A DNA stretch of 64,000 bases from Niastella vici (lineage in GTDB: Bacteria; Bacteroidota; Bacteroidia; Chitinophagales; Chitinophagaceae): the NCBI RefSeq assembly GCF_002077945.1, contig NZ_LVYD01000058.1:186001-250000 (forward strand), read 5' to 3'. This document shows, piece by piece, positions 1 to 64,000 of this stretch. The notes beneath the pieces are model-generated. The model worked only from the letters and a program-made list of their open reading frames with translations, did no database searches and was not told where the DNA came from. Position numbers and translations under genes: made by a program. Every line of letters begins with the position of its first letter. Position 1 is the stretch's first letter.

Positions 1-236
1 TCATTGGGCAGCTGCACAGTGAGCTTATCATTTTTTTGCGTTATGGTGGTATGGCTGCTGAGCTGGTTAGCCCGGCTGGTACCATCTATCACCTGCTGGT
101 ATTGCAGTTCTTCCTTGTAGTATTCTTTCGATACCAGGTCGTAGCGGGTATTCATACTTTGAACAACCAGGTAAACGATCATTGAGGCAAAAGCTACAAA
201 GCCGATGGTTAATTTATGTCCCCAGTTTAATGTCAT
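1..236 (-). CDS. ccoH: FixH/CcoH family protein, cut by the left window edge
   Basis: The leftward frame starts at an ATG at 234-236 and stays open to base 1, giving 78 codons plus two bases with no stop, so the C-terminus lies outside the window. The protein starts MTLNWGHKLTIGF and has one membrane segment at about residues 10-27, followed by a polar domain. FixH/CcoH proteins are small single-pass inner-membrane factors needed for assembly or stability of cbb3 oxidase. The position directly behind ccoG, 23 bp apart, is the usual ccoGH order and is the main support, since the family itself is poorly conserved. Confidence 0.85.
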   Translation of the reverse strand, partial: MTLNWGHKLTIGFVAFASMIVYLVVQSMNTRYDLVSKEYYKEELQYQQVIDGTSRANQLSSHTTITQKNDKLTVQLPN

Positions 237-259
237 GATTGTTTGTTTTAATAGTGAAC

Positions 260-1687
260 TTACTCTGCTACCGGTCCCAGAAAATTGGTGCTGATCACAT
301 CAACCCGTTCATTTCCGTTATACAGGCCAATTTTGATCGGTAATTTTCTTTCATGAATGATATTCGCCGGTAATACCACAAAGAAAGTACCGGCGCCCTG
401 TCCTTCTTCTTTAACGGTAATATAATTATGTTCGCCAATGATCTGTATCTGGCCACTAACGCCTTCCAGCTTCAGTTTTAACGGAATGCTACTGATCGTT
501 TTATTGGCCACTTTAATATTGTACAGGTTGCTTACACTATCTGTTCCTCTTTGCTGATACAACATACCCGGCGTACGCATGATGGTGGCATCAACATCCT
601 TACGGGTAAATAGCAATAAGCCCAGCAGAATAACCAGAATACTTAACAACACCGTATACAATTTCATACGGCCGGTATATTTCAGCGGTTCCCGGTTCTC
701 GATGCCATTTTCAGAAGCATACCTGATCAATCCCAGCGGTTTATTGATCCTTTCCATGATGGTATCACAGGCATCTATACAGGCGGTGCAACCAACACAT
801 TCCATTTGCGTGCCATTGCGAATATCAATACCGGTTGGACAAACCTTTACGCATTGCATGCAATCGATGCAATCGCCATGATCTTCCGTTACCTTTTTTG
901 TGTACTTGCCCCGCGGCTCACCGCGTTTATAGTCATAGGCAACGATCATGGAGTTGCGATCTAACAGCACGCCCTGCAGGCGGCCGTAAGGACATACAAC
1001 CGTACAGGCCTGTTCCCTGAAAAAGGCATACACAGCATAAAATATTCCTGAAAAGATCAGAATAGAAAACAAACCGCCTACATGCTCATGTACCGGTTCG
1101 GTAATTATTTTACCCAGTGCTTTTACGCCTATGATATAGGCCAGGAAGGTATTGGCGATGATGAACGAGAACAGATAGAATACCACATGTTTGGTAGTCT
1201 TTTTGAATAGTTTTTTCCCGGTCCAGGGGGCTTTTGCCAGTAAACGTTGTTCGGCCGCATTGCCTTCAATGAAGTATTCTATTTTTCGAAAGAACATTTC
1301 CATGAAGATGGTTTGCGGACAAACCCAGCCACAGAACAGCCGGCCAAATGCGGCGGTGAACAAAACAATGAATACAATAAAAGTGATCATGGCCAGGCCA
1401 AAGATGAAGAAATCCTGCGGCCAGAACACTTTACCAAAGATGATAAAATGAGCTTCAGTTACATCGAACAGGAACAAAGGCCGGCCGTGCACATAAATAA
1501 ATGGTAAGGAAAAGAAAAGGATAAAGAAGAACCAGCTTATATAGGTTCTTGCAGCATACCATTTCCCCTTTGGTTTTTGCGCAAAGATCCATTTCCGTTT
1601 GCCCGATTCATCAACCGTAGCGATGCGGTCGCGGAACGATTCGTTCTTTTCTATTGACACGGGGGCGCTATTTGTTCCTGTTTCCAA
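260..1687 (-). CDS. ccoG: cbb3 oxidase accessory protein CcoG (FixG/RdxA)
   Basis: This is a 475-residue membrane ferredoxin-like protein. Membrane segments lie at roughly residues 45-65, 90-115, 165-185, 205-225 and 340-360. A CGWVCPQT motif follows the second segment. Two classical 4Fe-4S motifs, CIDCMQCVKVCP and CVGCTACIDAC, lie near residues 275-310. The C-terminal part is an Ig-like periplasmic domain. CcoG is thought to reduce copper for delivery to the CuB site of the cbb3 oxidase. The gene sits 8 bp behind ccoP and ahead of ccoH, so it is cotranscribed with the oxidase. Length and motif order are typical of the family. Confidence 0.96.
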   Translation of the reverse strand: METGTNSAPVSIEKNESFRDRIATVDESGKRKWIFAQKPKGKWYAARTYISWFFFILFFSLPFIYVHGRPLFLFDVTEAHFIIFGKVFWPQDFFIFGLAMITFIVFIVLFTAAFGRLFCGWVCPQTIFMEMFFRKIEYFIEGNAAEQRLLAKAPWTGKKLFKKTTKHVVFYLFSFIIANTFLAYIIGVKALGKIITEPVHEHVGGLFSILIFSGIFYAVYAFFREQACTVVCPYGRLQGVLLDRNSMIVAYDYKRGEPRGKYTKKVTEDHGDCIDCMQCVKVCPTGIDIRNGTQMECVGCTACIDACDTIMERINKPLGLIRYASENGIENREPLKYTGRMKLYTVLLSILVILLGLLLFTRKDVDATIMRTPGMLYQQRGTDSVSNLYNIKVANKTISSIPLKLKLEGVSGQIQIIGEHNYITVKEEGQGAGTFFVVLPANIIHERKLPIKIGLYNGNERVDVISTNFLGPVAE

Positions 1688-1695
1688 TGATTGAT

Positions 1696-2904
1696 CTATT
1701 TATTCGTGACTACAGCCGCTTTACTGGCAGCCGAATCAGTTTTATTATTGCTATTATCTTCTTTATACAACTCACCCTGCTGTGCTTTGGCATTGGGCGG
1801 GTTACTGCCATGTATTGATTTAATATAGCTGGCAACATGGGCTATTTGTACGGGCGACAGATCGTCTTTCCAGCTGCGCATACCTTTTTCGGGCCAGCCA
1901 TATTTAATGGTTTTGAAAACATCTTTAATACCCCCGCCATGTAACCAGTAATCATCAGTTAAGTTGGGACCTACAATTCCTTCACCGGCTTTGCCATGAC
2001 AGGCAGCGCAGTTTTGGGTAAATACTTTTTGACCATCGGTAATATCTGCGGCATCGGTTAACAGCTTTACGGTATTTTCATCTACGTTATTGGCACTTTT
2101 TTTCAGGTATTCGGCCTTTTGTTCTTCAGCCTGTGTCATGGCTATCTGCAGTTCTTCCCCGCTCAACGGCGCTGAATGTGAAACGTGGTAGCGCCACAGA
2201 TAGATCACTGCAAAAAGGATAGATGCATAAAACCCATACAACCACCAGGGTGGCAAGCGGTTATCCAGCTCCCTGATGCCATCGTATTCATGCCCCAGGT
2301 CCATTTCTGCTTCCTGTTCAACCGGTTTGAATTTGTTTAATTTGGCCCAGATGGTAACACGTGGTTTTTGTACAGTGGCTGCGTTTGAGGCTAATTGTTG
2401 TTTAAGTTTTTCTTTTGCCAGGAAAGTGCGCAACTGATACAGGAGGGCAAGCAACACAAGGAGTTCAATGCCAATAACGCCTACTATAGCATAAAAAGCA
2501 GTAGCCGATAAACTGCCAAACGAAGTGGCGGTTTGTACTGCTGTGGTAGCTGGTGCATCGGCATTCTGTGCAAAAACAGGCGCCGCAAACAACAACAATG
2601 CAATGGTCGTTACTATTACAGTAGTGGAAGCGCCGGCCTTTTGCTGCTCGCGTTCTTTTTCCCTTTGATAATAAAAACTGGCAGCGCCTAACACCACATG
2701 GGCCAGTAACCCAATGGCCAGTAACAGAATGAGCATAATGATGACCATGAGTATTACAAACGGATCGTCAATCGATGATGGTTTGCCTGGCTGCCCGTCA
2801 CCCGCTGCAAAAGCAGCAGGTGTTGCGCATATCAGGGCAGCCCCTATCATCATTGCTTTCCACAATTGATTGCTGATTTTTCTATACCAAAAAATACCGG
2901 GCAT
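1696..2904 (-). CDS. ccoP: cbb3-type cytochrome c oxidase subunit III (CcoP), single-haem form
   Basis: The protein has 402 residues. The N-terminal half has a signal-like segment (about 15-35) and further hydrophobic stretches near 50-75, 95-112 and 135-157, then a membrane segment at about 220-238 that matches the classical CcoP anchor. Only one c-type haem site is visible, CAACH at residues 299-303, with a likely distal Met in EKGMRSW. Proteobacterial CcoP has two haems. The long multi-segment N-terminus and the single haem fit the Bacteroidota form. CcoP feeds electrons from soluble cytochrome c into the CcoNO core. It lies between ccoQ and ccoG. The tail after about residue 375 is low-complexity Asn/Lys/Ala. 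Confidence 0.95.
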   Translation of the reverse strand: MPGIFWYRKISNQLWKAMMIGAALICATPAAFAAGDGQPGKPSSIDDPFVILMVIIMLILLLAIGLLAHVVLGAASFYYQREKEREQQKAGASTTVIVTTIALLLFAAPVFAQNADAPATTAVQTATSFGSLSATAFYAIVGVIGIELLVLLALLYQLRTFLAKEKLKQQLASNAATVQKPRVTIWAKLNKFKPVEQEAEMDLGHEYDGIRELDNRLPPWWLYGFYASILFAVIYLWRYHVSHSAPLSGEELQIAMTQAEEQKAEYLKKSANNVDENTVKLLTDAADITDGQKVFTQNCAACHGKAGEGIVGPNLTDDYWLHGGGIKDVFKTIKYGWPEKGMRSWKDDLSPVQIAHVASYIKSIHGSNPPNAKAQQGELYKEDNSNNKTDSAASKAAVVTNK

Positions 2905-2928
2905 ATAGTAATGTTTTTAGGTTCTTGT

Positions 2929-3087
2929 TTAGTCTAATGGAATACGGCTGATTTCATGGATCCTGTTCTTATCGGTTTTTATCACCCAGATCAACATGAC
3001 CAAAAAGAACAAACCGAAAATGGTGAAGGAGATCAACGGATAAATGCTTACACCGGTTATCTTTTCTAAATAATGTATAAACTTCAT
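2929..3087 (-). CDS. ccoQ: small cbb3 oxidase subunit CcoQ-like (52 aa)
   Basis: This short leftward frame fills the gap between ccoNO and ccoP. It starts at ATG 3085-3087 and stops at 2929-2931. The 52-residue product begins MKFIHYLEKITGVSIYPL, has one membrane helix (about residues 17-37) and a short charged tail containing KTDKNRIHEI. CcoQ/FixQ proteins are single-pass peptides of about 50-60 residues that stabilise the cbb3 complex. Their sequence is weakly conserved, so the call rests on size, topology and position. The gene is 5 bp behind the ccoNO stop, so translation is probably coupled. Confidence 0.85.
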   Translation of the reverse strand: MKFIHYLEKITGVSIYPLISFTIFGLFFLVMLIWVIKTDKNRIHEISRIPLD

Positions 3088-3092
3088 GGTGT

Positions 3093-5207
3093 TTATTGTT
3101 TAGCGGTTGCTTTAATATCTTTTCCCAGCCGTTGCAGGTACGAGATCAGTGCTACGATCTCTGCATCTTTGGGCGTTTCTATTTTATCCATCTTCAGGCT
3201 CAGCCTGATACCATTGGCCTGAGTTAACAGGTCTTTGTTTGCCACCTGGTCGTAACCAGCGGGGTAGGGCACCCCCAGTTTTTGCATAGCCCTTATCTTG
3301 GCTGGTGTGGAGGCGGTATCGATCTTGTTATCGAGCAGCCAGCTGTACGATGGCATAATAGAACCGGGCGACATAATGCGGGGGTCCATCATATGGTTAT
3401 AATGCCAGCTGTCGGGATATTTACCACCTTCACGCGCCAGATCGGGTCCGGTTCTTTTTGAACCCCACTGAAATGGGTGATCGTATACGAATTCACCGGC
3501 TTTGGAATATTCGCCATAGCGCGCTACTTCATCGCGGAAGGGGCGTATCATTTGGGAGTGACAGGTATAACAACCTTCGCGCACATAAATATCACGGCCC
3601 TGCAGTTCAAGTGGGGTATAAGGTTGTACACTGGCAATGGTGGGTATATTGCTTTTTACCAGGAAAGTGGGAACCATTTCAACAGCACCGCCAATAGCTA
3701 CTACGATCAGGCTGAACACCAACAGGGTCATAGGCTTTTTCTCTATCCAGCGATGCCAGTGTTCTTTTACAGGAGCAGCATGTTTTTCCAGCGGTGCGGC
3801 TTCTGCTGCTTCGTTGGCAATGAATTTACCTTTCTTAATGGTTTTATAAAGATTGAATACCATCAGGAAGGCGCCTATCAGGTATAAGCTACCGCCAATG
3901 CTGCGGGTAATGTACATGGGAATAATGTGCGTAACGGTTTCAAGGAACTGGAATTTCAATTGCCCTTCTTCCGTAAACGTCTTCCACATTTGAGCCTGGG
4001 TAAATCCGGCCCAGTATAACGGTACTGCATATATTACGATGCCAATGGTGCCCAGCCAGAAGTGATTGGTGGCAAGTTTTTTTGAATGCAATGAAGTGCC
4101 CCACATACGTGGTATGAGCCAGTACAGCATACCAAAGGCCATAAAGCCGTTCCAGCCCAGCCCGCCAATGTGTACGTGAGCGATCGTCCAGTCGGTGAAG
4201 TGTGAAATGGCATTTACGTTTTTCAGCGACATCATGGGGCCTTCGAACGTAGCCATGCCATAACAGGTAACCGCCACTACAAAGAATTTCAGCACAGGTT
4301 CTTCGCGCACTTTATCCCAGGCGCCGCGCAAGGTGAACAACCCGTTCAGCATACCTCCCCAACTGGGTAACAACAGCATGATGCTGAAAACGGTGCCGAG
4401 CGATTGCGCCCAATCGGGCAAGGCTGTATATAACAGGTGGTGCGGACCAGCCCAGATATAAATAAAGATCAGCGCCCAGAAGTGAATGATAGAAAGCCTG
4501 TACGAATATACCGGTCTGTTAGCCGCTTTGGGCAGAAAATAATACATGAGACCCAGAATAGGTGTGGTAAGGAAAAATGCCACGGCATTGTGGCCATACC
4601 ACCATTGCACCAGGGCATCCTGCACTCCGGCGTACCAGCTATAACTTTTGAATAATGAAACAGGTATTTCAAATGAGTTTACAATATGCAACAGGGCTAC
4701 GGTTACCCAGGTAGCTATGTAGAACCAGATGGCTACATACAGGTGGCGTTCCCTTCTTTTTATAATGGTTCCAAACAAATTGATACCAAAAACGACCCAT
4801 ACCAGCGTAATGGCAATATCGATAGGCCATTCCAGTTCGGCATATTCCTTTCCGGTGGTGTAACCCAGTAACAGGGTGATGGCCGCGGCCACAATAATGC
4901 TCTGCCAGCCCCAGAAGTGGATCTTGCTTAATTTGTCGCTGAACATGCGTGCTTTACACAGACGTTGCAGCGAGTAATAAACACCGGTGAAAATACAGTT
5001 GCCTACAAATGCAAAGATCACTGCATTGGTATGTACGGGACGTAACCGGCCAAAGGTGGTAGGGGCAAAGTTTAGCGCAGCGCCCGGTGCGTAAAATTGG
5101 ATAGCCACCCATAAACCGGCCACCATACCCACAATACCCCAAAGCGCCGTGGCATAGGCGAATTGTTTTACGATCTTGTTGTCATAATGAAACTGCTCTA
5201 CTTGCAT
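3093..5207 (-). CDS. ccoNO: cbb3-type cytochrome c oxidase, fused subunits I and II (CcoN-CcoO)
   Basis: This 704-residue protein joins the catalytic and monohaem subunits, which are separate genes in Proteobacteria. Residues 1-460 are the 12-helix haem-copper core. Likely ligands are His59 (RPVHTN), His206 (WWYGHN), His256/His257 (GPHHLLY) and His344/His346 (AHVHIGG). A charged linker at about 460-490 leads to a membrane anchor (493-513) and the CcoO cytochrome c domain with CYTCH at 546-550. The distal Met is probably in the PGSIMPSY stretch. The enzyme reduces oxygen at low concentration and pumps protons. It follows ccoS by 41 bp and precedes ccoQ. The fusion is typical of Bacteroidota and the reading frame is intact across it. 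Confidence 0.97.
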   Translation of the reverse strand: MQVEQFHYDNKIVKQFAYATALWGIVGMVAGLWVAIQFYAPGAALNFAPTTFGRLRPVHTNAVIFAFVGNCIFTGVYYSLQRLCKARMFSDKLSKIHFWGWQSIIVAAAITLLLGYTTGKEYAELEWPIDIAITLVWVVFGINLFGTIIKRRERHLYVAIWFYIATWVTVALLHIVNSFEIPVSLFKSYSWYAGVQDALVQWWYGHNAVAFFLTTPILGLMYYFLPKAANRPVYSYRLSIIHFWALIFIYIWAGPHHLLYTALPDWAQSLGTVFSIMLLLPSWGGMLNGLFTLRGAWDKVREEPVLKFFVVAVTCYGMATFEGPMMSLKNVNAISHFTDWTIAHVHIGGLGWNGFMAFGMLYWLIPRMWGTSLHSKKLATNHFWLGTIGIVIYAVPLYWAGFTQAQMWKTFTEEGQLKFQFLETVTHIIPMYITRSIGGSLYLIGAFLMVFNLYKTIKKGKFIANEAAEAAPLEKHAAPVKEHWHRWIEKKPMTLLVFSLIVVAIGGAVEMVPTFLVKSNIPTIASVQPYTPLELQGRDIYVREGCYTCHSQMIRPFRDEVARYGEYSKAGEFVYDHPFQWGSKRTGPDLAREGGKYPDSWHYNHMMDPRIMSPGSIMPSYSWLLDNKIDTASTPAKIRAMQKLGVPYPAGYDQVANKDLLTQANGIRLSLKMDKIETPKDAEIVALISYLQRLGKDIKATAKQ

Positions 5208-5248
5208 ATTGGTATATTCTGATTTGAAAATATTGATAGGGTGATTGT

Positions 5249-5416
5249 TTATTGATCGGTGTTGGTTGGCTTTGCCGGAGGATTGTCGAACAGGATACGC
5301 TGTGGCGGCGAAAATTCATCATCAAATTGCCCATTGCGTACACTCCAGATAAAAGCGGCCAGAAAAATGGCTGCTACTGATATACTTGCGATCAACAAAA
5401 TGACTATTGCGCTCAT
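5249..5416 (-). CDS. ccoS: cbb3 oxidase maturation protein CcoS
   Basis: This is a small protein of 55 residues when read from ATG 5414-5416. An upstream in-frame ATG at 5443 would add nine residues, but that ATG lies within or upstream of the predicted -7 element and the start site, so it cannot be used from that promoter. The product has one N-terminal membrane helix (MSAIVILLIASISVAAIFLA) and the short tail WSVRNGQFDDEFSPPQRILF, which matches the CcoS pattern. CcoS is needed to insert haem and copper into the oxidase. It is the first gene of the leftward cco operon. Confidence 0.92.
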   Translation of the reverse strand: MSAIVILLIASISVAAIFLAAFIWSVRNGQFDDEFSPPQRILFDNPPAKPTNTDQ

Positions 5417-5440
5417 AAAGACGGTTGTTTGATACCTGTA

Positions 5441-5448
5441 CAAAAATA
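5441..5448 (-). promoter_or_regulatory. -7 element of the ccoS-ccoNO-Q-P-G-H operon
   Basis: The minus strand reads TATTTTTG, a perfect TAnnTTTG Bacteroidota -7 element, 25 bp upstream of the ccoS ATG. No TTG is seen at the -33 position, which fits a promoter that depends on an activator. The Fnr-type palindrome at 5494-5505 is centred 58.5 bp upstream of the G of this box. Confidence 0.7.
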
Positions 5449-5493
5449 TTTGCGTGGGGATAGTAGTTTAATGACATGCCTCAGCGTGAAGAC

Positions 5494-5505
5494 TGATTCT
5501 AATCA
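5494..5505. promoter_or_regulatory. Fnr/Crp-type operator upstream of ccoS
   Basis: The sequence TGATTCTAATCA is a perfect TGAT-N4-ATCA palindrome, the core of the Fnr consensus TTGAT-N4-ATCAA. It is centred at 5499.5, about 65 bp upstream of the expected start site of the ccoS operon, a spacing typical of class I activation. A second box of the same kind stands at the same distance from the ccoI -7 element. The regulator is probably the response-regulator/Crp fusion at 8140-9198. Confidence 0.72.
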
Positions 5506-5543
5506 TAAAGCCATCCCGAAAATTATTGGAATGGCTTATGATT
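5501..5543. repeat. imperfect inverted repeat behind ccoI, overlapping the Fnr box
   Basis: The arm at 5501-5516 (AATCATAAAGCCATCC) pairs with 5528-5543 with one bulge around an 11-base loop. It lies 62-104 bp past the ccoI stop and directly before the ccoS operator. No T-run follows on the minus strand, so it may be a weak ccoI terminator or part of the ccoS control region. Confidence 0.5.
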
Positions 5544-5604
5544 ATGAAAAAAGCAATATTCTAAGTATGAGGTGGGGCCTTTTTTGAAAAGGCTCACCTT
5601 GATT

Positions 5605-8001
5605 TTAACAGCGCAGCAGCTTCGCGGCTATATTGCTGGAACCGAAGGTCACCAGCAGAATGCTGAGCGAACTGGCAGGCATCAGGATGGCTGCGATCAG
5701 GGGCGACAGCACGCCCTGTACGGCAAAGCTGAGCCCAACGATATTATACACGATGGAAAGAACAAAACTGGCAATTACGATCTGTTTATTGGCTTTACAA
5801 AGGCGAATGAAGCGGTTCAGGCTACTCAATTCCCGGGCATCCATAATGGCATCGCTGGCGGGGGTGAAGTTGTTGCAATCATCGGTAATGGCAATACCCA
5901 CATTGCTTTGTTTCAATGCGCCGGCATCATTGAGGCCATCGCCGATCATCATTACCCGTTCACCTCTTTGCTGCAGCTTTTGGATGTATTGCAATTTGTC
6001 GGCGGGTTGCTGGTTGAACAGCAGTGCAGCTTCTGGCCCCATTATGCGTTGCAGGGTGCTGTGTTCGGTAGCATGATCGCCCGAAAGCACAGATAATTTA
6101 TAATGTGCAGCCAGCGACTGCACCAATGGCGCCACCGATTCGCGGTAATGATTTTGCAGGGAGAAATGACCGTATATTTTATCATCGATGGCAATAAATA
6201 CTTTTGAACCGTTATCGCCTGTACCGGAAATACCTGAAATAAAGCGTTGTGAACCGAGTGAGATCCAGTCTTTCCCCACCATACCTTCAATGCCTTTGCC
6301 GGGTATTTCGCGGAATTCTTCAATGGGCAGGCGTTTCAGTTTGCCGAAATGGGCTGTAATGGCGCGGCTGAGCGGGTGATTCGATGCAGCGGCCAGGCTG
6401 GCAATGGCCTGTTGCTGCTGTTTGCTCAATTCAACACCTTCGTATACGATCTCTTTTTGATTGGTGGCTGTTAATGTACCTGTTTTATCAAAAACAATAT
6501 GGGTAATGCCGGCCATGTCTTCAATGGTTTGCGCGCTGCGCAAATAAAATTTATTGCGGCCCAGAATGCGCAGGATATTACCATTGGTAAATGTATTGGA
6601 AAGCAGCAAGGCGCATGGACAGGCCACTATGAGCACGGCTGTGATCACATTCCATACTTTGTGGCTGTCGGTAAATGCCCAGTAGGTGGCTGCTATGGCG
6701 GCAATGGTAAATAATATCCAGGTGAAGTACCGGCTCAGCAGGTGCACAAAAGAAACGCTTTTGGTTTCATTGTTCTTTTTAAAGGTATCGGCCGACCATA
6801 ACCGCGTTAAATAGCTTTGCGCCACTTCTTTTATAACCAGTATTTCCATGGCGCCGCCGGTTTGTTTGCCACCGGCGTAAACCATTTCGCCCATTTCTTT
6901 ATTTACAGGTATTGATTCGCCGGTAACAAAGCTGTAATCGATACAGGCTTTTCCGCGGGTGCAAATGCCATCGGCAGGTATCAGCTCATTGCTGTGAATG
7001 AGCAGGGTGTCGCCTGCTTTTATTTCAGGCAATGATATGGGCGTTTCTATTCCATCTTTCACCAGCGTTGCCGCCACGGGAAAATAGGAGGTGAAATCGC
7101 GTTCAAAGGATAATTGCTGATAGGTTTTATCCTGCAGTACGCGGCCAATAAGCATAAAGAAAACAATACCGGTCATGGAATCAAAATAACCGGCTCCGGT
7201 TCCGCTCAATACTTCATACAGGCTGCGCGAAAAGGTTACGATGATGGCCAGTGCAATGGGCGCATCGATATTCAGGAATTTATGCCGCAGGCCTTTCCAG
7301 CCGCTTTCATAAAAAGGGAAGGCGCTGTAAAAGAAAACGGGCAATGCCAGCAAAACATTCAACCAGCGGAAAATGCCCTGCAATTGTATGTCGGCAGCTT
7401 CCAGTCCGAAGTATTCGGGGAAGCTCAGCAGCATAATATTGGCAAAACAAAAACCGGCTACGCCCAGCTGGTAGATGAGGCTTTTTTTAGCCCCGGGTTT
7501 ATGGTGTTGCAGACTTTGTAAACTAATATAGGGTTCGTACCCGATGCTGGTCAGCAGTTCGGCCAGTTTTTGCAGGGAATGGGTATGGTGGTCGAAAACG
7601 ATGCTCACTTCTTTACGGGTGAAATTCACCGTGGCGCTAATAACGGCCGGCTGCAGGTGGTGCAGGTTCTCGAGCAGGTACAGGCATGAGCTGCAATGGA
7701 TCTGCGGCAGGTAAAACGTAATGTGGGTTTGTTGTTCGTTGCTGAAAGAGATCAGTTGCCGCTGAATTACGGCATCTTCCAGGAAGGCGAACTTGTCTTT
7801 ACGAACGGGTATCCGCTGGGTAAGGCCGGGGTTTTCGTTGAGGTCGTAATAATTGCATAACCCGCTTTTATTCAATAATTGATATACCAGTTTGCAGCCT
7901 TCGCAGCAAAAATGTTTATCTTCAGCCGTAATGTTGGTGGTTGAGCAAACCTCGCCGCAATGAAAGCATACCAGTTGATTGTGTACTGTGGCTGAAGACA
8001 T
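5605..8001 (-). CDS. ccoI: cbb3-associated copper-translocating P-type ATPase (CcoI/FixI)
   Basis: From ATG 7999-8001 the protein has 798 residues. The frame extends upstream to 8061, but the predicted -7 element at 8021-8028 falls inside that stretch, so the MSSATVHNQL start is preferred. The N-terminus has a Cys-rich zinc-ribbon-like domain (CFHCGEVC and FCCEGC, residues 12-36) and a heavy-metal-associated domain with CSSC at 103-106. The P1B ATPase core follows, with the TGES loop, the CPC copper-site motif in VACPCALLLS, the DKTGTLT phosphorylation loop and GDGLND. CcoI exports or delivers copper for assembly of the CcoN active site. The gene is leftward, upstream of ccoS, and divergent from the regulator. 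Confidence 0.95.
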   Translation of the reverse strand: MSSATVHNQLVCFHCGEVCSTTNITAEDKHFCCEGCKLVYQLLNKSGLCNYYDLNENPGLTQRIPVRKDKFAFLEDAVIQRQLISFSNEQQTHITFYLPQIHCSSCLYLLENLHHLQPAVISATVNFTRKEVSIVFDHHTHSLQKLAELLTSIGYEPYISLQSLQHHKPGAKKSLIYQLGVAGFCFANIMLLSFPEYFGLEAADIQLQGIFRWLNVLLALPVFFYSAFPFYESGWKGLRHKFLNIDAPIALAIIVTFSRSLYEVLSGTGAGYFDSMTGIVFFMLIGRVLQDKTYQQLSFERDFTSYFPVAATLVKDGIETPISLPEIKAGDTLLIHSNELIPADGICTRGKACIDYSFVTGESIPVNKEMGEMVYAGGKQTGGAMEILVIKEVAQSYLTRLWSADTFKKNNETKSVSFVHLLSRYFTWILFTIAAIAATYWAFTDSHKVWNVITAVLIVACPCALLLSNTFTNGNILRILGRNKFYLRSAQTIEDMAGITHIVFDKTGTLTATNQKEIVYEGVELSKQQQQAIASLAAASNHPLSRAITAHFGKLKRLPIEEFREIPGKGIEGMVGKDWISLGSQRFISGISGTGDNGSKVFIAIDDKIYGHFSLQNHYRESVAPLVQSLAAHYKLSVLSGDHATEHSTLQRIMGPEAALLFNQQPADKLQYIQKLQQRGERVMMIGDGLNDAGALKQSNVGIAITDDCNNFTPASDAIMDARELSSLNRFIRLCKANKQIVIASFVLSIVYNIVGLSFAVQGVLSPLIAAILMPASSLSILLVTFGSSNIAAKLLRC

Positions 8002-8020
8002 AGGTAAAATTTTTAAGCAA

Positions 8021-8028
8021 CGAAAGTA
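8021..8028 (-). promoter_or_regulatory. -7 element of ccoI
   Basis: The minus strand reads TACTTTCG, one mismatch from TAnnTTTG, 20 bp upstream of the ccoI ATG. The Fnr-type box at 8073-8086 is centred 58.5 bp upstream of its last G, the same spacing as at ccoS. Confidence 0.6.
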
Positions 8029-8072
8029 AAATGGCATTGGGCGGGGGTAAATGATGATCATCAGCGGGGGGT

Positions 8073-8086
8073 ATGATCTTTATCAA
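8073..8086. promoter_or_regulatory. Fnr-type operator between ccoI and the response-regulator/Crp gene
   Basis: The minus strand reads TTGATAAAGATCAT, matching TTGAT-N4-ATCAA at all but the last base. It stands about 65 bp upstream of the expected ccoI start. For the rightward regulator gene its centre lies 27.5 bp upstream of the G of the -7 element, so it overlaps the -33 region of that promoter. Activation of ccoI with autoregulation of the regulator is the simplest reading. Confidence 0.72.
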
Positions 8087-8099
8087 GAATTAAAAAATA

Positions 8100-8107
8100 T
8101 ACCTTTG
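8100..8107 (+). promoter_or_regulatory. -7 element of the response-regulator/Crp gene
   Basis: TACCTTTG is a perfect TAnnTTTG element 32 bp upstream of the ATG at 8140. No clear TTG is present at -33. That region is occupied by the Fnr-type box. Confidence 0.65.
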
Positions 8108-8139
8108 TATTAATATTGAATCTTAACAATTTGTATAAT

Positions 8140-9198
8140 ATGAGCAGGATACTTGTTATAGACGATAATACTGACATCAGGGAAAATACGGCTGAAATTT
8201 TGTCGCTGGCCGGGTACGATACCCATACGGCAGAAAATGGCAAAAAAGGGGTGGAAGCGGCTATTAAAGAAAAGCCCGACCTGATCGTTTGCGATATCAT
8301 GATGCCCGAGCTCGACGGGTACGGCGTGTTGCACATGCTGAAAAAGAATCCTGAAACCGAACATATTCCTTTTATATTCCTTACTGCCAAGGCCGAGCGC
8401 AGCGATTTTCGCAAGGGAATGGAAATGGGTGCCGATGATTATATCACCAAACCCTTTGATGATCTTGAATTACTGAAGGCGGTGGAGATCAGGTTGCAGA
8501 AACTGAATATTCTGCAAGCCCAGTACGAAGCAGGGGAGAAGGGCGCCGGCAAATTAATGAAGGACCTCAGCGGCAGCGGGTTAATATTTCCCGATCCTGA
8601 AAAATATGGCAGCGAAACCTATATGAAAAAACAGGTGCTGTACAGCGAGGGCAAACATGCCCGTTTCCTGTATTTTCTGAAAAGTGGTAAGATCAAAACC
8701 TTCAAGATACACGAAGACGGCAAGGAATATATTACCAATTTGTACGGAGCCGATGAATACATTGGTCATGTGGCACTGCTCGAAAACCAGCCTTATTCCG
8801 ATACGGCGGAAGTGCTCGAAAATGCGGAAGTGATCGCCATTCCCAAAGACACGTTTACACAGGCTGTGTATAACGATATCTCGATCGCCTCCAAGTTCAT
8901 CAAGCTTATTACCAATGATGTAAAGGAGAAGGAAGAACGCTTGTTGCGGCTGGCTTATGATTCGCTGCGCAAACGGGTTGCCAAAGCCCTCATAGATGTG
9001 CACCAGAAGTTCAATAAAGAGAAAAAAGATCCTGCGCTGATCGAGATCTCGCGGGAAGATTTTGCCCAATATATCGGCACCGCTACCGAGTCGGTGATCC
9101 GCACCCTGAGCGATTTCAAATCAGAAAAACTGATCGAGATCAAAGAAGGAAAAATAAAGATCTTAAACCTTGAAAAGTTGAATAACCTCCTGTTTTAA
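8140..9198 (+). CDS. response regulator with Crp/Fnr output module (REC-cNMP_binding-HTH_Crp)
   Basis: The protein has 352 residues from ATG 8140. An upstream in-frame ATG at 8116 would start almost at the transcription start and is less likely. Residues 1-120 are a receiver domain with acidic Asp8/Asp9, phospho-acceptor Asp52 (VCDIMMPE), Thr82 and Lys104. Residues of about 155-255 form a Crp-type beta-roll, with no Cys cluster for an Fnr-style iron-sulfur centre. A winged helix follows, with recognition helix TATESVIRTLSDFK, whose Glu and Arg match the DNA-contacting E..xR pattern of Fnr/Crp. The input is therefore probably phosphorylation rather than oxygen directly. No histidine kinase gene lies nearby. 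Its position next to cco and the matching boxes suggest that it controls the oxidase. Confidence 0.93.
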   Translation: MSRILVIDDNTDIRENTAEILSLAGYDTHTAENGKKGVEAAIKEKPDLIVCDIMMPELDGYGVLHMLKKNPETEHIPFIFLTAKAERSDFRKGMEMGADDYITKPFDDLELLKAVEIRLQKLNILQAQYEAGEKGAGKLMKDLSGSGLIFPDPEKYGSETYMKKQVLYSEGKHARFLYFLKSGKIKTFKIHEDGKEYITNLYGADEYIGHVALLENQPYSDTAEVLENAEVIAIPKDTFTQAVYNDISIASKFIKLITNDVKEKEERLLRLAYDSLRKRVAKALIDVHQKFNKEKKDPALIEISREDFAQYIGTATESVIRTLSDFKSEKLIEIKEGKIKILNLEKLNNLLF

Positions 9199-9219
9199 GT
9201 TCAGGAACCTATGGCCGGT

Positions 9220-9648
9220 TTACGGATTCGGGTCCCTGTTCAATTCATAATCAGGGTTATTATTGTTCTCTGTGTGGTGCCTGCCAACGGTTATTTCGCG
9301 GCCGTGTTCGTTCTGTTGTTTCAGCGTCCAGTAATCGGTAATGGTGGTTTCGAGCCACAGGTTGCCTGAACGGCGGAATACCTGGGCGGCCAAACCAAAA
9401 TGCTCCATCAGGGCAGTCTCAAATTCTGTGACCGTCATAGCATCGTTAAAGTCCAGCTGGCCATTGTCTTTTTTCGAGTACCAGGCATTTTTTACCGGTT
9501 GTGTGGCGGGTATCAGTTTATTTAATGGATACCTGTCACGGCGAACCTGCCCGTTTTTGAAAAACTCTATTTTTAAAAAGGGATAAACAGCGCAAAAGTC
9601 CTTCTGTATATCGCTAATCAATCGGTCTCCGTTTATTTCCAAATACAT
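9220..9648 (-). CDS. conserved hypothetical protein (142 aa)
   Basis: I do not recognise this family with confidence. The protein has no signal peptide or membrane segment and looks cytosolic. It begins MYLEINGDRLISDIQKDFCAV, where a short start plus an early alpha segment suggests a ubiquitin-like or TGS-like fold, and it ends in an Asn-rich tail (NNNNPDYELNRDPNP). It is convergent with the response-regulator/Crp gene, 21 bp apart. Homologues of this kind are often found beside cbb3 or stress loci in Bacteroidota, but I cannot state a function. Confidence 0.75.
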   Translation of the reverse strand: MYLEINGDRLISDIQKDFCAVYPFLKIEFFKNGQVRRDRYPLNKLIPATQPVKNAWYSKKDNGQLDFNDAMTVTEFETALMEHFGLAAQVFRRSGNLWLETTITDYWTLKQQNEHGREITVGRHHTENNNNPDYELNRDPNP

Positions 9649-9944
9649 ACAGAATAGTTTTAAATGTAAAGAATCTCTGACACAAAACTATACTGTACGG
9701 GAGCGAAAGAAAATGATCAAAAGGCCCCGGGGTGCTGATTTTGGTCAGGTGGGAGCGGGGCCGGTTACCGGTTTCAGGTTACCGGTTATTAAATTGAGTC
9801 TTTACTGGTTTTAAGTATCCGTTGCAGGTTTCAGGATTCAGGTTGCAGGGCCGAATGCGTTGTATTCCCCTGTAACCCCGCCGTGCGGGGCAAGCTCTGC
9901 AACTTGTAACATGTAACTGGTACCTTACATCCGGTAAGCAATTA
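9649..9944. other. intergenic region of 296 bp with short degenerate repeats
   Basis: No gene is seen. The middle holds repeated GTTACCGGTTT- and TTTCAGG-like words (9760-9840) and a small hairpin ACCCCGCC/GGCGGGGT-like around 9876-9892. Similar GTTACC/CCGGTAAC words recur at 21033-21115 between other genes, so these are probably interspersed intergenic repeats of this genome. Confidence 0.4.
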
Positions 9945-10346
9945 CTAATCCATAAATTCATCTAAATCACGCCGTTCTTTCTTCGTGGGCCGGCCAACTT
10001 TGCTCAGGCGTTTACCGGTATGGAAGCTCGAGGCCTGACGCTGCAGTTGAAGGCGTTCCAGCTCTTCTGCAGGGGTAATATCAACATAAAATTTGATGGC
10101 TTCGCTATAAGCTACGCGGCTGTGCAAAAGACCGGTAACTTTTATGCGCCAGAGGCGGCCTTCCGTTCTCACATCATATTCATCGCCCACATGCACCTGT
10201 TTGGCTGCTTTTATCTGGCTGCCCTCCTGTTTAACTTTTCCGCTATCGCACGCTGCTGCAGCCAGTGAGCGTGTTTTAAATAAACGAATTGACCACAGGT
10301 ATTTATCCAGTCGAAGTTTTTCTGATTTTTCAGTATTGCTGCTCAT
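9945..10346 (-). CDS. S4-domain RNA-binding protein, Hsp15-like
   Basis: From ATG 10344-10346 the protein has 133 residues and begins MSSNTEKSEKLRLDKYLWSI. An upstream frame extension to 10445 runs through the neighbour's terminator hairpin and is rejected. Residues of about 12-60 form an S4 RNA-binding fold with the RLDKYLW start, and the C-terminus is basic (GKRLSKVGRPTKKERRDLDEF). Hsp15 (HslR) binds free 50S subunits that carry nascent chains and helps recycle stalled ribosomes. The length matches the family. The gene follows the M20 peptidase gene but is separated from it by a terminator. Confidence 0.88.
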   Translation of the reverse strand: MSSNTEKSEKLRLDKYLWSIRLFKTRSLAAAACDSGKVKQEGSQIKAAKQVHVGDEYDVRTEGRLWRIKVTGLLHSRVAYSEAIKFYVDITPAEELERLQLQRQASSFHTGKRLSKVGRPTKKERRDLDEFMD

Positions 10347-10376
10347 TGTTCCTCGTTTTTCTATTGTTTCAAAGTT

Positions 10377-10408
10377 AAAAAAATCCCGGCTGTTTTTGCA
10401 GCCGGGAT
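10377..10408 (-). terminator. Rho-independent terminator of the M20 peptidase gene
   Basis: A perfect 10-bp stem (ATCCCGGCTG at 10383-10392 with 10399-10408) with a 6-base loop is followed on the minus strand by a run of T (A-run 10377-10383). It lies 27 bp past the peptidase stop. Confidence 0.9.
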
Positions 10409-10434
10409 CCCACATAAAACTTATATGATAACGG

Positions 10435-11802
10435 CTACGAGGCAAAATATTTATGGAAGTATGGAATGGTCTCGATGCCTTTATAGAAATTCACCAGGTC
10501 GAATTTTTCATTGGGCGAATGCAGGTTATCGCTATCGAGCCCAAAACCCATAAACACTATTTTTACACCCAGTTCTTTTTCGAGAATAGAACAAATGGGA
10601 ATACTGCCGCCACCACGTACAGGGATAGGTTTTTTGTTAAAGGTGGTTTCTATAGCCTTTGCCGCCGACTGATAGGCTTTTGAATCAATAGGTGTCATGT
10701 AGGGCTCGCCACCATGCAGGTTATACGCATTTACTTCAACACCGGCTGGGGCTATTTTCCTGAAATATTGCAACAGCATTTCGGTGATCTTTTCAGATGA
10801 CTGGTTGGGCACCAACCGGGCCGAGATCTTTGCATAGGCCTTTGATGGCAATACGGTTTTGGCGCCTTCGCCGGTATAACCGCCCCAAATGCCGTTTATT
10901 TCGAGGGTAGGCCGTATACCGGTGCGTTCATTGGTGGTATATCCTTTTTCGCCCCACAGTTCTTTTACGCCGAGGTCGTTTTTGTATTCGGTTTCACTAT
11001 ATGGCGCTTCGGCCATTAATTTTCTTTCTTCGGCTGTTGATTCTACCACATCATCATAAAAATTGGGAATGGTGATGTGATTATTGGCATCGTGACAGCT
11101 GGCGATCATTTGGGCAAGTATGGTAATGGGGTTGGCCACTGCACCGCCATATACCCCGCTGTGCAGGTCGCGGTTGGCGCCTGTTACTTCAACCTGTATA
11201 TAAGCCAGTCCGCGCACGCCAATATCGATGGAGGGTGTATCCATGCTGATCATAGAACTGTCGCTGATGAGGATCACATCGCATTTCAGCAGGTCTTTAT
11301 GAGCGGCTACGAAATTGGCCAGGTTGGGCGAACCCACTTCTTCTTCGCCTTCGATCAGGAACTTGATATTGTTCTGCAGCGAATTGGTCTTTGATAATAT
11401 TTCAAGGGCTTTTACATGCATATAGAATTGCCCTTTGTCATCGGCGGAACCGCGGGCGTAAATTCGGCCGTCTTTGATCACCGGCTCAAACGGACCGCTG
11501 TGCCAGAGGTTCAATGGGTCGGGCGGCTGCACATCATAATGCCCATATACCAGTACGGTTGGTTTGGAGGGATCAACGATCTTTTCGGCATACACTGCAG
11601 GGTGACCGGCAGTGTCATATACTTTGGCTGTATCGGCGCCGGCTTCCAGCAAACGTTGTTGTACTTTTTCAGCACATTTTCTCATATCATTCTTGTGGTC
11701 GCTGTTGGCGCTCACAGAAGGGATGCGTAACAATTCCAGTAATTCATCCAGGAAGCGATCTTTGTTCTTCTCCTGGTATTCTTTCCAGGCTTGCATAATC
11801 AT
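10435..11802 (-). CDS. M20/M28 family dipeptidase (CNDP/DapE-like metallopeptidase)
   Basis: The protein has 455 residues, or 453 if the second ATG at 11796 is used. Zinc-site motifs of the M20 family are visible: His88-x-Asp90 in VYGHYDVQPPDP, bridging Asp121 in GSADDKGQ, and catalytic Glu153/Glu154 in IEGEEEVGS, with a late metal His in the NLHSPNEKF segment. A dimerisation lid domain lies between about 195 and 350. The family cleaves dipeptides or N-acylated amino acids in the cytosol. No signal peptide is present. It is a monocistronic gene with its own terminator. The exact substrate is unknown. Confidence 0.93.
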   Translation of the reverse strand: MIMQAWKEYQEKNKDRFLDELLELLRIPSVSANSDHKNDMRKCAEKVQQRLLEAGADTAKVYDTAGHPAVYAEKIVDPSKPTVLVYGHYDVQPPDPLNLWHSGPFEPVIKDGRIYARGSADDKGQFYMHVKALEILSKTNSLQNNIKFLIEGEEEVGSPNLANFVAAHKDLLKCDVILISDSSMISMDTPSIDIGVRGLAYIQVEVTGANRDLHSGVYGGAVANPITILAQMIASCHDANNHITIPNFYDDVVESTAEERKLMAEAPYSETEYKNDLGVKELWGEKGYTTNERTGIRPTLEINGIWGGYTGEGAKTVLPSKAYAKISARLVPNQSSEKITEMLLQYFRKIAPAGVEVNAYNLHGGEPYMTPIDSKAYQSAAKAIETTFNKKPIPVRGGGSIPICSILEKELGVKIVFMGFGLDSDNLHSPNEKFDLVNFYKGIETIPYFHKYFAS

Positions 11803-11869
11803 GAGTTTATTTGTTAATAAGAGGGAGTAAGATTTAGCGAATATATGTTTTTATTGATTGCAGGGTTCG

Positions 11870-12853
11870 CTACAAACTGTGTTTCTTGTCTTTCAACACA
11901 TTCTCCAAAGTCCACTCAACCCGTTTTTCAAAGGGGCGTTTGCGAACGGTGCAATCGGTCTTATTGCAAATACTACACGAAAAATCGAGACAGGGATCGG
12001 TATGTACGAACATTTCGAATGCGGTTCCGAATTCATTTTTGATGAGCTTGCCCAGTTCTTCCACTTCTTTATGCGCTTCCACAACATTCAGGTACCAGGG
12101 CACGGTGAGGTGGCAGTCAATATGGAACTGGCCGCCATACTTTATTACGCGCAGGTTGTGCAGATCGATCCAGTTGGTGCGGCGGTTGGCATTGAGCACG
12201 GCCAGCATTTTCAGCAGCAGTTCTTTATCGGCTTCATCCATTATGCCGGCCAGGGAGTGGCGCAGAATATGGTAACCGGTATACATGATGATAAACGCAA
12301 AAATGATGGCGGTAACACTATCGAGCCAGGCGAGGTTGGTAAATTTTATCAGTGCCAGGCCCAGTATAATACCGAGCGTGCTGTAGGTGTCTGACTGCAG
12401 GTGTTTGCCGCTGGCCACCAGGGCAAGGGAATTGTTCTTCTTTCCCTTTTGAATGCTGATAAACCCTACAGCAAAATTGATCACGGCTGTAATGGCTACC
12501 AGTATAATACCTTTGTCGAGCTGTTGCAGAGGTTGCGGGTAAATAAAATGCAGAACAGATTGATAAACGATTACGAGCCCCGCTACAATGATGAGGGTGC
12601 CTTCAACGGCGGCCGATAAAAATTCAGCTTTACCATGACCGTAAGGGTGGTTTTCATCACGGGGTTTGGCAGCTACATACAAACTGTACAAACCAATAAA
12701 ACCAGCGATCACGTTTACGGTACTTTCGAGCGCATCGGTTAAGATGGCCACTGAGCGGGTTACCCAGAATGCCGCTATTTTGATGATGAACAGCAGTACG
12801 GCTACTGTTACCACCAACTTCTGTATTCGAAGATTTTCCCTGCCTGAGTTCAA
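11870..12853 (-). CDS. cation diffusion facilitator (CDF) family transporter
   Basis: The protein has 327 residues. No in-frame ATG precedes the first membrane helix. The only plausible start after the upstream stop is TTG at 12851-12853, so a non-ATG start is inferred. Six membrane helices span about residues 11-210, with the metal-site signatures LTDALES in helix 2 and HxxxD-like HLQSDTYS in helix 5. A cytosolic ferredoxin-like domain follows (about 215-290), and the tail has Cys pairs (CLDFSCSICNKTDC). CDF proteins export Zn, Co, Fe or Mn by proton antiport. The Cys-rich tail could bind metal. The TACCTTCG at 12870-12877 on the minus strand is a possible -7 element. Confidence 0.92.
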   Translation of the reverse strand: MNSGRENLRIQKLVVTVAVLLFIIKIAAFWVTRSVAILTDALESTVNVIAGFIGLYSLYVAAKPRDENHPYGHGKAEFLSAAVEGTLIIVAGLVIVYQSVLHFIYPQPLQQLDKGIILVAITAVINFAVGFISIQKGKKNNSLALVASGKHLQSDTYSTLGIILGLALIKFTNLAWLDSVTAIIFAFIIMYTGYHILRHSLAGIMDEADKELLLKMLAVLNANRRTNWIDLHNLRVIKYGGQFHIDCHLTVPWYLNVVEAHKEVEELGKLIKNEFGTAFEMFVHTDPCLDFSCSICNKTDCTVRKRPFEKRVEWTLENVLKDKKHSL

Positions 12854-12952
12854 TGCCAGTTATTTGGGGCGAAGGTAGGTTTTCAACCCGCAATGAGCAA
12901 AGCCAATGCGTATTAAAGCATGATTAAGATTGCCGGGAAATTTTAACCCGCC

Positions 12953-14446
12953 CTAACTCGCTGGCGCCGCCTGCTTTTCGGGCGCTTTATTCTTCCCCAT
13001 CATCTTGCGCACAGCCCTGAATATGCGATAGTAAAATTCTTTATTAAATAGTTGTGAATCGTGTAAGGCTTTGTAGATAAGGAAAAGACCTATGGGAAAC
13101 AGCACGGCTGTGGCCAGCCACATACCGGCTACCGGTTGTAGTACATCTTCCTTCACGAACTTCTTACCAAAATTGTTCAGCAAAAAGAAGATCACAAAGA
13201 ACACCACGGCAAAAACCACCGGGGTACCAATACCCCCTTTACGTACAATGGAACCCAATGGCGCGCCTATCAGGAACAATACCAGCACGGCGATCGACAT
13301 CGTGATTTTTTCGTGGTAGGTCATCAGGGTTACGCGATATTCTTTTCTTTTGCCGTCATAATCCCAGGAGGGGCCTTCGATGGTTGCTTTTATGGAATTG
13401 GCATAAGAAATACTTTGATCGATCACTTGTGTTCGTACAGCAGCAGGTATTTTATCTGTCTTCAAAATTTTCAAACTGTCGGGCAGCAGGTCAAGAAACT
13501 TAGCGCCTTTTTTTACTGGTGCAACTTTTACATCTATCCAACCGGTATCGAGGTATTTTGAAAACAGCAGATACCCCTGTAATTCGCGCTGGTCGCGTTC
13601 TTTGAATTTACCAAGGCTTTTTGCCAGCGAATCGGCGTTTTTGCTAAGCTGCCAGTTGTTTAACATTTCAGAACGGTCGCGGTAGGTACTATCGGCTGTT
13701 GGGTCAAGGATCAGCGTGCTGAGGTCGAGCACTTTTTTGTATTCTTTAAAACCCAGTCGGATGAAATCGGTGTTGCCGCCATAACGGTTACCGCGTTCTT
13801 CATAACGCCAGCCGTTGTACAGGGTGAACTCAAGGGCCCGTTTATCGGACGAAAGGCGCATGATGCCTTTTTCGGCGGCTACAATATTGTCCTGCGGGCC
13901 GCCGGGGTTGTTTTCATAAATGATCACATTATGTAAAATGGAATCCTTTTCTTTTTTCGACACCTTAATGGCATATTCGGGAATAGTGGTATAGAATACG
14001 CCTTCCTTGAGATCGAAAGCCGGTTTTTTATTTACCAGATCGTAGTGCAGGGTTTTCATTTTCAGGTTGGCTACCGGAATTACATAGTTGTTGAACAGGA
14101 AAGCCAGGCCTGAGAGAAATATGGCCACTACGGTGAGCGGAAGCATGAAGCGTAATAACCCAATACCGGCCGATTTAATGGCCACCAGTTCAAAGGTTTC
14201 GCCCAGGTTACCAAAGGTCATGATGGAAGATAACAGAATGGCCAGCGGAAGGGCCAGCGGCACCAGGGTAGCGCTGAGGTATACGATCAGGCGCAGCATG
14301 GTAAATGTATCGATACCCTTACCAACAAAATCATCGATCCACAGCCAGAAGAACTGTAATATCAATACGAACAGGGTAAGGAAAAAGGTTGCGATGAACG
14401 GGCCGATGAACGATCGCAAAACCAGTATGTCGAGTTTCTTTATCAC
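12953..14446 (-). CDS. LptF/LptG family lipopolysaccharide export permease (YjgP/YjgQ)
   Basis: The protein has 497 residues. Three N-terminal membrane helices (about 13-36, 55-80 and 100-125) are followed by a large periplasmic jellyroll domain (about 130-380) and three C-terminal helices (about 385-470), the topology of LptF and LptG. The starting motif LDILVLRSFIGPFIATFFLTL is typical of this family in Bacteroidota. Together with LptB it extracts LPS from the inner membrane and passes it to LptC/A. Whether this is LptF or LptG cannot be decided here. The gene is single and divergent from the hypothetical gene at 14522. Confidence 0.93.
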   Translation of the reverse strand: MIKKLDILVLRSFIGPFIATFFLTLFVLILQFFWLWIDDFVGKGIDTFTMLRLIVYLSATLVPLALPLAILLSSIMTFGNLGETFELVAIKSAGIGLLRFMLPLTVVAIFLSGLAFLFNNYVIPVANLKMKTLHYDLVNKKPAFDLKEGVFYTTIPEYAIKVSKKEKDSILHNVIIYENNPGGPQDNIVAAEKGIMRLSSDKRALEFTLYNGWRYEERGNRYGGNTDFIRLGFKEYKKVLDLSTLILDPTADSTYRDRSEMLNNWQLSKNADSLAKSLGKFKERDQRELQGYLLFSKYLDTGWIDVKVAPVKKGAKFLDLLPDSLKILKTDKIPAAVRTQVIDQSISYANSIKATIEGPSWDYDGKRKEYRVTLMTYHEKITMSIAVLVLFLIGAPLGSIVRKGGIGTPVVFAVVFFVIFFLLNNFGKKFVKEDVLQPVAGMWLATAVLFPIGLFLIYKALHDSQLFNKEFYYRIFRAVRKMMGKNKAPEKQAAPAS

Positions 14447-14521
14447 GGATTTAAGTTATTTAGTTCGTCAATGGTCCGCAATCCATAATTTAACAACAAG
14501 CTTCTACTGTATCTTTATTCT

Positions 14522-15130
14522 ATGGACGTCGCAAAAATACAGCTTTCAGCAGAGGAATTATCGCTGGTACAAAATGCCGGCTGGCTTTTAACAAAGAATA
14601 CAATTATAGAAAAAGTTTTTGCTTTGTTTGGCGATATTGCCCATGAAATGCGCGCCGGTTTTACGGCCAGGCAATCGCTTCCGGAGGAAGTGCTGGTGCC
14701 ATCGCCAAAGATCTCGAAAGGGGAGAATTACCGGGGATTGCCCTGGGTAATGCTCGATTACCCCCGATTGTTTAACCGGCAGGATACTTTTGCCATCCGC
14801 ACACTATTCTGGTGGGGAAATTTTTTCAGTGTGACGCTGCATTTGAAAGGCCAGTATAAACAACAATACCAGCAAACCCTGCTTAACAACTTACCATTAC
14901 TGGCAAAGCATACCTTTTACCTGTGTGTAAGTGGAGATGAATGGCGTCATGAATTTAATGAAGACAATTATACGCCGCTTACCCAGTTGAATGCTTCCGA
15001 TGTAGAAAGAATTCTGCTGGCTAATGATTTTTGTAAGCTATCCGCCAAAATTTCACTTCCTCAATGGAATCACTCAAAGGAATTATTGATTGATCTGTAC
15101 GAAACAATTATAACCGCTACAGGTCATTAA
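14522..15130 (+). CDS. conserved hypothetical protein (202 aa)
   Basis: I do not recognise the function. The product is a soluble protein without a signal peptide, rich in aromatic residues, with the motif RGLPWVMLDYPRLF near residue 80 and WWGNFFSVTLHLKG after it. Such proteins occur across Bacteroidota as conserved unknowns. Its stop codon (15128-15130) overlaps the stop of the convergent START-like gene within the TTAA at 15127-15130. A TATCTTTA sequence about 10 bp upstream of the ATG resembles a -7 element, so the mRNA could have a very short leader. Confidence 0.8.
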   Translation: MDVAKIQLSAEELSLVQNAGWLLTKNTIIEKVFALFGDIAHEMRAGFTARQSLPEEVLVPSPKISKGENYRGLPWVMLDYPRLFNRQDTFAIRTLFWWGNFFSVTLHLKGQYKQQYQQTLLNNLPLLAKHTFYLCVSGDEWRHEFNEDNYTPLTQLNASDVERILLANDFCKLSAKISLPQWNHSKELLIDLYETIITATGH

Positions 15131-15507
15131 TTACCGAGCCGGTGAAACAGGTCTTTTACCTGATATGCCCACAACTGACTCTGGTCTTTAACTTCTCCTT
15201 TTTCTGCAAAGTCTTTGATCACAAGGATGGTCTGATTCGTAACTTCTGATTTCTCAATTCTGAATTCGAAATATTCATCCTTGGGTGCATGCAACCAATG
15301 AAACCTAATAAATTTTTCTTCTTCACTCTCCATTACCTCTGCCTTGTCTGTAGTTCCGTTCCAGGAAAAACTAAAAACGCTGTCCCTTTCGTCTACTTTA
15401 TCGGCAAACCACTCCTGCAAACCTGCAGGCGTACTTAAGAATTCGTATAAAATGGAAGGAGAACATCTTACCGGATACTCTAACGTAAATATGTGTTTCT
15501 TACTCAT
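15127..15507 (-). CDS. START-like/SRPBCC domain protein (126 aa)
   Basis: The product is a small soluble protein whose whole length fits one SRPBCC (AHSA1/START-like) fold: an N-terminal strand FTLEYPVRCSPSILYEFLST, the PAGLQEWFAD segment typical of this superfamily, central strands (FSFSWNGTTDKAEV, FIRFHW), and a C-terminal helix (QLWAYQVKDLFHRLG). The fold binds hydrophobic ligands or acts as a co-chaperone. No specific ligand can be assigned. It is convergent with the gene at 14522, with overlapping stop codons, and lies upstream of and divergent from rpoD. Confidence 0.88.
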   Translation of the reverse strand: MSKKHIFTLEYPVRCSPSILYEFLSTPAGLQEWFADKVDERDSVFSFSWNGTTDKAEVMESEEEKFIRFHWLHAPKDEYFEFRIEKSEVTNQTILVIKDFAEKGEVKDQSQLWAYQVKDLFHRLGN

Positions 15508-15836
15508 CTAACCCTTGTATTGATCTTTTTTGAAAATACCAATGGTGCAATTATAGAAAAATAATGCTACCCTCAAAATTTTTTTTTGGCTAAATCGCGT
15601 AAAAAGAGCTAAAAATGAATAAATAAGCAAAAAAAATTCATATATCTGACTGTCAGTAGATTACGAATATTTTTGAGGAAAATAGGATAATTGGCTATAT
15701 TAGGTGGATAAAGTTTTTACGGTTTTTTAAGAACAAAATGCTTGTTCATATAACAAATAGGACAGGTATTTCGTTTTTTCTAAACCATTGACCGTTAAAA
15801 ACCTAAAAAACCCTTTAAAATGACCTACCTATGAGT
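15508..15836 (+). promoter_or_regulatory. rpoD upstream region with candidate -7 element at 15668-15675
   Basis: This is a gap of 329 bp with no gene. TATTTTTG at 15668-15675 is a perfect TAnnTTTG -7 element, which would give an rpoD leader of about 155 nt. Just before it is a small palindrome CTGACTGTCAG (15646-15656) at the place of a -33 element. The remaining AT-rich leader shows no obvious strong hairpin. Confidence 0.5.
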
Positions 15837-16706
15837 ATGCGGCAACTCAAGATCACGAAATCAATTACGAATCGTGAGTCTCAGAGCCTTGAAAAATACT
15901 TGCAGGAGATCGGAAAAGTTGAATTGATCAGTCCCGAAGAAGAAGTGAAACTCGCGGGTTTGATCAAGCAAGGAAACCAGGCAGCCCTTGACAAACTAAC
16001 GAAAGCGAATTTAAGGTTCGTCGTATCCGTAGCCAAGCAGTATCAGAATCAAGGCCTCTCTTTACCAGACCTCATCAATGAGGGTAATTTGGGTCTCATT
16101 AAAGCAGCGCAGCGTTTTGATGAAACCCGTGGTTTTAAGTTCATTTCTTACGCCGTATGGTGGATCCGCCAAAGCATTCTTCAGGCATTAGCCGAACAAT
16201 CGCGTATTGTAAGGCTCCCATTGAACAAAGTAGGGTTAACAAACAAGATCCAGAAAGCATTTTCGCAACTGGAACAGGAGTTTGAACGGGAACCCTCGCC
16301 CGAAGAACTGGCCGAATTGCTGGAGCTGGAGACCGATGAGGTATCAGCTACCCTGGGCATTGCAGCCCGGCATGTAAGCATGGATACGCCACTGTCTGAA
16401 GGGGAAGACAATACCCTGATAGACGTGTTGGAAAATCACAATGCCGAGCGGGCAGAAACCAACATTGAGCACAAAGAGTCGCTCAAACAGGAGATCGAGC
16501 GCTCGATGAAAATGCTTACCGAACGTCAAAAAGAAGTGATCTGCTATTTCTTTGGTCTTGGAGTCGATCATCCCATGAGTCTGGAAGATATCGGCGAGAA
16601 ATTCAATCTCACCCGCGAGCGGGTTCGCCAGATCAAGGACAAAGCAATTACGAAACTGCGCACCAATTCACGTTCCAAGGCCCTGCGGGGATTTTTGGGC
16701 GTTTAA
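15837..16706 (+). CDS. rpoD: primary RNA polymerase sigma factor RpoD/SigA, short Bacteroidota form
   Basis: The protein has 289 residues from ATG 15837 ([18 protein letters not shown], the conserved family start). An ATG six bases earlier at 15831 is also possible. Region 1.1 and the large non-conserved region of E. coli RpoD are absent, as usual for Bacteroidota. Region 1.2 ([11 protein letters not shown]), region 2 ([41 protein letters not shown]), region 3 and region 4.2 ([18 protein letters not shown]) are all intact. It directs general transcription from TTG/TAnnTTTG promoters like those seen in this window. It is monocistronic, with a terminator behind it. Confidence 0.97.
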
Positions 16707-16777
16707 CCTTAAAAAATTATAGCCGGCAAAAGAAACTTTACACAACAAAATTTACTTACTGTAAATTTGCAGTCCTT

Positions 16778-16811
16778 AAGTGAATATAACTTACCTTATA
16801 TTCACTTTTTT
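16778..16811 (+). terminator. Rho-independent terminator of rpoD
   Basis: A perfect 11-bp stem AAGTGAATATA (16778-16788) with 16797-16807 and an 8-base loop is followed by a T-run. It lies 72 bp past the rpoD stop. Confidence 0.9.
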
Positions 16812-16826
16812 GTTTTTGTATGAGGT

Positions 16827-16874
16827 AGGCGTGCCACGGTTTATTCCCCTGGCGGGGGTAACCGTGGCACGCCT
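16827..16874. repeat. large nested hairpin between rpoD and ffh
   Basis: A perfect 15-bp inverted repeat (AGGCGTGCCACGGTT at 16827-16841 with 16860-16874) encloses an 18-base loop that itself holds a CCCC/GGGG inner stem. It ends 36 bp upstream of the ffh ATG and has no T-run, so it is not a normal terminator. It may be a leader structure for ffh or a mobile palindromic repeat. Confidence 0.8.
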
Positions 16875-16910
16875 GTCAACAGACTTTGAACTGCGAAAAA
16901 ACAGGAAATT

Positions 16911-18227
16911 ATGTTTGAAAATCTTACCGACCGGTTGGAGTCGGCCTTTAAACAGATAAAAGGTGAAGGCCGAATTACCGACCTCAATATTGCTGCTACC
17001 GTAAAAGACATCCGCCGCGCCCTGGTGGATGCCGACGTAAACTATAAAATTGCCAAGGAATTTACCGACCGGGTAAAAGATAAGGCTATGGGTGAGAAGG
17101 TGTTAACTGCTGTTAGCCCCGGCCAGTTGATGGTGAAGATCGTGAAAGACGAACTGGTTGACCTTATGGGCGGCAGCGAAAGCGAATTCAACGCCAAAGG
17201 CAATCCCGCCGTTATTCTCATCGCCGGTTTACAGGGTTCGGGTAAAACCACCTTCAGCGCCAAACTGGCCAACTTCCTCAAAACCAGGAGCCGGCTTTCG
17301 CCTATGCTCGTAGCGGCCGATATTTATCGCCCTGCGGCCATTGACCAGTTAAAAGTGCTGGGCGAACAAATTCAGGTTGACGTTTACAGCGAACCCGAGA
17401 ATAAAAATGCGGTGCAGATAGCTACCAATGCCATCAAGGAAGCCCGCAGTAAAAATAAGAACGTGGTCATCATCGATACCGCCGGCCGTTTGGCCATCGA
17501 TGAGGCCATGATGACTGAAGTGGCCAATGTAAAATCGGCTGTAAATCCGCAGGAGATCCTGTTTGTGGTTGACTCCATGACCGGTCAGGATGCGGTGAAT
17601 ACGGCAAAGGCGTTTAACGACAGGCTTAACTTCACCGGTGTGGTGCTCACCAAGCTCGATGGTGATACCCGTGGTGGTGCGGCGCTTTCAATCAAATACA
17701 CAGTAGAAAAGCCCATCAAGTTTGTAAGCAGTGGCGAAAAGCTCGATACGCTCGATGTGTTCTACCCCGAACGTATGGCCCAGCGTATTTTGGGTATGGG
17801 TGATATCACTACCCTGGTTGAAAAGGCGCAACAGCAATTTGATGAAGAGCAGGCCCGCAAGCTGGAGAAAAAGATCCGCAAGAACCAGTTCAACTTCGAA
17901 GACTTCAAGCAACAGCTGGAACAGATAAAAAAGATGGGTAATATCAAAGACCTGCTGGGCATGATACCCGGTGTGGGCAAAGCCATCAAGGATATTGATA
18001 TCAGCGACGATGCGTTCAAGGGAATTGAGGCCATGATCAATTCAATGACCAGGCAGGAGCGCGAAGACCCCGATTTGATCAATATGAGCCGTAAGCAACG
18101 CATTGCCAAAGGTTCAGGCAAGGATCTCAACGAGGTGAATGCATTTTTGAAGCAGTTCGAGCAAATGAAACAGATGATGAAAATGATGAATAAAATGCCA
18201 ATGGGAAGAATGGGAATGAAGCGATAA
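16911..18227 (+). CDS. ffh: signal recognition particle GTPase Ffh (SRP54)
   Basis: The protein has 438 residues. Residues 1-90 form the N helical bundle and 100-295 the G domain, with P-loop GLQGSGKTT (106-114), DTAGR and TKLDGDTRGGAAL. Residues of about 325-438 form the methionine-rich M domain, which binds 4.5S RNA and signal peptides (many Met in FEQMKQMMKMMNKMPMGRMGMKR-type sequence). With 4.5S RNA and FtsY it targets membrane proteins to SecYEG. Length and motifs are typical. It stands alone between the nested hairpin and rpsP. Confidence 0.98.
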   Translation: MFENLTDRLESAFKQIKGEGRITDLNIAATVKDIRRALVDADVNYKIAKEFTDRVKDKAMGEKVLTAVSPGQLMVKIVKDELVDLMGGSESEFNAKGNPAVILIAGLQGSGKTTFSAKLANFLKTRSRLSPMLVAADIYRPAAIDQLKVLGEQIQVDVYSEPENKNAVQIATNAIKEARSKNKNVVIIDTAGRLAIDEAMMTEVANVKSAVNPQEILFVVDSMTGQDAVNTAKAFNDRLNFTGVVLTKLDGDTRGGAALSIKYTVEKPIKFVSSGEKLDTLDVFYPERMAQRILGMGDITTLVEKAQQQFDEEQARKLEKKIRKNQFNFEDFKQQLEQIKKMGNIKDLLGMIPGVGKAIKDIDISDDAFKGIEAMINSMTRQEREDPDLINMSRKQRIAKGSGKDLNEVNAFLKQFEQMKQMMKMMNKMPMGRMGMKR

Positions 18228-18281
18228 TTTAATCCCGAAACATGGGTAATTAACGGAAATTATCCACATGAATTATTAAAT

Positions 18282-18311
18282 TTGGAAAAATCATCCCGAT
18301 TGCTATTTTTG
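18282..18311 (+). promoter_or_regulatory. promoter of rpsP
   Basis: A TTG at 18282-18284 and TATTTTTG at 18304-18311 are separated by 19 bp, an exact match to the Bacteroidota TTG-N19-TAnnTTTG pattern. The rpsP ATG is 58 bp downstream. Confidence 0.8.
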
Positions 18312-18369
18312 CAATCGTTATAAATGGAAAGTAACCCTATTTGTTCACGCATTTAAATTTCTATTTAAG

Positions 18370-18798
18370 ATGCCAGTTAAAATCAGACTGCAACGCCATG
18401 GGTCTAAAAAGAGACCTTTTTATTTCATCGTAGTGGCCGATGCACGCTCTCCGCGTGATGGTAAGTTTATCCAGAAGTTAGGTACTTACAACCCTCTTAC
18501 AGTTCCTGCAACAATTCAGTTAGATCGCCAGAAAGCCCTCGATTGGCTGCACAAAGGCGCTCAACCTACTGATACTGTGCGCAGAATTCTGTCGTACAAA
18601 GGTGTACTGTACCTGAAACATTTGTTGCGTGGTGTGAAACTGGGTCTATTCGACGAAGCTACCGCTATGGAGAAATTCCAGAAGTGGCATGCTGAGCACG
18701 AGGTCCAGGTTAAAAAGCGCCAGGAAATAAATGCAAAGGATAGAAGACCCCGCAGACCTGCAGGTGGACCACCAGTGAGACCGCGTAGAGGAGAATAA
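18370..18798 (+). CDS. rpsP: 30S ribosomal protein S16 with basic C-terminal extension
   Basis: The protein has 142 residues. The first 80 or so are classical S16 ([42 protein letters not shown]). The rest is an extra C-terminal tail of about 60 residues ending in an Arg/Pro-rich stretch ([19 protein letters not shown]), longer than the E. coli protein (about 82 residues) but usual for Bacteroidota. S16 binds 16S rRNA early in 30S assembly. rimM, which often follows rpsP directly, lies about 1 kb downstream here, separated by two terminators and a thioesterase gene. Confidence 0.97.
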
Positions 18799-18830
18799 TC
18801 CTATGCAGTATAGCTAGCTGTCAACTTGTT

Positions 18831-18863
18831 AAATCCCGTTTTGCTTTTGCAGCGGGATTTTTT
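18831..18863 (+). terminator. terminator of rpsP (first hairpin)
   Basis: The stem AAATCCCG (18831-18838) pairs with CGGGATTT (18853-18860) around a 14-base loop, followed by a T-run. It lies 33 bp past the rpsP stop. Confidence 0.88.
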
Positions 18864-18891
18864 CGTTTTAAGGGTTTGTTAAAGTCGCCAG

Positions 18892-18924
18892 GGCGGCCAT
18901 TCTTCACGGGATGGCCGCCTTTTT
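18892..18924 (+). terminator. second terminator behind rpsP
   Basis: The stem GGCGGCCAT (18892-18900) pairs with ATGGCCGCC (18911-18919), a perfect 9 bp, followed by TTTTTA. It is in tandem with the first terminator. Confidence 0.85.
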
Positions 18925-18971
18925 AGTGCATGGTTGGTGCAAGGTTGAGGTGTATTTTAAAAAAGAGATAT

Positions 18972-19070
18972 AAAAGACTTAAATAAGACCAGATAAAGAC
19001 CTAATAAAGGAAATATCCTTATCAAGTCTTTGTTTGGTCTTTGTCAGGTCTTTGGTTGGTCTTTGTTTGA
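18972..19070. repeat. AAGACC/GGTCTTT repeat cluster
   Basis: The left part (18972-19010) has three AAAGAC(C/T)-type words. The right part (19024-19070) has GTCTTTG words about every 11-12 bp (AGTCTTTGTTT, GGTCTTTGTC, AGGTCTTTGG, GGTCTTTGTTT). The two halves are complementary, so the segment can fold into a long imperfect hairpin around 19005-19022. The rest of the 481-bp gap (18799-19279) holds the two terminators and no gene. A TAGATTTG at 19241-19248 may be the -7 element of the thioesterase gene. Confidence 0.6.
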
Positions 19071-19279
19071 GTACCTGGCAACCTTGCGCAAAAGCAACCC
19101 CTGGATAGGTAAGATTCAGGGACTGGGGTTGGAACGGGCAGAGATAAGTTGGGGATGAAAGTCAATAGTTTGCTGTAGATGAAGCGGCAAACTTCGGGTC
19201 ATAGAGGCCTGATTGTCAAAAAACAGCCTTAAAAAATGAGTAGATTTGAGCCTATTCTTTCATTCATGAAAAACTTCTA

Positions 19280-19696
19280 ATGACGCAAGAACTTAAAGAA
19301 AATCAAACCTGCGAAGCGGTTTTAACGGTTCAAACCAATGATTTGGCGAGCGCATTGTCATTAACTGGTGAAGACGCTTTTCCTGAAGTGTTTGCTACGT
19401 CGCGGATGATCGCTTTAATGGAACTGGCAGCAGCCCGGATGATGAAACAACTTTTACAGCAAGGGGAATTATCAGTTGGCGTAGGGGTTAATATTGTACA
19501 TACCGCCGCAACACCTATTGGCGTGGATGTAAAAGCCATTGCTACGTTTATTAAACAGGAAGGTAAATTATACCATTTCAAAGTAGAAGTATTTGATGGG
19601 GGTGGTTTGGTTGGAAAAGGGGAACATACAAGGGCCGTTGTGAGCACCGAAAGGCTGGTAAACAGTGCTAAAAAAAGGCTGGGCAGGGGGCTTTAA
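19280..19696 (+). CDS. hotdog-fold thioesterase family protein (FlK-like)
   Basis: The protein has 138 residues, one hotdog domain over its whole length. The stretch SALSLTGEDAFPEVFATSRMIALMELAAARM contains the long central helix with a Glu, and SVGVGVNIVHTAATPIGVDV follows as in fluoroacetyl-CoA thioesterase-like proteins, which use a Thr/Glu/His set of active-site residues. The likely role is hydrolysis of an acyl-CoA, with unknown substrate. It is transcribed just ahead of rimM with a gap of 99 bp. A possible -7 element TAGATTTG stands 32 bp upstream. Confidence 0.85.
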   Translation: MTQELKENQTCEAVLTVQTNDLASALSLTGEDAFPEVFATSRMIALMELAAARMMKQLLQQGELSVGVGVNIVHTAATPIGVDVKAIATFIKQEGKLYHFKVEVFDGGGLVGKGEHTRAVVSTERLVNSAKKRLGRGL

Positions 19697-19779
19697 AAAA
19701 TTAGAAGCATTCCCTTGTATTTCGCCTCTTTAAGCTGTGGAGTATTGCTTTTTTATTTCTCCCCTTTAGAGCCCGGGGG

Positions 19780-19787
19780 TATCTTTG
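19780..19787 (+). promoter_or_regulatory. -7 element giving a near-leaderless rimM mRNA
   Basis: TATCTTTG is a perfect TAnnTTTG element only 8 bp upstream of the rimM ATG at 19796, so the transcript would start at or within about 3 nt of the start codon. Confidence 0.6.
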
Positions 19788-19795
19788 CCGCGCAT

Positions 19796-20311
19796 ATGAC
19801 GAATTATCACAGCATTGGAAAAATAGTGGCCACTTTCGGGGTGAAGGGGGAAGTAGTGTTGCAGCATCAGCTGGGAAAGAAAACGACACTGCAAGGCCTG
19901 GAAACCATTTTCATTGAAGAAAAGAAAGAGGAAATGCTGCCCTATTTCCTGGAAGGCACCCGCGCAAAGAACGAGGAAGAGGTGTTCCTGAAATTCGAAG
20001 GCATCAATTCAAAAGAAGCGGCCCACCGCCTCATGCAAAAACGCGTTTGGCTGCCGCAGGAAGAATTTGAGAAATATGTTTCCAAATCGGCCCCCATTAT
20101 GATGCTGGGGTATCACATCATCAACGAAGGCGTCGACCTCGGCGAAATATTAGAGATCATTGAACAGCCGCATCAACTCCTTTGCCGTATCGATCTCAAG
20201 GGCAAGGAGGCCCTGATCCCCGTTCACGAAGATTTCCTCATCAAGATCGACAAAAAGAAAAAACAGGTGCATGTAGAGTTGCCAGAAGGGTTGTTAGATA
20301 TCTATTCCTAA
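19796..20311 (+). CDS. rimM: ribosome maturation factor RimM
   Basis: From ATG 19796 the protein has 171 residues. An earlier in-frame start at 19715 would put the -7 element inside the gene and adds a hydrophobic leader unlike RimM. The N-terminal RimM barrel begins MTNYHSIGKIVATFGVKGEV, with the G(K/R)(I/V)..T.G..GE(V/L) signature. The C-terminal PRC-barrel carries GYHIINEGVDLGEI and LIPVHEDFLIKID. RimM helps the 30S head to mature and binds S19. The usual partners trmD and rplS are not next to it. Confidence 0.95.
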   Translation: MTNYHSIGKIVATFGVKGEVVLQHQLGKKTTLQGLETIFIEEKKEEMLPYFLEGTRAKNEEEVFLKFEGINSKEAAHRLMQKRVWLPQEEFEKYVSKSAPIMMLGYHIINEGVDLGEILEIIEQPHQLLCRIDLKGKEALIPVHEDFLIKIDKKKKQVHVELPEGLLDIYS

Positions 20312-20397
20312 GGTGATAATGGCTCACCACCTGAATTAACTTCACACCTCCTCCTTACAGCTCAACCTAACAAGGATGGTCATATTATTATCATCAA

Positions 20398-20952
20398 TTA
20401 GCCAATTATATTTTCTATCTGCACAAAATGCCGTTGATGATGGGCAATGATAAAGCTGAACACATCACCCATTTTTAATTTTATAAAGGGCGCAATGGAG
20501 ATAGGAATGCGGATGCGGTTGATATTAACTTCCCCGGCTTTATCGAGCAATTGCAGCAATAATATTTCCTGCTGTTCAAACTCGTGCAGGGCCTTACCGG
20601 CATCAATATCCGGTGCGGGGTTATGACCCTTTAATGTTTTCATTTTGTTGCCAATAGTTCCATCGGGTTTGGGCATCATACTGTTGGTAAAATAACCGCC
20701 CAGCCAGCCGGGCACAAACCATTCTGTAGGGGTGTGGCCGGCGTTGTTTATGGCCGCCTGTAGTTTGGGTAAATAATACCGGCCATAGGTGTTCAGGTGC
20801 TCTATAACCTGGGCAACACTCCAGCGGCCGGGGCCGGGTTGTTGTACCAGGCGGTTGGCGGGCAATTGCTGCAGCCGGGCCAGTTTAAGCAATAGGTGGC
20901 GGGTGTCGGTTTGTAATGTTTCAAGAAGCGATGATGCCTGTACTTTTTTCAT
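20398..20952 (-). CDS. DinB/YfiT-fold protein (184 aa)
   Basis: From ATG 20950-20952 the protein begins MKKVQASSLLETLQTDTRHL. It has the four-helix DinB_2 fold: the loop LVQQPGPGRWSVAQVIEHLNTYGRYYLPKL holds the first metal-binding His in the (W)S(V/I)xxxxxHL motif, and the C-terminus has FIIAHHQRHFVQIENI with the other two His. In this superfamily the three His bind Zn or Ni and many members are thiol-dependent transferases. The function here is unknown. The gene is unrelated to DNA polymerase IV despite the name. Confidence 0.88.
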   Translation of the reverse strand: MKKVQASSLLETLQTDTRHLLLKLARLQQLPANRLVQQPGPGRWSVAQVIEHLNTYGRYYLPKLQAAINNAGHTPTEWFVPGWLGGYFTNSMMPKPDGTIGNKMKTLKGHNPAPDIDAGKALHEFEQQEILLLQLLDKAGEVNINRIRIPISIAPFIKLKMGDVFSFIIAHHQRHFVQIENIIG

Positions 20953-21115
20953 TGAATTACTTTTAACGTGCACCACAAAGCTACCGGCGGCATTTTTTAA
21001 AAATCTTGGTGTGCACCAACATTTAATTGCAGTTACCAGTTACCGGGGTTAACGGCAGTACCTGTTATGAGTTGCGAATTGGGATTCCGGAAACCGGCGC
21101 CTGGGAACCGGTAAC

Positions 21116-21697
21116 TTAAATACGCACCGTTGCCATCAGTTTGCTGAAAGTAGTGGCATCCATGCCCAGGTACGAGGCCAGGTATTTATGGGGTATCAGC
21201 TGCAATACATGCGGACTGCGTTTGAGCAGCGTCCTGAATTTTTCTTCGGCGCTGAAGGTTAATAATTCAACCTGCCTTTCCAGCACGCCCATAAGGGCAA
21301 AGGAAGTAAACGTACTGATCAGCTTTTCAATATTCCGGTATTTATCCATCAGTTGCTGTATCTGCGTATGCGTGGTGCGCAACAGGGTGCTGCTGGTGAG
21401 GGTTTCCAGAAAATAACGCGAAGGCAATTGGGTAAGAAAGGAATCGGCAATGCCCGAAAAAGAATACGGGTACGTGAATACCAGTGTGGCTTCATGATGG
21501 GCATCAATATAAAAAATGCGTTGCACGCCGTTGAGTACAAAATATACATGGCGCTCGGTTTCGCCGGCGGCGGTGAGAATGGTCTTTCTTTTATAATGAT
21601 GCAATTGCCAAATGCCCGCCATTTCGTTCCATTCTTCCTCAGCAAGCGGGCGCATGGCGAACAGGTGTTTTTTGAGTTGGTTGAGTCCTTCTTCCAT
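21116..21697 (-). CDS. Crp/Fnr family transcriptional regulator (193 aa)
   Basis: The protein has 193 residues. Residues of about 20-125 form the cyclic-nucleotide-binding beta-roll (HHYKRKTILTAAGETERHVYFVLNGVQRIFYID), without the canonical cAMP-contact motif. The dimer helix and an HTH of about 150-193 follow, with IPHKYLASYLGMDATTFSKLM as the helix pair. This is the small Bacteroidota Crp type that usually acts as a local or stress regulator. It is divergent from dinB with 113 bp between starts, a region that may hold its operator. Its recognition helix lacks the E..xR pattern of Fnr, so it should not bind the cco boxes. Confidence 0.9.
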   Translation of the reverse strand: MEEGLNQLKKHLFAMRPLAEEEWNEMAGIWQLHHYKRKTILTAAGETERHVYFVLNGVQRIFYIDAHHEATLVFTYPYSFSGIADSFLTQLPSRYFLETLTSSTLLRTTHTQIQQLMDKYRNIEKLISTFTSFALMGVLERQVELLTFSAEEKFRTLLKRSPHVLQLIPHKYLASYLGMDATTFSKLMATVRI

Positions 21698-21810
21698 TAA
21701 AGTAAAATTAAAATATTATTAATCATGCAGGAAGGATTTGCTCTCCCATCGCAAGCTGATAATATTGTAAATTCGCAAACAAGCCATCATTCCCGCCGAA
21801 TGATCTTCCA

Positions 21811-22965
21811 ATGAGCAATTCCCAACGCATCATAGCACACTTTGACCTGGATGCATTCTTCGTTTCGGTTGAATGCCTGAACGATCCTTCGTTGAAGGGA
21901 AAGCCATTGATCGTGGGTGGGCGCGAGCGGGGTGTGGTGGCTGCTTGCAGTTATGAAGCCCGCAAATACGGTATTCATTCTGCCATGCCCATGAAAACGG
22001 CCCTGCGATTATGTCCGCATGTAACTGTTGTCAAGGGCAGTCGGGGCGAGTACAGCCGCTATTCCCGCTGGGTCACCGAAATAATTGCCGCCAAAGCACC
22101 GCTGTTCGAAAAAGCTTCCATTGATGAATTCTACCTCGACCTCACCGGTATGGAAAAATATTTCAATCCTTATCAATGGACCATCGATCTGCGGCAGGAG
22201 ATCATTGATAAAACCGGTTTGCCTATTTCATTTGGATTGGCCGGTAATAAAATGGTGGCCAAGATCGCTACCGACGAGGCCAAACCGAATGGTTATTTAT
22301 ACATTGCTTTCGGACGCGAAAAAGATTTTCTGGCCCCTTTAAAAGTGAATAAGATCCCCGGCGTGGGCGAGCATATGTACCAGGCCCTGCGCGACCTGGG
22401 CATCGACACCATTGAGCACCTGGCAGCCCAGCCTGTAGAATTGCTCGAGAACCGTTTTGGAAAATATGGTGGCGATCTCTGGAACAAAGCCCACGGCATT
22501 CATAACGGGGAGGTAGTGCCTTATCATGAGGCCAAATCCATTTCTACAGAAAATACATTCGAAGAAAACATCCTCGATACCGATCGCCTGCTGACCGAAC
22601 TGGTGGGCATGACGGAACGGGTGGCTTATGAGCTGCGTCAGGATAATAAAATGGCTGGTTGTATTGCGGTAAAAATACGCTATCCCGATTTTGAAACTAC
22701 TTCCCGCCAAACCACAATTGCCTATACTTTTTACGACGATGAGCTTATTCCCAAGGCTAAAGACCTGTTTCACAAGCTGTACCGTAAGGGGCAGGGTGTC
22801 AGGCTGTTGGGCGTGCGGCTGAGCGAGCTCACCGATGAAGCGGTGCAAACGAATTTGTTCAGTAATGTTGAAAAAAAGAACGAGCTTTATAAGGCTATCG
22901 ATGACGTAAAAAACCGGTTCGGCAGTAATTCCCTGACAAAAGCTACCCGGAGAAGAAAAAATTAG
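21811..22965 (+). CDS. dinB: DNA polymerase IV (Y-family, DinB)
   Basis: The protein has 384 residues. Catalytic acidic motifs are present: FDLDAFFVSVE at 11-21 and the pair in ASIDEFYLDL near residue 105. The thumb HhH motif reads KIPGVGEHM near 185. The little-finger domain spans about 240-350. A probable clamp-binding motif QTNLF lies near residue 347, followed by a basic tail. Pol IV copies damaged DNA with low fidelity. The gene is divergent from a small Crp/Fnr regulator. No LexA-like operator was recognised upstream. TAAATTCG 41 bp before the ATG is a weak -7 match. Confidence 0.96.
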   Translation: MSNSQRIIAHFDLDAFFVSVECLNDPSLKGKPLIVGGRERGVVAACSYEARKYGIHSAMPMKTALRLCPHVTVVKGSRGEYSRYSRWVTEIIAAKAPLFEKASIDEFYLDLTGMEKYFNPYQWTIDLRQEIIDKTGLPISFGLAGNKMVAKIATDEAKPNGYLYIAFGREKDFLAPLKVNKIPGVGEHMYQALRDLGIDTIEHLAAQPVELLENRFGKYGGDLWNKAHGIHNGEVVPYHEAKSISTENTFEENILDTDRLLTELVGMTERVAYELRQDNKMAGCIAVKIRYPDFETTSRQTTIAYTFYDDELIPKAKDLFHKLYRKGQGVRLLGVRLSELTDEAVQTNLFSNVEKKNELYKAIDDVKNRFGSNSLTKATRRRKN

Positions 22966-23059
22966 CCAACAGGCTAGTCTACTTTATGAGTAGGGAGTTG
23001 TATCTTCGTACCCCTTTTGAGGATAATAATCATTTTATCAACCTTAAAATACTTAGTAT

Positions 23060-23695
23060 ATGAGTTTAAGATTAGGCGACATCGCCCCTAACTTCCAGGC
23101 TAAAACAACCGCCGGTGATATTGATTTCTATGAATACCTCGGTAATGGCTGGGGAATCCTGTTTTCCCATCCTGCTGATTATACACCTGTTTGTACTACC
23201 GAATTAGGCAAAACTGCTTTATTGCAGGAAGAGTTTGCCAAACGCAATGTTAAGGTACTGGCTGTTAGTGTTGATCCGCTTGATAAACACCTGGGTTGGA
23301 TAAATGATATCAACGAAACACAAAATTGCACTGTTGGTTTCCCCATCATTGCCGATGAGAACAAGAATGTTGCTACTTTGTACGACATGATCCATCCCAA
23401 TGCTTCTGAAACTTTCACTGTTCGCTCCCTGTTCGTGATAGGACCCGATAAGAAGGTTAAACTGATGATCACCTATCCCGCTTCTACAGGAAGAAACTTC
23501 TACGAAGTATTGCGCGTGGTTGATTCACTGCAACTGACCGCTAACTACAGCGTGGCTACGCCAGCCGATTGGAAACATGGTGAAGATGTGATCGTGGTTC
23601 CTGCTGTATCAACTGAAGATGCAATCAAGAAGTTTCCCAAAGGCGTTAAAGTGGTAAAACCTTACCTGCGTTATACCCCTCAGCCGAACCAATAG
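23060..23695 (+). CDS. 1-Cys peroxiredoxin (Prx6 type)
   Basis: The protein has 211 residues. The peroxidatic Cys45 lies in HPADYTPVCTTELGK, the Prx signature with Thr and the later Arg in the FTVRSLFVIGP segment. No resolving Cys is seen at the usual 2-Cys positions, and the long C-terminal domain ends with KVVKPYLRYTPQPNQ, as in the Prx6/AhpC-TSA 1-Cys group. It reduces hydrogen peroxide and organic peroxides in the cytosol. It is monocistronic with its own terminator. A TATCTTCG about 60 bp upstream is a one-mismatch -7 element. Confidence 0.95.
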   Translation: MSLRLGDIAPNFQAKTTAGDIDFYEYLGNGWGILFSHPADYTPVCTTELGKTALLQEEFAKRNVKVLAVSVDPLDKHLGWINDINETQNCTVGFPIIADENKNVATLYDMIHPNASETFTVRSLFVIGPDKKVKLMITYPASTGRNFYEVLRVVDSLQLTANYSVATPADWKHGEDVIVVPAVSTEDAIKKFPKGVKVVKPYLRYTPQPNQ

Positions 23696-23727
23696 GCTTG
23701 ATAAAAGATATATTTTAATATATAGGG

Positions 23728-23767
23728 AAATCCCCTTCTGGCATGGCCGGGAGGGGATTTTGCTTTT
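23728..23767 (+). terminator. terminator of the peroxiredoxin gene
   Basis: The stem AAATCCCCTT (23728-23737) pairs with GAGGGGATTT (23751-23760) with one mismatch near the loop, followed by TTGCTTTTT. It lies 33 bp past the stop. Confidence 0.85.
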
Positions 23768-23821
23768 TAAGCGGCAACTCTGAAATGTTTAAAAGTTTTA
23801 TCTTCATAGAAACGCCGTCAC

Positions 23822-25096
23822 ATGAAGAAACTACTGCTCGCTCTATTGATCTGTAACCCTTTATTACTGCTTGCACAACGCACCATTTTGCATTGTGGTA
23901 AACTTATCGATGTTACCAAAGGGCAGGTACTTAATGAATATTCCATTATTGTAGAAGGAAACAGGATCACAGATATACAGGCCGGTTATGCGAAAGCATC
24001 GGGGGCCGATAAAGTGATCGATCTTAAGAATAAGACCGTGATGCCGGGCCTTATAGACTGCCACGTGCATCTGGAGCATGAAACCAGCCCTACCCGCTAC
24101 CAGGAGCCATTTACTTTTAACCCGGCTGATTATGCTTTTCAATCGGTGGTATTTGCCGAGCGTACGCTGCGGGCCGGTTTTACTACCGTGCGCGATCTTG
24201 GCGGTACGGGAGTGAATATTTCGCTCAGGAATGCCATTAATAAAAGGCTTATCAAAGGGCCGCGCATATTCACCGCCGGTAAAACCATTGCAACCACGGG
24301 CGGGCATGCCGACCCTACCAACGGGTTCCGCGACGATTTGATGGGTGATCCCGGGCCGGCAGCAGGGGTGGCCAATGGGCCCGATGAGTGCCGCAAGGCG
24401 GTGCGGCAACGATATAAGGAGGGAAGCGATGTGATCAAGATCACCGCATCGGGTGGGGTGCTGAGCGTGGCCAAAAGCGGGGAGAACCCCCAGTTCACAG
24501 AAGAGGAAATAAAAGCGATTGTTGAAACCGCACATGATTATGGATATAAAGTGGCGGCGCATTGCCATGGCGCCGAAGCCATGAAAAGAGCGGTGAGGGC
24601 GGGCGTGAACAGTATTGAGCATGGCACTTTTATGGATGAAGAAGTGATGCAGCTGATGAAAGAGCATGGCACTTATTTCGTGCCTACCATTACGGCCGGG
24701 AAGTCGGTAGCCGACAGTGCAAAGAAACCCGGCTATTATCCGCCGTTAGTAACGCCCAAGGCGCTGGCGATAGGCCCAAAGATACAGGCCACCTTTGCTA
24801 AAGCATACAAGGCCGGGGTAAAGATCGCGTTTGGAACCGATGCCGGCGTATATGCACATGGTAAGAACTGGATGGAATTTATATATATGACCGAAGCAGG
24901 TATGCCGCCCATGGAAGCCATTCAGTCGGCCACCCTATCAGCCGCCGACCTCATTGGTATTTATGATAAAACCGGTAGTATTGAAAAGGGCAAGTGGGCC
25001 GATATTATAGCGGTTGATGGCGACCCTATTAAAGATATACAGGTAATGGGAAGAGTGACCTTTGTGATGAAGGATGGGGTCGTGTATGTAGATTAA
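23822..25096 (+). CDS. secreted metal-dependent amidohydrolase (imidazolonepropionase-like)
   Basis: The protein has 424 residues with an N-terminal signal peptide (MKKLLLALLICNPLLLLAQ). The amidohydrolase TIM barrel has its metal motifs: HVH in GLIDCHVHLEH, a Lys in DVIKITASGGV that may be carboxylated, His in VAAHCHGAEAMKRA, SIEHGTF, and Asp in AFGTDAGVYAHG. Flanking beta-sandwich parts start IDVTKGQVLNEYSIIVEGNRI and end KGKWADIIAVDGDPIKD. Such Bacteroidota proteins are periplasmic peptidase/prolidase-like or amidase-like enzymes. The substrate cannot be named from sequence. It is a single gene, convergent with the pseudouridine synthase genes across a perfect 18-bp inverted repeat. Confidence 0.93.
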   Translation: MKKLLLALLICNPLLLLAQRTILHCGKLIDVTKGQVLNEYSIIVEGNRITDIQAGYAKASGADKVIDLKNKTVMPGLIDCHVHLEHETSPTRYQEPFTFNPADYAFQSVVFAERTLRAGFTTVRDLGGTGVNISLRNAINKRLIKGPRIFTAGKTIATTGGHADPTNGFRDDLMGDPGPAAGVANGPDECRKAVRQRYKEGSDVIKITASGGVLSVAKSGENPQFTEEEIKAIVETAHDYGYKVAAHCHGAEAMKRAVRAGVNSIEHGTFMDEEVMQLMKEHGTYFVPTITAGKSVADSAKKPGYYPPLVTPKALAIGPKIQATFAKAYKAGVKIAFGTDAGVYAHGKNWMEFIYMTEAGMPPMEAIQSATLSAADLIGIYDKTGSIEKGKWADIIAVDGDPIKDIQVMGRVTFVMKDGVVYVD

Positions 25097-25112
25097 TTTA
25101 TTAGTTTGTAAG

Positions 25113-25155
25113 TTATTAAGTTCGTTAGTTCTGAATTAACTAACGAACTTAATAA
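25113..25155. terminator. bidirectional terminator between the amidohydrolase and RluA-type genes
   Basis: A perfect 18-bp inverted repeat (25113-25130 with 25138-25155) has a 7-base loop and sits between two convergent genes. It is AT-rich (core TTAAGTTCGTTAGTT), so it could end transcription from both sides even though the T-runs are short. Confidence 0.75.
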
Positions 25156-25167
25156 ACCAATAACTTG

Positions 25168-25887
25168 CTAACTGTTTTTCCTTAACTGCGTCAACAGCGC
25201 CCGCATATCTTTCGGCATTTCAGCCTCAAAATCGTATGACTTGCCTTCCATATCGGTGAAATGTAACCGTTGGGCGTGCAGGCCGGTGCGGGCCAGAATA
25301 GGTTTTTCTTCTTCTTCGTTTTTAGAAAGCTTATAATTGCGTTTGAACGAAGAGATCTTTACCGGAATACCATCGCCGTATAATTCATCGCAAACCAGCG
25401 GGTGGCCAATGTATTGCATGTGCACCCTTATCTGGTGGGTGCGGCCGGTATGTATACGGAACTGCACCAGCGAGAATTTACCAAACTCTTCCTGCACTTC
25501 ATAATCGGTAATGGCGGGTTTTCCTCTTTTATGAATGATCATGACGCCCCTTTTAACCATGTTCTCTGTAATAGGGGCTTCAATGGTCTTTTGTTTATCG
25601 GGTAAGGTGCCGGTAACAATACCGAGATAATATTTCTCCACGGCCCGTTCTTCAAATGCCTGTGACAGGAATTTATGTGTTTCGGGGTCTTTGGCAAATA
25701 CAATGATGCCGCTGGTTTCGCGGTCGAGGCGGTGAACGGTAAATATTTCTCCGTATTTCTGCTGCAGCAACAGCTTCAGGGATACTTCTTTTCCTTCGCG
25801 GTCGGGAATGCTTAGCAGCCCCGGCGGTTTATTGATAACAATGAAATGATCGTTCTCGAAAATGATCTCGGGTGCTACTTTAACCAC
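25168..25887 (-). CDS. RluA-family pseudouridine synthase
   Basis: The protein has 239 residues. It begins with the PseudoU_synth_2 domain (IIFENDHFIVINKPPGLLSIPDREGK) and has the RluA catalytic motif HRLDRETSGIIVFAK with the catalytic Asp. FRIHTGRTHQIRVHMQYIGHPLVCD is the second family signature. No S4 domain is present. It isomerises uridines in rRNA or tRNA. The target is not known. Its start codon lies inside the end of the upstream pseudouridine synthase gene (8-bp overlap), so the two are translationally coupled. Confidence 0.94.
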   Translation of the reverse strand: MVKVAPEIIFENDHFIVINKPPGLLSIPDREGKEVSLKLLLQQKYGEIFTVHRLDRETSGIIVFAKDPETHKFLSQAFEERAVEKYYLGIVTGTLPDKQKTIEAPITENMVKRGVMIIHKRGKPAITDYEVQEEFGKFSLVQFRIHTGRTHQIRVHMQYIGHPLVCDELYGDGIPVKISSFKRNYKLSKNEEEEKPILARTGLHAQRLHFTDMEGKSYDFEAEMPKDMRALLTQLRKNS

Positions 25888-27082
25888 GTGTAACGGTTTT
25901 GTTTTTTGTATAAGAGGCGTTCAGGTATTTCAGCAGGCGCACTTCCTTTTCAGTGAGAAAACGCCATTTGCCTCTGTCTACATTTTTCTTGGTGAGGTTT
26001 GCATACATTACCCGGTCGAGGTTGCGCACATCGTACCCCATATGTTCGAATATGCGGCGAACGATGCGGTTACGGCCACTGTGTATTTCGATGCCGATAA
26101 CGCTTTTATCTTTTGGATCGGCATAGGCCATGGAGTCGGGTGCAACAAAACCATCTTCGAGGGTAACACCGTTGAATATGGTATCGAAATCTTTTTTTAT
26201 AAGGGGCTTATCGAGCTTTACTTCGTAGATCTTTTTTATTTCGTAGCTGGGGTGCGAAAGCTTTTGCGCCAGTTCGCCATCGTTAGTGAGTAACAGAACA
26301 CCGGTAGTGTTTCTGTCTAACCGGCCAATGGGGTATACCCGTTCTTCGGTGGCGTTGCGTATGATGTCCAGTACCGTTTTACGGCCTTGCGGGTCTTCGG
26401 TAGTGGTGATATAATCTTTGGGTTTGTTAATGAGAATGTAAACGAGGTTGCGGCGAATGAACAGCTTTTTGCCGTTCACTTTAATGTCGTCTTTATCGGT
26501 TACTTTATGACCGGGTTCCAATATCTTATCGCCGTTCACGATCACTTTACCGGCCTTTACCATTTCGGCTGCATCACGGCGTGAACAAATGCCGGCATGG
26601 GCGATGAATTTGTTTAAAGGCATGGCAGTTCCCGGTTTTGGGTTGTCGGTAGCCGGTTTGGTCTCCGCTTTTTGAGCCTTATCAACCTTGCCCGTTGAAG
26701 TTTTGACGAAAGCTGGTTTTGCAGCTTCGTTGCCTTTGTTTGTCCCGCTCTGGAGGGATGGCTTAAAGCCTGCTCCTTTCTTCTCAATGGGTGGCTTAAA
26801 GCCGGCAGATTTTTTCTCGCCTTGTGGTTTGAACCGGTTGTCTTGTTGCTTGAAGTTGGCTCCTTTTCCGGCAGCCTTCTTTCCGGCCTGTTCATCTCTG
26901 CCTCTTTGCGACTGATAACCACCAGCCTGGCCCTGTGCCCTGGCTTCGCGGGCTTCCTGTTTTTTCTTTTCGAAGAATTCTTTGGTTTCCTGGCGAATCG
27001 CTTTCTTCTCCTGACGGATGCGTTCTTTCTTTTTGGCGCCGCTATCGCCTTTATCCATAAATTTCTTAAATCCTTTTGCCAT
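25880..27082 (-). CDS. RsuA/RluB-family pseudouridine synthase with long basic N-terminus
   Basis: From ATG 27080-27082 the protein has 400 residues. The first 155 or so are low-complexity, rich in Lys, Gln, Gly and Ala, with coiled-coil character (KKKERIRQEKKAIRQETKEFFEKKK) and repeated FKP(P/Q) words (NRFKPQGEKKSAGFKPPIEKK). An S4 domain (MPLNKFIAHAGICSRRDAAE) and the catalytic domain (GRLDRNTTGVLLLTNDG, with catalytic Asp) follow. RluB/RsuA enzymes modify 23S or 16S rRNA. The basic extension probably binds RNA and is common in Bacteroidota. It overlaps the next gene by 8 bp. An earlier in-frame ATG at 27130 lies upstream of the -7 element and is rejected. Confidence 0.93.
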   Translation of the reverse strand: MAKGFKKFMDKGDSGAKKKERIRQEKKAIRQETKEFFEKKKQEAREARAQGQAGGYQSQRGRDEQAGKKAAGKGANFKQQDNRFKPQGEKKSAGFKPPIEKKGAGFKPSLQSGTNKGNEAAKPAFVKTSTGKVDKAQKAETKPATDNPKPGTAMPLNKFIAHAGICSRRDAAEMVKAGKVIVNGDKILEPGHKVTDKDDIKVNGKKLFIRRNLVYILINKPKDYITTTEDPQGRKTVLDIIRNATEERVYPIGRLDRNTTGVLLLTNDGELAQKLSHPSYEIKKIYEVKLDKPLIKKDFDTIFNGVTLEDGFVAPDSMAYADPKDKSVIGIEIHSGRNRIVRRIFEHMGYDVRNLDRVMYANLTKKNVDRGKWRFLTEKEVRLLKYLNASYTKNKTVTRG

Positions 27083-27119
27083 GTGTAGTAGTTTGCTGTT
27101 TTTCAACAGTAGTGAGCGG

Positions 27120-27127
27120 CAAAGGTA
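27120..27127 (-). promoter_or_regulatory. -7 element of the pseudouridine synthase pair
   Basis: The minus strand reads TACCTTTG inside TTTGTACCTTTGC, 38 bp upstream of the ATG. The same extended TTTGTACCTTTGC word stands before rlmN. Confidence 0.65.
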
Positions 27128-27133
27128 CAAAAT

Positions 27134-27164
27134 AAAAAACTCTCCCGGTTTTTGGCCGGGAGAG
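27134..27164 (-). terminator. terminator of the Spy/CpxP-like gene
   Basis: A perfect 9-bp stem CTCTCCCGG (27140-27148) with 27156-27164 and a 7-base loop is followed on the minus strand by T6 (A-run 27134-27139). It lies 26 bp past the stop at 27190. Confidence 0.9.
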
Positions 27165-27189
27165 GGGGTAAAATATAGAGATGCAGCAT

Positions 27190-27831
27190 TTATGATTGAA
27201 CAGGCGGTTGTTGCCCGTGATGTTTATGCTGTTGTTTTTGTTGTTCCAGCTTTTGCAACTGTTCGGGGGTAAGAATTGATTTCAGGTTGTCGTGTTGTTC
27301 CTGTTTGAACTTTTTCACTTCTGCTTTTTTCTGATCTTCGGTGAGGCTTTTATCGTCACGGATCGCTTTGAATTTTTGTTCCATGGCTTCATGGTTCTTC
27401 TTTAAAGCGTTCACCTGATCATCGGTAAGGTTCAGGTCTTTTTTCATTTGCTCCATGCGGTGGCGTCCCTGATGTCTCATCTCACCTCTGTGTTCGCGCA
27501 TCATCTTTTTCAGGCTGGCCTTTTGATCATCGGTAAGCACCTTATCTACTTTTTCGTGATGGTCTTTGCGTATGGTGGCCATCTTGCTCTTCCATTCGGT
27601 AACGGTTATCTTGTCTTCACTTTTTTTAAGATCGGTCATTTGTTGTTTGAAGTCATCATTGATGGTCTTCATTTCTGTTTTTTGTTCATCGGTTAAGTTA
27701 AGCTGTTGCATAACGTCACCGCGGGGGTGGTGTCCTTTAGGACGATCGGCCAGGCTGTTCGACTGATCCTGCGCACAGGCGCCGGTTACTATAAATGCGG
27801 CCAGCGCCATTCCAATTATTGCTTTTTTCAT
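27190..27831 (-). CDS. Spy/CpxP-like periplasmic protein (LTXXQ motif)
   Basis: The protein has 213 residues. A signal peptide (MKKAIIGMALAAFIVTGACA) is followed by an all-helical, highly charged body with repeated LTxxQ words: LTDEQKTEM, LTDDQKASL, LTDDQVNAL, LTEDQKKAEV and LTPEQLQKL. This pattern marks the Spy/CpxP family of ATP-independent periplasmic chaperones and stress sensors. The tail is His/Gln-rich (KHHGQQPPVQS) and could bind metal. The signal peptide ends in a Gly-Ala-Cys-Ala, so a lipoprotein form is possible. It is monocistronic with its own terminator. Confidence 0.88.
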   Translation of the reverse strand: MKKAIIGMALAAFIVTGACAQDQSNSLADRPKGHHPRGDVMQQLNLTDEQKTEMKTINDDFKQQMTDLKKSEDKITVTEWKSKMATIRKDHHEKVDKVLTDDQKASLKKMMREHRGEMRHQGRHRMEQMKKDLNLTDDQVNALKKNHEAMEQKFKAIRDDKSLTEDQKKAEVKKFKQEQHDNLKSILTPEQLQKLEQQKQQHKHHGQQPPVQS

Positions 27832-28040
27832 AATTTCTTATTTTACTGTTTAGAAGCCGGGTGTGGGGTTTTTCCTCCGGCCGGTTTTGTTAAATAAATC
27901 GTGTAAACAGTAACATAGACGGTGGTGGAAGGGGGAAGTTTAATTGAAGTAAGAAGATATTCGTAGATGGAGGATTTTACGGATGAATGGCAATGAAAGT
28001 TAACCCGTTAACAGTTGAGCAGCGAACCGGATGTACAAGT

Positions 28041-28074
28041 CCCGACCGCGGTCGGGATGCCGATAAAATCGGCA
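28041..28074. repeat. two adjacent small palindromes
   Basis: CCCGACCGCGGTCGGG (28041-28056) is a perfect 16-bp palindrome and is followed at once by TGCCGAT-AAA-ATCGGCA (28058-28074), a 7-bp stem with a 3-base loop. They sit in the 326-bp gap between rlmN and the Spy-like gene, which holds no gene. They are probably an interspersed repeat. Confidence 0.65.
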
Positions 28075-28102
28075 GGGTGCGACGCAACGAATGCCTGATA
28101 GA

Positions 28103-28131
28103 AAATAAAAAGCCGGGACAAATGACCGGCC
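28103..28131 (-). terminator. terminator of rlmN
   Basis: On the minus strand a short GC stem (28126-28130 with 28112-28116, GCCGG/CCGGC) is followed by a T-rich run (28103-28111). It is 27 bp past the rlmN stop. Confidence 0.65.
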
Positions 28132-28157
28132 TTACTGTATTCAAAATCAATTAGTTC

Positions 28158-29210
28158 TTATAGCTGATCTTTATTGGCTAACTGTCCGCACGCGGCATCA
28201 ATGTCCTTACCGCGGCTGCGGCGCAGGCGGGCGTTTACTTTGTGGCGTTCGAGGTAGGTCATAAATTGTTGAACCGTAGCCTCCTCGGGCTTTTCAAAGC
28301 GGGCAGCGTCGATGGGGTTGTATTCAATAATATTAACGAGGTCAGCGGGCACCTGCCGGTAGATCTTGATGAGTTCATCGGCATCCTTTAAAGAGTCGTT
28401 AAAGTCCTTGAAAAGAATATATTCAAAAGTGATCTCGTTCTCGGTTTTCTGGTAAAAATAGTTCAGGGCCTCAATAAGCGCTTTGAGGTTATTGGTTTCG
28501 TTAATGGGCATGATCTCATTGCGCTTTATATCATTGGCGGCATGCAGCGATAAAGCCAGCTTGAACCGCACTTTATCGTCGCCCAGCTGTTTGATCATTT
28601 TGGCCACACCGGCGGTAGAAACGGTGATGCGGCGGGGGCTCATGCCCAGTCCGTCGGGTGAGGTAATGCGTTCGATAGCGTGCAGTACGTTCTTGTAATT
28701 GAGCAGGGGTTCGCCCATACCCATGAACACAATATTGCTGAGCTTTTTATTGTATACGCGTTCGCATTGCTGGTTAATGAGCACCACTTCGTCGTAGATC
28801 TCATCGAACTCCAAATTACGTTTGCGGTCCATATAACCCGTTGCGCAGAATTTGCAGCTCAGCGAACAACCGATCTGGGAGGAAACGCAGGCGGTTTTGC
28901 GTTCGTCGGTAGGAATGAGCACGCCTTCGACCAGGTGGCCATCCTGCGTACGGAAACGCGATTTAATAGTGCCATCGGCAGAGTATTGCGTGGCGTCAAC
29001 GCCTAAAGCCGGTAGGGAAAAGTTTTCAGCGAGTTTGGCCCGCAGGTCTTTGCTGAGGTTGGTCATGGCCTCAAAAGACTGGGCCTGTTTGAGCCAAAGC
29101 CATTCATACACCTGTTTGGCGCGGAATTTCTTTTCGCCCAGGGTTTCAAAATATTGTTCCAGCTCACTGAGGCTCAACTGCCTGATGTTCTTTTTCGCCG
29201 TCTTTAACAT
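28158..29210 (-). CDS. rlmN: dual-specificity RNA methyltransferase RlmN
   Basis: From ATG 29208-29210 the protein has 350 residues. The radical-SAM motif CxxxCxxC is C115-SLS-C119-KF-C122. The methyl-accepting Cys are expected near the C-terminus (the DAACGQL segment) and in the central loop. The N-terminal HhH-like domain begins LSLSELEQYFETLGEKKFRA. RlmN methylates C2 of A2503 in 23S rRNA and A37 of some tRNAs. A longer frame to 29225 exists, but the -7 element lies inside it. With that element the mRNA would be leaderless. Confidence 0.97.
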   Translation of the reverse strand: MLKTAKKNIRQLSLSELEQYFETLGEKKFRAKQVYEWLWLKQAQSFEAMTNLSKDLRAKLAENFSLPALGVDATQYSADGTIKSRFRTQDGHLVEGVLIPTDERKTACVSSQIGCSLSCKFCATGYMDRKRNLEFDEIYDEVVLINQQCERVYNKKLSNIVFMGMGEPLLNYKNVLHAIERITSPDGLGMSPRRITVSTAGVAKMIKQLGDDKVRFKLALSLHAANDIKRNEIMPINETNNLKALIEALNYFYQKTENEITFEYILFKDFNDSLKDADELIKIYRQVPADLVNIIEYNPIDAARFEKPEEATVQQFMTYLERHKVNARLRRSRGKDIDAACGQLANKDQL

Positions 29211-29214
29211 GCCG

Positions 29215-29222
29215 CAAAGGTA
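29215..29222 (-). promoter_or_regulatory. -7 element giving a leaderless rlmN mRNA
   Basis: The minus strand reads TACCTTTG, a perfect TAnnTTTG element that ends only 4 bp before the ATG at 29210. With the usual spacing the transcript starts at about the A of the ATG. Confidence 0.6.
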
Positions 29223-29321
29223 CAAAGGGCCGGGCGGATTAGCTAATGGGGGCTGATTGATTTAACAGTTGCCGAATAAACGGTTTACCGTCAGGATGTT
29301 AAATAGTTACCAGAAATTTCG

Positions 29322-30200
29322 TCATTTATGTGCCGGTGGTGTGAATTTTTTGTTTGGACAGAGCGGTGGGAGAGGAGGAGGTGGCACAGGAACCCTATGC
29401 GTCATCTGTATTAAATTCGATCCTATCGGGTTGATTTCAGTCACCGACGAATCAGGCTGCTTGTTCATTTCCTTATATACATTCATCAACTTTCCAAACA
29501 AAAGGTGTAATTCAATCGGTTCCTTGTGATGGCCATAGGCAGCTGACATCGTGGCCGTATTTCCATGAGCAAAAGCAACTCCCAATGTTTGATCGTTTGA
29601 CCACTCCGCTTCGTAGCCTTGTTGTAGAGAATCAACTTGAATATTCCTTATTTTACTGATAATCGAATTGTATTCGTTTTCACTGATCCTTCCGCTGAAC
29701 CCTCCCTTTGAAATATACATTACTCCTAAAGTATCCATTTCCAGTTCGCCATAAATTCGAACATTCCGGGAAGAGTCGATCTCAAAGCTAATATTGGGAC
29801 TGGTAAAATAGATTGTAGTTGGGGTGATGATGTTTTTAGGGTGGATTTTTGAAAAGTGAAAAGTGTCCTGCCAGCTCATAGTTGGCAGTAAAACGAGTGA
29901 ATCTGTTGTAAGTTTTGCAATTGTATATTTTGCCATATTGCTTATTGGGTCACCATCCGGGCTTTCAATATAAAATGTATCTTTTTCAATCTCATATTTT
30001 AAAGCACCTCCCCCAAATGAGATCCGGCATGTGGAATCATCAAAAGATATAAACTTTGTTTCATTATGACTGTTTTCCTTGCTTTCATCGGGGCCCACCC
30101 AGTCGCCCTTAATAAGATCAGCAAAATTATTTTGATCTTTTTGTGGGTGACACGCAAAGAGAAAGCAGCTGAATGATAATAACGCGAATAGTTTCTTCAT
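29322..30200 (-). CDS. putative lipoprotein of unknown function (292 aa)
   Basis: From ATG 30198-30200 the protein begins MKKLFALLSFSCFLFACHPQ, a lipoprotein signal with Cys in LFAC. A longer open frame to 30398 crosses the divergent thiolase start and is rejected. The mature part is hydrophilic and beta-rich, for example WVGPDESKENSHNETKFISF, and a later segment (TIYFTSPNISFEI through EYNSIISKIRNIQVDSL) looks like a DUF6438-type domain, but without its usual Cys pair, so this is tentative. The extreme C-terminus is Pro-rich (VPVPPPPLPPLCPNKK). The function is unknown. Confidence 0.78.
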   Translation of the reverse strand: MKKLFALLSFSCFLFACHPQKDQNNFADLIKGDWVGPDESKENSHNETKFISFDDSTCRISFGGGALKYEIEKDTFYIESPDGDPISNMAKYTIAKLTTDSLVLLPTMSWQDTFHFSKIHPKNIITPTTIYFTSPNISFEIDSSRNVRIYGELEMDTLGVMYISKGGFSGRISENEYNSIISKIRNIQVDSLQQGYEAEWSNDQTLGVAFAHGNTATMSAAYGHHKEPIELHLLFGKLMNVYKEMNKQPDSSVTEINPIGSNLIQMTHRVPVPPPPLPPLCPNKKFTPPAHK

Positions 30201-30302
30201 GTACGGCGGTGGGTTTATAATGAGATGCGGAAAAATAGATAATTCATAAATAACAATTACTTTGCGGCCCTGATAAATGCTCCAGGTTAAACAAAAAACT
30301 AT

Positions 30303-31499
30303 ATGAAGAAAGTATATGTCATTGATGCCGTGCGTACACCTATTGGAAAATATGGTGGCGCATTGAGTACCATCCGGCCCGACGATCTGCTGGCCCATGT
30401 GATCAAATCATTATTACAACGCAACGCCTCCATAGACGTTAATGCCATTGAAGATGTAATTGCCGGCGATGCCAACCAGGCCGGGGAAAGTAACCGCAAT
30501 GTGGCCCGTATGGCCGCCCTGCTGGCCGGCCTGCCCGTAACGGTGCCGGGTAATACCGTTAACCGGTTATGCGCCTCAGGTTTACAGGCCATTATGGATG
30601 CTGCCCGCGCCATTATGTGTGGCGATGGCGACCTGCTGATTGCGGGTGGGGTCGAAAGCATGACGCGTGCCCCCTTTGTAATGTTGAAATCATCCGGCGC
30701 CTGGAACCGTACACCCGAAGTGGTTGATTCAACCATCGGCTGGCGTTTCCCGAATAAAAAACTTACTGAAAAATATTATCCTTATTCCATGGGCGAAACG
30801 GCTGAAAATGTGGCCAAACAATGGAACATAGGCCGCCAGGCACAGGATGAGTTTGCCCTGCAAAGCCAGGAGAAATATTTTGCGGCACTGGCAAAAGACA
30901 GATTTAAAGAAGAGATCAGCGGCGTAGAGATCTTTGGCGGCAAGGAAGAAAAAATATTCTTCGAAAAAGATGAACCGCCGCGCCAGACTTCAATGGAAAA
31001 GCTGAGCACCCTGCGTCCGGCATTTGTAAAAGATGGAAGCGTTACGGCTGGTAATTCTTCGGGTATTAATGATGGCGCAGCTGCCATGCTGCTGGCCAGT
31101 GAAGATGCGGTTCAAAAATATAACCTGCAACCCATGGCCCGCATTGTATCAATGGCCGTGGCAGGGGTTGACCCGGCCATTATGGGCATTGGCCCCATAC
31201 CCGCCACGCAGAAAGCATTGCAACGCGCGGGTATTACTGTTCGCGACCTTGATCTTATAGAACTGAATGAAGCGTTTGCGGCTCAAAGCATTGCCTGTAT
31301 CCAGGACCTGAAACTGGATATTACCAAAATAAATGTGAATGGCGGCTCTATTGCCATTGGGCACCCATTGGGTTGCAGCGGCGTACGTATTTCGGCTACA
31401 TTGGTGCATGAGATGAAGAAGCGCGGTTCAAAATACGGGCTGGCCACCATGTGTGTGGGCGTAGGGCAGGGGGGCGCCATTGTTTATGAAGGTGTTTAG
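30303..31499 (+). CDS. thiolase family protein (acetyl-CoA acyltransferase)
   Basis: The protein has 398 residues and is a complete thiolase. The nucleophile Cys90 lies in NTVNRLCASGLQAI, His354 in GGSIAIGHPLGCSG, and the base Cys384 in TMCVGVGQGGA. The start KVYVIDAVRTPIGKYGGALS resembles 3-oxoadipyl-CoA and acetyl-CoA C-acetyltransferases. It makes or cleaves 3-oxoacyl-CoA in fatty acid or aromatic degradation. No other beta-oxidation gene is beside it, so the pathway cannot be fixed. It is divergent from the lipoprotein gene with 102 bp between starts. Confidence 0.95.
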   Translation: MKKVYVIDAVRTPIGKYGGALSTIRPDDLLAHVIKSLLQRNASIDVNAIEDVIAGDANQAGESNRNVARMAALLAGLPVTVPGNTVNRLCASGLQAIMDAARAIMCGDGDLLIAGGVESMTRAPFVMLKSSGAWNRTPEVVDSTIGWRFPNKKLTEKYYPYSMGETAENVAKQWNIGRQAQDEFALQSQEKYFAALAKDRFKEEISGVEIFGGKEEKIFFEKDEPPRQTSMEKLSTLRPAFVKDGSVTAGNSSGINDGAAAMLLASEDAVQKYNLQPMARIVSMAVAGVDPAIMGIGPIPATQKALQRAGITVRDLDLIELNEAFAAQSIACIQDLKLDITKINVNGGSIAIGHPLGCSGVRISATLVHEMKKRGSKYGLATMCVGVGQGGAIVYEGV

Positions 31500-31550
31500 G
31501 AACTGAAGTTTATTTTATTATTTTTACTGCCATACCCCGGGGAATAACTT

Positions 31551-32126
31551 ATGCAGGAAACTGTACTCACCACGCTTATTTATAAATACAATCCGTATGC
31601 GCGCTTCTGGATTGTGTTATATATTTTGAGCATCTTTTTGATGTGTGTGCTTCTCTGCGATCAAATACCGATGTACATTATCTGGCTTGTTTTGTGTATA
31701 TGGGCTATTCCCCTGGTGTATGCCGGCATTTCAAAAATGACAGTCTTCAACTTCCGGGCGCTCGACAGGCGATTGCTGACTTTAACTTCCACCTATATAA
31801 GGGTAGGAAGGGAGAAGTATTCCATTAAGGATCTCACAATTGAAGTGCATATTAATGCGTATGATGATTTTATCTATCGCATCAGGCGCGAAGGATTGTT
31901 GAAACCCCAGGCCGCCTATGGCAACAATAATGAACTACTCTTTCTCTGTAACGGAGTTTCCTACGATTATGAATTCCATTTGCGCGGTTATAATGATTAT
32001 GTTACGTTATGCCAGTTAGCCGATCAGTGGAAGGCGGCCGGTGTTAAAGTGATCACGAAAGAATCGTTTACAAGGGAGTTTGTTGATAAGCAGCATGCGA
32101 AAATGATGCGCCCGAAGAAAAGATAA
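31551..32126 (+). CDS. membrane protein of unknown function with PH-like soluble part (191 aa)
   Basis: I do not recognise a family with certainty. Two membrane helices occupy about residues 20-40 and 42-62 (FWIVLYILSIFLMCVLLC, IIWLVLCIWAIPLVYAG). The remaining 125 residues form a soluble, beta-rich domain with TSTYIRVGREKYSIKDLTIEV and LLFLCNGVSYDYEFHLRGYNDY, which reads like a bacterial PH-like domain. It lies 51 bp behind the thiolase gene and 33 bp ahead of a DinB-fold gene, and may be in one transcript with them. Confidence 0.8.
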   Translation: MQETVLTTLIYKYNPYARFWIVLYILSIFLMCVLLCDQIPMYIIWLVLCIWAIPLVYAGISKMTVFNFRALDRRLLTLTSTYIRVGREKYSIKDLTIEVHINAYDDFIYRIRREGLLKPQAAYGNNNELLFLCNGVSYDYEFHLRGYNDYVTLCQLADQWKAAGVKVITKESFTREFVDKQHAKMMRPKKR

Positions 32127-32159
32127 ATTCCCTAGTTTGCAGGTTCAATATTTACCATT

Positions 32160-32612
32160 ATGAACCTGCAAACAGCCTTGATCCAGTTAAAAAAACATAT
32201 TCAGGAAGTCCCTGAACGGTTTAGGCAAATGCCACTTGACACAATTTTACAAAAGCCTGCGCCCGGCAAATGGTCGAAACAGGAAATACTCGGCCACCTC
32301 ACTGATTCGGCTATCAATAACCTGAAACGCTTTACCGATACTCAATACTTTCCGCAACCTTACCAGGTGATACGGTATAACCAGGATGAACTGGTGGTTA
32401 TTAACGGGTATCAACAATTGCCGTTAGATCATTTGCTGAAATTGTGGAGTGCACTGAATGAACAGGTGCATTACGTCGTAAGCCATATTGCTGCAGAAAA
32501 ATTAGCCTATATCATTATTACCCCGGCTGGTGATACACATACCCTCGAATGGCTGGCCATTGACTATGTTGAGCACATGGAGCACCATTTGAAACAGATA
32601 TTCGGGTCCTGA
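32160..32612 (+). CDS. DinB_2/YfiT-fold protein (150 aa)
   Basis: The whole length is one DinB-type four-helix bundle. The signature KPAPGKWSKQEILGHLTDSAINNLKRF holds the first metal His in the GHL position, and the last helix WLAIDYVEHMEHHLKQIFG supplies the others in HMEHH. This is the Bacteroidota form often labelled DinB superfamily, with putative metal-dependent hydrolase or thiol transferase activity. It is distinct from the 184-residue paralogue at 20398-20952. Its stop lies 7 bp before a short perfect hairpin shared with the convergent ABC permease gene. Confidence 0.9.
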   Translation: MNLQTALIQLKKHIQEVPERFRQMPLDTILQKPAPGKWSKQEILGHLTDSAINNLKRFTDTQYFPQPYQVIRYNQDELVVINGYQQLPLDHLLKLWSALNEQVHYVVSHIAAEKLAYIIITPAGDTHTLEWLAIDYVEHMEHHLKQIFGS

Positions 32613-32618
32613 ACGAAC

Positions 32619-32636
32619 CGGCTCTGAACAGAGCCG
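32619..32636. terminator. short hairpin between convergent genes
   Basis: CGGCTCT (32619-32625) and AGAGCCG (32630-32636) form a perfect 7-bp stem with a GAAC loop, 7 bp from each of the two stop codons. There is no clear T-run, so terminator activity is only likely. Confidence 0.5.
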
Positions 32637-32642
32637 AAGAAG

Positions 32643-33839
32643 CTATACCAGCTTATACAATAACTTTTTCACCATGCGGTAATTGGTGATCAGTGACAGC
32701 GCTATCAATAAGATGGCGGTGATTATTACTGTCCAGTGCAGCAGGGACGACAGCTCTGGCCGGTCGAACATCGCAAAATGATGAAAGGCCCATTGCGTAA
32801 CTTCAGTAAGCCCCAGTGCTATCAACACCACCAGTATGTATACGGGAATAAATTGTTTTGACACATTTTTACTGAGCCAGTTGGGCGAATAACCCATTTG
32901 CAGCAACAACTGCAAATTGTCTTTACTGCGGGCGATCATCAGCTGCAGGTAAAAAGAGAACAGCATCAGCGCCAGTATAACTACCAACAGTCCAAAAATG
33001 CCCAGTCCGCTAAAGATGCCCTGCAGCACCTGTTTTACGCGGCCGAATTTTGTTTTATCCTTATTGACCTTATAATTCTTTTGTTGCAAATAATTGAGGA
33101 AGGTGGGGTTGTTAGCGTCTTTGGTTCTAACATACAACCGCGAAGCCCTTACGTCGTTTGTGTTGCCGAATTTGTTATTGGCCCAGTCGAGGAAATTCTT
33201 GGGAACAATAATGCTGTTTACCCGGTCGCTGAGTGCTACAATGGAGCCGCGAAAGGTTTGCTTAACCCCATTCTCCCCATTACACGTAATATACACTACC
33301 ACCTGCGATACCGTTGCTTCGGACAATTGCGGTAATCCATAACCGGGCGCAAACACGTTGTATATTTCCAAAAAATCGGAAGAGAAAATAATGGGGATAT
33401 AATCCTGCCCTTCGTGCCAGGTAAAATTGGGCGGAACCGTATCGAGAAAATTATTATCAAGCGATTCAAGGAACAAATTGGTGCTGAAGGGAATTATATC
33501 GCCGGCGCTTAACAGTACCTGAAAGCGGGTAGCTACCAGCGGCGACACTCCCTGAATAAAAGGCTGGGCCGCCATTTCTTTAATATCATTTTCATTGAAC
33601 AGGTTCTTATCCAGCTGCCCCATGGTTTCATTGGTAATGGTCTTGGAAATGGAAATGTAGTCGTAGCCCTGCTTGCGTGGGCTTTCACCACTCAGCAGTT
33701 GTTGAATATTGATGAACATTTGAATAGAACACAACAACAGCAAAACGCCAATGCCTAAACCAATATAGGAGAACCAGCGGGAACCGCTATTGGTGCCTGT
33801 TTGCAATAAAGAGCGAATGGGTTTAAATGATACTGCCAC
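32643..33839 (-). CDS. ABC transporter permease (FtsX-like, four membrane segments)
   Basis: The protein has 398 residues. The topology is FtsX/MacB-like: one membrane helix at about 25-45, a periplasmic domain (about 50-270), and three helices near 275-305, 330-350 and 365-385. The last segments contain ILALMLFSFYLQLMIARSKDNLQLLLQMGYSPNWLSKNV, which resembles the cytoplasmic coupling helix of FtsX-type permeases. It follows the ATPase gene by 9 bp, so the two make one transporter. The substrate is unknown. FtsX-like systems commonly move lipids or lipoproteins or drive envelope signalling. Confidence 0.85.
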   Translation of the reverse strand: MAVSFKPIRSLLQTGTNSGSRWFSYIGLGIGVLLLLCSIQMFINIQQLLSGESPRKQGYDYISISKTITNETMGQLDKNLFNENDIKEMAAQPFIQGVSPLVATRFQVLLSAGDIIPFSTNLFLESLDNNFLDTVPPNFTWHEGQDYIPIIFSSDFLEIYNVFAPGYGLPQLSEATVSQVVVYITCNGENGVKQTFRGSIVALSDRVNSIIVPKNFLDWANNKFGNTNDVRASRLYVRTKDANNPTFLNYLQQKNYKVNKDKTKFGRVKQVLQGIFSGLGIFGLLVVILALMLFSFYLQLMIARSKDNLQLLLQMGYSPNWLSKNVSKQFIPVYILVVLIALGLTEVTQWAFHHFAMFDRPELSSLLHWTVIITAILLIALSLITNYRMVKKLLYKLV

Positions 33840-33848
33840 GACTAATGA

Positions 33849-34490
33849 TTACAAATGAAACAATCGGGTGTACGGAAAATAATCGATGCGTTCCAGATCG
33901 GCAAAAATGATGGCGGCATTGCGCAATTTGGCTTCCTCCAGCATCAGTTGCATGGCATTCTGGGAGTTGACTTCATCGAGGTGACTGAATGGCTCATCGA
34001 GCAAAAGAAAATCGAAAGGTTGCATTAATGCGCGAATAATGGCCACCCGTTGTTGTTCGCCATAGGAACAAATGCGGCTTTTTGATGATAGTTTATTCCC
34101 AATGCCCAGGCGTTGGGCCATTTCAGCGATCTTTTCAACAGGATGAAAAGGGTTCAGCTGCCGCTTCAGTTCAAGATTTTCAAAAACAGTTTGTTCAGGG
34201 AACAGCCGCATATTCTGAAAAACAATGCTCACATGATCTTTGCGATAGCCGGCAATATCTTCTGCTGAATAATTCCGCAGGTTCTGGTTGTTGTAAACAA
34301 TGTTGCCGCTGTACTCATTGCGCAGCCCATACAAAAAATGCATGAGCGAGGTTTTGCCGCTGCCTGAGGGCGCCACGATCTTTACATACTCTCCTTTCGA
34401 AAAGCTCAGGTCCCTTCGCCACACCTCCGAGGTGTGGCGGGGCGCTTCATCGAAATAAACCGGTAAGAGTTGTTGTAACTGAAGTTGCAT
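33849..34490 (-). CDS. ABC transporter ATP-binding protein with variant signature motif
   Basis: From ATG 34488-34490 the protein has 213 residues. An in-frame ATG at 34514 lies directly against the stem of the hairpin at 34517-34559 and leaves no room for a leader. Walker A is APSGSGKTS (residues 40-48), the Q-loop lies in VFQNMRLF, Walker B is FLLLDEPFSHLDE, and the switch His position reads AIIFADLERI, with no His. The signature loop reads CSYGEQQRVAI instead of LSGGQ, a variation seen in some small Bacteroidota ABC exporters. It pairs with the permease gene 9 bp behind. Confidence 0.88.
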   Translation of the reverse strand: MQLQLQQLLPVYFDEAPRHTSEVWRRDLSFSKGEYVKIVAPSGSGKTSLMHFLYGLRNEYSGNIVYNNQNLRNYSAEDIAGYRKDHVSIVFQNMRLFPEQTVFENLELKRQLNPFHPVEKIAEMAQRLGIGNKLSSKSRICSYGEQQRVAIIRALMQPFDFLLLDEPFSHLDEVNSQNAMQLMLEEAKLRNAAIIFADLERIDYFPYTRLFHL

Positions 34491-34516
34491 ATTGGCAATA
34501 TAATTACTAATCATGA

Positions 34517-34559
34517 AACAAGCCTGCCCTGGGGTGTTGATCCGGTGAGCAGGCTTGTT
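34517..34559 (-). terminator. terminator of the DUF4836 gene, abutting the ABC gene
   Basis: A perfect 11-bp stem AACAAGCCTGC (34517-34527) with 34549-34559 lies 22 bp past the stop of the DUF4836 gene and just before the ABC ATPase start. The T-run on the minus strand is short (GTTTCAT), so it may act as an attenuator for the ABC genes. Confidence 0.65.
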
Positions 34560-34580
34560 CTTTATTAAAAAAGTTATTGT

Positions 34581-36254
34581 TTATGGATGCAGAACAGTTT
34601 CAAGCGCTGCCAGGTTCGCTGTTACCGGGTCGCTGAACGGTACCCGCACATTGTACTGGTTGTTTATGGGATGCACTATTTTTTGAATGGCATCAAGGTA
34701 TTTGTTCAGTTGTTTCAGGCTGTTGGTGTTTTTATCGACCAGGTTTATTTCTGCTTCACCGGTATACGAATCATCTTTTTCGCCGGTGCTGGTCATGAAA
34801 ATATCCTGCCACATATTGATGGAAGCGTCCAGCGCAGCTTTGGTGTTACTGTCAGAAAACGCAGGCCCCACCCGCTTCAGCACTTCCTGTAAATTGATAT
34901 AGCCGCCAAAGGCATGGCCGCTGATACGGCTGGCGAAGGGAAACTGGTTAGTACCGCCGCCTTTTAAAAAGGCATTTACCTGCTCTGGCGAATTGCTTGC
35001 GGCAAACCAGTCGTTGCTCAGCTGAAAATGCACATTGCTGGCAAGGGGGCCAAAATCCTGCACCCTCGATTGCAAGATGTTGATCAGTTTATCAAAGGCC
35101 GGTTTATCATTGACCGAAGTTGCAAACAACACATTTGCGCTGGGCATATCGTCCTGCTTAATGGTTTGCTGATTGCCATCTTCGTCGGTAATGGTTAATT
35201 CCTGCGGCTTTATCTCAAAATCGCTTACCGATAACAGTACATCGCCTTTATTGGCTTTTACAAATTCATCGATGCTGGACCCCTCGCGGCCTAAAAAGCC
35301 ATTAACAAAACCATCTACGCCAGCCAGTTTGATCAGGTCTTTCAGGGCCGCGGGCGGATATTTCATGGCAAAAACAGCCACTACATTTTTGGAAGGAATG
35401 CGGTTGATGGTAGTTTCGCTTACTTTGCCCTCCGCATATTGCTTCAACATCTCTTTCAACTTCGTATTGTAGAAAGCCCTTGATTTAAAAGCGATCTTCC
35501 CATTCTCGAAATTGATGGCAGTGCCATAAGCATTGCCTTCGAACAATACACTGAGCCCGCTGATGAGTGATAAGTAGCCGCTGAGGCTGCCATAATATTG
35601 CTCGGCATTTACCCAGTAATGGATATCACCGGTTTCTTTCATCAGGGATACAAAGCGGTCATCGTTCAGCAGGTTGTTTTTGCGAGGCAGGTCGAACAAT
35701 TCCACTGCGAATTTTTGTAAGCTGTCTGTTGTAAAGGAAGATCCCTCAATAGGATCAGTAGGCCGTATAGGAGGGGAGGGAACATCCATGATGTATATAA
35801 AGCGGTTGTTGGTCCAGGCCACCAGGCTTCTGTGGCTGGTGTTCAAGATGTTTACATCGCCATCTTTAGATACCCTGCCGCCCTTATTAATTTTGGTAGC
35901 AAATGCTTCAAAGGCAGTTGCATTTTGCACGCCACCTTCAAACGCCATATACCCACCGCGCCCTTCTTTTTTTATAAAAAAAGCCAGGTCGCCTGTTATG
36001 TCGATGCCTGAATTAGCAGGGTCATCCAGTATTTGTTTGCCCAATGAATCGTTTTGCCGGGAGTACAGGTTTCTGAACCATTCGTTTTGTTGAATTTCCT
36101 GCCAGCTCACTTTTGAAGTAAGCGTTTTGGTATTAATGAGCACGGCTACTGATGCATCATTGGGTACGGCCATGCCTTTGTTGTCATGGCTGCAGGATAC
36201 AATGCCGGTAATTATTACTGATAGCAATAATAGGATTATAAGGTTACGTTGCAT
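34581..36254 (-). CDS. DUF4836 family lipoprotein (557 aa)
   Basis: From ATG 36252-36254 the protein begins MQRNLIILLLLSVIITGIVSCSH, a lipoprotein signal with the lipobox IVSC. The mature part is a large, soluble, beta/alpha domain of the Bacteroidota DUF4836 type (VPNDASVAVLINTKTLTSKVSWQEI at its start, then repeated two-fold units such as FASRISGHAFGGYINLQEVLKRV). The function of the family is unknown. It sits on the outer face of a membrane. The gene follows hisS by 25 bp, and the terminator behind it suggests that hisS and this gene end one transcript. Confidence 0.9.
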   Translation of the reverse strand: MQRNLIILLLLSVIITGIVSCSHDNKGMAVPNDASVAVLINTKTLTSKVSWQEIQQNEWFRNLYSRQNDSLGKQILDDPANSGIDITGDLAFFIKKEGRGGYMAFEGGVQNATAFEAFATKINKGGRVSKDGDVNILNTSHRSLVAWTNNRFIYIMDVPSPPIRPTDPIEGSSFTTDSLQKFAVELFDLPRKNNLLNDDRFVSLMKETGDIHYWVNAEQYYGSLSGYLSLISGLSVLFEGNAYGTAINFENGKIAFKSRAFYNTKLKEMLKQYAEGKVSETTINRIPSKNVVAVFAMKYPPAALKDLIKLAGVDGFVNGFLGREGSSIDEFVKANKGDVLLSVSDFEIKPQELTITDEDGNQQTIKQDDMPSANVLFATSVNDKPAFDKLINILQSRVQDFGPLASNVHFQLSNDWFAASNSPEQVNAFLKGGGTNQFPFASRISGHAFGGYINLQEVLKRVGPAFSDSNTKAALDASINMWQDIFMTSTGEKDDSYTGEAEINLVDKNTNSLKQLNKYLDAIQKIVHPINNQYNVRVPFSDPVTANLAALETVLHP

Positions 36255-36279
36255 ATCATCTGTTTGATTATGATCGAAC

Positions 36280-37656
36280 TCAAATAAATAACTTACTGGT
36301 AAGGTTGGCAACCGGAATAGTTTCCTGAATACCGGTCTTTAAGTTTTTAACAACACAGGTACCATTTTGTAATTCCTGGCTGCCAATAATTATTACAAAA
36401 CCAATATTTTTCTTTTCGGCATATTTGAACTGTTTATCCATTTTCGTGGGTTCGTGAAATAATTCGCAACGCACGCCCTGCTTGCGCAGCGATTGCATAT
36501 GCGAAAAGGCCATGGTGCTCTCATCAGCGCCCAGGTTAAAGAACAGCACCTGGGTGCCAATAGCCACGTTTTCGGGGAATAGCTGCAGTTCTTCCATTAC
36601 ATCATAAATGCGATCGACCCCGAAACTGATACCCACGCCCGGGATATTGGGCACACCAAACAGGCCGGTAAGATCATTGTAACGGCCGCCGCCGCCAATG
36701 CTGCCAATCTTAACGGTAGCCGGGGCCTTTGCTTCGAAAATTATGCCGGTATAATAATTAAGGCCGCGGGCCAGGGTGAAATCAAGAACAAGTGGAGAGT
36801 GCCGGTTGTCGATCTGGGAATTGTTATCCAGGTATTCCAGCTCTTCAATCCCTTTCTTCCCCGTTTCCAGGTGGCCGATCAGCGCGGTGATCTGCTGTAG
36901 TTTCTCCCTGTTGTTCCCGGTAATGTTCAGGTATTTTTCAATAGTGGAGATCTGTTCTTCGTTCAACCCCCGTTGTTCCAGTTCTGCTTTTACTTTGTCA
37001 AGGCCTATTTTATCGAGTTTGTCGATGGCGATGGTTATATCGATCATTTTATCGGCGCCGCCGCACAGCTCGGCCAGGGCGGCCAGTATCTTGCGGCTAT
37101 TAATGCGCAGTTCATATTGATCAATACCCAGTTGGGTGAATACATCATTATAGATGTTTGCGAGTTCCACTTCATTCAGCAGGGAATTGCTACCCACCAT
37201 GTCTGCATCGCATTGGTAGAATTCGCGATAGCGGCCTCGTTGGGGTCTATCTGCCCGCCATACCGGTTGTATCTGGTAACGTTTGAACGGAAAGGTGAGC
37301 TGCCCATGGTTCATGGCCACATAGCGGGCAAACGGAATGGTAAGGTCATATTTGAGGGCGCGTTCTGTAATACCTTTTACATTTTTTCCTTCCAGCACTT
37401 TTTCAAAATCGGCGCGGGCCTGTTGCTGTTTATCGGGATTATCGAGCCCATTATTAAGTATTCTGAAGATGAGTTTATCGCCTTCTTCCCCGTATTTGCC
37501 CATAAGCGTTTCGAGGTTCTCCATAGCCGGTGTTTCGAGCGGCTGAAATCCATACAATTCAAAAACGGTGCGAATGGTATTGAAAATATATTGACGTTTG
37601 CGAACCACTTCTGGCCCAAAATCTCTTGTACCCTGTGGTAGTGATGGTTTAGACAT
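36280..37656 (-). CDS. hisS: histidyl-tRNA synthetase
   Basis: The protein has 458 residues. Class II motif 1 lies around YRFQPLETPAMENL. Motif 2 is QIQPVWRADRPQRGRYREFYQCDAD. The histidine-binding HisA/HisB signatures are LDFTLARGLNYYTG and GIGGGGRYNDL-like GSIGGGGRYND. Motif 3 reads PGVGISFGVDRI. The anticodon-binding domain covers about 350-458. It charges tRNA-His. The start MSKPSLPQGTRDFGPE is typical. The gene precedes a DUF4836 gene and follows the LMW phosphatase gene, all leftward. Confidence 0.97.
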   Translation of the reverse strand: MSKPSLPQGTRDFGPEVVRKRQYIFNTIRTVFELYGFQPLETPAMENLETLMGKYGEEGDKLIFRILNNGLDNPDKQQQARADFEKVLEGKNVKGITERALKYDLTIPFARYVAMNHGQLTFPFKRYQIQPVWRADRPQRGRYREFYQCDADMVGSNSLLNEVELANIYNDVFTQLGIDQYELRINSRKILAALAELCGGADKMIDITIAIDKLDKIGLDKVKAELEQRGLNEEQISTIEKYLNITGNNREKLQQITALIGHLETGKKGIEELEYLDNNSQIDNRHSPLVLDFTLARGLNYYTGIIFEAKAPATVKIGSIGGGGRYNDLTGLFGVPNIPGVGISFGVDRIYDVMEELQLFPENVAIGTQVLFFNLGADESTMAFSHMQSLRKQGVRCELFHEPTKMDKQFKYAEKKNIGFVIIIGSQELQNGTCVVKNLKTGIQETIPVANLTSKLFI

Positions 37657-37711
37657 TATGCTGTTTTGCTAAGTTTAGTTGAATTAAGTTGTTTACTGCC
37701 GGCCGTTACTT

Positions 37712-38179
37712 CTACGGATTCAGCACCCGGTATTTATTGATGATTGTATCGCAAGCCTGGTCAATCATGGCAAACACTTCGTGATAACCGGGTTCGGTCC
37801 CGTACCAGGGATCGGGGACATCCATATTTTTACCGGGGTGCAGTTCATTCATCAGCAGATCAACTTTGCTGGCGTCAAAATCCTTTCGGGCAATACGCTG
37901 CATTTCATCGATCACATCTTCGGCCATGGCATAGATCTTATCGTATTGTTTAAAATCGGCCGCTGTAAAGCGGCGGGCGCGTTGATGGCTTATATCAATG
38001 CCGTTCAGGAGTGCCACCTTCTGCGACAACCGGTGTGGCGCTTCTCCCACATGATAGCCATTGGTGCCGGCGCTTTCGATGGTCCATAATAACCCTTCCT
38101 GTTCTGCCTTGTACTGCAAAATGCCTTCGGCGAGCGGACTTCTGCAAATATTGCCGAGGCAAACCATTAAAATCTTCAT
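37712..38179 (-). CDS. low-molecular-weight protein tyrosine phosphatase
   Basis: From ATG 38177-38179 the protein has 155 residues (MKILMVCLGNICRSPLAEG). The P-loop is Cys7-LGNIC-Arg13-Ser, the C(X)5R(S/T) signature. The general acid Asp lies in DVPDPWYGTEPGY, with the usual DPWYG motif near residue 123. A three-residue longer start at 38188 is possible but less typical. Enzymes of this family dephosphorylate tyrosine, or arsenate if they belong to ArsC (thioredoxin type). The length and DPWYG support a phosphatase. It lies upstream of hisS, with a 55-bp gap. Confidence 0.94.
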   Translation of the reverse strand: MKILMVCLGNICRSPLAEGILQYKAEQEGLLWTIESAGTNGYHVGEAPHRLSQKVALLNGIDISHQRARRFTAADFKQYDKIYAMAEDVIDEMQRIARKDFDASKVDLLMNELHPGKNMDVPDPWYGTEPGYHEVFAMIDQACDTIINKYRVLNP

Positions 38180-38347
38180 AGCCGGCAAAGATAATTGATA
38201 GTTTCTGGTTTGTTTCGATAGCTACCGGGAAGGGATTTTTATGGAAATCATTGCCTTTTGCATCTTATTTTTTGAATAAAGTCATGAAAACCGGGATTTT
38301 CGTAACGTGTTTATTTCTTATCTTGCCCGGACCCTAAATATGTACAA

Positions 38348-38581
38348 ATGGCATCGGAGTTTGATGACAAAAAGCAGAAGGCATATGTTAACAGAAGGGC
38401 GATCATGGACCTTGGAATGGGGATCATATATACCGGTATGGCGGTGTTGATGCTCTTTGCCCGCAAGTTTGGGTTAGATGCTGTGTTTTCTGCCCCTTTT
38501 AACTACATTTTCGGTGGCATTTGTTTGTTGTATGGCGGGTTCAGGATCTACCGCGGGATAAGGAAAAACTACTACCGGTAA
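38348..38581 (+). CDS. small conserved membrane protein (77 aa)
   Basis: The protein has two membrane helices (about residues 20-40, LGMGIIYTGMAVLMLFA, and 48-66, FNYIFGGICLLYGGFRIYRG) and a basic C-terminus (IRKNYYR). It is a Bacteroidota-type conserved protein without known function that commonly precedes a PstS-like lipoprotein and a TPR protein, as here. An ATG start with TATGTACAA just upstream is plausible. Gene distance to the PstS-like gene is 149 bp. Confidence 0.8.
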   Translation: MASEFDDKKQKAYVNRRAIMDLGMGIIYTGMAVLMLFARKFGLDAVFSAPFNYIFGGICLLYGGFRIYRGIRKNYYR

Positions 38582-38730
38582 AGCAGCATGTGAACGCCGT
38601 CAATAAAAGACCGGCCCTAACATTAATTGAAACAGGAAAACAAACTGGCTTAAACCGGTATTAAAATCTGGTTAAACCAACAGGTTTAAACGCGGCCTTG
38701 CCAGGCTTTGATAATTAAAGAAGATACAAG

Positions 38731-39666
38731 ATGAAATGGACAGGTTTAGCCCGACCGGTGTTCCGGATATTATTAGTAGCAGCAGGCATTAATTTATTCG
38801 CAACTGCATGTAGTTCGAACCGCCGCTCAGGGGGGGCCCAGGAAACTACAACCACTGGTACAATTCACATTAGTGTGGATGAAACCTTTAAGCCGGTGAT
38901 CGACTCTCAGATCAAAGTATTCGAATCTTTATATCCCGACGCGCATATTGTGGTACAATACAAACCGGAGGCCGAATGCCTGCGCGATCTGAATGTTGAC
39001 AGTGTTCGCATGGTTATTGTTACCAGAGGCCTGAGTGAAACTGAGGAAACTACGCTTACCAATAAATTGCAATTCAAGCCGGCATTTGGCCCCATTGCTT
39101 ATGATGCCATCGCGGTGATCGTGAACAACCAGGTAAAAGATACCCTGTTTTCGATGGAAGATATTCGCTCAATGGTAAAAGGCACCAGTGGTTATAAATA
39201 CAAAGTGCTGCTCGATGGAAAAACGGCTACCAGTACCGTAAGATATGTGGTAGATTCGCTGTTGAAGGGCCAGCCTTTGAGCGCTAACGTGGTGGCCGCA
39301 GCCAATTCGGAAGGGGTGATCGACTATGTATCAAAAAACCAGGATGCGATTGGTTTACTGGGTGTTAGCTGGATCGGTAATAAAGATGATACCACCCAGC
39401 GTAGTTTCTTAAAAAAAGTTAAAATTGCACAAATAGAGTGTAAGTCATGCGGGCAGTATGTTACTCCGGTTCAATATAATATAGCGTATAACAGGTATCC
39501 GATGATAAGGCCGCTGTATTATATTTTAAAGGAAAATTATGACGGGCTTGGCAACGGATTTGCTAATTTTCTTATCTACGAAAAAGGGCAGAAAATATTT
39601 AACCGGGCATATTTATTGCCTGCGAGAATGCGACTGTATTCGAGAAATGTGCAGATCAGTAATTAA
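38731..39666 (+). CDS. PstS-like phosphate-binding lipoprotein
   Basis: The protein has 311 residues. The signal (FRILLVAAGINLFATACSS) ends in a lipobox Cys. The mature domain is a PBP type II fold with TTGTIHISVDETFKPVIDSQ, the phosphate-site-like loop VTRGLSETEETTL, and GPIAYDAIAVIVN, as in PstS/SphX proteins. No pstC, pstA, pstB or phoU gene lies in the window, so it is not part of a standard Pst operon. In Bacteroidota such orphan PstS proteins sit beside a TPR protein and, often, exbB/exbD/tonB. It may scavenge phosphate or transfer it to a TonB system. That is inference. Confidence 0.87.
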   Translation: MKWTGLARPVFRILLVAAGINLFATACSSNRRSGGAQETTTTGTIHISVDETFKPVIDSQIKVFESLYPDAHIVVQYKPEAECLRDLNVDSVRMVIVTRGLSETEETTLTNKLQFKPAFGPIAYDAIAVIVNNQVKDTLFSMEDIRSMVKGTSGYKYKVLLDGKTATSTVRYVVDSLLKGQPLSANVVAAANSEGVIDYVSKNQDAIGLLGVSWIGNKDDTTQRSFLKKVKIAQIECKSCGQYVTPVQYNIAYNRYPMIRPLYYILKENYDGLGNGFANFLIYEKGQKIFNRAYLLPARMRLYSRNVQISN

Positions 39667-39722
39667 AATTAAATCACGGATTCCTAATACATTATAAAAC
39701 TTTAAAAAAATAGCGACTTACA

Positions 39723-41414
39723 ATGAGCAAGCGATTCATCAGTTTTGTAACCATGGTTGTACTGGGTAGCAATGTGCTATTTGCCCAGAGTGTGGAGCAG
39801 GGACGCAAGTTTCTCTATTACGAACGGTACAAAAGTGCCAGGGAGAATTTTGAAAAGGTCCTGGCTGCGAATCCGAATAATATCGATGCAACATACTGGC
39901 TGGGACAAACCATGCTTGAGCAAAAAGATACAGTAGCCGCCAAGGCCCTGTATAAGAAAGCCCTGGAACAAAATGGCAATGCCCCCCTCATACTGGTTGG
40001 TATGGGCGAATTAGAGTTGCGCGAAGGGAAGACCAACGACGCCCGCCAGCGTTTTGAAACCGCCATCTCTTTAACCAAAGGGAAAGAAGTGGAAGTGTTC
40101 AATGCCATTGGCCGCGCCAACGTGGATACAAAAGCAGGCGATGCCATGTATGCCATTGAAAAGCTGAACCTGGCTACCCAGATCAAAGGATTTAAAGATC
40201 CCGAGACCTACCTGATTATGGGCGATGCTTACCGTAAATTAATTGATGGAGGTAATGCCATCATTTCTTACAATAAAGCCCTCACGCTTGATCCCAAAAT
40301 GGCTGCGGTAAAATATAAGATCGGTAAAATTTATCTTACCCAGCGCAACACCGAGCTGTTCCTGACAAATTTCGATGAAGCCATCAAGCTCGATCCGGCT
40401 TATAAACCAGCTTATTTTGAACTGTTCTACTATTGGTATTACAGAGATGTAAACAAAGCCGCTCCTTACCTGGAAAGCTTTGCTTCCAATTCAGACCAGG
40501 GTCCTGAAACAGAATACCTGAAAACCGACTTCCTGTATGCTTCGGGCAAATTTGCAGAAGCAAAGGACAAGGCGAATGGTTTGATCACCCAGTATGGCGC
40601 AAAAGTGGAGCCCAGGATGTATAAAATGGTGGCCTATGTTTGCGATACCCTGAAGGATATGAGCTGCGCCAATAAATACATGGCCGATTATTTCGCCAAA
40701 CAGAATCCGGATGATGTGGTGTCTGCCGACTATGAAGAGATGGCCAACATTAACCTGAAAACGCCAGGTCAGGAAGCCCAGGCTTTTGTAAACCTGCAAA
40801 AAGCAATTGAAAAAGATACGGTTGTAGAAAATAAAGTAAAATACATCACCAAGGCTGCGGCCCTGGCCAAGAAAATGGGCGACCGCAAACAGGAAGCCAA
40901 CTGGCTGGGTGAAGCTTACAAGCTGAAGAAAGAGCCTTCACAAACCGATCTGTACAACTGGGGTTATGCTAACTACCAGGCTGCCAATTATGCTACTGCC
41001 GACAGCCTTTTCTGTGGTATTTATCAATCTAAATATCCCGACCAGATCTTTGGTTACCTGTGGTGCGCCCGTGCCAAACAGGCTATGGACACTGCCATGA
41101 CCACAGGAATTGCCGTTGCACCGTATGAAAAACTGGCTGAAATGGCTACCAAGCTCGATTCAGTAAAATTCAAATCGCAGATTATAAATTCGTACATGTA
41201 TTTGGCCCAATATTATAATGACGCTAAAAAAGATGCTAAAACAGCATTGTCATATGTGGAAAAGATTTTGGCCATCGATCCTTCGAATCAATTTGCCAAT
41301 GCGGCCAAACCTGCATTGCAGAAACAGCTTAGCAGACCGGCTCAACCGGCGCCTAAAAAACCGGCTGGTAGCGGCAGCACAACCTCAAAATCGGGTGGTG
41401 CGGCTAAAAAGTAA
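39723..41414 (+). CDS. TPR repeat protein, periplasmic (563 aa)
   Basis: The protein has 563 residues with a signal peptide (MSKRFISFVTMVVLGSNVLFAQS). Tandem TPR motifs follow from about residue 25 (YERYKSARENFEKVLAANPNNIDATYWLGQ, LKELRLEGKTND-like) to the end, giving at least eight repeats. Ala/Pro/Lys-rich low complexity at the C-terminus (RPAQPAPKKPAGSGSTTSKSGG) may anchor the protein to the envelope. TPR scaffolds bind partner proteins. The most likely partner is the adjacent PstS-like lipoprotein. A good terminator closes this transcript. Confidence 0.9.
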   Translation: MSKRFISFVTMVVLGSNVLFAQSVEQGRKFLYYERYKSARENFEKVLAANPNNIDATYWLGQTMLEQKDTVAAKALYKKALEQNGNAPLILVGMGELELREGKTNDARQRFETAISLTKGKEVEVFNAIGRANVDTKAGDAMYAIEKLNLATQIKGFKDPETYLIMGDAYRKLIDGGNAIISYNKALTLDPKMAAVKYKIGKIYLTQRNTELFLTNFDEAIKLDPAYKPAYFELFYYWYYRDVNKAAPYLESFASNSDQGPETEYLKTDFLYASGKFAEAKDKANGLITQYGAKVEPRMYKMVAYVCDTLKDMSCANKYMADYFAKQNPDDVVSADYEEMANINLKTPGQEAQAFVNLQKAIEKDTVVENKVKYITKAAALAKKMGDRKQEANWLGEAYKLKKEPSQTDLYNWGYANYQAANYATADSLFCGIYQSKYPDQIFGYLWCARAKQAMDTAMTTGIAVAPYEKLAEMATKLDSVKFKSQIINSYMYLAQYYNDAKKDAKTALSYVEKILAIDPSNQFANAAKPALQKQLSRPAQPAPKKPAGSGSTTSKSGGAAKK

Positions 41415-41458
41415 CGGTTAACAAACGGTAAACAAACAATTAATTGTATCATATTCAG

Positions 41459-41505
41459 CCCCCCAGGCGGATTTTTTTTAAAATCTGCCGGGGGGATTTT
41501 TATTT
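41459..41505 (+). terminator. terminator behind the TPR gene
   Basis: A long GC-rich stem (six C at 41459-41464 with six G at 41490-41495, then GGC/GCC and AT pairs, one bulged A) has an A/T-rich loop and is followed by ATTTTTATTTT. It lies 45 bp past the stop and separates this transcript from nuo. Confidence 0.92.
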
Positions 41506-41520
41506 TAATTCGTTAAGAAG

Positions 41521-41550
41521 TTGAAAATATAAAACCCTGTCTTATTTTTG
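41521..41550 (+). promoter_or_regulatory. promoter of the nuo operon
   Basis: A TTG at 41521-41523 and TATTTTTG at 41543-41550 are separated by 19 bp, exactly the Bacteroidota consensus. The nuoA ATG is 20 bp after the -7 element. Confidence 0.82.
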
Positions 41551-41570
41551 CGACTAAACCAAAACGGGTT

Positions 41571-41984
41571 ATGATTATGTACCTGTTACAAGTCCAAGTT
41601 TCCACCGTTGCCCATGATTCCGATAGTTCCTACTGGTATCTCCCTATTGCTATTCAATTAATTTTCGCAGTACTCTTTGTGGCGGTTATGATGGGTGTTA
41701 CCCACTGGCTGGGGCCCAAACGCAATACCGCCGATAAGCTGGAAACATTTACCAGTGGTATTAAAAGCCACGGTGATGCCCGGCAGCCTATGGCCATCAA
41801 GTACTTCCTGGTAGCGATCTTATTCGTATTATTCGATGTGGAGGTGATCTTTTTCTACCCCTACGCAGTAAATTTTAAAGAACTGGGTTGGAGCGGCTTT
41901 GGAGCTGTATTAATGTTCATTGCATTTTTTCTGTGCGGCTTTATATACATTATCAAGAAAGGAGCGTTAAAGTGGGAAGATTAA
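41571..41984 (+). CDS. nuoA: NADH-quinone oxidoreductase subunit A
   Basis: The protein has 137 residues with three membrane helices (about 20-42, 80-98 and 105-125). The loop KLETFTSGIKSHGDARQPMAIKYFLVAILFVLFDVEVIFFYP holds the conserved NuoA motif around Asp-Val-Glu in FDVEVIF. The family usually has Cys at the TSGI position and here it is Ser, which is known in some Bacteroidota. NuoA is a membrane-arm subunit beside the quinone cavity. It starts the complex I operon. A second in-frame ATG lies at 41577. Confidence 0.96.
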   Translation: MIMYLLQVQVSTVAHDSDSSYWYLPIAIQLIFAVLFVAVMMGVTHWLGPKRNTADKLETFTSGIKSHGDARQPMAIKYFLVAILFVLFDVEVIFFYPYAVNFKELGWSGFGAVLMFIAFFLCGFIYIIKKGALKWED

Positions 41985-42125
41985 TATGATAATGTGATAA
42001 TTAGCTAATGTGCTAATGCTTTTTAATACCGGGTGCAGAAACATATGATTATGCCGGTTGTTATAGTAATATAGCATGTTATTCATTATCAAATTATCAA
42101 ATTAACGCTTTATCAAATTAAAATT
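41985..42125. repeat. nuoA-nuoB intergenic direct and inverted repeats
   Basis: The left part (41985-42020) repeats GATAATGT/GCTAATGT words. The right part (42088-42122) repeats TATCAAATTA words about every 9 bp. The two parts are complementary, so the transcript can fold back on itself. No gene is seen, although nuoA and nuoB are normally close together. Confidence 0.6.
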
Positions 42126-42704
42126 ATGGCACGTCCTGTTCAATATAATATCTACGGTCAAACCGATGTGAAACTGGTTAAGGAAGGTCCTGAAGGTTAC
42201 ATGGGCGAAGGTTTTTTTGGAACCACCCTCGATAAAGTGGTTGGGCTGGCCCGGAAAAACTCCATATGGCCACTGCCTTTTGCCACTTCCTGTTGCGGAA
42301 TTGAATTTATGGCCACCATGGCATCGCATTACGATCTGGCCCGGTTCGGATCTGAGCGTGTGGGCTTTTCGCCCCGCCAATGCGACCTGTTGATGGTAAT
42401 GGGTACCATTGCCAAAAAAATGGCGCCCGTTGTAAAACAGGTATATTTGCAGATGGCAGAACCCCGTTGGGTGCTGGCCATGGGTGCCTGCGCCAGTAGC
42501 GGCGGCATTTTTGATACCTACAGCGTTTTACAGGGTATTGACCAAATCATTCCTGTAGATGTATATGTACCTGGTTGTCCTCCCCGGCCTGAAGCTGTTA
42601 TCGATGGCATCATCAAAATTCAGGAGTTGGTAGGAAACGAAAGCTTGCGCAGAAGGAACAGCGATAAGTATAAACAATTAATGGAGAGCTACGGTATTCA
42701 ATAA
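42126..42704 (+). CDS. nuoB: NADH-quinone oxidoreductase subunit B
   Basis: The protein has 192 residues. The N2 4Fe-4S cluster ligands are visible: the Cys pair in TSCCGIEFMA, a third Cys in MGACASSGG, and the fourth in VPGCPPRPEA. NuoB carries the terminal cluster N2, which reduces the quinone. The protein is complete. It lies 141 bp behind nuoA across a repeat-bearing spacer and 91 bp ahead of nuoC. Confidence 0.98.
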   Translation: MARPVQYNIYGQTDVKLVKEGPEGYMGEGFFGTTLDKVVGLARKNSIWPLPFATSCCGIEFMATMASHYDLARFGSERVGFSPRQCDLLMVMGTIAKKMAPVVKQVYLQMAEPRWVLAMGACASSGGIFDTYSVLQGIDQIIPVDVYVPGCPPRPEAVIDGIIKIQELVGNESLRRRNSDKYKQLMESYGIQ

Positions 42705-42795
42705 CCCCCGGTTTTCGCCTGTTGGCGAAGCAGGGCAGAAGCCGTAATTGTCATTTTAACTATAAAAAACAAATTCCTCTTACAGGGGATGGGGT

Positions 42796-43299
42796 ATGGC
42801 TTTAACGAACGATACTATCAAACAGCGGTTAACTGAAAAGTTTGGCGAACAGGTTCAGCAGTTTCAGGAACCTTATGGCATGCTCACTTTTGAAGCACCA
42901 AAAGAGCTTAACCTGAAAGTGCTTCAGTTCTTATTTGATGAGGATGACCTGGCTTTCCGTTTTATGACCGATCTGCAGGCCGTTCACTATCCTGATAATA
43001 AAGGACGTGAGCTGGCGGTTGTATATCACCTGCACAGCCTCACTGCCAACGTTCGCATCCGGTTCAAAGTGTTCACCGACATTCAAACCCCGGATGTATT
43101 CAGCGCCACTGCTTTATTTTCAGCGGCCAACTGGATGGAAAGAGAGACCTATGATTTTTATGGAATTAACTTTATAGGTCATCCGAACCTGAAGCGGATC
43201 CTGAATGTGGATGAAATGGATTATTTCCCCATGCGCAAGGAGTATCCGCTCGAAGAACAAACCCGTGTTGATAAGGATGATGAAATGTTTGGACGCTAA
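42796..43299 (+). CDS. nuoC: NADH-quinone oxidoreductase subunit C (30-kDa subunit)
   Basis: The protein has 167 residues, one Complex1_30kDa domain. It includes FRFMTDLQAVHYPDNKGREL, the helix ALFSAANWMERETYDFYGINFIGHPNLKRIL and the FPMRKEYPLEEQ end, which contain the family signature ERE(T/V)YDxxGI. NuoC is separate from NuoD here, unlike the fused NuoCD of E. coli. It forms part of the hydrophilic arm beside NuoD. Its stop lies 11 bp before nuoD. Confidence 0.97.
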   Translation: MALTNDTIKQRLTEKFGEQVQQFQEPYGMLTFEAPKELNLKVLQFLFDEDDLAFRFMTDLQAVHYPDNKGRELAVVYHLHSLTANVRIRFKVFTDIQTPDVFSATALFSAANWMERETYDFYGINFIGHPNLKRILNVDEMDYFPMRKEYPLEEQTRVDKDDEMFGR

Positions 43300-43310
43300 T
43301 TTTCGAATTT

Positions 43311-44534
43311 ATGAGTGATCATCATATAAAATTACCCGAAGGCTCCATTGAGAAGCAGACCACAACCCTGAATTTAGGGCCTACGCACCCGGCTACCCAT
43401 GGTGTATTTCAGAATATCCTGGAACTGGATGGTGAACGCATCATCTCGGCCGAACAAACCATAGGTTACATTCACCGTGCGTTTGAAAAAATAGCCGAGC
43501 ACAGACCCCTGTACCAGATTACCCCTTTAACCGACCGGTTGAATTATTGCTCAGCCCCCATCAATAACATGGGCTGGCATATCACCTGCGAGAAATTGCT
43601 GGGTGTAAAAATTCCCAAGCGGGTCGACTATCTGCGGGTGATTGTGATGGAACTGGCGCGCATAGCCGATCACCTCATTTGCAACTCCATTGTAGGGGTT
43701 GATACCGGCGCATTCACCGGGTTCCTGTATGTAATGCAATACCGCGAGCTGATCTACGAAATATATGAAGAAATATGTGGCTCCCGTCTTACTACCAACA
43801 TTGGGCGTATTGGCGGTTTTGAAAGGAATTTCACACCCGTAGCATTTGAGAAGCTCGATAAATTCCTGCGGGAATACCCCAAAGTGCTGAAGGAGTTCGA
43901 GAACCTGTTCACCCGTAACCGCATCTTCATGGAACGTACCATTGGCTGCGGACCCATCAGTGCCGAAAGAGCGCTGAATTACGGTTTCACGGGGCCGAAC
44001 CTGCGGGCAGCCGGAGTAGATTACGACGTACGGGTACATACGCCGTACAGCAGTTACGAAGAATTTGATTTTGAAATACCGGTGGGCAGCACCGGCGACT
44101 GTTACGATCGATACCTGGTGCGCAACCAGGAAATGTGGCAATCGCTGCGCATTATTGAACAGGCTTTACGTAAGGTGCGGGAGTTTAAAGGAAAAGAAGC
44201 TGAGATCTTCCATGCCGATGTACCTGAGTATTACCTGCCCGAGAAAAAGGATGTATATACGAAGATGGAAGCGCTGATCTGGCACTTCAAGATCATCATG
44301 GGTGAAATTGATATGCCGGCAGGGGAAGTATACCAGTCGGTAGAAGGCGCCAATGGTGAGTTAGGCTTTTACCTGATCTCAGATGGCGGCCGTACACCGT
44401 ACCGGTTGCACTTCCGCCGTCCATGCTTTGTTTATTACCAGGCATACGAAGAAATATCGAAAGGCGCCATGTTAAGTGATGCCATCATTACCCTGAGTAG
44501 CCTGAATTTGATCGCAGGCGAAATGGACGCGTAA
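43311..44534 (+). CDS. nuoD: NADH-quinone oxidoreductase subunit D (49-kDa subunit)
   Basis: The protein has 407 residues. The start THPATHGVFQNILELDGERI is the typical 49-kDa motif with the quinone-site His region. HIADHLICNS-type sequence (RIADHLICNS), RIGGFERNF and EHDG-like LNRL segments follow, and RLHFRRPCFVYYQ ends the domain. NuoD houses the quinone-binding pocket with NuoB. It is part of the nuo operon, complete and intact. Confidence 0.98.
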   Translation: MSDHHIKLPEGSIEKQTTTLNLGPTHPATHGVFQNILELDGERIISAEQTIGYIHRAFEKIAEHRPLYQITPLTDRLNYCSAPINNMGWHITCEKLLGVKIPKRVDYLRVIVMELARIADHLICNSIVGVDTGAFTGFLYVMQYRELIYEIYEEICGSRLTTNIGRIGGFERNFTPVAFEKLDKFLREYPKVLKEFENLFTRNRIFMERTIGCGPISAERALNYGFTGPNLRAAGVDYDVRVHTPYSSYEEFDFEIPVGSTGDCYDRYLVRNQEMWQSLRIIEQALRKVREFKGKEAEIFHADVPEYYLPEKKDVYTKMEALIWHFKIIMGEIDMPAGEVYQSVEGANGELGFYLISDGGRTPYRLHFRRPCFVYYQAYEEISKGAMLSDAIITLSSLNLIAGEMDA

Positions 44535-44577
44535 GCAACGTGATAAAGAATTAGTAAACATAAATATCAATAGTAAA

Positions 44578-45078
44578 GTGGCTCAATTTTCTGCAGAGAA
44601 ATTAAATAAGGTGAACGAGATCATTGCACGCTATCCAACAGGAAAGCAAAAAAGTGCCCTGATTCCGGTATTGCATATTGCCCAGGAAGAATTTGGTGGC
44701 TGGTTGAGTGCAGAGACCATGGATTATGTGGCTTCCTTACTCAAAATAGAGCCTATTGAAGTGTATGAAGTGGCCACTTTTTATTCGATGTACAACCTGA
44801 AGCCGGTTGGTAAATATGTTTTTGAAGTGTGCCAAACCGGGCCCTGCATGTTGAATGGCAGCGATGAGATCATTGAGTATATAAAGAACAAGCTGGGTAT
44901 TAAAGTAGGCGAAACAACCGCCGATGGTTTGTTCACCCTGAAAACAGTGGAGTGCCTGGGCGCCTGCGGTTATGCCCCCATGATGCAATTGGGCAAACAT
45001 TACCGCGAGCACCTGACGAAAGAGAAGATCGACGCCATCATTACAGAGTGTGAGCGCAACGCCGTGACGAATAATTAA
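44578..45078 (+). CDS. nuoE: NADH-quinone oxidoreductase subunit E (24-kDa, 2Fe-2S)
   Basis: The protein has 166 residues. It starts at a GTG (44578-44580). No in-frame ATG lies near the family's normal start, and the N-terminus MAQFSAEKLNKVNEIIARYP is typical. The thioredoxin-like domain has the 2Fe-2S ligands in CQTGPCMLNG (Cys pair) and ECLGACGYAPMMQ (Cys pair). NuoE supplies cluster N1a next to NuoF. It lies 43 bp behind nuoD and 36 bp ahead of nuoF. Confidence 0.95.
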   Translation: MAQFSAEKLNKVNEIIARYPTGKQKSALIPVLHIAQEEFGGWLSAETMDYVASLLKIEPIEVYEVATFYSMYNLKPVGKYVFEVCQTGPCMLNGSDEIIEYIKNKLGIKVGETTADGLFTLKTVECLGACGYAPMMQLGKHYREHLTKEKIDAIITECERNAVTNN

Positions 45079-45114
45079 TAAACCTGACAGCATAATTGCT
45101 GAAAGAAATATAGA

Positions 45115-46479
45115 ATGGGAAGAAAATTATTATTAGAAAAAGCGCATGTTCCGGGGATCCGTAGTTACGATGTATACCGTCGTGAAGGCGGTTATCGCAG
45201 CGTGGAAAAAGCGCTCAAGACCATGAGTCCCGACCAGGTAACCGAAGAAGTTAAGAAGAGTGGATTGCGGGGCCGTGGCGGTGCTGGTTTTCCTGCCGGT
45301 ATGAAGTGGAGCTTTCTGGCCAAACCCGAAGGCGTTCCCCGTTACCTGGTATGCAATGCCGACGAATCGGAGCCAGGAACCTTTAAGGACCGTTACCTGA
45401 TGGAGTTCATTCCGCACCTGCTGGTGGAAGGGTTGATCGTAGCGTCCTATGCGTTAGGTTCGAACAGAACATTTATTTATATCCGCGGCGAATACGCGTG
45501 GATCGTTGATATACTGGAACAGGCCATTGCCGAAGCCAAAAACAATGGCTGGCTGGGTAAGAACATCCTGGGCAGTGGCTTCGATTGTGAAATTTATGTA
45601 CAACGCGGCGCCGGCGCATACATCTGCGGTGAAGAAACAGCCCTTATTGAATCGCTGGAAGGTAAACGCGGTAACCCCAGGATCAAACCTCCGTTCCCGG
45701 CGGTAAAAGGTTTGTGGGATTGCCCCACCGTGGTGAACAATGTGGAAACCATTGCTGCGGTAGTGCCCATCCTCAATATTACCGGTGAGGAATACGCCAA
45801 GATAGGCGTAGGTAAATCAACCGGTACCAAACTCATTTCAGCTTGCGGTAATATCAATAAACCCGGCGTGTTTGAAATTGACATGACCATTTCGGTAGAA
45901 GAATTTATATACAGCGAAGAATATTGCGGTGGTATTGCCAATGGCAAACGCCTGAAGGCCTGCATACCCGGTGGTTCTTCGGTTCCCATTTTGCCCGCCA
46001 ACCTGCTGTTGAAAACAGCCAAAGGCGAAGCGCGTATGATGAACTACGAAAGCCTGAGCGATGGCGGTTTTGCCACCGGTACCATGATGGGTAGTGGCGG
46101 GTTTATTGTGCTCGATGAAGACCAGTGCGTGGTGCGCCATACGTTAACACTGGCGCGTTTTTACCGCCATGAAAGCTGCGGACAATGCTCACCCTGCCGC
46201 GAAGGCACCGGCTGGATGGAGAAGATCCTGAAGAATATTGAATACGGAAAAGGCAAGAAGAGCGATATTGATCTGTTGTGGGATATTCAACGTAAGATAG
46301 AAGGTAATACGATATGTCCGTTAGGTGATGCCGCTGCCTGGCCGGTAGCTGCAGCCATCCGTCATTTCAGAGATGAATTTGAGTGGCATGTGCAGTATCC
46401 GAATGCCGCCCAGAACAGGAATTATGGACTGGCGCATTATGCTGATCCGTTGCCCGTAGCAGCAGCTCCGAAGGCATAA
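45115..46479 (+). CDS. nuoF: NADH-quinone oxidoreductase subunit F (51-kDa, FMN and NADH binding)
   Basis: The protein has 454 residues. It has the NADH/FMN site (GLRGRGGAGFPAGMKW), FMN-site residues in RYLVCNADESEPGTFKDR, and EYACGEETALIESLEG-like sequence (ICGEETALIESLEGKRGNPR). The N3 4Fe-4S cluster motif is ESCGQCSPCREG with the final Cys in the CPLGDAAAWP region. NuoF takes electrons from NADH. It is followed not by nuoG directly but by a 487-bp insertion containing a DUF559 gene. Confidence 0.98.
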   Translation: MGRKLLLEKAHVPGIRSYDVYRREGGYRSVEKALKTMSPDQVTEEVKKSGLRGRGGAGFPAGMKWSFLAKPEGVPRYLVCNADESEPGTFKDRYLMEFIPHLLVEGLIVASYALGSNRTFIYIRGEYAWIVDILEQAIAEAKNNGWLGKNILGSGFDCEIYVQRGAGAYICGEETALIESLEGKRGNPRIKPPFPAVKGLWDCPTVVNNVETIAAVVPILNITGEEYAKIGVGKSTGTKLISACGNINKPGVFEIDMTISVEEFIYSEEYCGGIANGKRLKACIPGGSSVPILPANLLLKTAKGEARMMNYESLSDGGFATGTMMGSGGFIVLDEDQCVVRHTLTLARFYRHESCGQCSPCREGTGWMEKILKNIEYGKGKKSDIDLLWDIQRKIEGNTICPLGDAAAWPVAAAIRHFRDEFEWHVQYPNAAQNRNYGLAHYADPLPVAAAPKA

Positions 46480-46481
46480 TA

Positions 46482-46526
46482 CCCCCTGTCCCCCTAAAGG
46501 GGGAATACCCCCGGCCCCTAAAGGGG
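46482..46526. repeat. CCCC-TAAA-GGGG palindromes, left bracket of the DUF559 gene
   Basis: Two short hairpins lie in tandem: CCCCCTAAAGGGGG (46490-46503) and CCCCTAAAGGGG (46515-46526). Each is preceded by a further C-block (ACCCCCTGT and ACCCCCGG). This resembles, in reverse orientation, the palindrome at 46939-46957 and the one at 57820-57841, which read CCCC-TTTA-GGGG-TTT-GGGG. The pair brackets the DUF559 gene inside nuo. Confidence 0.8.
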
Positions 46527-46549
46527 AGGAGGAAATTTAAAAAAGGGAT

Positions 46550-46921
46550 ATGAAGAAGAAAATGTTCTACGGTGCTTCATGGTTGCTTTTTGAAAGAGCA
46601 AAGAAGTTTCGTGAGAACATGACACAAGCGGAATTAGTTCTTTGGGAATATTTGAGACAACGTCCTTTAGGATTTAAATTCAGACGGCAACATCCTTTAG
46701 GAATTTATATAGTGGACTTTTTTTGCCACAAATTGAAACTGGTTATTGAAGTAGATGGAAGTGTGCATGATCTGAAAGAAATAAAAGCGGCGGACCTGGA
46801 AAGGCAAAGACTGCTTGAAATGGAAGGATTGAAAGTTATTCGTTTTACAAACGAAGAGATACTTAAGACGAAAGAAGTTGTAGTAGAGAAAATAAATTTG
46901 TTAATCAACGAGCTTTCTTAA
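46550..46921 (+). CDS. DUF559 (Vsr-like/PD-(D/E)XK) endonuclease-domain protein inserted in nuo
   Basis: The protein has 123 residues, all one DUF559 domain: the N-terminal helix MTQAELVLWEYLRQRPLG, then FKFRRQHPLGIYIVDFFC with Asp56, and LVIEVDGSVHD with Glu67, Asp69 and His73, and Arg85 in DLERQR. These residues match the Vsr-type PD-(D/E)XK core, so a nuclease is likely but not shown. It is visibly richer in A and T than the flanking nuo genes. It sits in the nuo operon between nuoF and nuoG, where no such gene belongs, and is bracketed by palindromes. It is same-strand, so readthrough from nuo is possible. Confidence 0.9.
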   Translation: MKKKMFYGASWLLFERAKKFRENMTQAELVLWEYLRQRPLGFKFRRQHPLGIYIVDFFCHKLKLVIEVDGSVHDLKEIKAADLERQRLLEMEGLKVIRFTNEEILKTKEVVVEKINLLINELS

Positions 46922-46938
46922 CGGAAAGTTCCAAAAAG

Positions 46939-46957
46939 CCCCTTTAGGGGTTTGGGG
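46939..46957. repeat. CCCC-TTTA-GGGG palindrome, right bracket of the DUF559 gene
   Basis: CCCCTTTAGGGG (46939-46950) is followed by TTTGGGG (46951-46957), so two overlapping hairpins are possible. The element ends 9 bp before the nuoG ATG. It is the reverse complement in style of the left-bracket copies. Confidence 0.8.
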
Positions 46958-46966
46958 TTTGGTTTT

Positions 46967-48055
46967 ATGGCTGATCAACCAAAGTTATTTAAAGTAACCA
47001 TCGATAACATCACCGTTGAGGTGGAAGCGGGAACCAGTATCCTGAATGCGGCCCGCATGATCGGGGGTGATGTGGCACCGCCCGCCATGTGCTATTACAG
47101 CAAACTGAAAGGCAGCGGCGGTAAATGCCGTACCTGCCTGGTAGAAGTATCGGCAGGCTCAACGGCCGACCCGCGTCCGATGCCTAAACTGGTGGCCAGC
47201 TGCCGTACCAACGTAATGGATGGCATGGTGGTGAAAAACATTACCAGTGAAAGAGTACAGGATGCAAGAAAGGGTGTGGTGGAATTGTTGCTCATCAACC
47301 ACCCGCTCGATTGCCCAATTTGCGACCAGGCCGGTGAATGCCACCTGCAGGACCTTAGCTATGAACATGGCGCAGAAGGCACCCGCTACGAATTCCCCCG
47401 CCGTCAATTCGAAAAACATAACCTCGGCCCCTATATACAACTGCACATGACGCGTTGCATCCTGTGTTACCGTTGTGTATTTACGGCCGACCAGCTCACC
47501 AATAAACGCGTGCACGGTGTATTAGACCGTGGCGACCACGCCGAGATCGCTACCTACATTGAGAAAGCGCTCGATAATGATTTTATCGGCAACGTGATCG
47601 ATGTATGTCCTGTTGGTGCATTGACCGACAAAACCTTCCGGTTCAAAAACCGCGTATGGTTCCTGAAACCGGTAGATGCGCATCGTAATTGCCCCAAATG
47701 CTCAGGTAAGGTTACCTTGTGGCACCGGGGTGATGAAGTGTTTCGCGTTACCGGCCGTAAAGACCAGTGGGGCGAAGTGCAGGACTGGATCTGTAACGAC
47801 TGCCGTTTCGAGAAAAAGAAAACGAGCGACTGGGTTATTGATGGGCCAACCAAGGTAAGCCGTCATTCGGTGATAAGCGCCAACCATTATGTTGATACGG
47901 TGAAACCACACGAAGCCTTACCCGAAGTAATGGGTGGCCGTCAGCCCCGCCTGCTGATGAATATTCATTCGGTGAGTGAAGTGAATAAACCCACGATAGA
48001 CCTGTCGAAAATACAGGGACCGGCGCATTCGGGAGATTTTAAGAAAGGGGAGTAG
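46967..48055 (+). CDS. nuoG: NADH-quinone oxidoreductase subunit G, short form
   Basis: From ATG 46967 the protein has 362 residues. It holds the 2Fe-2S domain (Cys42 and Cys54/Cys57 in KCRTC), the 4Fe-4S His-Cys domain (HPLDCPICDQAGECHLQD) and a further cluster region (RCILCYRCVF, CPVGAL, then CPKCSG and ICNDC). The molybdopterin-oxidoreductase-like C-terminal half found in E. coli NuoG (about 900 residues) is absent, which is the usual Bacteroidota form. NuoG passes electrons from NuoF towards NuoI. Its native upstream junction with nuoF has been replaced by the DUF559 insertion. Confidence 0.95.
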   Translation: MADQPKLFKVTIDNITVEVEAGTSILNAARMIGGDVAPPAMCYYSKLKGSGGKCRTCLVEVSAGSTADPRPMPKLVASCRTNVMDGMVVKNITSERVQDARKGVVELLLINHPLDCPICDQAGECHLQDLSYEHGAEGTRYEFPRRQFEKHNLGPYIQLHMTRCILCYRCVFTADQLTNKRVHGVLDRGDHAEIATYIEKALDNDFIGNVIDVCPVGALTDKTFRFKNRVWFLKPVDAHRNCPKCSGKVTLWHRGDEVFRVTGRKDQWGEVQDWICNDCRFEKKKTSDWVIDGPTKVSRHSVISANHYVDTVKPHEALPEVMGGRQPRLLMNIHSVSEVNKPTIDLSKIQGPAHSGDFKKGE

Positions 48056-48130
48056 GGGACAGAACCCTGAAGTGCGCGACGCAACAGAAGACGAGAAGAG
48101 AATAAACAGTTGACTACATAAAAAATTAAA

Positions 48131-49198
48131 ATGCATTCTGCTTTATTAGCTATTGACCTGTTTTTTGTAATTGAGAAACTGGTGCTCATTGTAGGCATCG
48201 TCACCATGTCATTGGTAATTGCCATGTATGAAACCTATGCCGAACGTAAAGTAGCTGCTTTTATCCAGGATCGCCGTGGGCCGAACCGGGCGGGCCCGTT
48301 CGGGTTGTTGCAACCGCTGGCCGACGGGTTAAAACTGTTCATGAAAGAGGAGATCATTCCTAATACATCGAACCGTTTCCTGTTCATTCTGGGTCCCTGT
48401 TTAGCGATGCTGGCCGCCATGATGACATCGGCGGTAATTCCCTGGGGCGGCAAGCTCAATGTTATGGGCCGCGAAGTGAACCTGCAGATCGCTGATATCA
48501 ATATTGGAATTTTATACGTGTTTGGCGTTGTGAGCATGGGGGTATATGGTATTATGATCGGGGGCTGGGCCTCAAACAACAAATTTTCGCTGATGGCCGC
48601 CCTGCGTGGCGCCTCGCAGGTGATCAGTTATGAGTTGCCCATGGGCCTTTCGCTGATCGCCTTGCTGATGCTCACCGGTTCTTTAAAAATGAGTGAGATC
48701 GTTGCTCAGCAAATAGATAGTTGGTGGAATGTTGTTTACCAACCGCTGGGCTTCTTTATATTCCTGGTATGTGCGTTTGCTGAATGTAACCGTACACCGT
48801 TCGACCTGCCCGAGGCAGAAAACGAATTGAACTTTGGATACCACCAGGAGTACTCTTCGATGAAACTGGGTTTTTACCTGTTTGCTGAATACATCAATAT
48901 GTTCATCAGCAGCGTAATAATGGCAACCCTTTTCTTTGGTGGCTATGATATTCCATTTTTTAACGATGCTGCCCATGCCGACTGGGGCAACTGGCTCGTG
49001 GCTTTACAGGCAGTGTCATTACTTGGAAAAGTGGCCTTATTTATATTCCTGTTCATGTGGGTGCGCTGGACCATCCCGCGCTTCCGCTACGACCAGCTGA
49101 TGAACCTGGGCTGGAAAGGGTTGATACCCCTTAGCCTTATCAATATGATAGTGACCGCCGCCATAGTATTGCTGAAGGCTAACCACTGGAAGTTTTAG
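48131..49198 (+). CDS. nuoH: NADH-quinone oxidoreductase subunit H
   Basis: The protein has 355 residues with about eight membrane helices. The family motifs YAERKVAAFIQDRRGPNRAGPFGLLQPLADGLKLF and AECNRTPFDLPEAENEL, the conserved quinone-chamber loop, are present, together with ELNFGYHQEYSSMKLGFYLFAEY. NuoH joins the hydrophilic and membrane arms. It lies 75 bp behind nuoG. Confidence 0.98.
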   Translation: MHSALLAIDLFFVIEKLVLIVGIVTMSLVIAMYETYAERKVAAFIQDRRGPNRAGPFGLLQPLADGLKLFMKEEIIPNTSNRFLFILGPCLAMLAAMMTSAVIPWGGKLNVMGREVNLQIADINIGILYVFGVVSMGVYGIMIGGWASNNKFSLMAALRGASQVISYELPMGLSLIALLMLTGSLKMSEIVAQQIDSWWNVVYQPLGFFIFLVCAFAECNRTPFDLPEAENELNFGYHQEYSSMKLGFYLFAEYINMFISSVIMATLFFGGYDIPFFNDAAHADWGNWLVALQAVSLLGKVALFIFLFMWVRWTIPRFRYDQLMNLGWKGLIPLSLINMIVTAAIVLLKANHWKF

Positions 49199-49304
49199 TA
49201 CCGCGGAACGCGGGAGGAATTAATTGGCGTATTGAAAGGAGAAAAATACTTTTGCGGTTTTAGTAGTGAAGGTTGTTTAAGCAGATCTAAGTTAACTTTT
49301 TATA

Positions 49305-49862
49305 ATGCAAGCATTAACAAACAGAGCCAAAGCGGTAGACCGTAAACCCATGACACTTGTGGAGAAACTCTACGTGTGGAATATTTTCAAGGGTATGATG
49401 ATCACCTTACGGCATCTATTTAAAAAGAAAGCTACCATTAGCTATCCCGAGCAAAAACGTCCGTTTAGCCCGGTGTTCCGTGGTTTGCATATCCTGAACC
49501 GCGATGAAGAAGGACGCGAACGTTGTACCGCCTGCGGGTTGTGCGCACTGGCCTGCCCTGCTGAAGCCATTACCATGGAAGCAGCCGAGCGTTTACCGGG
49601 TGAAGAGAACAAGTATCGCGAAGAGAAGTATGCCGCCAAATACGAGATCAATATGCTGCGGTGCATCTTCTGCGGATTGTGCGAAGAGGCCTGCCCCAAA
49701 GACGCCGTTTATTTAAGTGAAACCTTTGCGCCTTCGAACTATCAGCGTAAAGGGTTTATATACGGCAAGGATGATCTTTTGATCCCGAACCCTAAAGACA
49801 ACCCCGGCGAATACTGGAAGGCTGTGGGTAACCGGAAAGCAAACAAAGAACAAGGCAATTAA
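49305..49862 (+). CDS. nuoI: NADH-quinone oxidoreductase subunit I (two 4Fe-4S clusters)
   Basis: The protein has 185 residues. The two ferredoxin motifs CTACGLCALACP and CIFCGLCEEACP bind clusters N6a and N6b, near residues 72-83 and 116-127. The N-terminal hydrophobic helix (about 25-42) fixes it to the membrane side. NuoI links NuoG and NuoB. It begins 107 bp behind nuoH. Confidence 0.97.
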   Translation: MQALTNRAKAVDRKPMTLVEKLYVWNIFKGMMITLRHLFKKKATISYPEQKRPFSPVFRGLHILNRDEEGRERCTACGLCALACPAEAITMEAAERLPGEENKYREEKYAAKYEINMLRCIFCGLCEEACPKDAVYLSETFAPSNYQRKGFIYGKDDLLIPNPKDNPGEYWKAVGNRKANKEQGN

Positions 49863-49880
49863 CAGAACCAACAAGCTGCA

Positions 49881-50378
49881 ATGGATATTACACAAGTATT
49901 ATTTTATGCTTTAAGTGCAATGGCACTGGGCAGCGCCATAATGGTGGTGATCAGTCGAAACCCGGTACATAGTGTATTGTGGCTCATCATTACATTCTTT
50001 GCCATTTCAGGACATTATATTTTAATGAATGCCCAGTTCCTGGGTATTGTGAACCTGATCGTATATGCAGGCGCCATCATGGTATTGTTCCTGTTCGTGA
50101 TCATGTTGATGAACCTGAATGCCGAAACCGAACCGCAAAAGAATAAATGGCTCAAGCTGGCTGGTGTGGTGGCAGGCGGCTGTCTGCTGCTGGTACTGGT
50201 AGCTGCATTGAAACAGGCCGAAGTAAAAGGAAAGATAGCTATGCTGGGAACCGGTGATATTGGTTTGATCCGCAACCTCGGTAAAGCCCTGTTCACCGAT
50301 TACGTAGTGCCTTTCGAAATAAGCAGCGTGCTGTTCCTGAGCGCGATGGTGGGCGCCGTTGTGATTGGTAAGAAGTAA
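49881..50378 (+). CDS. nuoJ: NADH-quinone oxidoreductase subunit J
   Basis: The protein has 165 residues with five membrane helices. The start ITQVLFYALSAMALGSAIMVVISRNPVHSVLWLIITFFAISG and GIVNLIVYAGAIMVLFLFVIMLMNLN are typical NuoJ segments, including the GAIMVLFLFV proton-path helix. It lies 18 bp behind nuoI and 17 bp ahead of nuoK. Confidence 0.97.
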   Translation: MDITQVLFYALSAMALGSAIMVVISRNPVHSVLWLIITFFAISGHYILMNAQFLGIVNLIVYAGAIMVLFLFVIMLMNLNAETEPQKNKWLKLAGVVAGGCLLLVLVAALKQAEVKGKIAMLGTGDIGLIRNLGKALFTDYVVPFEISSVLFLSAMVGAVVIGKK

Positions 50379-50395
50379 TTTATTAAAAGAGATTT

Positions 50396-50725
50396 ATGTT
50401 AATTGAAAGATATATCTACCTGGCTATTGCCCTTTTTTGTATCGGCATTGTAGGAGTGCTGGCCCGCCGTAATGCCATCATCATCTTCATGTGTATTGAG
50501 CTAATGCTGAATGCGGTGAACCTGTTGCTGGTTGCGTTCTCAAAAATGCATCTTGCGGCAGCATTACCCGGTAAAGCGAATGCCGGTATCGACGGACAGC
50601 TTTTCGTATTCTTCATAATGGTGGTGGCGGCAGCCGAAGTAAGCGTGGGCCTGGCCATTATTGTGATGATGTACCGCAATACGCATTCGGTGGATGTAAA
50701 TTTTTTAAACAGGTTGAAGCATTAA
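50396..50725 (+). CDS. nuoK: NADH-quinone oxidoreductase subunit K
   Basis: The protein has 109 residues with three membrane helices. The second helix holds the conserved Glu in [18 protein letters not shown] and the third has [17 protein letters not shown], with the second conserved Glu. NuoK is part of the antiporter-like proton path. It overlaps no neighbour and lies 7 bp ahead of nuoL. Confidence 0.97.
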
Positions 50726-50732
50726 AAACTGT

Positions 50733-52664
50733 ATGAACAACGTGTTACAATTAGTTTGGTTGGTTCCCTTTTTTCCACTGGTTGGGTTTCTGATCAATGG
50801 GTTGCTCAGAAAACAACTTCCCAAATCGCTGATCAGTATTATTGGCAGCGGTATGGTATTGGCCTCGTTCATTGTGAGTGTGCTGCTTTTCATGGAAGTA
50901 AAGAACGGGAACACACAAGTGGTAAACCTGTTTGATTTTATAAACTCCGGTACTTTATCAATTCCCTTTGCCTTTCAGATAGACCAGCTTTCGTCTCTCT
51001 TTCTGCTGATCATCACCGGCGTGGGTTTTCTGATACATTTGTACTCAGCCGCCTATATGCACGAAGAACGGAGTGAGCATTTTGGCCGTTACTTCTGTTA
51101 CCTCAACCTCTTCGTGTTCTCCATGTTGCTGCTTGTACTGGGCGCCAACTATGTGATCATGTTCATTGGTTGGGAAGGTGTAGGTTTGTGTTCTTACCTC
51201 CTTATCGGTTACTGGTTCAAGAATACCGAATACAACAATGCAGCCAAGAAGGCCTTTATCATGAACCGTATTGGTGATCTTGGTTTTTTGATCGCCATCT
51301 TCTGGCTCATTGCCAAGCTGGGCACCGTAACATATACTACACCCGAAGGCAGCGGTGTGTTCGACCTGTACAATAAATTAACAAGAACTGATATTATCGG
51401 TATTACCTTACTGTTGTTTGTAGGCGCTACCGGTAAAAGTGCACAGATACCTTTATATACCTGGCTGCCCGATGCCATGGCGGGTCCTACCCCGGTATCG
51501 GCGCTGATCCATGCCGCTACGATGGTTACGGCTGGTATTTACATGATCGCGCGCAGCAACATTTTATATACCATGGCGCCCGAAACGCAAAGCGTGGTGG
51601 CGGCTATTGGTTTGGCTACTGCCCTGTTTGCGGCCACCATCGCCATCAAACAAAACGATATTAAAAAAGTACTGGCTTACAGTACCGTGAGCCAGCTGGG
51701 TTATATGTTCCTGGGTTTGGGCGTGGGCGCATATACCGGGGCCGTGTTCCATGTAATGACGCATGCCTTCTTCAAGGCCCTGTTGTTCCTGGGAGCAGGT
51801 TCTGTAATACATGCCATGCACCATGAGCAGGACATTCGCAAAATGGGTGGTTTGGCAAAGCACCTGAAAATAACCCATGCAACTTTCCTGATCGGTTGTA
51901 TTGCCATTGCCGGTATACCACCCTTCAGTGGTTTCTTCTCCAAAGATGAAATATTAGCAGCCGCATACGAAAAAGACCATCTGTATTATTACCTGGGTGT
52001 GGCCGGTGCTATGATAACCGCCTTCTATATGTTCCGGTTATATTTTACTACCTTCTGGGGTTCTTTCCGCGGAACCGAAGAGCAAAAGCATCACCTGCAT
52101 GAAAGCCCTGCCGCCATGACCATTCCATTGATCGTGCTGGCGATATTGAGCATGATAGGTGGTTTTGTTGGCCTGCCCGAAGTATTCAATATGGGTGAGC
52201 ACAAACTGGAACATTTTCTGGCCCCCATATTTGAGGCTTCCACTAAAGCAAAAGAGTTGGTACACCCCGAAGTGGCGACCCTCGATCATGGTACCGAAAT
52301 CATGCTGATGAGCATTTCGGTTGGGGTGGCTGTAATAGCTATTCTGATTGCCTGGGCCCGGTACATCAAAAAGCCTGAACTCAATGAACCTGCAGGTTTT
52401 GGAAAAGTGCTGGCCGACAAATGGTACATCGATGAATTATACAACTTCATTATAGTTAAACCATTGAACGGGCTGGCCAAATTCATGAACAGCTTTGTAG
52501 AGAAAAGATTTATCGACTGGCTGGTGAACGGGGTAGGCCGCACAGTGAATTATACCAGCCGCCAGGTTCGCCTGGTACAAAGCGGACTGGTGGGCAATTA
52601 TGTGCTGTTGATGGTGCTGGGCATGCTGGCCTTGTTCGTTGTGAAGTTCTTTTTGAAAAAGTAA
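50733..52664 (+). CDS. nuoL: NADH-quinone oxidoreductase subunit L
   Basis: The protein has 643 residues with about sixteen membrane helices. The family core WEGVGLCSYLLIGYWF, TGKSAQIPLYTWLPDAMAGPTPVSALIHAATMVTAG and AYSTVSQLGYMFL carry the proton-pumping Lys/Glu/His. The C-terminal lateral helix HL spans about residues 540-590. It pumps protons. It lies 7 bp behind nuoK and 47 bp ahead of nuoM. Confidence 0.98.
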   Translation: MNNVLQLVWLVPFFPLVGFLINGLLRKQLPKSLISIIGSGMVLASFIVSVLLFMEVKNGNTQVVNLFDFINSGTLSIPFAFQIDQLSSLFLLIITGVGFLIHLYSAAYMHEERSEHFGRYFCYLNLFVFSMLLLVLGANYVIMFIGWEGVGLCSYLLIGYWFKNTEYNNAAKKAFIMNRIGDLGFLIAIFWLIAKLGTVTYTTPEGSGVFDLYNKLTRTDIIGITLLLFVGATGKSAQIPLYTWLPDAMAGPTPVSALIHAATMVTAGIYMIARSNILYTMAPETQSVVAAIGLATALFAATIAIKQNDIKKVLAYSTVSQLGYMFLGLGVGAYTGAVFHVMTHAFFKALLFLGAGSVIHAMHHEQDIRKMGGLAKHLKITHATFLIGCIAIAGIPPFSGFFSKDEILAAAYEKDHLYYYLGVAGAMITAFYMFRLYFTTFWGSFRGTEEQKHHLHESPAAMTIPLIVLAILSMIGGFVGLPEVFNMGEHKLEHFLAPIFEASTKAKELVHPEVATLDHGTEIMLMSISVGVAVIAILIAWARYIKKPELNEPAGFGKVLADKWYIDELYNFIIVKPLNGLAKFMNSFVEKRFIDWLVNGVGRTVNYTSRQVRLVQSGLVGNYVLLMVLGMLALFVVKFFLKK

Positions 52665-52711
52665 GATGGTGAGTTTCACGTTTCACGATTCTTGAATATT
52701 TATAGCTTATT

Positions 52712-54178
52712 ATGATACCTGTATTGCTGATAGTTATTCCGTTGGTGAGTGGTTTGCTGGCTTTCCTGATAAAACAGGACAAGAGTGTGAGGGTATGGTC
52801 ATTGTTGACATCCATTATAACAATGGTTGTTGCTGTAGCGGGCATCGCTTTTATACATAAAGCGTCTTACTTTCAATGTGATGTACCCTGGTTGCCAAGT
52901 TTAGGCAGCAGCTTTTCGCTGACGATGGATGGCATGAGCAAAATGCTGTGTTTGCTCACAGGTATTGCTTACCCTGGTATCTTTATTGCCACCTGGAATT
53001 CAACCTACAGAAATCCGCATCAGTTCTTTGCCCTGATGCTGTTGATGCAAACCGGTTTAATGGGTGTGTTTGTGGCTTCTGACGCCCTGTTGTTCTACTT
53101 CTTCTGGGAACTGGCGCTTATTCCTGCTTACTTCCTGTGCTCTACCTGGGGTGGCGAAAGAAGAGTGGCTGTTACCTTCAAGTTTTTCATCTACACGTTT
53201 ATAGGCTCGCTGTTGATGCTGGTGGGTATCATCTGGGTTTATTTTCATACCCCCGATCATTCATTTGCCATGAGTTCTTTCTACAAACTGAACCTGCCCG
53301 GCGCTCAACAGGGCTGGTTGTTCTGGATGTTCTTCCTGGCCTTTGCCATTAAAATACCATTGTTCCCATTCCACACCTGGCAGCCCGATACGTATGAGCA
53401 ATCGCCCACGGCGGTTACCATGGTATTGAGCGGCATCATGGTTAAAATGGGGGTGTTCGGCATTCTGCGCTGGCTGGCGCCGGTAGTACCGGTTGGCTTA
53501 TGGGGTTATGGTGATCCTGCTGCATCCATGTGTGTGATCGGAATGATCTATGCATCCATAGTGGCCATGCAACAGGACGACCTTAAACGCCTGATCGCCT
53601 ATTCATCAATTGCCCACATGGGTTTAATGGGCCTGGCCATCTTTGTTACCTCTTCAGTGGGTATACAGGGTGTAATGGTGCAAATGTTCAACCACGGTAT
53701 CAATATTATCGGTCTCTGGATCATTGTTGAACTGATAGAGCGTCAGTTTGGAACGCGTAAGATGAGTGAGCTGGGCGGACTGGCACAAAAAGCGCCCACC
53801 CTGGCCATTATGCTGGTGATAGTATCGCTGGCCAATGTGGCCCTGCCGCTGACCAATGCTTTTATTGGTGAGTTCATGATGTTCAACGGGGTGTTTGGCT
53901 CCAAGTCATCGAACTACCATTATATCTTTATGGTAGTGGGCGGTATCAGCATTATTTTATCGGCTGTATATACCTTAAATATGCTGCAAAAGGTATTGTA
54001 TGGCAATACCAGCACATTGACCGCCAATGCCAAGGATATTCGTGGCAATGAAAAGCTTGTACTGGTTGTATTGCTGATAGGCATTGTAGTAATGGGTGTA
54101 TATCCCAAGCCAATGATCGAAGCAACAAGGCATGCGGTAGATGCCATTTACTCAAAAATGTTTGTCAAATTACCATAA
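52712..54178 (+). CDS. nuoM: NADH-quinone oxidoreductase subunit M
   Basis: The protein has 488 residues with about fourteen membrane helices. The antiporter-like motifs LLFYFFWELALIPAYFL (conserved Glu), FLAFAIKIPLFPFHTWQPDTYEQSPTAVTMVLSGIMVKMG and LIAYSSIAHMGLM are present. NuoM is the second proton-pump subunit. The gene has the expected order behind nuoL. Confidence 0.98.
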   Translation: MIPVLLIVIPLVSGLLAFLIKQDKSVRVWSLLTSIITMVVAVAGIAFIHKASYFQCDVPWLPSLGSSFSLTMDGMSKMLCLLTGIAYPGIFIATWNSTYRNPHQFFALMLLMQTGLMGVFVASDALLFYFFWELALIPAYFLCSTWGGERRVAVTFKFFIYTFIGSLLMLVGIIWVYFHTPDHSFAMSSFYKLNLPGAQQGWLFWMFFLAFAIKIPLFPFHTWQPDTYEQSPTAVTMVLSGIMVKMGVFGILRWLAPVVPVGLWGYGDPAASMCVIGMIYASIVAMQQDDLKRLIAYSSIAHMGLMGLAIFVTSSVGIQGVMVQMFNHGINIIGLWIIVELIERQFGTRKMSELGGLAQKAPTLAIMLVIVSLANVALPLTNAFIGEFMMFNGVFGSKSSNYHYIFMVVGGISIILSAVYTLNMLQKVLYGNTSTLTANAKDIRGNEKLVLVVLLIGIVVMGVYPKPMIEATRHAVDAIYSKMFVKLP

Positions 54179-54199
54179 GCGAACGTATAGAATTGAATT

Positions 54200-55591
54200 A
54201 TGAATGCAATTGTAATTTCGGCTGTTCTGGGTGTAGTGATGATGTTTTGTGGCGTGTTCACGAATAGTAAAACCGCTGTGCGCACTGTAGCTATTATTGG
54301 CCTGCTGGGTTTGGTAATAGCCAATGTGCTCGACATGGGCGGCTATCATTTTTTTAATGTGAACGTACGAGGCATGCTGTCGTTCGACATCTTTGGCCTG
54401 TTGTTCAATACCATTGCCTTTGGCAGCACCTGGGTGTACTTCCTGCTGAGTGGCCGTGATATGGAACGCGTGGGGGTAAACCTCGCCGAATACTTTGCCT
54501 TGATATTTTTTGTGCTGTGCGGTATTGCCATTGTATCGTCGTTCGATTCTTTGCTGATGCTGTTCCTCGGTATCGAGATCATCTCAATACCATTGTACAT
54601 ATTGACCGGTAGCGATAAACGCAATCTCAAAAGCAATGAGGCGGCGCTGAAATACTTCCTGATGGGATCTTTTTCAACCGGTATCATGCTCATGGGTATT
54701 ACCCTTATTTATGGGGTAAAAGGCAGTTTCAATATGGATGTGATCCGAATGGGAACCACGAACCTTACACCCATGCTGGCTGCCGGTTTACTGCTGCTGT
54801 TGTTCGCAATGTCGTTCAAGGTATCGGCTGCGCCCTTCCACTTCTGGACGCCCGATGCGTACGATGGGGCACCCACCGTGTTTACTTCTTTCATGGCAAC
54901 CATTGTAAAGGTGGCCGGCTTCATAGCTTTTATCCGTTTGTTCGAAGGCTGTTTTGGCGATGTAAAAAGCCAGTGGCAATTGCTGGTGGCTATCATTACA
55001 GCTGCCACCCTGTTTATCGGTAACATTACTGCCGTATTTCAGCAAAGCGTTAAAAGAATGCTGTCGTACTCAAGTATAGCACAGGCCGGCTTTATGCTGT
55101 TTGCCCTGGTTGCTATGAACGATATGGCCAGGGAAGGGATGATCTTTTATGCAGCTGCATACAGCCTGGCTACCATCGGTATTTTCGCAGTGTTGCTGAA
55201 GATGAAGGATTATACTTTTGAAGGTTTTAACGGACTGGCCAAGCGTCAACCGGTGCTGGCTGCTACCAATACGATCTTCCTGTTATCACTGGCTGGCATA
55301 CCTGCAACGGCGGGCTTCTGGGCCAAATTCTATATGTTATCGGCCGCCATCAGCAATGGCAATGTAATGTGGCTGGTTATTGTAGGGGTGTTGTGCGCCG
55401 CCATCAGCGTGTATTATTATTTCCGCGTTATACAGGCCATGTATTTTAAAGAAGGGGAAGCCGAATCACAGGAAATTGAAACCTCCCGCAGCTTTAAAGG
55501 GTTACTGATCGTTATTGCTGCCGTGGTCGTGTTGCTGGGTATTTTCCCCGAATGGCTGTTACATCAGTTAACTTCTTTCTTTTATTTGTAG
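54200..55591 (+). CDS. nuoN: NADH-quinone oxidoreductase subunit N
   Basis: The protein has 463 residues with about fourteen membrane helices. The motifs LLMLFLGIEIISIPLYIL, LLLFAMSFKVSAAPFHFWTPDAYDGAPTVFTSFMATIVKV and MLSYSSIAQAGFMLFAL are the antiporter-like core with conserved Glu, Lys and the middle-helix Lys. It is the last subunit of the complex I operon. No clear terminator was seen just behind it. An AGCGAAGTCGA repeat follows. Confidence 0.98.
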   Translation: MNAIVISAVLGVVMMFCGVFTNSKTAVRTVAIIGLLGLVIANVLDMGGYHFFNVNVRGMLSFDIFGLLFNTIAFGSTWVYFLLSGRDMERVGVNLAEYFALIFFVLCGIAIVSSFDSLLMLFLGIEIISIPLYILTGSDKRNLKSNEAALKYFLMGSFSTGIMLMGITLIYGVKGSFNMDVIRMGTTNLTPMLAAGLLLLLFAMSFKVSAAPFHFWTPDAYDGAPTVFTSFMATIVKVAGFIAFIRLFEGCFGDVKSQWQLLVAIITAATLFIGNITAVFQQSVKRMLSYSSIAQAGFMLFALVAMNDMAREGMIFYAAAYSLATIGIFAVLLKMKDYTFEGFNGLAKRQPVLAATNTIFLLSLAGIPATAGFWAKFYMLSAAISNGNVMWLVIVGVLCAAISVYYYFRVIQAMYFKEGEAESQEIETSRSFKGLLIVIAAVVVLLGIFPEWLLHQLTSFFYL

Positions 55592-55600
55592 TTCTGAGCG

Positions 55601-55631
55601 GGCTTGCGCTGAGCGAAGTCGAAGCGCCGAA
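55601..55631. repeat. AGCGAAGTCGAAG-type interspersed repeat behind nuoN
   Basis: GCGCT (55606-55610) and AGCGC (55623-55627) form a short hairpin around GAGCGAAGTCGA. The core CTGAGCGAAGTCGAAG is a common short palindrome-bearing repeat in Bacteroidota genomes. It may end nuo transcription. Confidence 0.6.
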
Positions 55632-55709
55632 GAATCGAGAGCTCACCACTCATATAACTTACCGTTTTGCAAGGCGTAATATTTACTATATTAGGCACAC
55701 TAATTTAGT

Positions 55710-56984
55710 ATGACACTTCGCGATACGCTTTCGCTGTCTTTTCGTACGGTGCGCAGTAACAAGTTGCGTACGGGTATTACAGTGGCCATTATAGCCCTGG
55801 GTATCACCGCGCTTATAGGCATCAATACCGCCATTGTAGCCATTCAGCAAAAATTCCTGGAAAGCTTTTCTTCCATGGGCGCCCTGGGTTTTACCCTCCG
55901 CTACCAGGAGCCCCGCCGTTTTTTCAGAAATGAAGAGGTGAAAAAGGAAAAGAAGGGGCAGAAGAAGGAGAAGAAATCGAGCCAGGGCAAACCCATTACC
56001 GAAAATCAGGCCGAAGCGTTCAAGGATATTTATCATTTTCCGGCACAGGTTAGCACCAATATTATGGGCGTACGCGATGCCATCATTTCGTATGGGAACC
56101 AGAAAACCAATCCCAACGTATGGGTGGTTGGCGGTGATGAAAATTACACCAGCTTAAATGGGTTTTCGGTTTTATATGGCCGCGATCTGAATACATTGGA
56201 TATTCAAACCAGCCGTAATGTATGTTTGATCGGAAAAGATGTGGCCACCCGTTTCTTTGGAGAGAGCTTTGAACGGCCGCTCGATAAGATCATCCGCATC
56301 AATAATATTCCATTCCGCATTGTGGGCACGTTAGAACCAAAGGGTTCCACCTTTGGCCGCAGCCTCGATAATATCATTATAACTTCTTATTCGAACGTGC
56401 GCCGGTACTTCAATAGCAATCCCAATGCTTCATTCAATATTCAGGTAAAGGTGCCCGATATCAAGCTTATTGATGGCGCCATTGGTGAAGCCACCGGTAC
56501 TTTTCGCACCATTCGCAGGTTATCGGTTACCGAAACCGATAATTTCCAGGTCGATAAAAGCGACAGCTTTGCTGAAATGCTGATCCGCAATTTGAGCTTT
56601 ATCACTTTTGCGGCCCTGCTTATAGGGGTGATCACCCTGGTGGGGGCAGCTATAGGTTTAATGAATATTATGCTGGTGGCCGTTACCGAACGAACCAAGG
56701 AAATTGGGCTGGTAAAAGCGATTGGCGGTAAAAAGAAGAATGTGCGGTACCAGTTCCTGTATGAATCTATCATTATCAGTATGCTGGGGGCCGGCTTCGG
56801 TATTGTGTTGGGCATTATACTGGGCAATGTGGTGGGCATATTGCTGAGTACCAGTTTTGTGATACCCTGGAACTGGGTGATCACGGGTATTGTCATTTGT
56901 TCGCTGGTGGGTTTGCTGGCCGGGATATATCCTGCTATAAAGGCTGCGCGGTTGAACCCGATTGAGGCGTTGCGGTATGAGTAG
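55710..56984 (+). CDS. ABC transporter permease, MacB/LolC-like
   Basis: The protein has 424 residues. One N-terminal membrane helix (about 20-45) is followed by a large periplasmic MacB_PCD domain (about 50-280) and three helices near 295-325, 345-375 and 385-410, with ERTKEIGLVKAIGGKKKNVRYQFLYESI, the typical FtsX-family segment. The N-terminal loop is Lys/Gly-rich (KKEKKGQKKEKKSSQGK). MacB-type permeases export peptides, lipids or lipoproteins with an ATPase. No ATPase gene lies beside it, so the partner must be encoded elsewhere. Separation from nuoN is 118 bp. Confidence 0.9.
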   Translation: MTLRDTLSLSFRTVRSNKLRTGITVAIIALGITALIGINTAIVAIQQKFLESFSSMGALGFTLRYQEPRRFFRNEEVKKEKKGQKKEKKSSQGKPITENQAEAFKDIYHFPAQVSTNIMGVRDAIISYGNQKTNPNVWVVGGDENYTSLNGFSVLYGRDLNTLDIQTSRNVCLIGKDVATRFFGESFERPLDKIIRINNIPFRIVGTLEPKGSTFGRSLDNIIITSYSNVRRYFNSNPNASFNIQVKVPDIKLIDGAIGEATGTFRTIRRLSVTETDNFQVDKSDSFAEMLIRNLSFITFAALLIGVITLVGAAIGLMNIMLVAVTERTKEIGLVKAIGGKKKNVRYQFLYESIIISMLGAGFGIVLGIILGNVVGILLSTSFVIPWNWVITGIVICSLVGLLAGIYPAIKAARLNPIEALRYE

Positions 56985-57128
56985 TTTTTAGTTTGTTAGA
57001 TTTCAGTTCGAAGTTCACAGTTCAAAGTTACCCGAACGTCTATGGTTTTAGTGGTTACATGCAGGAGTACCGGTATATCTATAAACAATACCTGCAAGCA
57101 TAGATCAATTTGCAGGTGCTGCAACGCG

Positions 57129-57312
57129 AAATAATCCCCGGTTGCATAGAATTGCGCCATAGTCAGTCATTTTGCTGGTACTTTAACGAGAAATAATCCT
57201 TTGTTGCATAAGATTGCGCCACTGTGAGCGATTTTCTGGTGCCACTGCTTAAATAATCACCTTTACTTAAGCACTTTGCTCCATAACTAATCGATTTACT
57301 GCTCTAGGTTTC
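57129..57312. repeat. approximately 60-bp degenerate tandem repeat, three copies
   Basis: Three units begin with AAATAATC at 57129, 57191 and 57251 (period 62, then 60 bp) and share TTGCATA/AGATTGCGCCA-like words, becoming weaker in the third. No open frame is preserved across them. Confidence 0.7.
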
Positions 57313-57365
57313 AATTTTCATCCCAATAGTTACTGATTTACAAGCTACTCTGCGATTTTTTTGTG

Positions 57366-57645
57366 AAATGTTGGAAGGAATTGCGATTTCCCGGAAGCTT
57401 TTGCGGATTCCTGGAGGCAATTGAGAATTCCTTTCAACTTTTAAGAATTCCCGGAAGGAAAGGAGATTTCCCTGAAGCTTTTATGAATTCCCGGAAGGAA
57501 AAGAGATTTCCCGGAAGATTTTATGAATTCCTGGAAGGATTTGTGAATTCCTTTCAGCTTTTAAGAATTCCTGAAAGGAGGAGCAATTTCCCGGAAGGAT
57601 TAGAGAAATCCTGAAAGGAAAAGAGGATTCCGGAAAAACGGCCGG
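57366..57645. repeat. 20-bp tandem array, about 14 units, with a 120-bp higher-order pattern
   Basis: Units start every 20 bp from 57366 to 57626 and read about AWTTCCYGGAAGSWTTTRWG with a TTCC-N-GGAA palindromic centre. Units 2-4 (57406-57465) resemble units 8-10 (57526-57585), a 120-bp period. An 83-codon frame (57363-57614) exists only because 20-bp units and purine bias leave a frame open. It is not considered a gene. The flanks 56985-57128 and 57646-57735 hold no gene either. Confidence 0.85.
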
Positions 57646-57735
57646 TCGCCTGAAAAAAGAAAATCCCTGAAAAAAAGGAGTCCAACTTGCTGATTTTCAT
57701 TGAACTGTAAGTTCATGAAAAGAAGGGACCGGGCC

Positions 57736-57777
57736 AAAAAAAGAAGGGTACTTATCCCTTTCGAGTTAAGTACCCTT
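57736..57777 (-). terminator. terminator of the metalloprotease gene
   Basis: A perfect 11-bp stem AAGGGTACTTA (57744-57754) with 57767-57777 and a 12-base loop is followed on the minus strand by a T-run (A-run 57736-57742). It lies 78 bp past the protease stop. Confidence 0.85.
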
Positions 57778-57816
57778 AAAATTTATTACTCTGATGTTTA
57801 TCGCGAGTCTGCCTTT

Positions 57817-57844
57817 ACACCCCCGTTAGGGGGCTTGGGGGTGT
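57817..57844. repeat. CCCCC-GTTA-GGGGG-CTT-GGGGG palindrome
   Basis: ACACCCCC (57817-57824) pairs perfectly with GGGGGTGT (57837-57844). An alternative inner stem CCCCC/GGGGG (57820-57824 with 57829-57833) is possible. It matches the layout of the palindrome at 46939-46957 next to the DUF559 gene. It lies 10 bp from the protease stop. Confidence 0.75.
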
Positions 57845-57854
57845 GGGCCGCGCC

Positions 57855-60398
57855 CTACCTCGGGTTCAATACCCTGTCAATTCTTTCATTCAGATCCTGC
57901 AAATGGTACCGGCTCATTTTATCGCCATAAGCAGGGATCGCAGCGGCGATCTCGGCCTTCAGCGCACGCAGAGTGCCGCGGGCAACCGAAATGATATCGG
58001 TCTTCCGAACTTCTACCGAGGGGCCAAACGAAATGGTGATGCCACCGCCGCCGCCCATACCGCCAGCAGGAGGCGTATTGGCAGCCAGCGAGCTCAATCT
58101 TTCAACAAAAGATTTTTGCAGGTTACGGCGGTAATTATCAATAGGGGCGCGGGCGGGTAATTCGCTCCAGATGCCTTTTTTCAGATCGTCCATAAACTCA
58201 TCGAGGCGGTAAGCCTGCGCATCGCGGTTAGTACTTGAAATCAGGCGTTGCAAACGTAGGGGGCTTAACAGGGCGCCCAACCATACATCCTGCAGGCTGC
58301 TGATCTTGTCCTCAACCGGTGAGGTTACCTTTTCCATAATGGCTTTGTTCAACAGCCAGGTAGGTGTTGCGAACAGGTTCTTTTGCAAAAAGGCCATGGC
58401 CTCTTTTTGCACGGCTTTAGGTACAACGGTATATACGGCGCCATCCTGGTCGGTGGTCTTGAGATCAGTATATACGCCGCCGATATGGGTAACGGCATGG
58501 CCTATATACCGGCTGAAGGTAGTATACACTTCGTCATACACCTCATCGAGGGTTTTGTAGTTCTCGCCCTTTTCATTCAGCCATTTAGGTAATTGTGGTA
58601 CTATCCATTTCAGGTTTTTGATGCCATATTCATTGGCCTTCATATTATCATCGCCGAGGCACTCGGTTTGTGCGCGGGGGTCAACGCCGTCGGCATGTAA
58701 GAAGCGCAGGCGGTTATTACCGTAATGGCTCTTTACCAAATCGTTCAGAATGGCTTTTTCTTCATCGTCGGTTTTACCGGGCAGTAATTTATAGCCCCAT
58801 TCAATACTCCACAGGTCGTACTCGCCAATGCGGGGATACAGGCCGGCAATGCCTATTTTATCTTCCGGTTGTGCTACATAGTTAAAACGGGCGTAATCCA
58901 TGATAGAAGAAGTATGGCCATGCTCTTCTACCCAGGCCTTATCGCGTAGTTTTTCAACGGGGGTAGCCGAAGATGCACCCATGTTATGGGGCAAACCAAG
59001 GGTATGGCCTACCTCGTGAGAAGATACAAAGCGAATAAGATCGCCCATTAATGAATCGTCGAAATGCGCATGGCGGGCACGGGGATCGCTGGGCGAAGCC
59101 TGTATCAGGTACCAGTTACGCAGCAGCGACATTACATTATGATACCAGTTAATATGCGATTCCAGGATCTCGCCGCTGCGGGGGTCATGAACATGCGGTC
59201 CGCTGGCGTTGGGGATCTCGGAAGGTTTATAAACAATGGCCGAATAGCGGGCGTCTTCCAGGCTCCAGGTGCTGTCTTCCTCTTTGGTAGGCGCCCGTTT
59301 GGCAATGATGGCGTTCTTGAAGCCGGCCTTTTCAAAGGCTTTTTGCCAGTCGTTCACCCCCAGAATGAGGTAGGGGACCCATTTTTCGGGGGTGTTGGGG
59401 TCAATATAGTAAATGATAGGTTTTTTAGGCTCAACCTGCTCACCCCGTTTGTATTTCTCCATGTCTTCCTCTTTGGGCTCCAGGCGCCAGCGGGTAATGA
59501 GGCTGATGTCCTTAACGCCTTGCGGATCGGCATCAAAATCAGTGTACTCGGTAGTGAAATAGGCTACCCGGTCGTCGTAAAAGCGGGGCCGCATAGCTTC
59601 TTTGGGCAACAGTACCAGCGAGCTGTTGAGCTCAAAAGTGGCATTACCGGTAGGCCCGGTGGCCAGTCCGGGAAATGGGCTGGGGGCAGGCATTTTATTA
59701 TAGGTCTTTACCGTTTTTATTTCGGTATTGATGGGGAATGACCGGATGTCTGCTATATAGGATTTATCCATTTGAACCCCGCCAATGCGAAGCGATGATT
59801 TAAAGAAAGAGGCAAAGAACAGGATATCATTATCGCTGTTGATGAAATCTGTTACATCTATAACGATACCGGTGCTGTCTTTACTGAAGGCTTTAATATC
59901 GAAGGCGGCGGCAATGGGTTGAATATTGCTGTTCTGTACCGACTTGTACATGGGTTTCGAAGAGTCGCGGGAATAAACGGAGTAGGAGATATTCCGCAGC
60001 CATATTTTATTATTGGGGCCTTTATCAAAACGGATCACGTTCTCATTGATCTCGTCACCGGCATAGCCAAAGAAGCCGCTTCGGGTATTGATGGGGGCCT
60101 TGGAAATGCGGTTCACCACCAGTACATCTCTTCCTAACAGGGTATCGCCAATTTCGAAGTACCATTTGTCGTCGAGCTTATGAACGGTGAAAAGACCTTT
60201 GCGGGTTATTGCTTTGTCGGTGATAACTTCTTTGTAGGGTTTAGGGCCGGTTTGCGGGGGGCGGGGAGCTAAAGGCACCGGGCGTTTAGCAGTATCTGCC
60301 GCCGGGGCTGGCGTGTTTGATTTTTTTTGCTGGGCAAATGTGAGTGCACTACAACAAATCAGTACCATCACCAGGAGGGACGAACTCTTTTTCATCAT
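57855..60398 (-). CDS. zinc-dependent metalloprotease, DUF5117/DUF5118 type
   Basis: The protein has 847 residues with a signal peptide (about 1-22, ALTFAQQ). The order is a DUF5118-like start, DUF5117, then a catalytic region with His461-Glu462-x2-His465-x5-His471 in SSHEVGHTLGLPHNMG, the extended zinc motif HExxHxxGxxH of metzincins, and a Met-turn-like SIMDYARFNYVA downstream. A C-terminal domain (about 600-847) follows. The enzyme acts in the periplasm or outside the cell, on unknown proteins. A Gly-rich loop (GGMGGGGG) precedes the end. It is alone, convergent with the MacB-like gene and ended by a terminator. Confidence 0.93.
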   Translation of the reverse strand: MMKKSSSLLVMVLICCSALTFAQQKKSNTPAPAADTAKRPVPLAPRPPQTGPKPYKEVITDKAITRKGLFTVHKLDDKWYFEIGDTLLGRDVLVVNRISKAPINTRSGFFGYAGDEINENVIRFDKGPNNKIWLRNISYSVYSRDSSKPMYKSVQNSNIQPIAAAFDIKAFSKDSTGIVIDVTDFINSDNDILFFASFFKSSLRIGGVQMDKSYIADIRSFPINTEIKTVKTYNKMPAPSPFPGLATGPTGNATFELNSSLVLLPKEAMRPRFYDDRVAYFTTEYTDFDADPQGVKDISLITRWRLEPKEEDMEKYKRGEQVEPKKPIIYYIDPNTPEKWVPYLILGVNDWQKAFEKAGFKNAIIAKRAPTKEEDSTWSLEDARYSAIVYKPSEIPNASGPHVHDPRSGEILESHINWYHNVMSLLRNWYLIQASPSDPRARHAHFDDSLMGDLIRFVSSHEVGHTLGLPHNMGASSATPVEKLRDKAWVEEHGHTSSIMDYARFNYVAQPEDKIGIAGLYPRIGEYDLWSIEWGYKLLPGKTDDEEKAILNDLVKSHYGNNRLRFLHADGVDPRAQTECLGDDNMKANEYGIKNLKWIVPQLPKWLNEKGENYKTLDEVYDEVYTTFSRYIGHAVTHIGGVYTDLKTTDQDGAVYTVVPKAVQKEAMAFLQKNLFATPTWLLNKAIMEKVTSPVEDKISSLQDVWLGALLSPLRLQRLISSTNRDAQAYRLDEFMDDLKKGIWSELPARAPIDNYRRNLQKSFVERLSSLAANTPPAGGMGGGGGITISFGPSVEVRKTDIISVARGTLRALKAEIAAAIPAYGDKMSRYHLQDLNERIDRVLNPR

Positions 60399-60912
60399 TA
60401 TAGTTATTGTTTTTTGAGCCAGATGGATTTTTAATGAACACTTAATTTAGGGTGCCCTGGAACTATTTACGAAAACGTTGTATTAAAATATCCATCTGAA
60501 ATCAGACCATGAAAAATTTTAATGGATGAAGGTAGGGTAATTCAATTTCTCTCAATGTAAACCTTATTACCGTTGATCAAAAATGTCGATTGTTAATTAG
60601 CAATAAACTATGCCTGATTAACAATCGGCAAGCAGTTCAATAGGGGGGAACCGGTAGTTGGTTGTCTATAGCCTAATGCTCATTGAGTCAATCACTTGTT
60701 TTGTTTCTAATTATGACATATATTGGGCCCGTTCTATTCAATCAAATCGCCTGTTTTTTAGGCGATCAGTTAAGAAATTTCTTAACTTGTGAACCTTATC
60801 AAAATTTTTCTTGATCTTTTTGATCGGGGGAAGTTAGTTTTTGCATAAAATTGTGGGCCCATTTAGAATCTACTGATAGCTTAAAATTTATAAAACACTA
60901 AAAAACACAATC
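60399..60912. promoter_or_regulatory. 514-bp divergent control region with inverted repeats
   Basis: No gene is seen between the divergent protease and exbB genes. Three inverted repeats stand out: CGATTGTTAAT (60587-60597) with 60617-60627, ATCGCCT (60746-60752) with 60760-60766, and a perfect 20-bp palindrome AGTTAAGAAATTTCTTAACT (60768-60787). These are likely operator or leader elements. No exact TAnnTTTG was found near exbB. Confidence 0.55.
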
Positions 60913-61782
60913 ATGGCTGAAACAAGACCCGTTGCGACTGCAACCGCAGCGAAGAGTAGTACATCCGTTCAACCAAAAAAGAAATCCAATGCTATTTCAT
61001 GGGTAGCCCCTGTTGTTTGTATCATCGCTGGTTATTGTATCTGGCGTTTTTTGCTCGGTGACGCCAGTAACTTTTCTCAACCTGATACTTCTGGCGCTTT
61101 TTTCTGGCCTAAACATAAAGGACCTAAGGGTGGTTTGGTGAGAATGTATGATGGTGGTATTATTGTACCTCTTCTGCTTGCAACCTTTTTAACCGTTATT
61201 ACCTTCGTTATCGAGCGTTTACTGACTATTACAAAAGCTACCGGTGCTGGTAACATTGCTGAATTCATTCGTAAAGTACAATATCACCTGGCTAACAAAA
61301 ATGTTGATCAGGCTATTTCTGAGTGCGACCGTCAACGCGGTAGTGTAGGAAATGTGATGAAAGCTGGTTTGCGCAAGTACAAAGAAATGATCTCTAACAC
61401 TGAGCTGGATACTGAGCAAAAAGTACTGGCTATTCAAAAAGAAGTTGAAGAAGCTACCGCTCTGGAACTGCCCATGCTCGAAAAGAACCTGGTGTTCCTG
61501 TCAACTATCGCTTCAGTAGCAACCCTGTTGGGTCTGTTAGGAACGGTATTGGGTATGATCACTTCATTTGCGGCCCTGGGTGCTGAAGGTGGTGGCGGTG
61601 CTGCTGCTGAGCTGTCAAGAGGTATCTCTGAAGCGTTGTACAATACCGCATTGGGTATCGGTACTTCAGCTATCTCCATCATCATGTATAACATCTTTAC
61701 TACAAAGATCGACTCTATTACTTATGGTATCGATGAGTCTGGTTTCACCCTCACCCAAAGCTTTGCCTCTCTGTACAAATAA
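60913..61782 (+). CDS. exbB: MotA/TolQ/ExbB proton channel family protein
   Basis: The protein has 289 residues. After an N-terminal Lys/Thr/Ser-rich tail and an extra membrane helix (about 27-47), it has the ExbB core: helix YDGGIIVPLLLATFLTVITFVIERLL, then a cytoplasmic helical domain, then NLVFLSTIASVATLLGLLGTVLGMITSFAALG and ELSRGISEALYNTALGIGTSAISIIMYNIF. The last two carry the conserved channel motifs. ExbB with ExbD uses the proton gradient to power TonB. It is the first gene of the operon, 100 bp ahead of exbD1. Confidence 0.95.
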   Translation: MAETRPVATATAAKSSTSVQPKKKSNAISWVAPVVCIIAGYCIWRFLLGDASNFSQPDTSGAFFWPKHKGPKGGLVRMYDGGIIVPLLLATFLTVITFVIERLLTITKATGAGNIAEFIRKVQYHLANKNVDQAISECDRQRGSVGNVMKAGLRKYKEMISNTELDTEQKVLAIQKEVEEATALELPMLEKNLVFLSTIASVATLLGLLGTVLGMITSFAALGAEGGGGAAAELSRGISEALYNTALGIGTSAISIIMYNIFTTKIDSITYGIDESGFTLTQSFASLYK

Positions 61783-61882
61783 GTGGTAAGCCCCAAATTG
61801 GGAAATATTGCTTTTTTAAGAGAAATGCATATGGAATTTGGAAGGAAGTGAATCTTATACCAGAATCAGAAATAATTAAAAT

Positions 61883-62542
61883 ATGCCAAAAGTAAAATTG
61901 CCGCGCAAGAGTACCTCTGTTGACATGACAGCGATGTGTGATGTGGCATTCCTGTTGCTTTCTTTCTTCATCCTCACCACCAAGTTCAAATCTGAAGATG
62001 GTGTGGCCGTTGTAACCCCCAAATCGGTTTCAACCAAGCCAGCAGAAGCCAAGAATGTGGTGGAGATCCTTATGGATAAAGATGGGAAAGTATACTTTTC
62101 GGTTGGCGACGATAATATTAGTCAAAAGCAGGACATTATCGATATGATAGACCAGGGCAAAAACCTTGGGTTAAGCGCCAAAGAAAAAGCTGCATTTGCA
62201 AAAGCCGGCTCATATGTAGGGGTTCCTTTTTCAATGCTGAAGTCGTATTTGCAATTGACGCCCGAGCAGGTGAAAACCTACAAAGCTCCGGGTATTCCCA
62301 TCGATACGGCTAATAACGAATTGAGTATGTGGATGAACGCTGCCACCCGCGCCTTCTCAGGTAAAACAATGACCCTGCTGGTAAAAGGTGACAACAGCGC
62401 TAAATATCCTACATTCAAAGGGGTGATCGACGCATTCAAAAAGAATGAAATATTTAAGTTCTCGATGGTGACCGATCCCGAGGGTGTTCCCGAAGGTACT
62501 GCCCTGGCTGCTAAAAGAGCTGCCGGAAAAAAAGAGGAATAG
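61883..62542 (+). CDS. exbD: ExbD/TolR biopolymer transport protein, paralogue 1
   Basis: The protein has 219 residues. The start MPKVKLPRKSTSVDMTAMCDVAFLLLSFFILTTKFK holds the single membrane helix with the conserved proton-path Asp20. A periplasmic domain follows, longer than in E. coli ExbD (141 residues), ending in KRAAGKKEE. Two exbD genes in one operon are typical of Bacteroidota. It is followed by the second paralogue 36 bp later. Confidence 0.95.
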   Translation: MPKVKLPRKSTSVDMTAMCDVAFLLLSFFILTTKFKSEDGVAVVTPKSVSTKPAEAKNVVEILMDKDGKVYFSVGDDNISQKQDIIDMIDQGKNLGLSAKEKAAFAKAGSYVGVPFSMLKSYLQLTPEQVKTYKAPGIPIDTANNELSMWMNAATRAFSGKTMTLLVKGDNSAKYPTFKGVIDAFKKNEIFKFSMVTDPEGVPEGTALAAKRAAGKKEE

Positions 62543-62578
62543 AGCGAATCAAATTCTTAACTTAAAAAAAAGTGCGAT

Positions 62579-63121
62579 ATGGCAGAAATGGATACCTCCT
62601 CCGGGGGGGGACATAAAAAAGGCCCAGGCGTTAAGAAAGGGAAGAAACTTTCTACACGCGTTGACCTTACGCCAATGGTGGATCTGGGATTCCTGCTGAT
62701 AACCTTCTTCATATTCACCACAACCATGAGCCAGCCTACTGCCCTGAAGCTTTTCCTGCCGAAAGACACGGATAAGCCTGAAGAGCAGAATAAGGTAAAA
62801 GCGTCTGGCGCTTTGACCATTATGCTGGGTAAAAGCGATGGGGTGTATTATTATGAAGGGGAGTTATTACCAGATGGTTCCAACTTCAAATCAAGCAACT
62901 TTAAAGAGATCCGTGAGGAGATCATCAATAAAAAGAAATCAACCAATCCCCAGGATTTTGTAGTGGTTATTAAACCCGGCCCCGAGGCTACCTACAAAAA
63001 CACCGTTGACATTCTTGATGAAATGACCATCAATGATGTTAAGCGCTATGCGATGGTAGATATTTTTGATGTTGAAATTCAGCTGATGAAAGCTACCGAA
63101 GCCAGCCAGGGGATAAAATAA
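62579..63121 (+). CDS. exbD: ExbD/TolR biopolymer transport protein, paralogue 2
   Basis: The protein has 180 residues. The N-terminus is Gly/Lys-rich (SSGGGHKKGPGVKKGKKL), then STRVDLTPMVDLGFLLITFFIFTTTM with the conserved Asp35 in the membrane helix. The periplasmic domain is shorter than in paralogue 1. The two likely form an ExbD heterodimer or serve different TonB partners. It lies 57 bp ahead of tonB. Confidence 0.95.
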   Translation: MAEMDTSSGGGHKKGPGVKKGKKLSTRVDLTPMVDLGFLLITFFIFTTTMSQPTALKLFLPKDTDKPEEQNKVKASGALTIMLGKSDGVYYYEGELLPDGSNFKSSNFKEIREEIINKKKSTNPQDFVVVIKPGPEATYKNTVDILDEMTINDVKRYAMVDIFDVEIQLMKATEASQGIK

Positions 63122-63178
63122 AAGTTGCTTTATGGAAATTTGCATTCAAAGCATCTAATTACAAAGATATTTTTTAAT

Positions 63179-64000
63179 ATGGAAGCCAATAAAATATTAA
63201 GCGCTGATGTTCTTGACATCATCTTCGAGGGCCGGAATAAGGACTACGGTGCTTATGACTTGCGCAAAACCTATAACAAGCGATTGATAACATCGCTTCT
63301 TACAGTTGCCGCAATTTGTCTTCTGCTTTTCCTTGGATACCTGGTATCCAGCTTACTGGAAAAAAATGCAGAATCAAAGAGCGTGGTGGTGCAGGACGTT
63401 CAGCTCGAAGAAATAAAACAGGAAGAGAAAAAGGAGGAGCCACCGCCACCTCCACCACCAAAACCACCAGAACCACCCAAAGTGGAAATGGCAAAATTCA
63501 CCCCACCCAAGATCGTAAAGGATGAAGAGGTGAAAGAAGAGGAGAAACCACCAGAAGTAGAAAAACTGGAAGAGACCAAGATCGGTACAATGAACCAGGA
63601 AGGTCAAAAAGACGAGGGTATTGTGGCCCCGCCAGTTGAAGATGCCGGAAAAGGAGTTGTGGAAGCACCCAAAAAAGACGATGAAGACTGGGATAAAACC
63701 TTTACCAAGGTAGAAATTGAGTCGGAGTACCCCGGTGGAGCAGCTGCCTGGCAGCGCTACCTGAACAGGAACCTCCGCTATCCCCAGGAAGCTATCGATA
63801 ACGAAGTACAGGGTGCTGTAGTTGTACAGTTCATTGTGGACAAAGAAGGTAATGTGAGTGATGTTGAAGCCATCAGCGGACCGCAGGAATTGCGTTCAGA
63901 AGCTGTACGGGTTATCAAGAAGAGTGGTAAATGGACACCAGCTGTACAAAACGGACGCCAGGTTAAATCGTACAAGAAGCAACCGATCGTGTTCCGTCTC
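63179..64000 (+). CDS. tonB: TonB energy transducer, cut by the right window edge
   Basis: The frame opens at ATG 63179-63181 and stays open to the last base, 274 codons without a stop. The product begins MEANKILSADVLDIIFEGRN with the Bacteroidota signature KDYGAYDLRKTYNKR, a membrane helix (about 36-58), a Pro/Lys/Glu-rich spacer (EEPPPPPPPKPPEPPK) and a TonB C-terminal domain (about 185-274, ESEYPGGAAAWQRYLNRNLR, YPQEAIDNEVQGAVVVQFIVD, then KKQPIVFRL). TonB transmits energy from ExbB/ExbD to outer-membrane receptors. Only a few residues are probably missing. Confidence 0.94.
   Translation, partial: MEANKILSADVLDIIFEGRNKDYGAYDLRKTYNKRLITSLLTVAAICLLLFLGYLVSSLLEKNAESKSVVVQDVQLEEIKQEEKKEEPPPPPPPKPPEPPKVEMAKFTPPKIVKDEEVKEEEKPPEVEKLEETKIGTMNQEGQKDEGIVAPPVEDAGKGVVEAPKKDDEDWDKTFTKVEIESEYPGGAAAWQRYLNRNLRYPQEAIDNEVQGAVVVQFIVDKEGNVSDVEAISGPQELRSEAVRVIKKSGKWTPAVQNGRQVKSYKKQPIVFRL

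Follow-up and report, generated by a model that had tools for sequence, protein, structure and literature searches.

The window, the 64,000-nt stretch of Niastella vici DNA analyzed here, holds a nuo operon whose frames from nuoA to nuoM (41571-54178) are contiguous apart from a single small gene between nuoF and nuoG. The frames are named from what we take to be the features of each protein family; nuoF and nuoG alone were also compared with relatives. The intervening gene encodes a 123-residue protein that matches the DUF559 profile (PF04480) far above the gathering cut-off of 20.6 bits, ends at a stop codon of its own without fusion to NuoG, and is the sole gene inside the element described below (Table 1). 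Its GC content is 0.355, against 0.508 for nuoF and 0.520 for nuoG, and a GC content as low occurs in 1.3% of the 372-nt segments of the window. Two hairpins with C-tags lie to the left of the gene, and one hairpin with a G-tag lies to the right in the opposite orientation. No terminator-like site was found in 46400-47100, so intrinsic terminators at the element were rejected, and a search of 46300-47100 for matches down to E 1 returned no known Rfam RNA. An earlier note on this DNA had described an AT-rich DUF559 gene as a foreign insert in an otherwise unbroken nuo operon, with two hairpins on its left and one opposed hairpin on its right; the description holds in each of these parts.

Table 1. 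Features of the nuoF-nuoG locus, in positions of the window
Feature	Position	Strand	Remarks
nuoF (host gene upstream)	45115..46479	+	Stop TAA 46477-46479, immediately before the element
Whole element (left hairpin units, DUF559 gene, right hairpin unit)	46480..46957	+	Absent from 45 of 47 spanned family nuoF-nuoG junctions; limits drawn at the tags rather than at an exact empty allele
Left hairpin unit 1	46482..46503	+	C-tag CCCCC 46482-46486; hairpin CCCCCTAAAGGGGG 46490-46503
Left hairpin unit 2	46508..46526	+	C-tag CCCCC 46508-46512; hairpin CCCCTAAAGGGG 46515-46526; orientation as unit 1
DUF559 gene, 123 aa, predicted Vsr-like / EDxHD-type nuclease	46550..46921	+	Pfam PF04480, 118.8 bits
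Right hairpin unit	46939..46957	-	Hairpin CCCCTTTAGGGG 46939-46950; G-tag GGGG 46954-46957; tagged unit of the left side, inverted
nuoG (host gene downstream)	46967..48055	+	ATG at 46967

The 10.06-Mb genome contains only one DUF559 match. The CCCCTNNAGGGG hairpin occurs in it 71 times, against once for the reversed control sequence, and the hairpins at the element are therefore not a product of chance. Forty-one units of this genome share the consensus CCCCNNcCCCCTAAAGGGG, that is, CCCC-NN-c-CCCCTAAAGGGG, and the same consensus is found in the left ends (43) and, inverted, in the right ends (49) of DUF559 elements of many genomes. Most of the sampled dispersed hairpins in this genome (30 of 38) lie outside any open frame of 150 codons.

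Matches to nuoF are present in 144 of the 147 genomes of the host family, and 47 of the 50 nuoF-nuoG junctions examined could be spanned. DUF559 with its hairpins is found at two of them, in the window genome and in a congener (Longitalea luteola, G071; loci L119 and L209), whose copy has a single left hairpin unit and a frame-broken DUF559 gene. None of the 45 junctions without DUF559 contains a C-rich hairpin. The junction is also a hotspot for other small genes: a motif script identified PDDEXK_3 nuclease-like genes at 10 of the 47 junctions and 23S rRNA-intervening-sequence proteins at 6 (e.g., L155, L148, L156, L280), and one of each was confirmed by Pfam. Exact inverted repeats of 8-19 nt bound all nine of these other inserts that were tested, and in seven of the nine they exceed the longest repeat of 200 shuffles.

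A protein search detects DUF559 in 67 of the 147 family genomes. The family set used here comprises 98 unique DUF559 domains of at least 100 bits, taken best matches first, with weaker and partial ones left out. Perfect GC-rich hairpins (arm of at least 6 bp, within 200 nt on each side) flank both sides of 53 of 97 domains, compared with 9 of 1940 control pairs drawn from the same loci; this is a rough figure, because the strict test misses 5-bp arms, such as that of the window's own right hairpin, and may score a chance palindrome instead, an error that the controls share. With looser C-rich patterns, hairpins are found on the left of 70 of the 98 domains, on the right of 76, on both sides of 60, and on neither side of 12. 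Among the 42 elements with type-A hairpins on both sides, the hairpins are inverted (+/-) in 35, arranged otherwise in 4, and unclear in 3, and both type-A ends carry the same tag-plus-hairpin consensus as the dispersed repeats.

Similar arrangements are found outside the family. In a scan of 84,980 species genomes, the best 80 of at least 558 relatives were kept; of these, 79 loci were used, and hairpins lie on both sides in 27 of the 79, compared with 13 of 1580 control pairs. Two-sided hairpins among these best 80 extend to Anaerolineales (L247), Myxococcales (L264), Erythrobacter (L269), Patescibacteria (L257), Ignavibacteria (L261), and, with one of the two hairpins short, Anaerolineaceae (L250). 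The B-type hairpin, CTCTCC-GGAGAG, is dispersed in 107 copies in the myxococcal genome, 82 in the patescibacterial genome, and 45 in the ignavibacterial genome (controls 0), in 32 copies in Anaerolineales (control 3), and in 2 in Anaerolineaceae (control 0).

The type of hairpin follows the type of nuclease. Hairpin distance and DUF559 protein distance are correlated among 88 of the 98 family elements (Mantel r 0.372; maximum of 500 permutations 0.073). Hairpins of near nucleases from different genomes are 0.16 apart (69 pairs), whereas those of far nucleases are 0.39 apart within one genome (26 pairs) and 0.35-0.37 apart in different genomes. The hairpin type of the element also goes with the type dispersed in the same genome (14 genomes with A-type elements only vs 20 with B-type only; Mann-Whitney p 7e-5 on the ratio), where the dispersed counts include a few hairpins of the elements themselves and only the fetched DUF559 genes were typed per genome. 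The exceptions are 7 of the 20 B-only genomes, in which A exceeds B, and 2 of the 14 A-only genomes, in which B exceeds A. In a further 21 genomes the fetched elements show neither type, and some of these are rich in A hairpins (86 in G042, 87 in G074, 64 in G112). Two Pedobacter loci with a CCCCTCTCC hairpin beside DUF559 (L238 and L256) are exceptions as well, their genomes holding 21 and 24 A hairpins against 3 and 3 of type B.

The number of dispersed hairpins does not track the gene within genera. DUF559 is present in 18 of the 19 genomes with at least 30 A hairpins. Counting against a causal link, the protein search finds no DUF559 in 9 of the 46 genomes with at least 10 hairpins of type A or B; an HMM search of those nine gave no match in six (G039, G045, G047, G121, G127, G135) and one weak match each in G065, G078, and G085. 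Hairpin counts are near the control level in two of the nine (14 vs 21 in G065, 12 vs 10 in G127). Conversely, 30 of the 67 DUF559-positive genomes have fewer than 10 hairpins of either type. Thirteen genera contribute one DUF559-positive and one DUF559-negative genome each; the positive genome has more hairpins in 5 of them, fewer in 5, and the same number in 3. Because this within-genus comparison is even, the family-wide correlation between hairpin number and DUF559 was dropped as proof. A REPIN with a conserved core was also rejected, since only 3 of 28 comparisons of inner sequences (seven close pairs plus the element) beat the best of 20 shuffles.

Filled and empty alleles of one site can be compared between hisA and hisF in the genus of Pedobacter sp. 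Leaf216. There hisF is matched in 97 of 99 genomes, and the comparison covers the 30 loci that match best. Eleven of these 30 are filled and 19 are empty, and none of the 19 empty junctions contains CCCCT..AGGGG. In 10 of the 11 filled alleles the element starts directly after the hisA stop (TAA|CCCCCC), and in all 11 the G-rich end reaches the second (leucine) codon of hisF, exactly as GGGGGG|CTT or CTA in five. The hisF ATG of the empty alleles is thus lost from the filled ones, because the G-rich end runs into the second codon. A single DUF559-HisF frame of 400 to 431 codons is open in 8 of the 11 filled alleles; judging from these frames, HisF seems to be made as a nuclease fusion where the frame is open (e.g., L322, L325, L329, L336, L346). 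Three copies at this site have frame-breaking lengths (395 nt in L337, 394 nt in L345, 391 nt in L351). No empty allele close enough to show a target-site duplication was found here or at nuoF-nuoG. Inverted repeats of other kinds are visible by eye in empty alleles: L342, for example, has CATTGCGAGGCACGAAGCAATC with a near complement, and a different pair stands in L324 and L333. Repeats thus accumulate at this junction as well.

On the tree of hisA plus hisF, the filled alleles are scattered among the empty ones, with 9 changes against 9.1 after shuffling, and at least 5 changes are forced by starred branches. In 7 of 55 pairs the insert is more similar between the two genomes than either flanking gene (e.g., 94.6% vs 88.2 and 85.2). 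The median dS of the insert is 0.625, compared with 1.212 for hisF (15 pairs of 6 genomes, with L341, of 396 nt, left out for length alone and L348 as divergent), and the dN/dS of the insert is 0.112. In an uncontrolled comparison of 22 of the 55 pairs, hisF is more similar over its first 120 nt than from nt 240 onward in 18, for which constraint on that end is a possible cause. Such a combination of gain, selection for function, and decay is typical of homing genes. Given its patchy, horizontal spread at a single site, the unit as a whole is likely to be mobile.

Many elements stand within protein-coding frames rather than between genes. In the family set, 56 of 97 domains lie within stop-to-stop open frames of more than 300 aa. 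The hosts named by NCBIfam are leucyl-tRNA synthetase (LeuRS), MetH, IcmF, AroC, CinA, adenine deaminase, ArgB, HisA, and ThrB in the family and HisF in Pedobacter. Pfam adds class I tRNA synthetases (of the Val, Met, and, as we presume, Ile kinds), GcpE, a nucleotidyl transferase, and an Lhr-like helicase. The DUF559 domain is N-terminal in ArgB, HisF, HisA, and ThrB. In-frame hairpins are translated as linkers such as NPSPQVEKG and PSPLGEGRGE (P-S-P-x-G-E-G-like). Neither an intein nor a Hint family was detected in 17 host ORFs (ten scanned with NCBIfam to E 1e-10, seven with Pfam to E 0.001), and we infer that the insert remains in the host protein, unspliced. In a locus of Chloroflexi bacterium AL-N1 (L267:3000-4034), DUF559 lies between stretches that look intein-like by eye; Pfam gave DUF559 and MTES_1575 alone.

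LeuRS has two insertion sites. At site 1, DUF559 is present in 13 sequences, a short linker in 26, and a longer linker in 3; the corresponding numbers at site 2 are 5, 28, and 11 (short-linker counts not de-duplicated at either site). Seven of the 11 long linkers at site 2 contain a hairpin without the gene, six of these seven being C-rich, whereas short linkers contain a hairpin in only 1 of 26 cases at site 1 and 1 of 28 at site 2. These lone hairpins may be remnants of elements, and they also fit hairpins as targets of insertion. Two LeuRS genes (L068 and L076) each carry two DUF559 insertions, at different sites and of different DUF559 lineages.

On a tree of 174 domains, which leaves out four of the 80 collection loci because their genomes belong to the family set too, insertion sites cluster (33 changes vs a shuffled mean of 78.1), yet site switches occur. 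Three sites (ArgB, IcmF, and the N-terminal site of MetH) each form one starred branch. The elements of LeuRS and AroC are interleaved on this tree, which has few columns and many open forks.

A profile of eight DUF559 domains matches two structures in the PDB, 3hrl (7.6e-30) and 3r3p (E 7.9e-6), the latter named as a mobile intron protein and taken by us to be I-Bth0305I. In the aligned domains, E28 is conserved in 171 of 171, D56, E67, and H73 in 174 of 174, D82 in 173 of 174, and D69 in 172 of 174; these six are presumably the residues of the EDxHD motif. In 3r3p an N is aligned to D69 and no H is aligned to H73. By homology, that is, by the 3r3p match and the conserved acidic and histidine residues, the DUF559 gene would belong to the EDxHD family of homing endonucleases, to which a DUF559 gene has also been assigned in the literature (PMC9403480). 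In Caulobacter, the DUF559 / Vsr-like PD-(D/E)XK protein VsrA is described as tied to a cytosine methyltransferase, and the SOS response of a methyltransferase mutant is reported to depend on VsrA, which fits DNA cleavage in cells; mismatch repair is put forward as its function (PMC12907096). A label of anti-phage defense was rejected for the DUF559 gene, since its only PADLOC matches (E 1.8e-5 and 8.7e-5) are to segments of larger proteins.

Gene and hairpins together probably form one selfish mobile element, similar to a homing endonuclease gene and provided with REP-like hairpin ends. On comparative grounds, this reading is favored by the linkage of gene and hairpins, the inverted ends, the subfamily-specific hairpins, the alleles that lack the element, in-frame insertion, patchiness, a dS below that of the host gene, and purifying selection. 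The earlier note had read the layout as resembling a gene mobilized with palindromic ends, comparable to REP-associated elements but with a Vsr-like nuclease in place of a Y1 transposase, and had considered both whether DUF559 genes elsewhere have the same hairpins and whether the gene is a stable resident at nuoF-nuoG. The two-sided hairpins of the family support its reading; DUF559 genes elsewhere are mostly flanked, the window genome and its congener alone among the 47 spanned junctions carry the element at nuoF-nuoG, and the gene is DUF559, with no such hairpins within 300 nt at any of 34 Y1 loci (see below).

Cutting, hairpin recognition, target choice, copying by repair, and movement are what we infer for the nuclease and its unit. 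An element of about 480 nt, consisting of a C-tagged hairpin, the DUF559 nuclease gene, and an inverted C-tagged hairpin, would move as one, driven by the nuclease in the manner of a homing endonuclease that has neither intron nor intein. An allele that lacks the element would be cut by the nuclease, and repair of the break would copy in the hairpin-bounded unit, mostly at the same site of another strain and sometimes at a new site. The element could survive in coding DNA by occupying sites between operon genes (nuoF-nuoG, hisA-hisF) or by lying in frame within enzymes, in which case the hairpins would be translated too, as P-S-P-x-G-E-G-like linkers. At hisF it would take the place of the start codon, and intact copies would yield a nuclease-HisF fusion. 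The nuclease probably recognizes its own hairpin type and would hence also spread gene-less hairpins, as has been proposed of RAYT nucleases for REPs.

In the chief rival explanation, the hairpins are independent REP-like landing sites into which a DUF559 homing nuclease inserts, leaving half a hairpin or a copy on each side. This explanation is compatible with the gene-less C-rich hairpins at LeuRS site 2, a site occupied by DUF559 in other genomes, with the left units, two in tandem in the window and one in the congener, and with the hairpins of genomes without DUF559. Landing sites of this kind are nevertheless unlikely, given that the DUF559-free junctions of both nuoF-nuoG and hisA-hisF are devoid of the hairpin and that hairpin type tracks nuclease subfamily across genomes. 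Another proposal would make the hairpins part of a REP / TnpA-REP system (Y1, RAYT), with DUF559 trapped between two REPs as a passenger. The family is rich in Y1 genes, which occur in 107 of 147 genomes, and a Bacteroidetes subclass of TnpA-REP, 2.6, is described as having atypical flanking structures (PMC6006769). Yet an A- or B-type hairpin lies within 300 nt at none of 34 Y1 loci, a result on which RAYT/Y1 was rejected as owner of the hairpins (at L053 and L352 they are farther off), and Y1 is no more frequent among genomes with at least 20 A hairpins (21 of 26 vs 86 of 121, p 0.47), 5 of the 26 having no Y1 match; the passenger reading is accordingly very improbable. As a separate observation, some Y1 genes of the family (L051, L052, L056, L353, L359, L371, and others) have different hairpins of their own, e.g., GCGTTCCTACGGAACGC in L353.

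The hairpins might alternatively be selected mainly as RNA devices at 3' ends, stabilizing mRNAs or terminating transcription, with DUF559 as horizontally moved cargo that settles beside them. Fifteen of the 38 sampled dispersed hairpins lie no more than 25 nt after an ORF stop, on the C-tag side (random expectation 3.2%), which leaves room for a secondary role at mRNA 3' ends, and the inner sequences of six close +/- pairs are mostly unrelated. As a main explanation it is hardly probable: the region of the element lacks a terminator-like site, hairpins also stand inside coding frames, where a 3'-end role is impossible, and subfamily-specific hairpins are left unexplained. The least probable of the readings is that DUF559 is a resident housekeeping protein, such as a Vsr-like mismatch-repair nuclease, rather than a mobile one. 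The tie of Caulobacter VsrA, a DUF559 protein, to a cytosine methyltransferase (PMC12907096) and the purifying selection at the hisF site speak for a resident; the presence of DUF559 in less than half of the family genomes, its scattering on the host tree, and the broken frames of the congener copy and of three hisF-site copies speak against it.

If gene and hairpins form a mobile element, a wider claim can be advanced tentatively, with rather more doubt than confidence: DUF559 genes may be a widespread class of mobile element, in which a Vsr-like homing nuclease lies within its own tagged hairpins, homes as a unit into essential genes by unspliced in-frame insertion or start-codon takeover, and seeds gene-less C-tagged hairpins. 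The class would then supply the missing nuclease behind a large group of extragenic palindromes that are not of the Y1/RAYT kind. Examples come from Bacteroidota, Chloroflexota, Myxococcota, Patescibacteria, Ignavibacteria, and Alphaproteobacteria. Y1 nucleases account for REPs only where the repeats occur together with a Y1 gene, and a second, unrelated nuclease family with hairpins of its own in several phyla would, if real, explain many orphan extragenic palindromes. It would also give a function to a family still called DUF559, reveal a mobile element able to persist without splicing within enzymes like leucyl-tRNA synthetase, and offer a small system for testing whether a single-domain Vsr-like nuclease cuts and copies hairpin-bounded DNA. 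In the open-access literature (without bioRxiv preprints and with few subscription journals), no paper was found that connects DUF559 with palindromic repeats or reports its insertion in frame. What appears to be new is the combination, its parts being known: EDxHD nucleases, REP-like repeats, and in-frame REPs in tnpA-REP genes.

Among known systems, the EDxHD homing endonucleases, I-Bth0305I included, resemble the DUF559 element in sequence, in their patchy presence at one site, in the invasion of conserved enzyme genes, and in the decay of some copies. I-Bth0305I is a long multi-domain enzyme that dimerizes on a target of nearly 60 bp (PMC3943268), whereas the DUF559 element has a single domain of about 120 aa and hairpin ends, with no intron or intein identified. 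The Vsr mismatch endonuclease and Caulobacter VsrA share with it the DUF559 / Vsr-like PD-(D/E)XK kind of nuclease; unlike the element, VsrA as presented in the available part of its description is without hairpins or mobility (PMC12907096). Inteins with a homing endonuclease domain likewise place an in-frame nuclease inside essential enzymes, but at the thresholds applied no intein or Hint family was detected in the 17 host ORFs of DUF559. Rickettsia palindromic elements are palindromic repeats inserted in frame in protein genes; these are not known to carry a nuclease gene, whereas the DUF559 element has one.

A further parallel is the REPtron. RAYT nucleases are thought to spread gene-less REPs. 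REPtrons and DUF559 elements have in common one nuclease gene within tagged inverted hairpins, many gene-less copies, and a hairpin family for each nuclease subfamily, the dispersed extragenic hairpins (71 copies in the window genome) being specific to nuclease type with 9 exceptions in 34 genomes. They differ in the nuclease, which is DUF559 here and not a Y1 HUH enzyme, and in the foot, which has the consensus CCCC here and GT[AG]G in REPtrons. In-frame insertions of REPs are described inside the tnpA-REP genes of one subclass (PMC6006769). According to the same account, REPtrons do not appear to move as whole units (PMC6006769), whereas the DUF559 element seems to do so.
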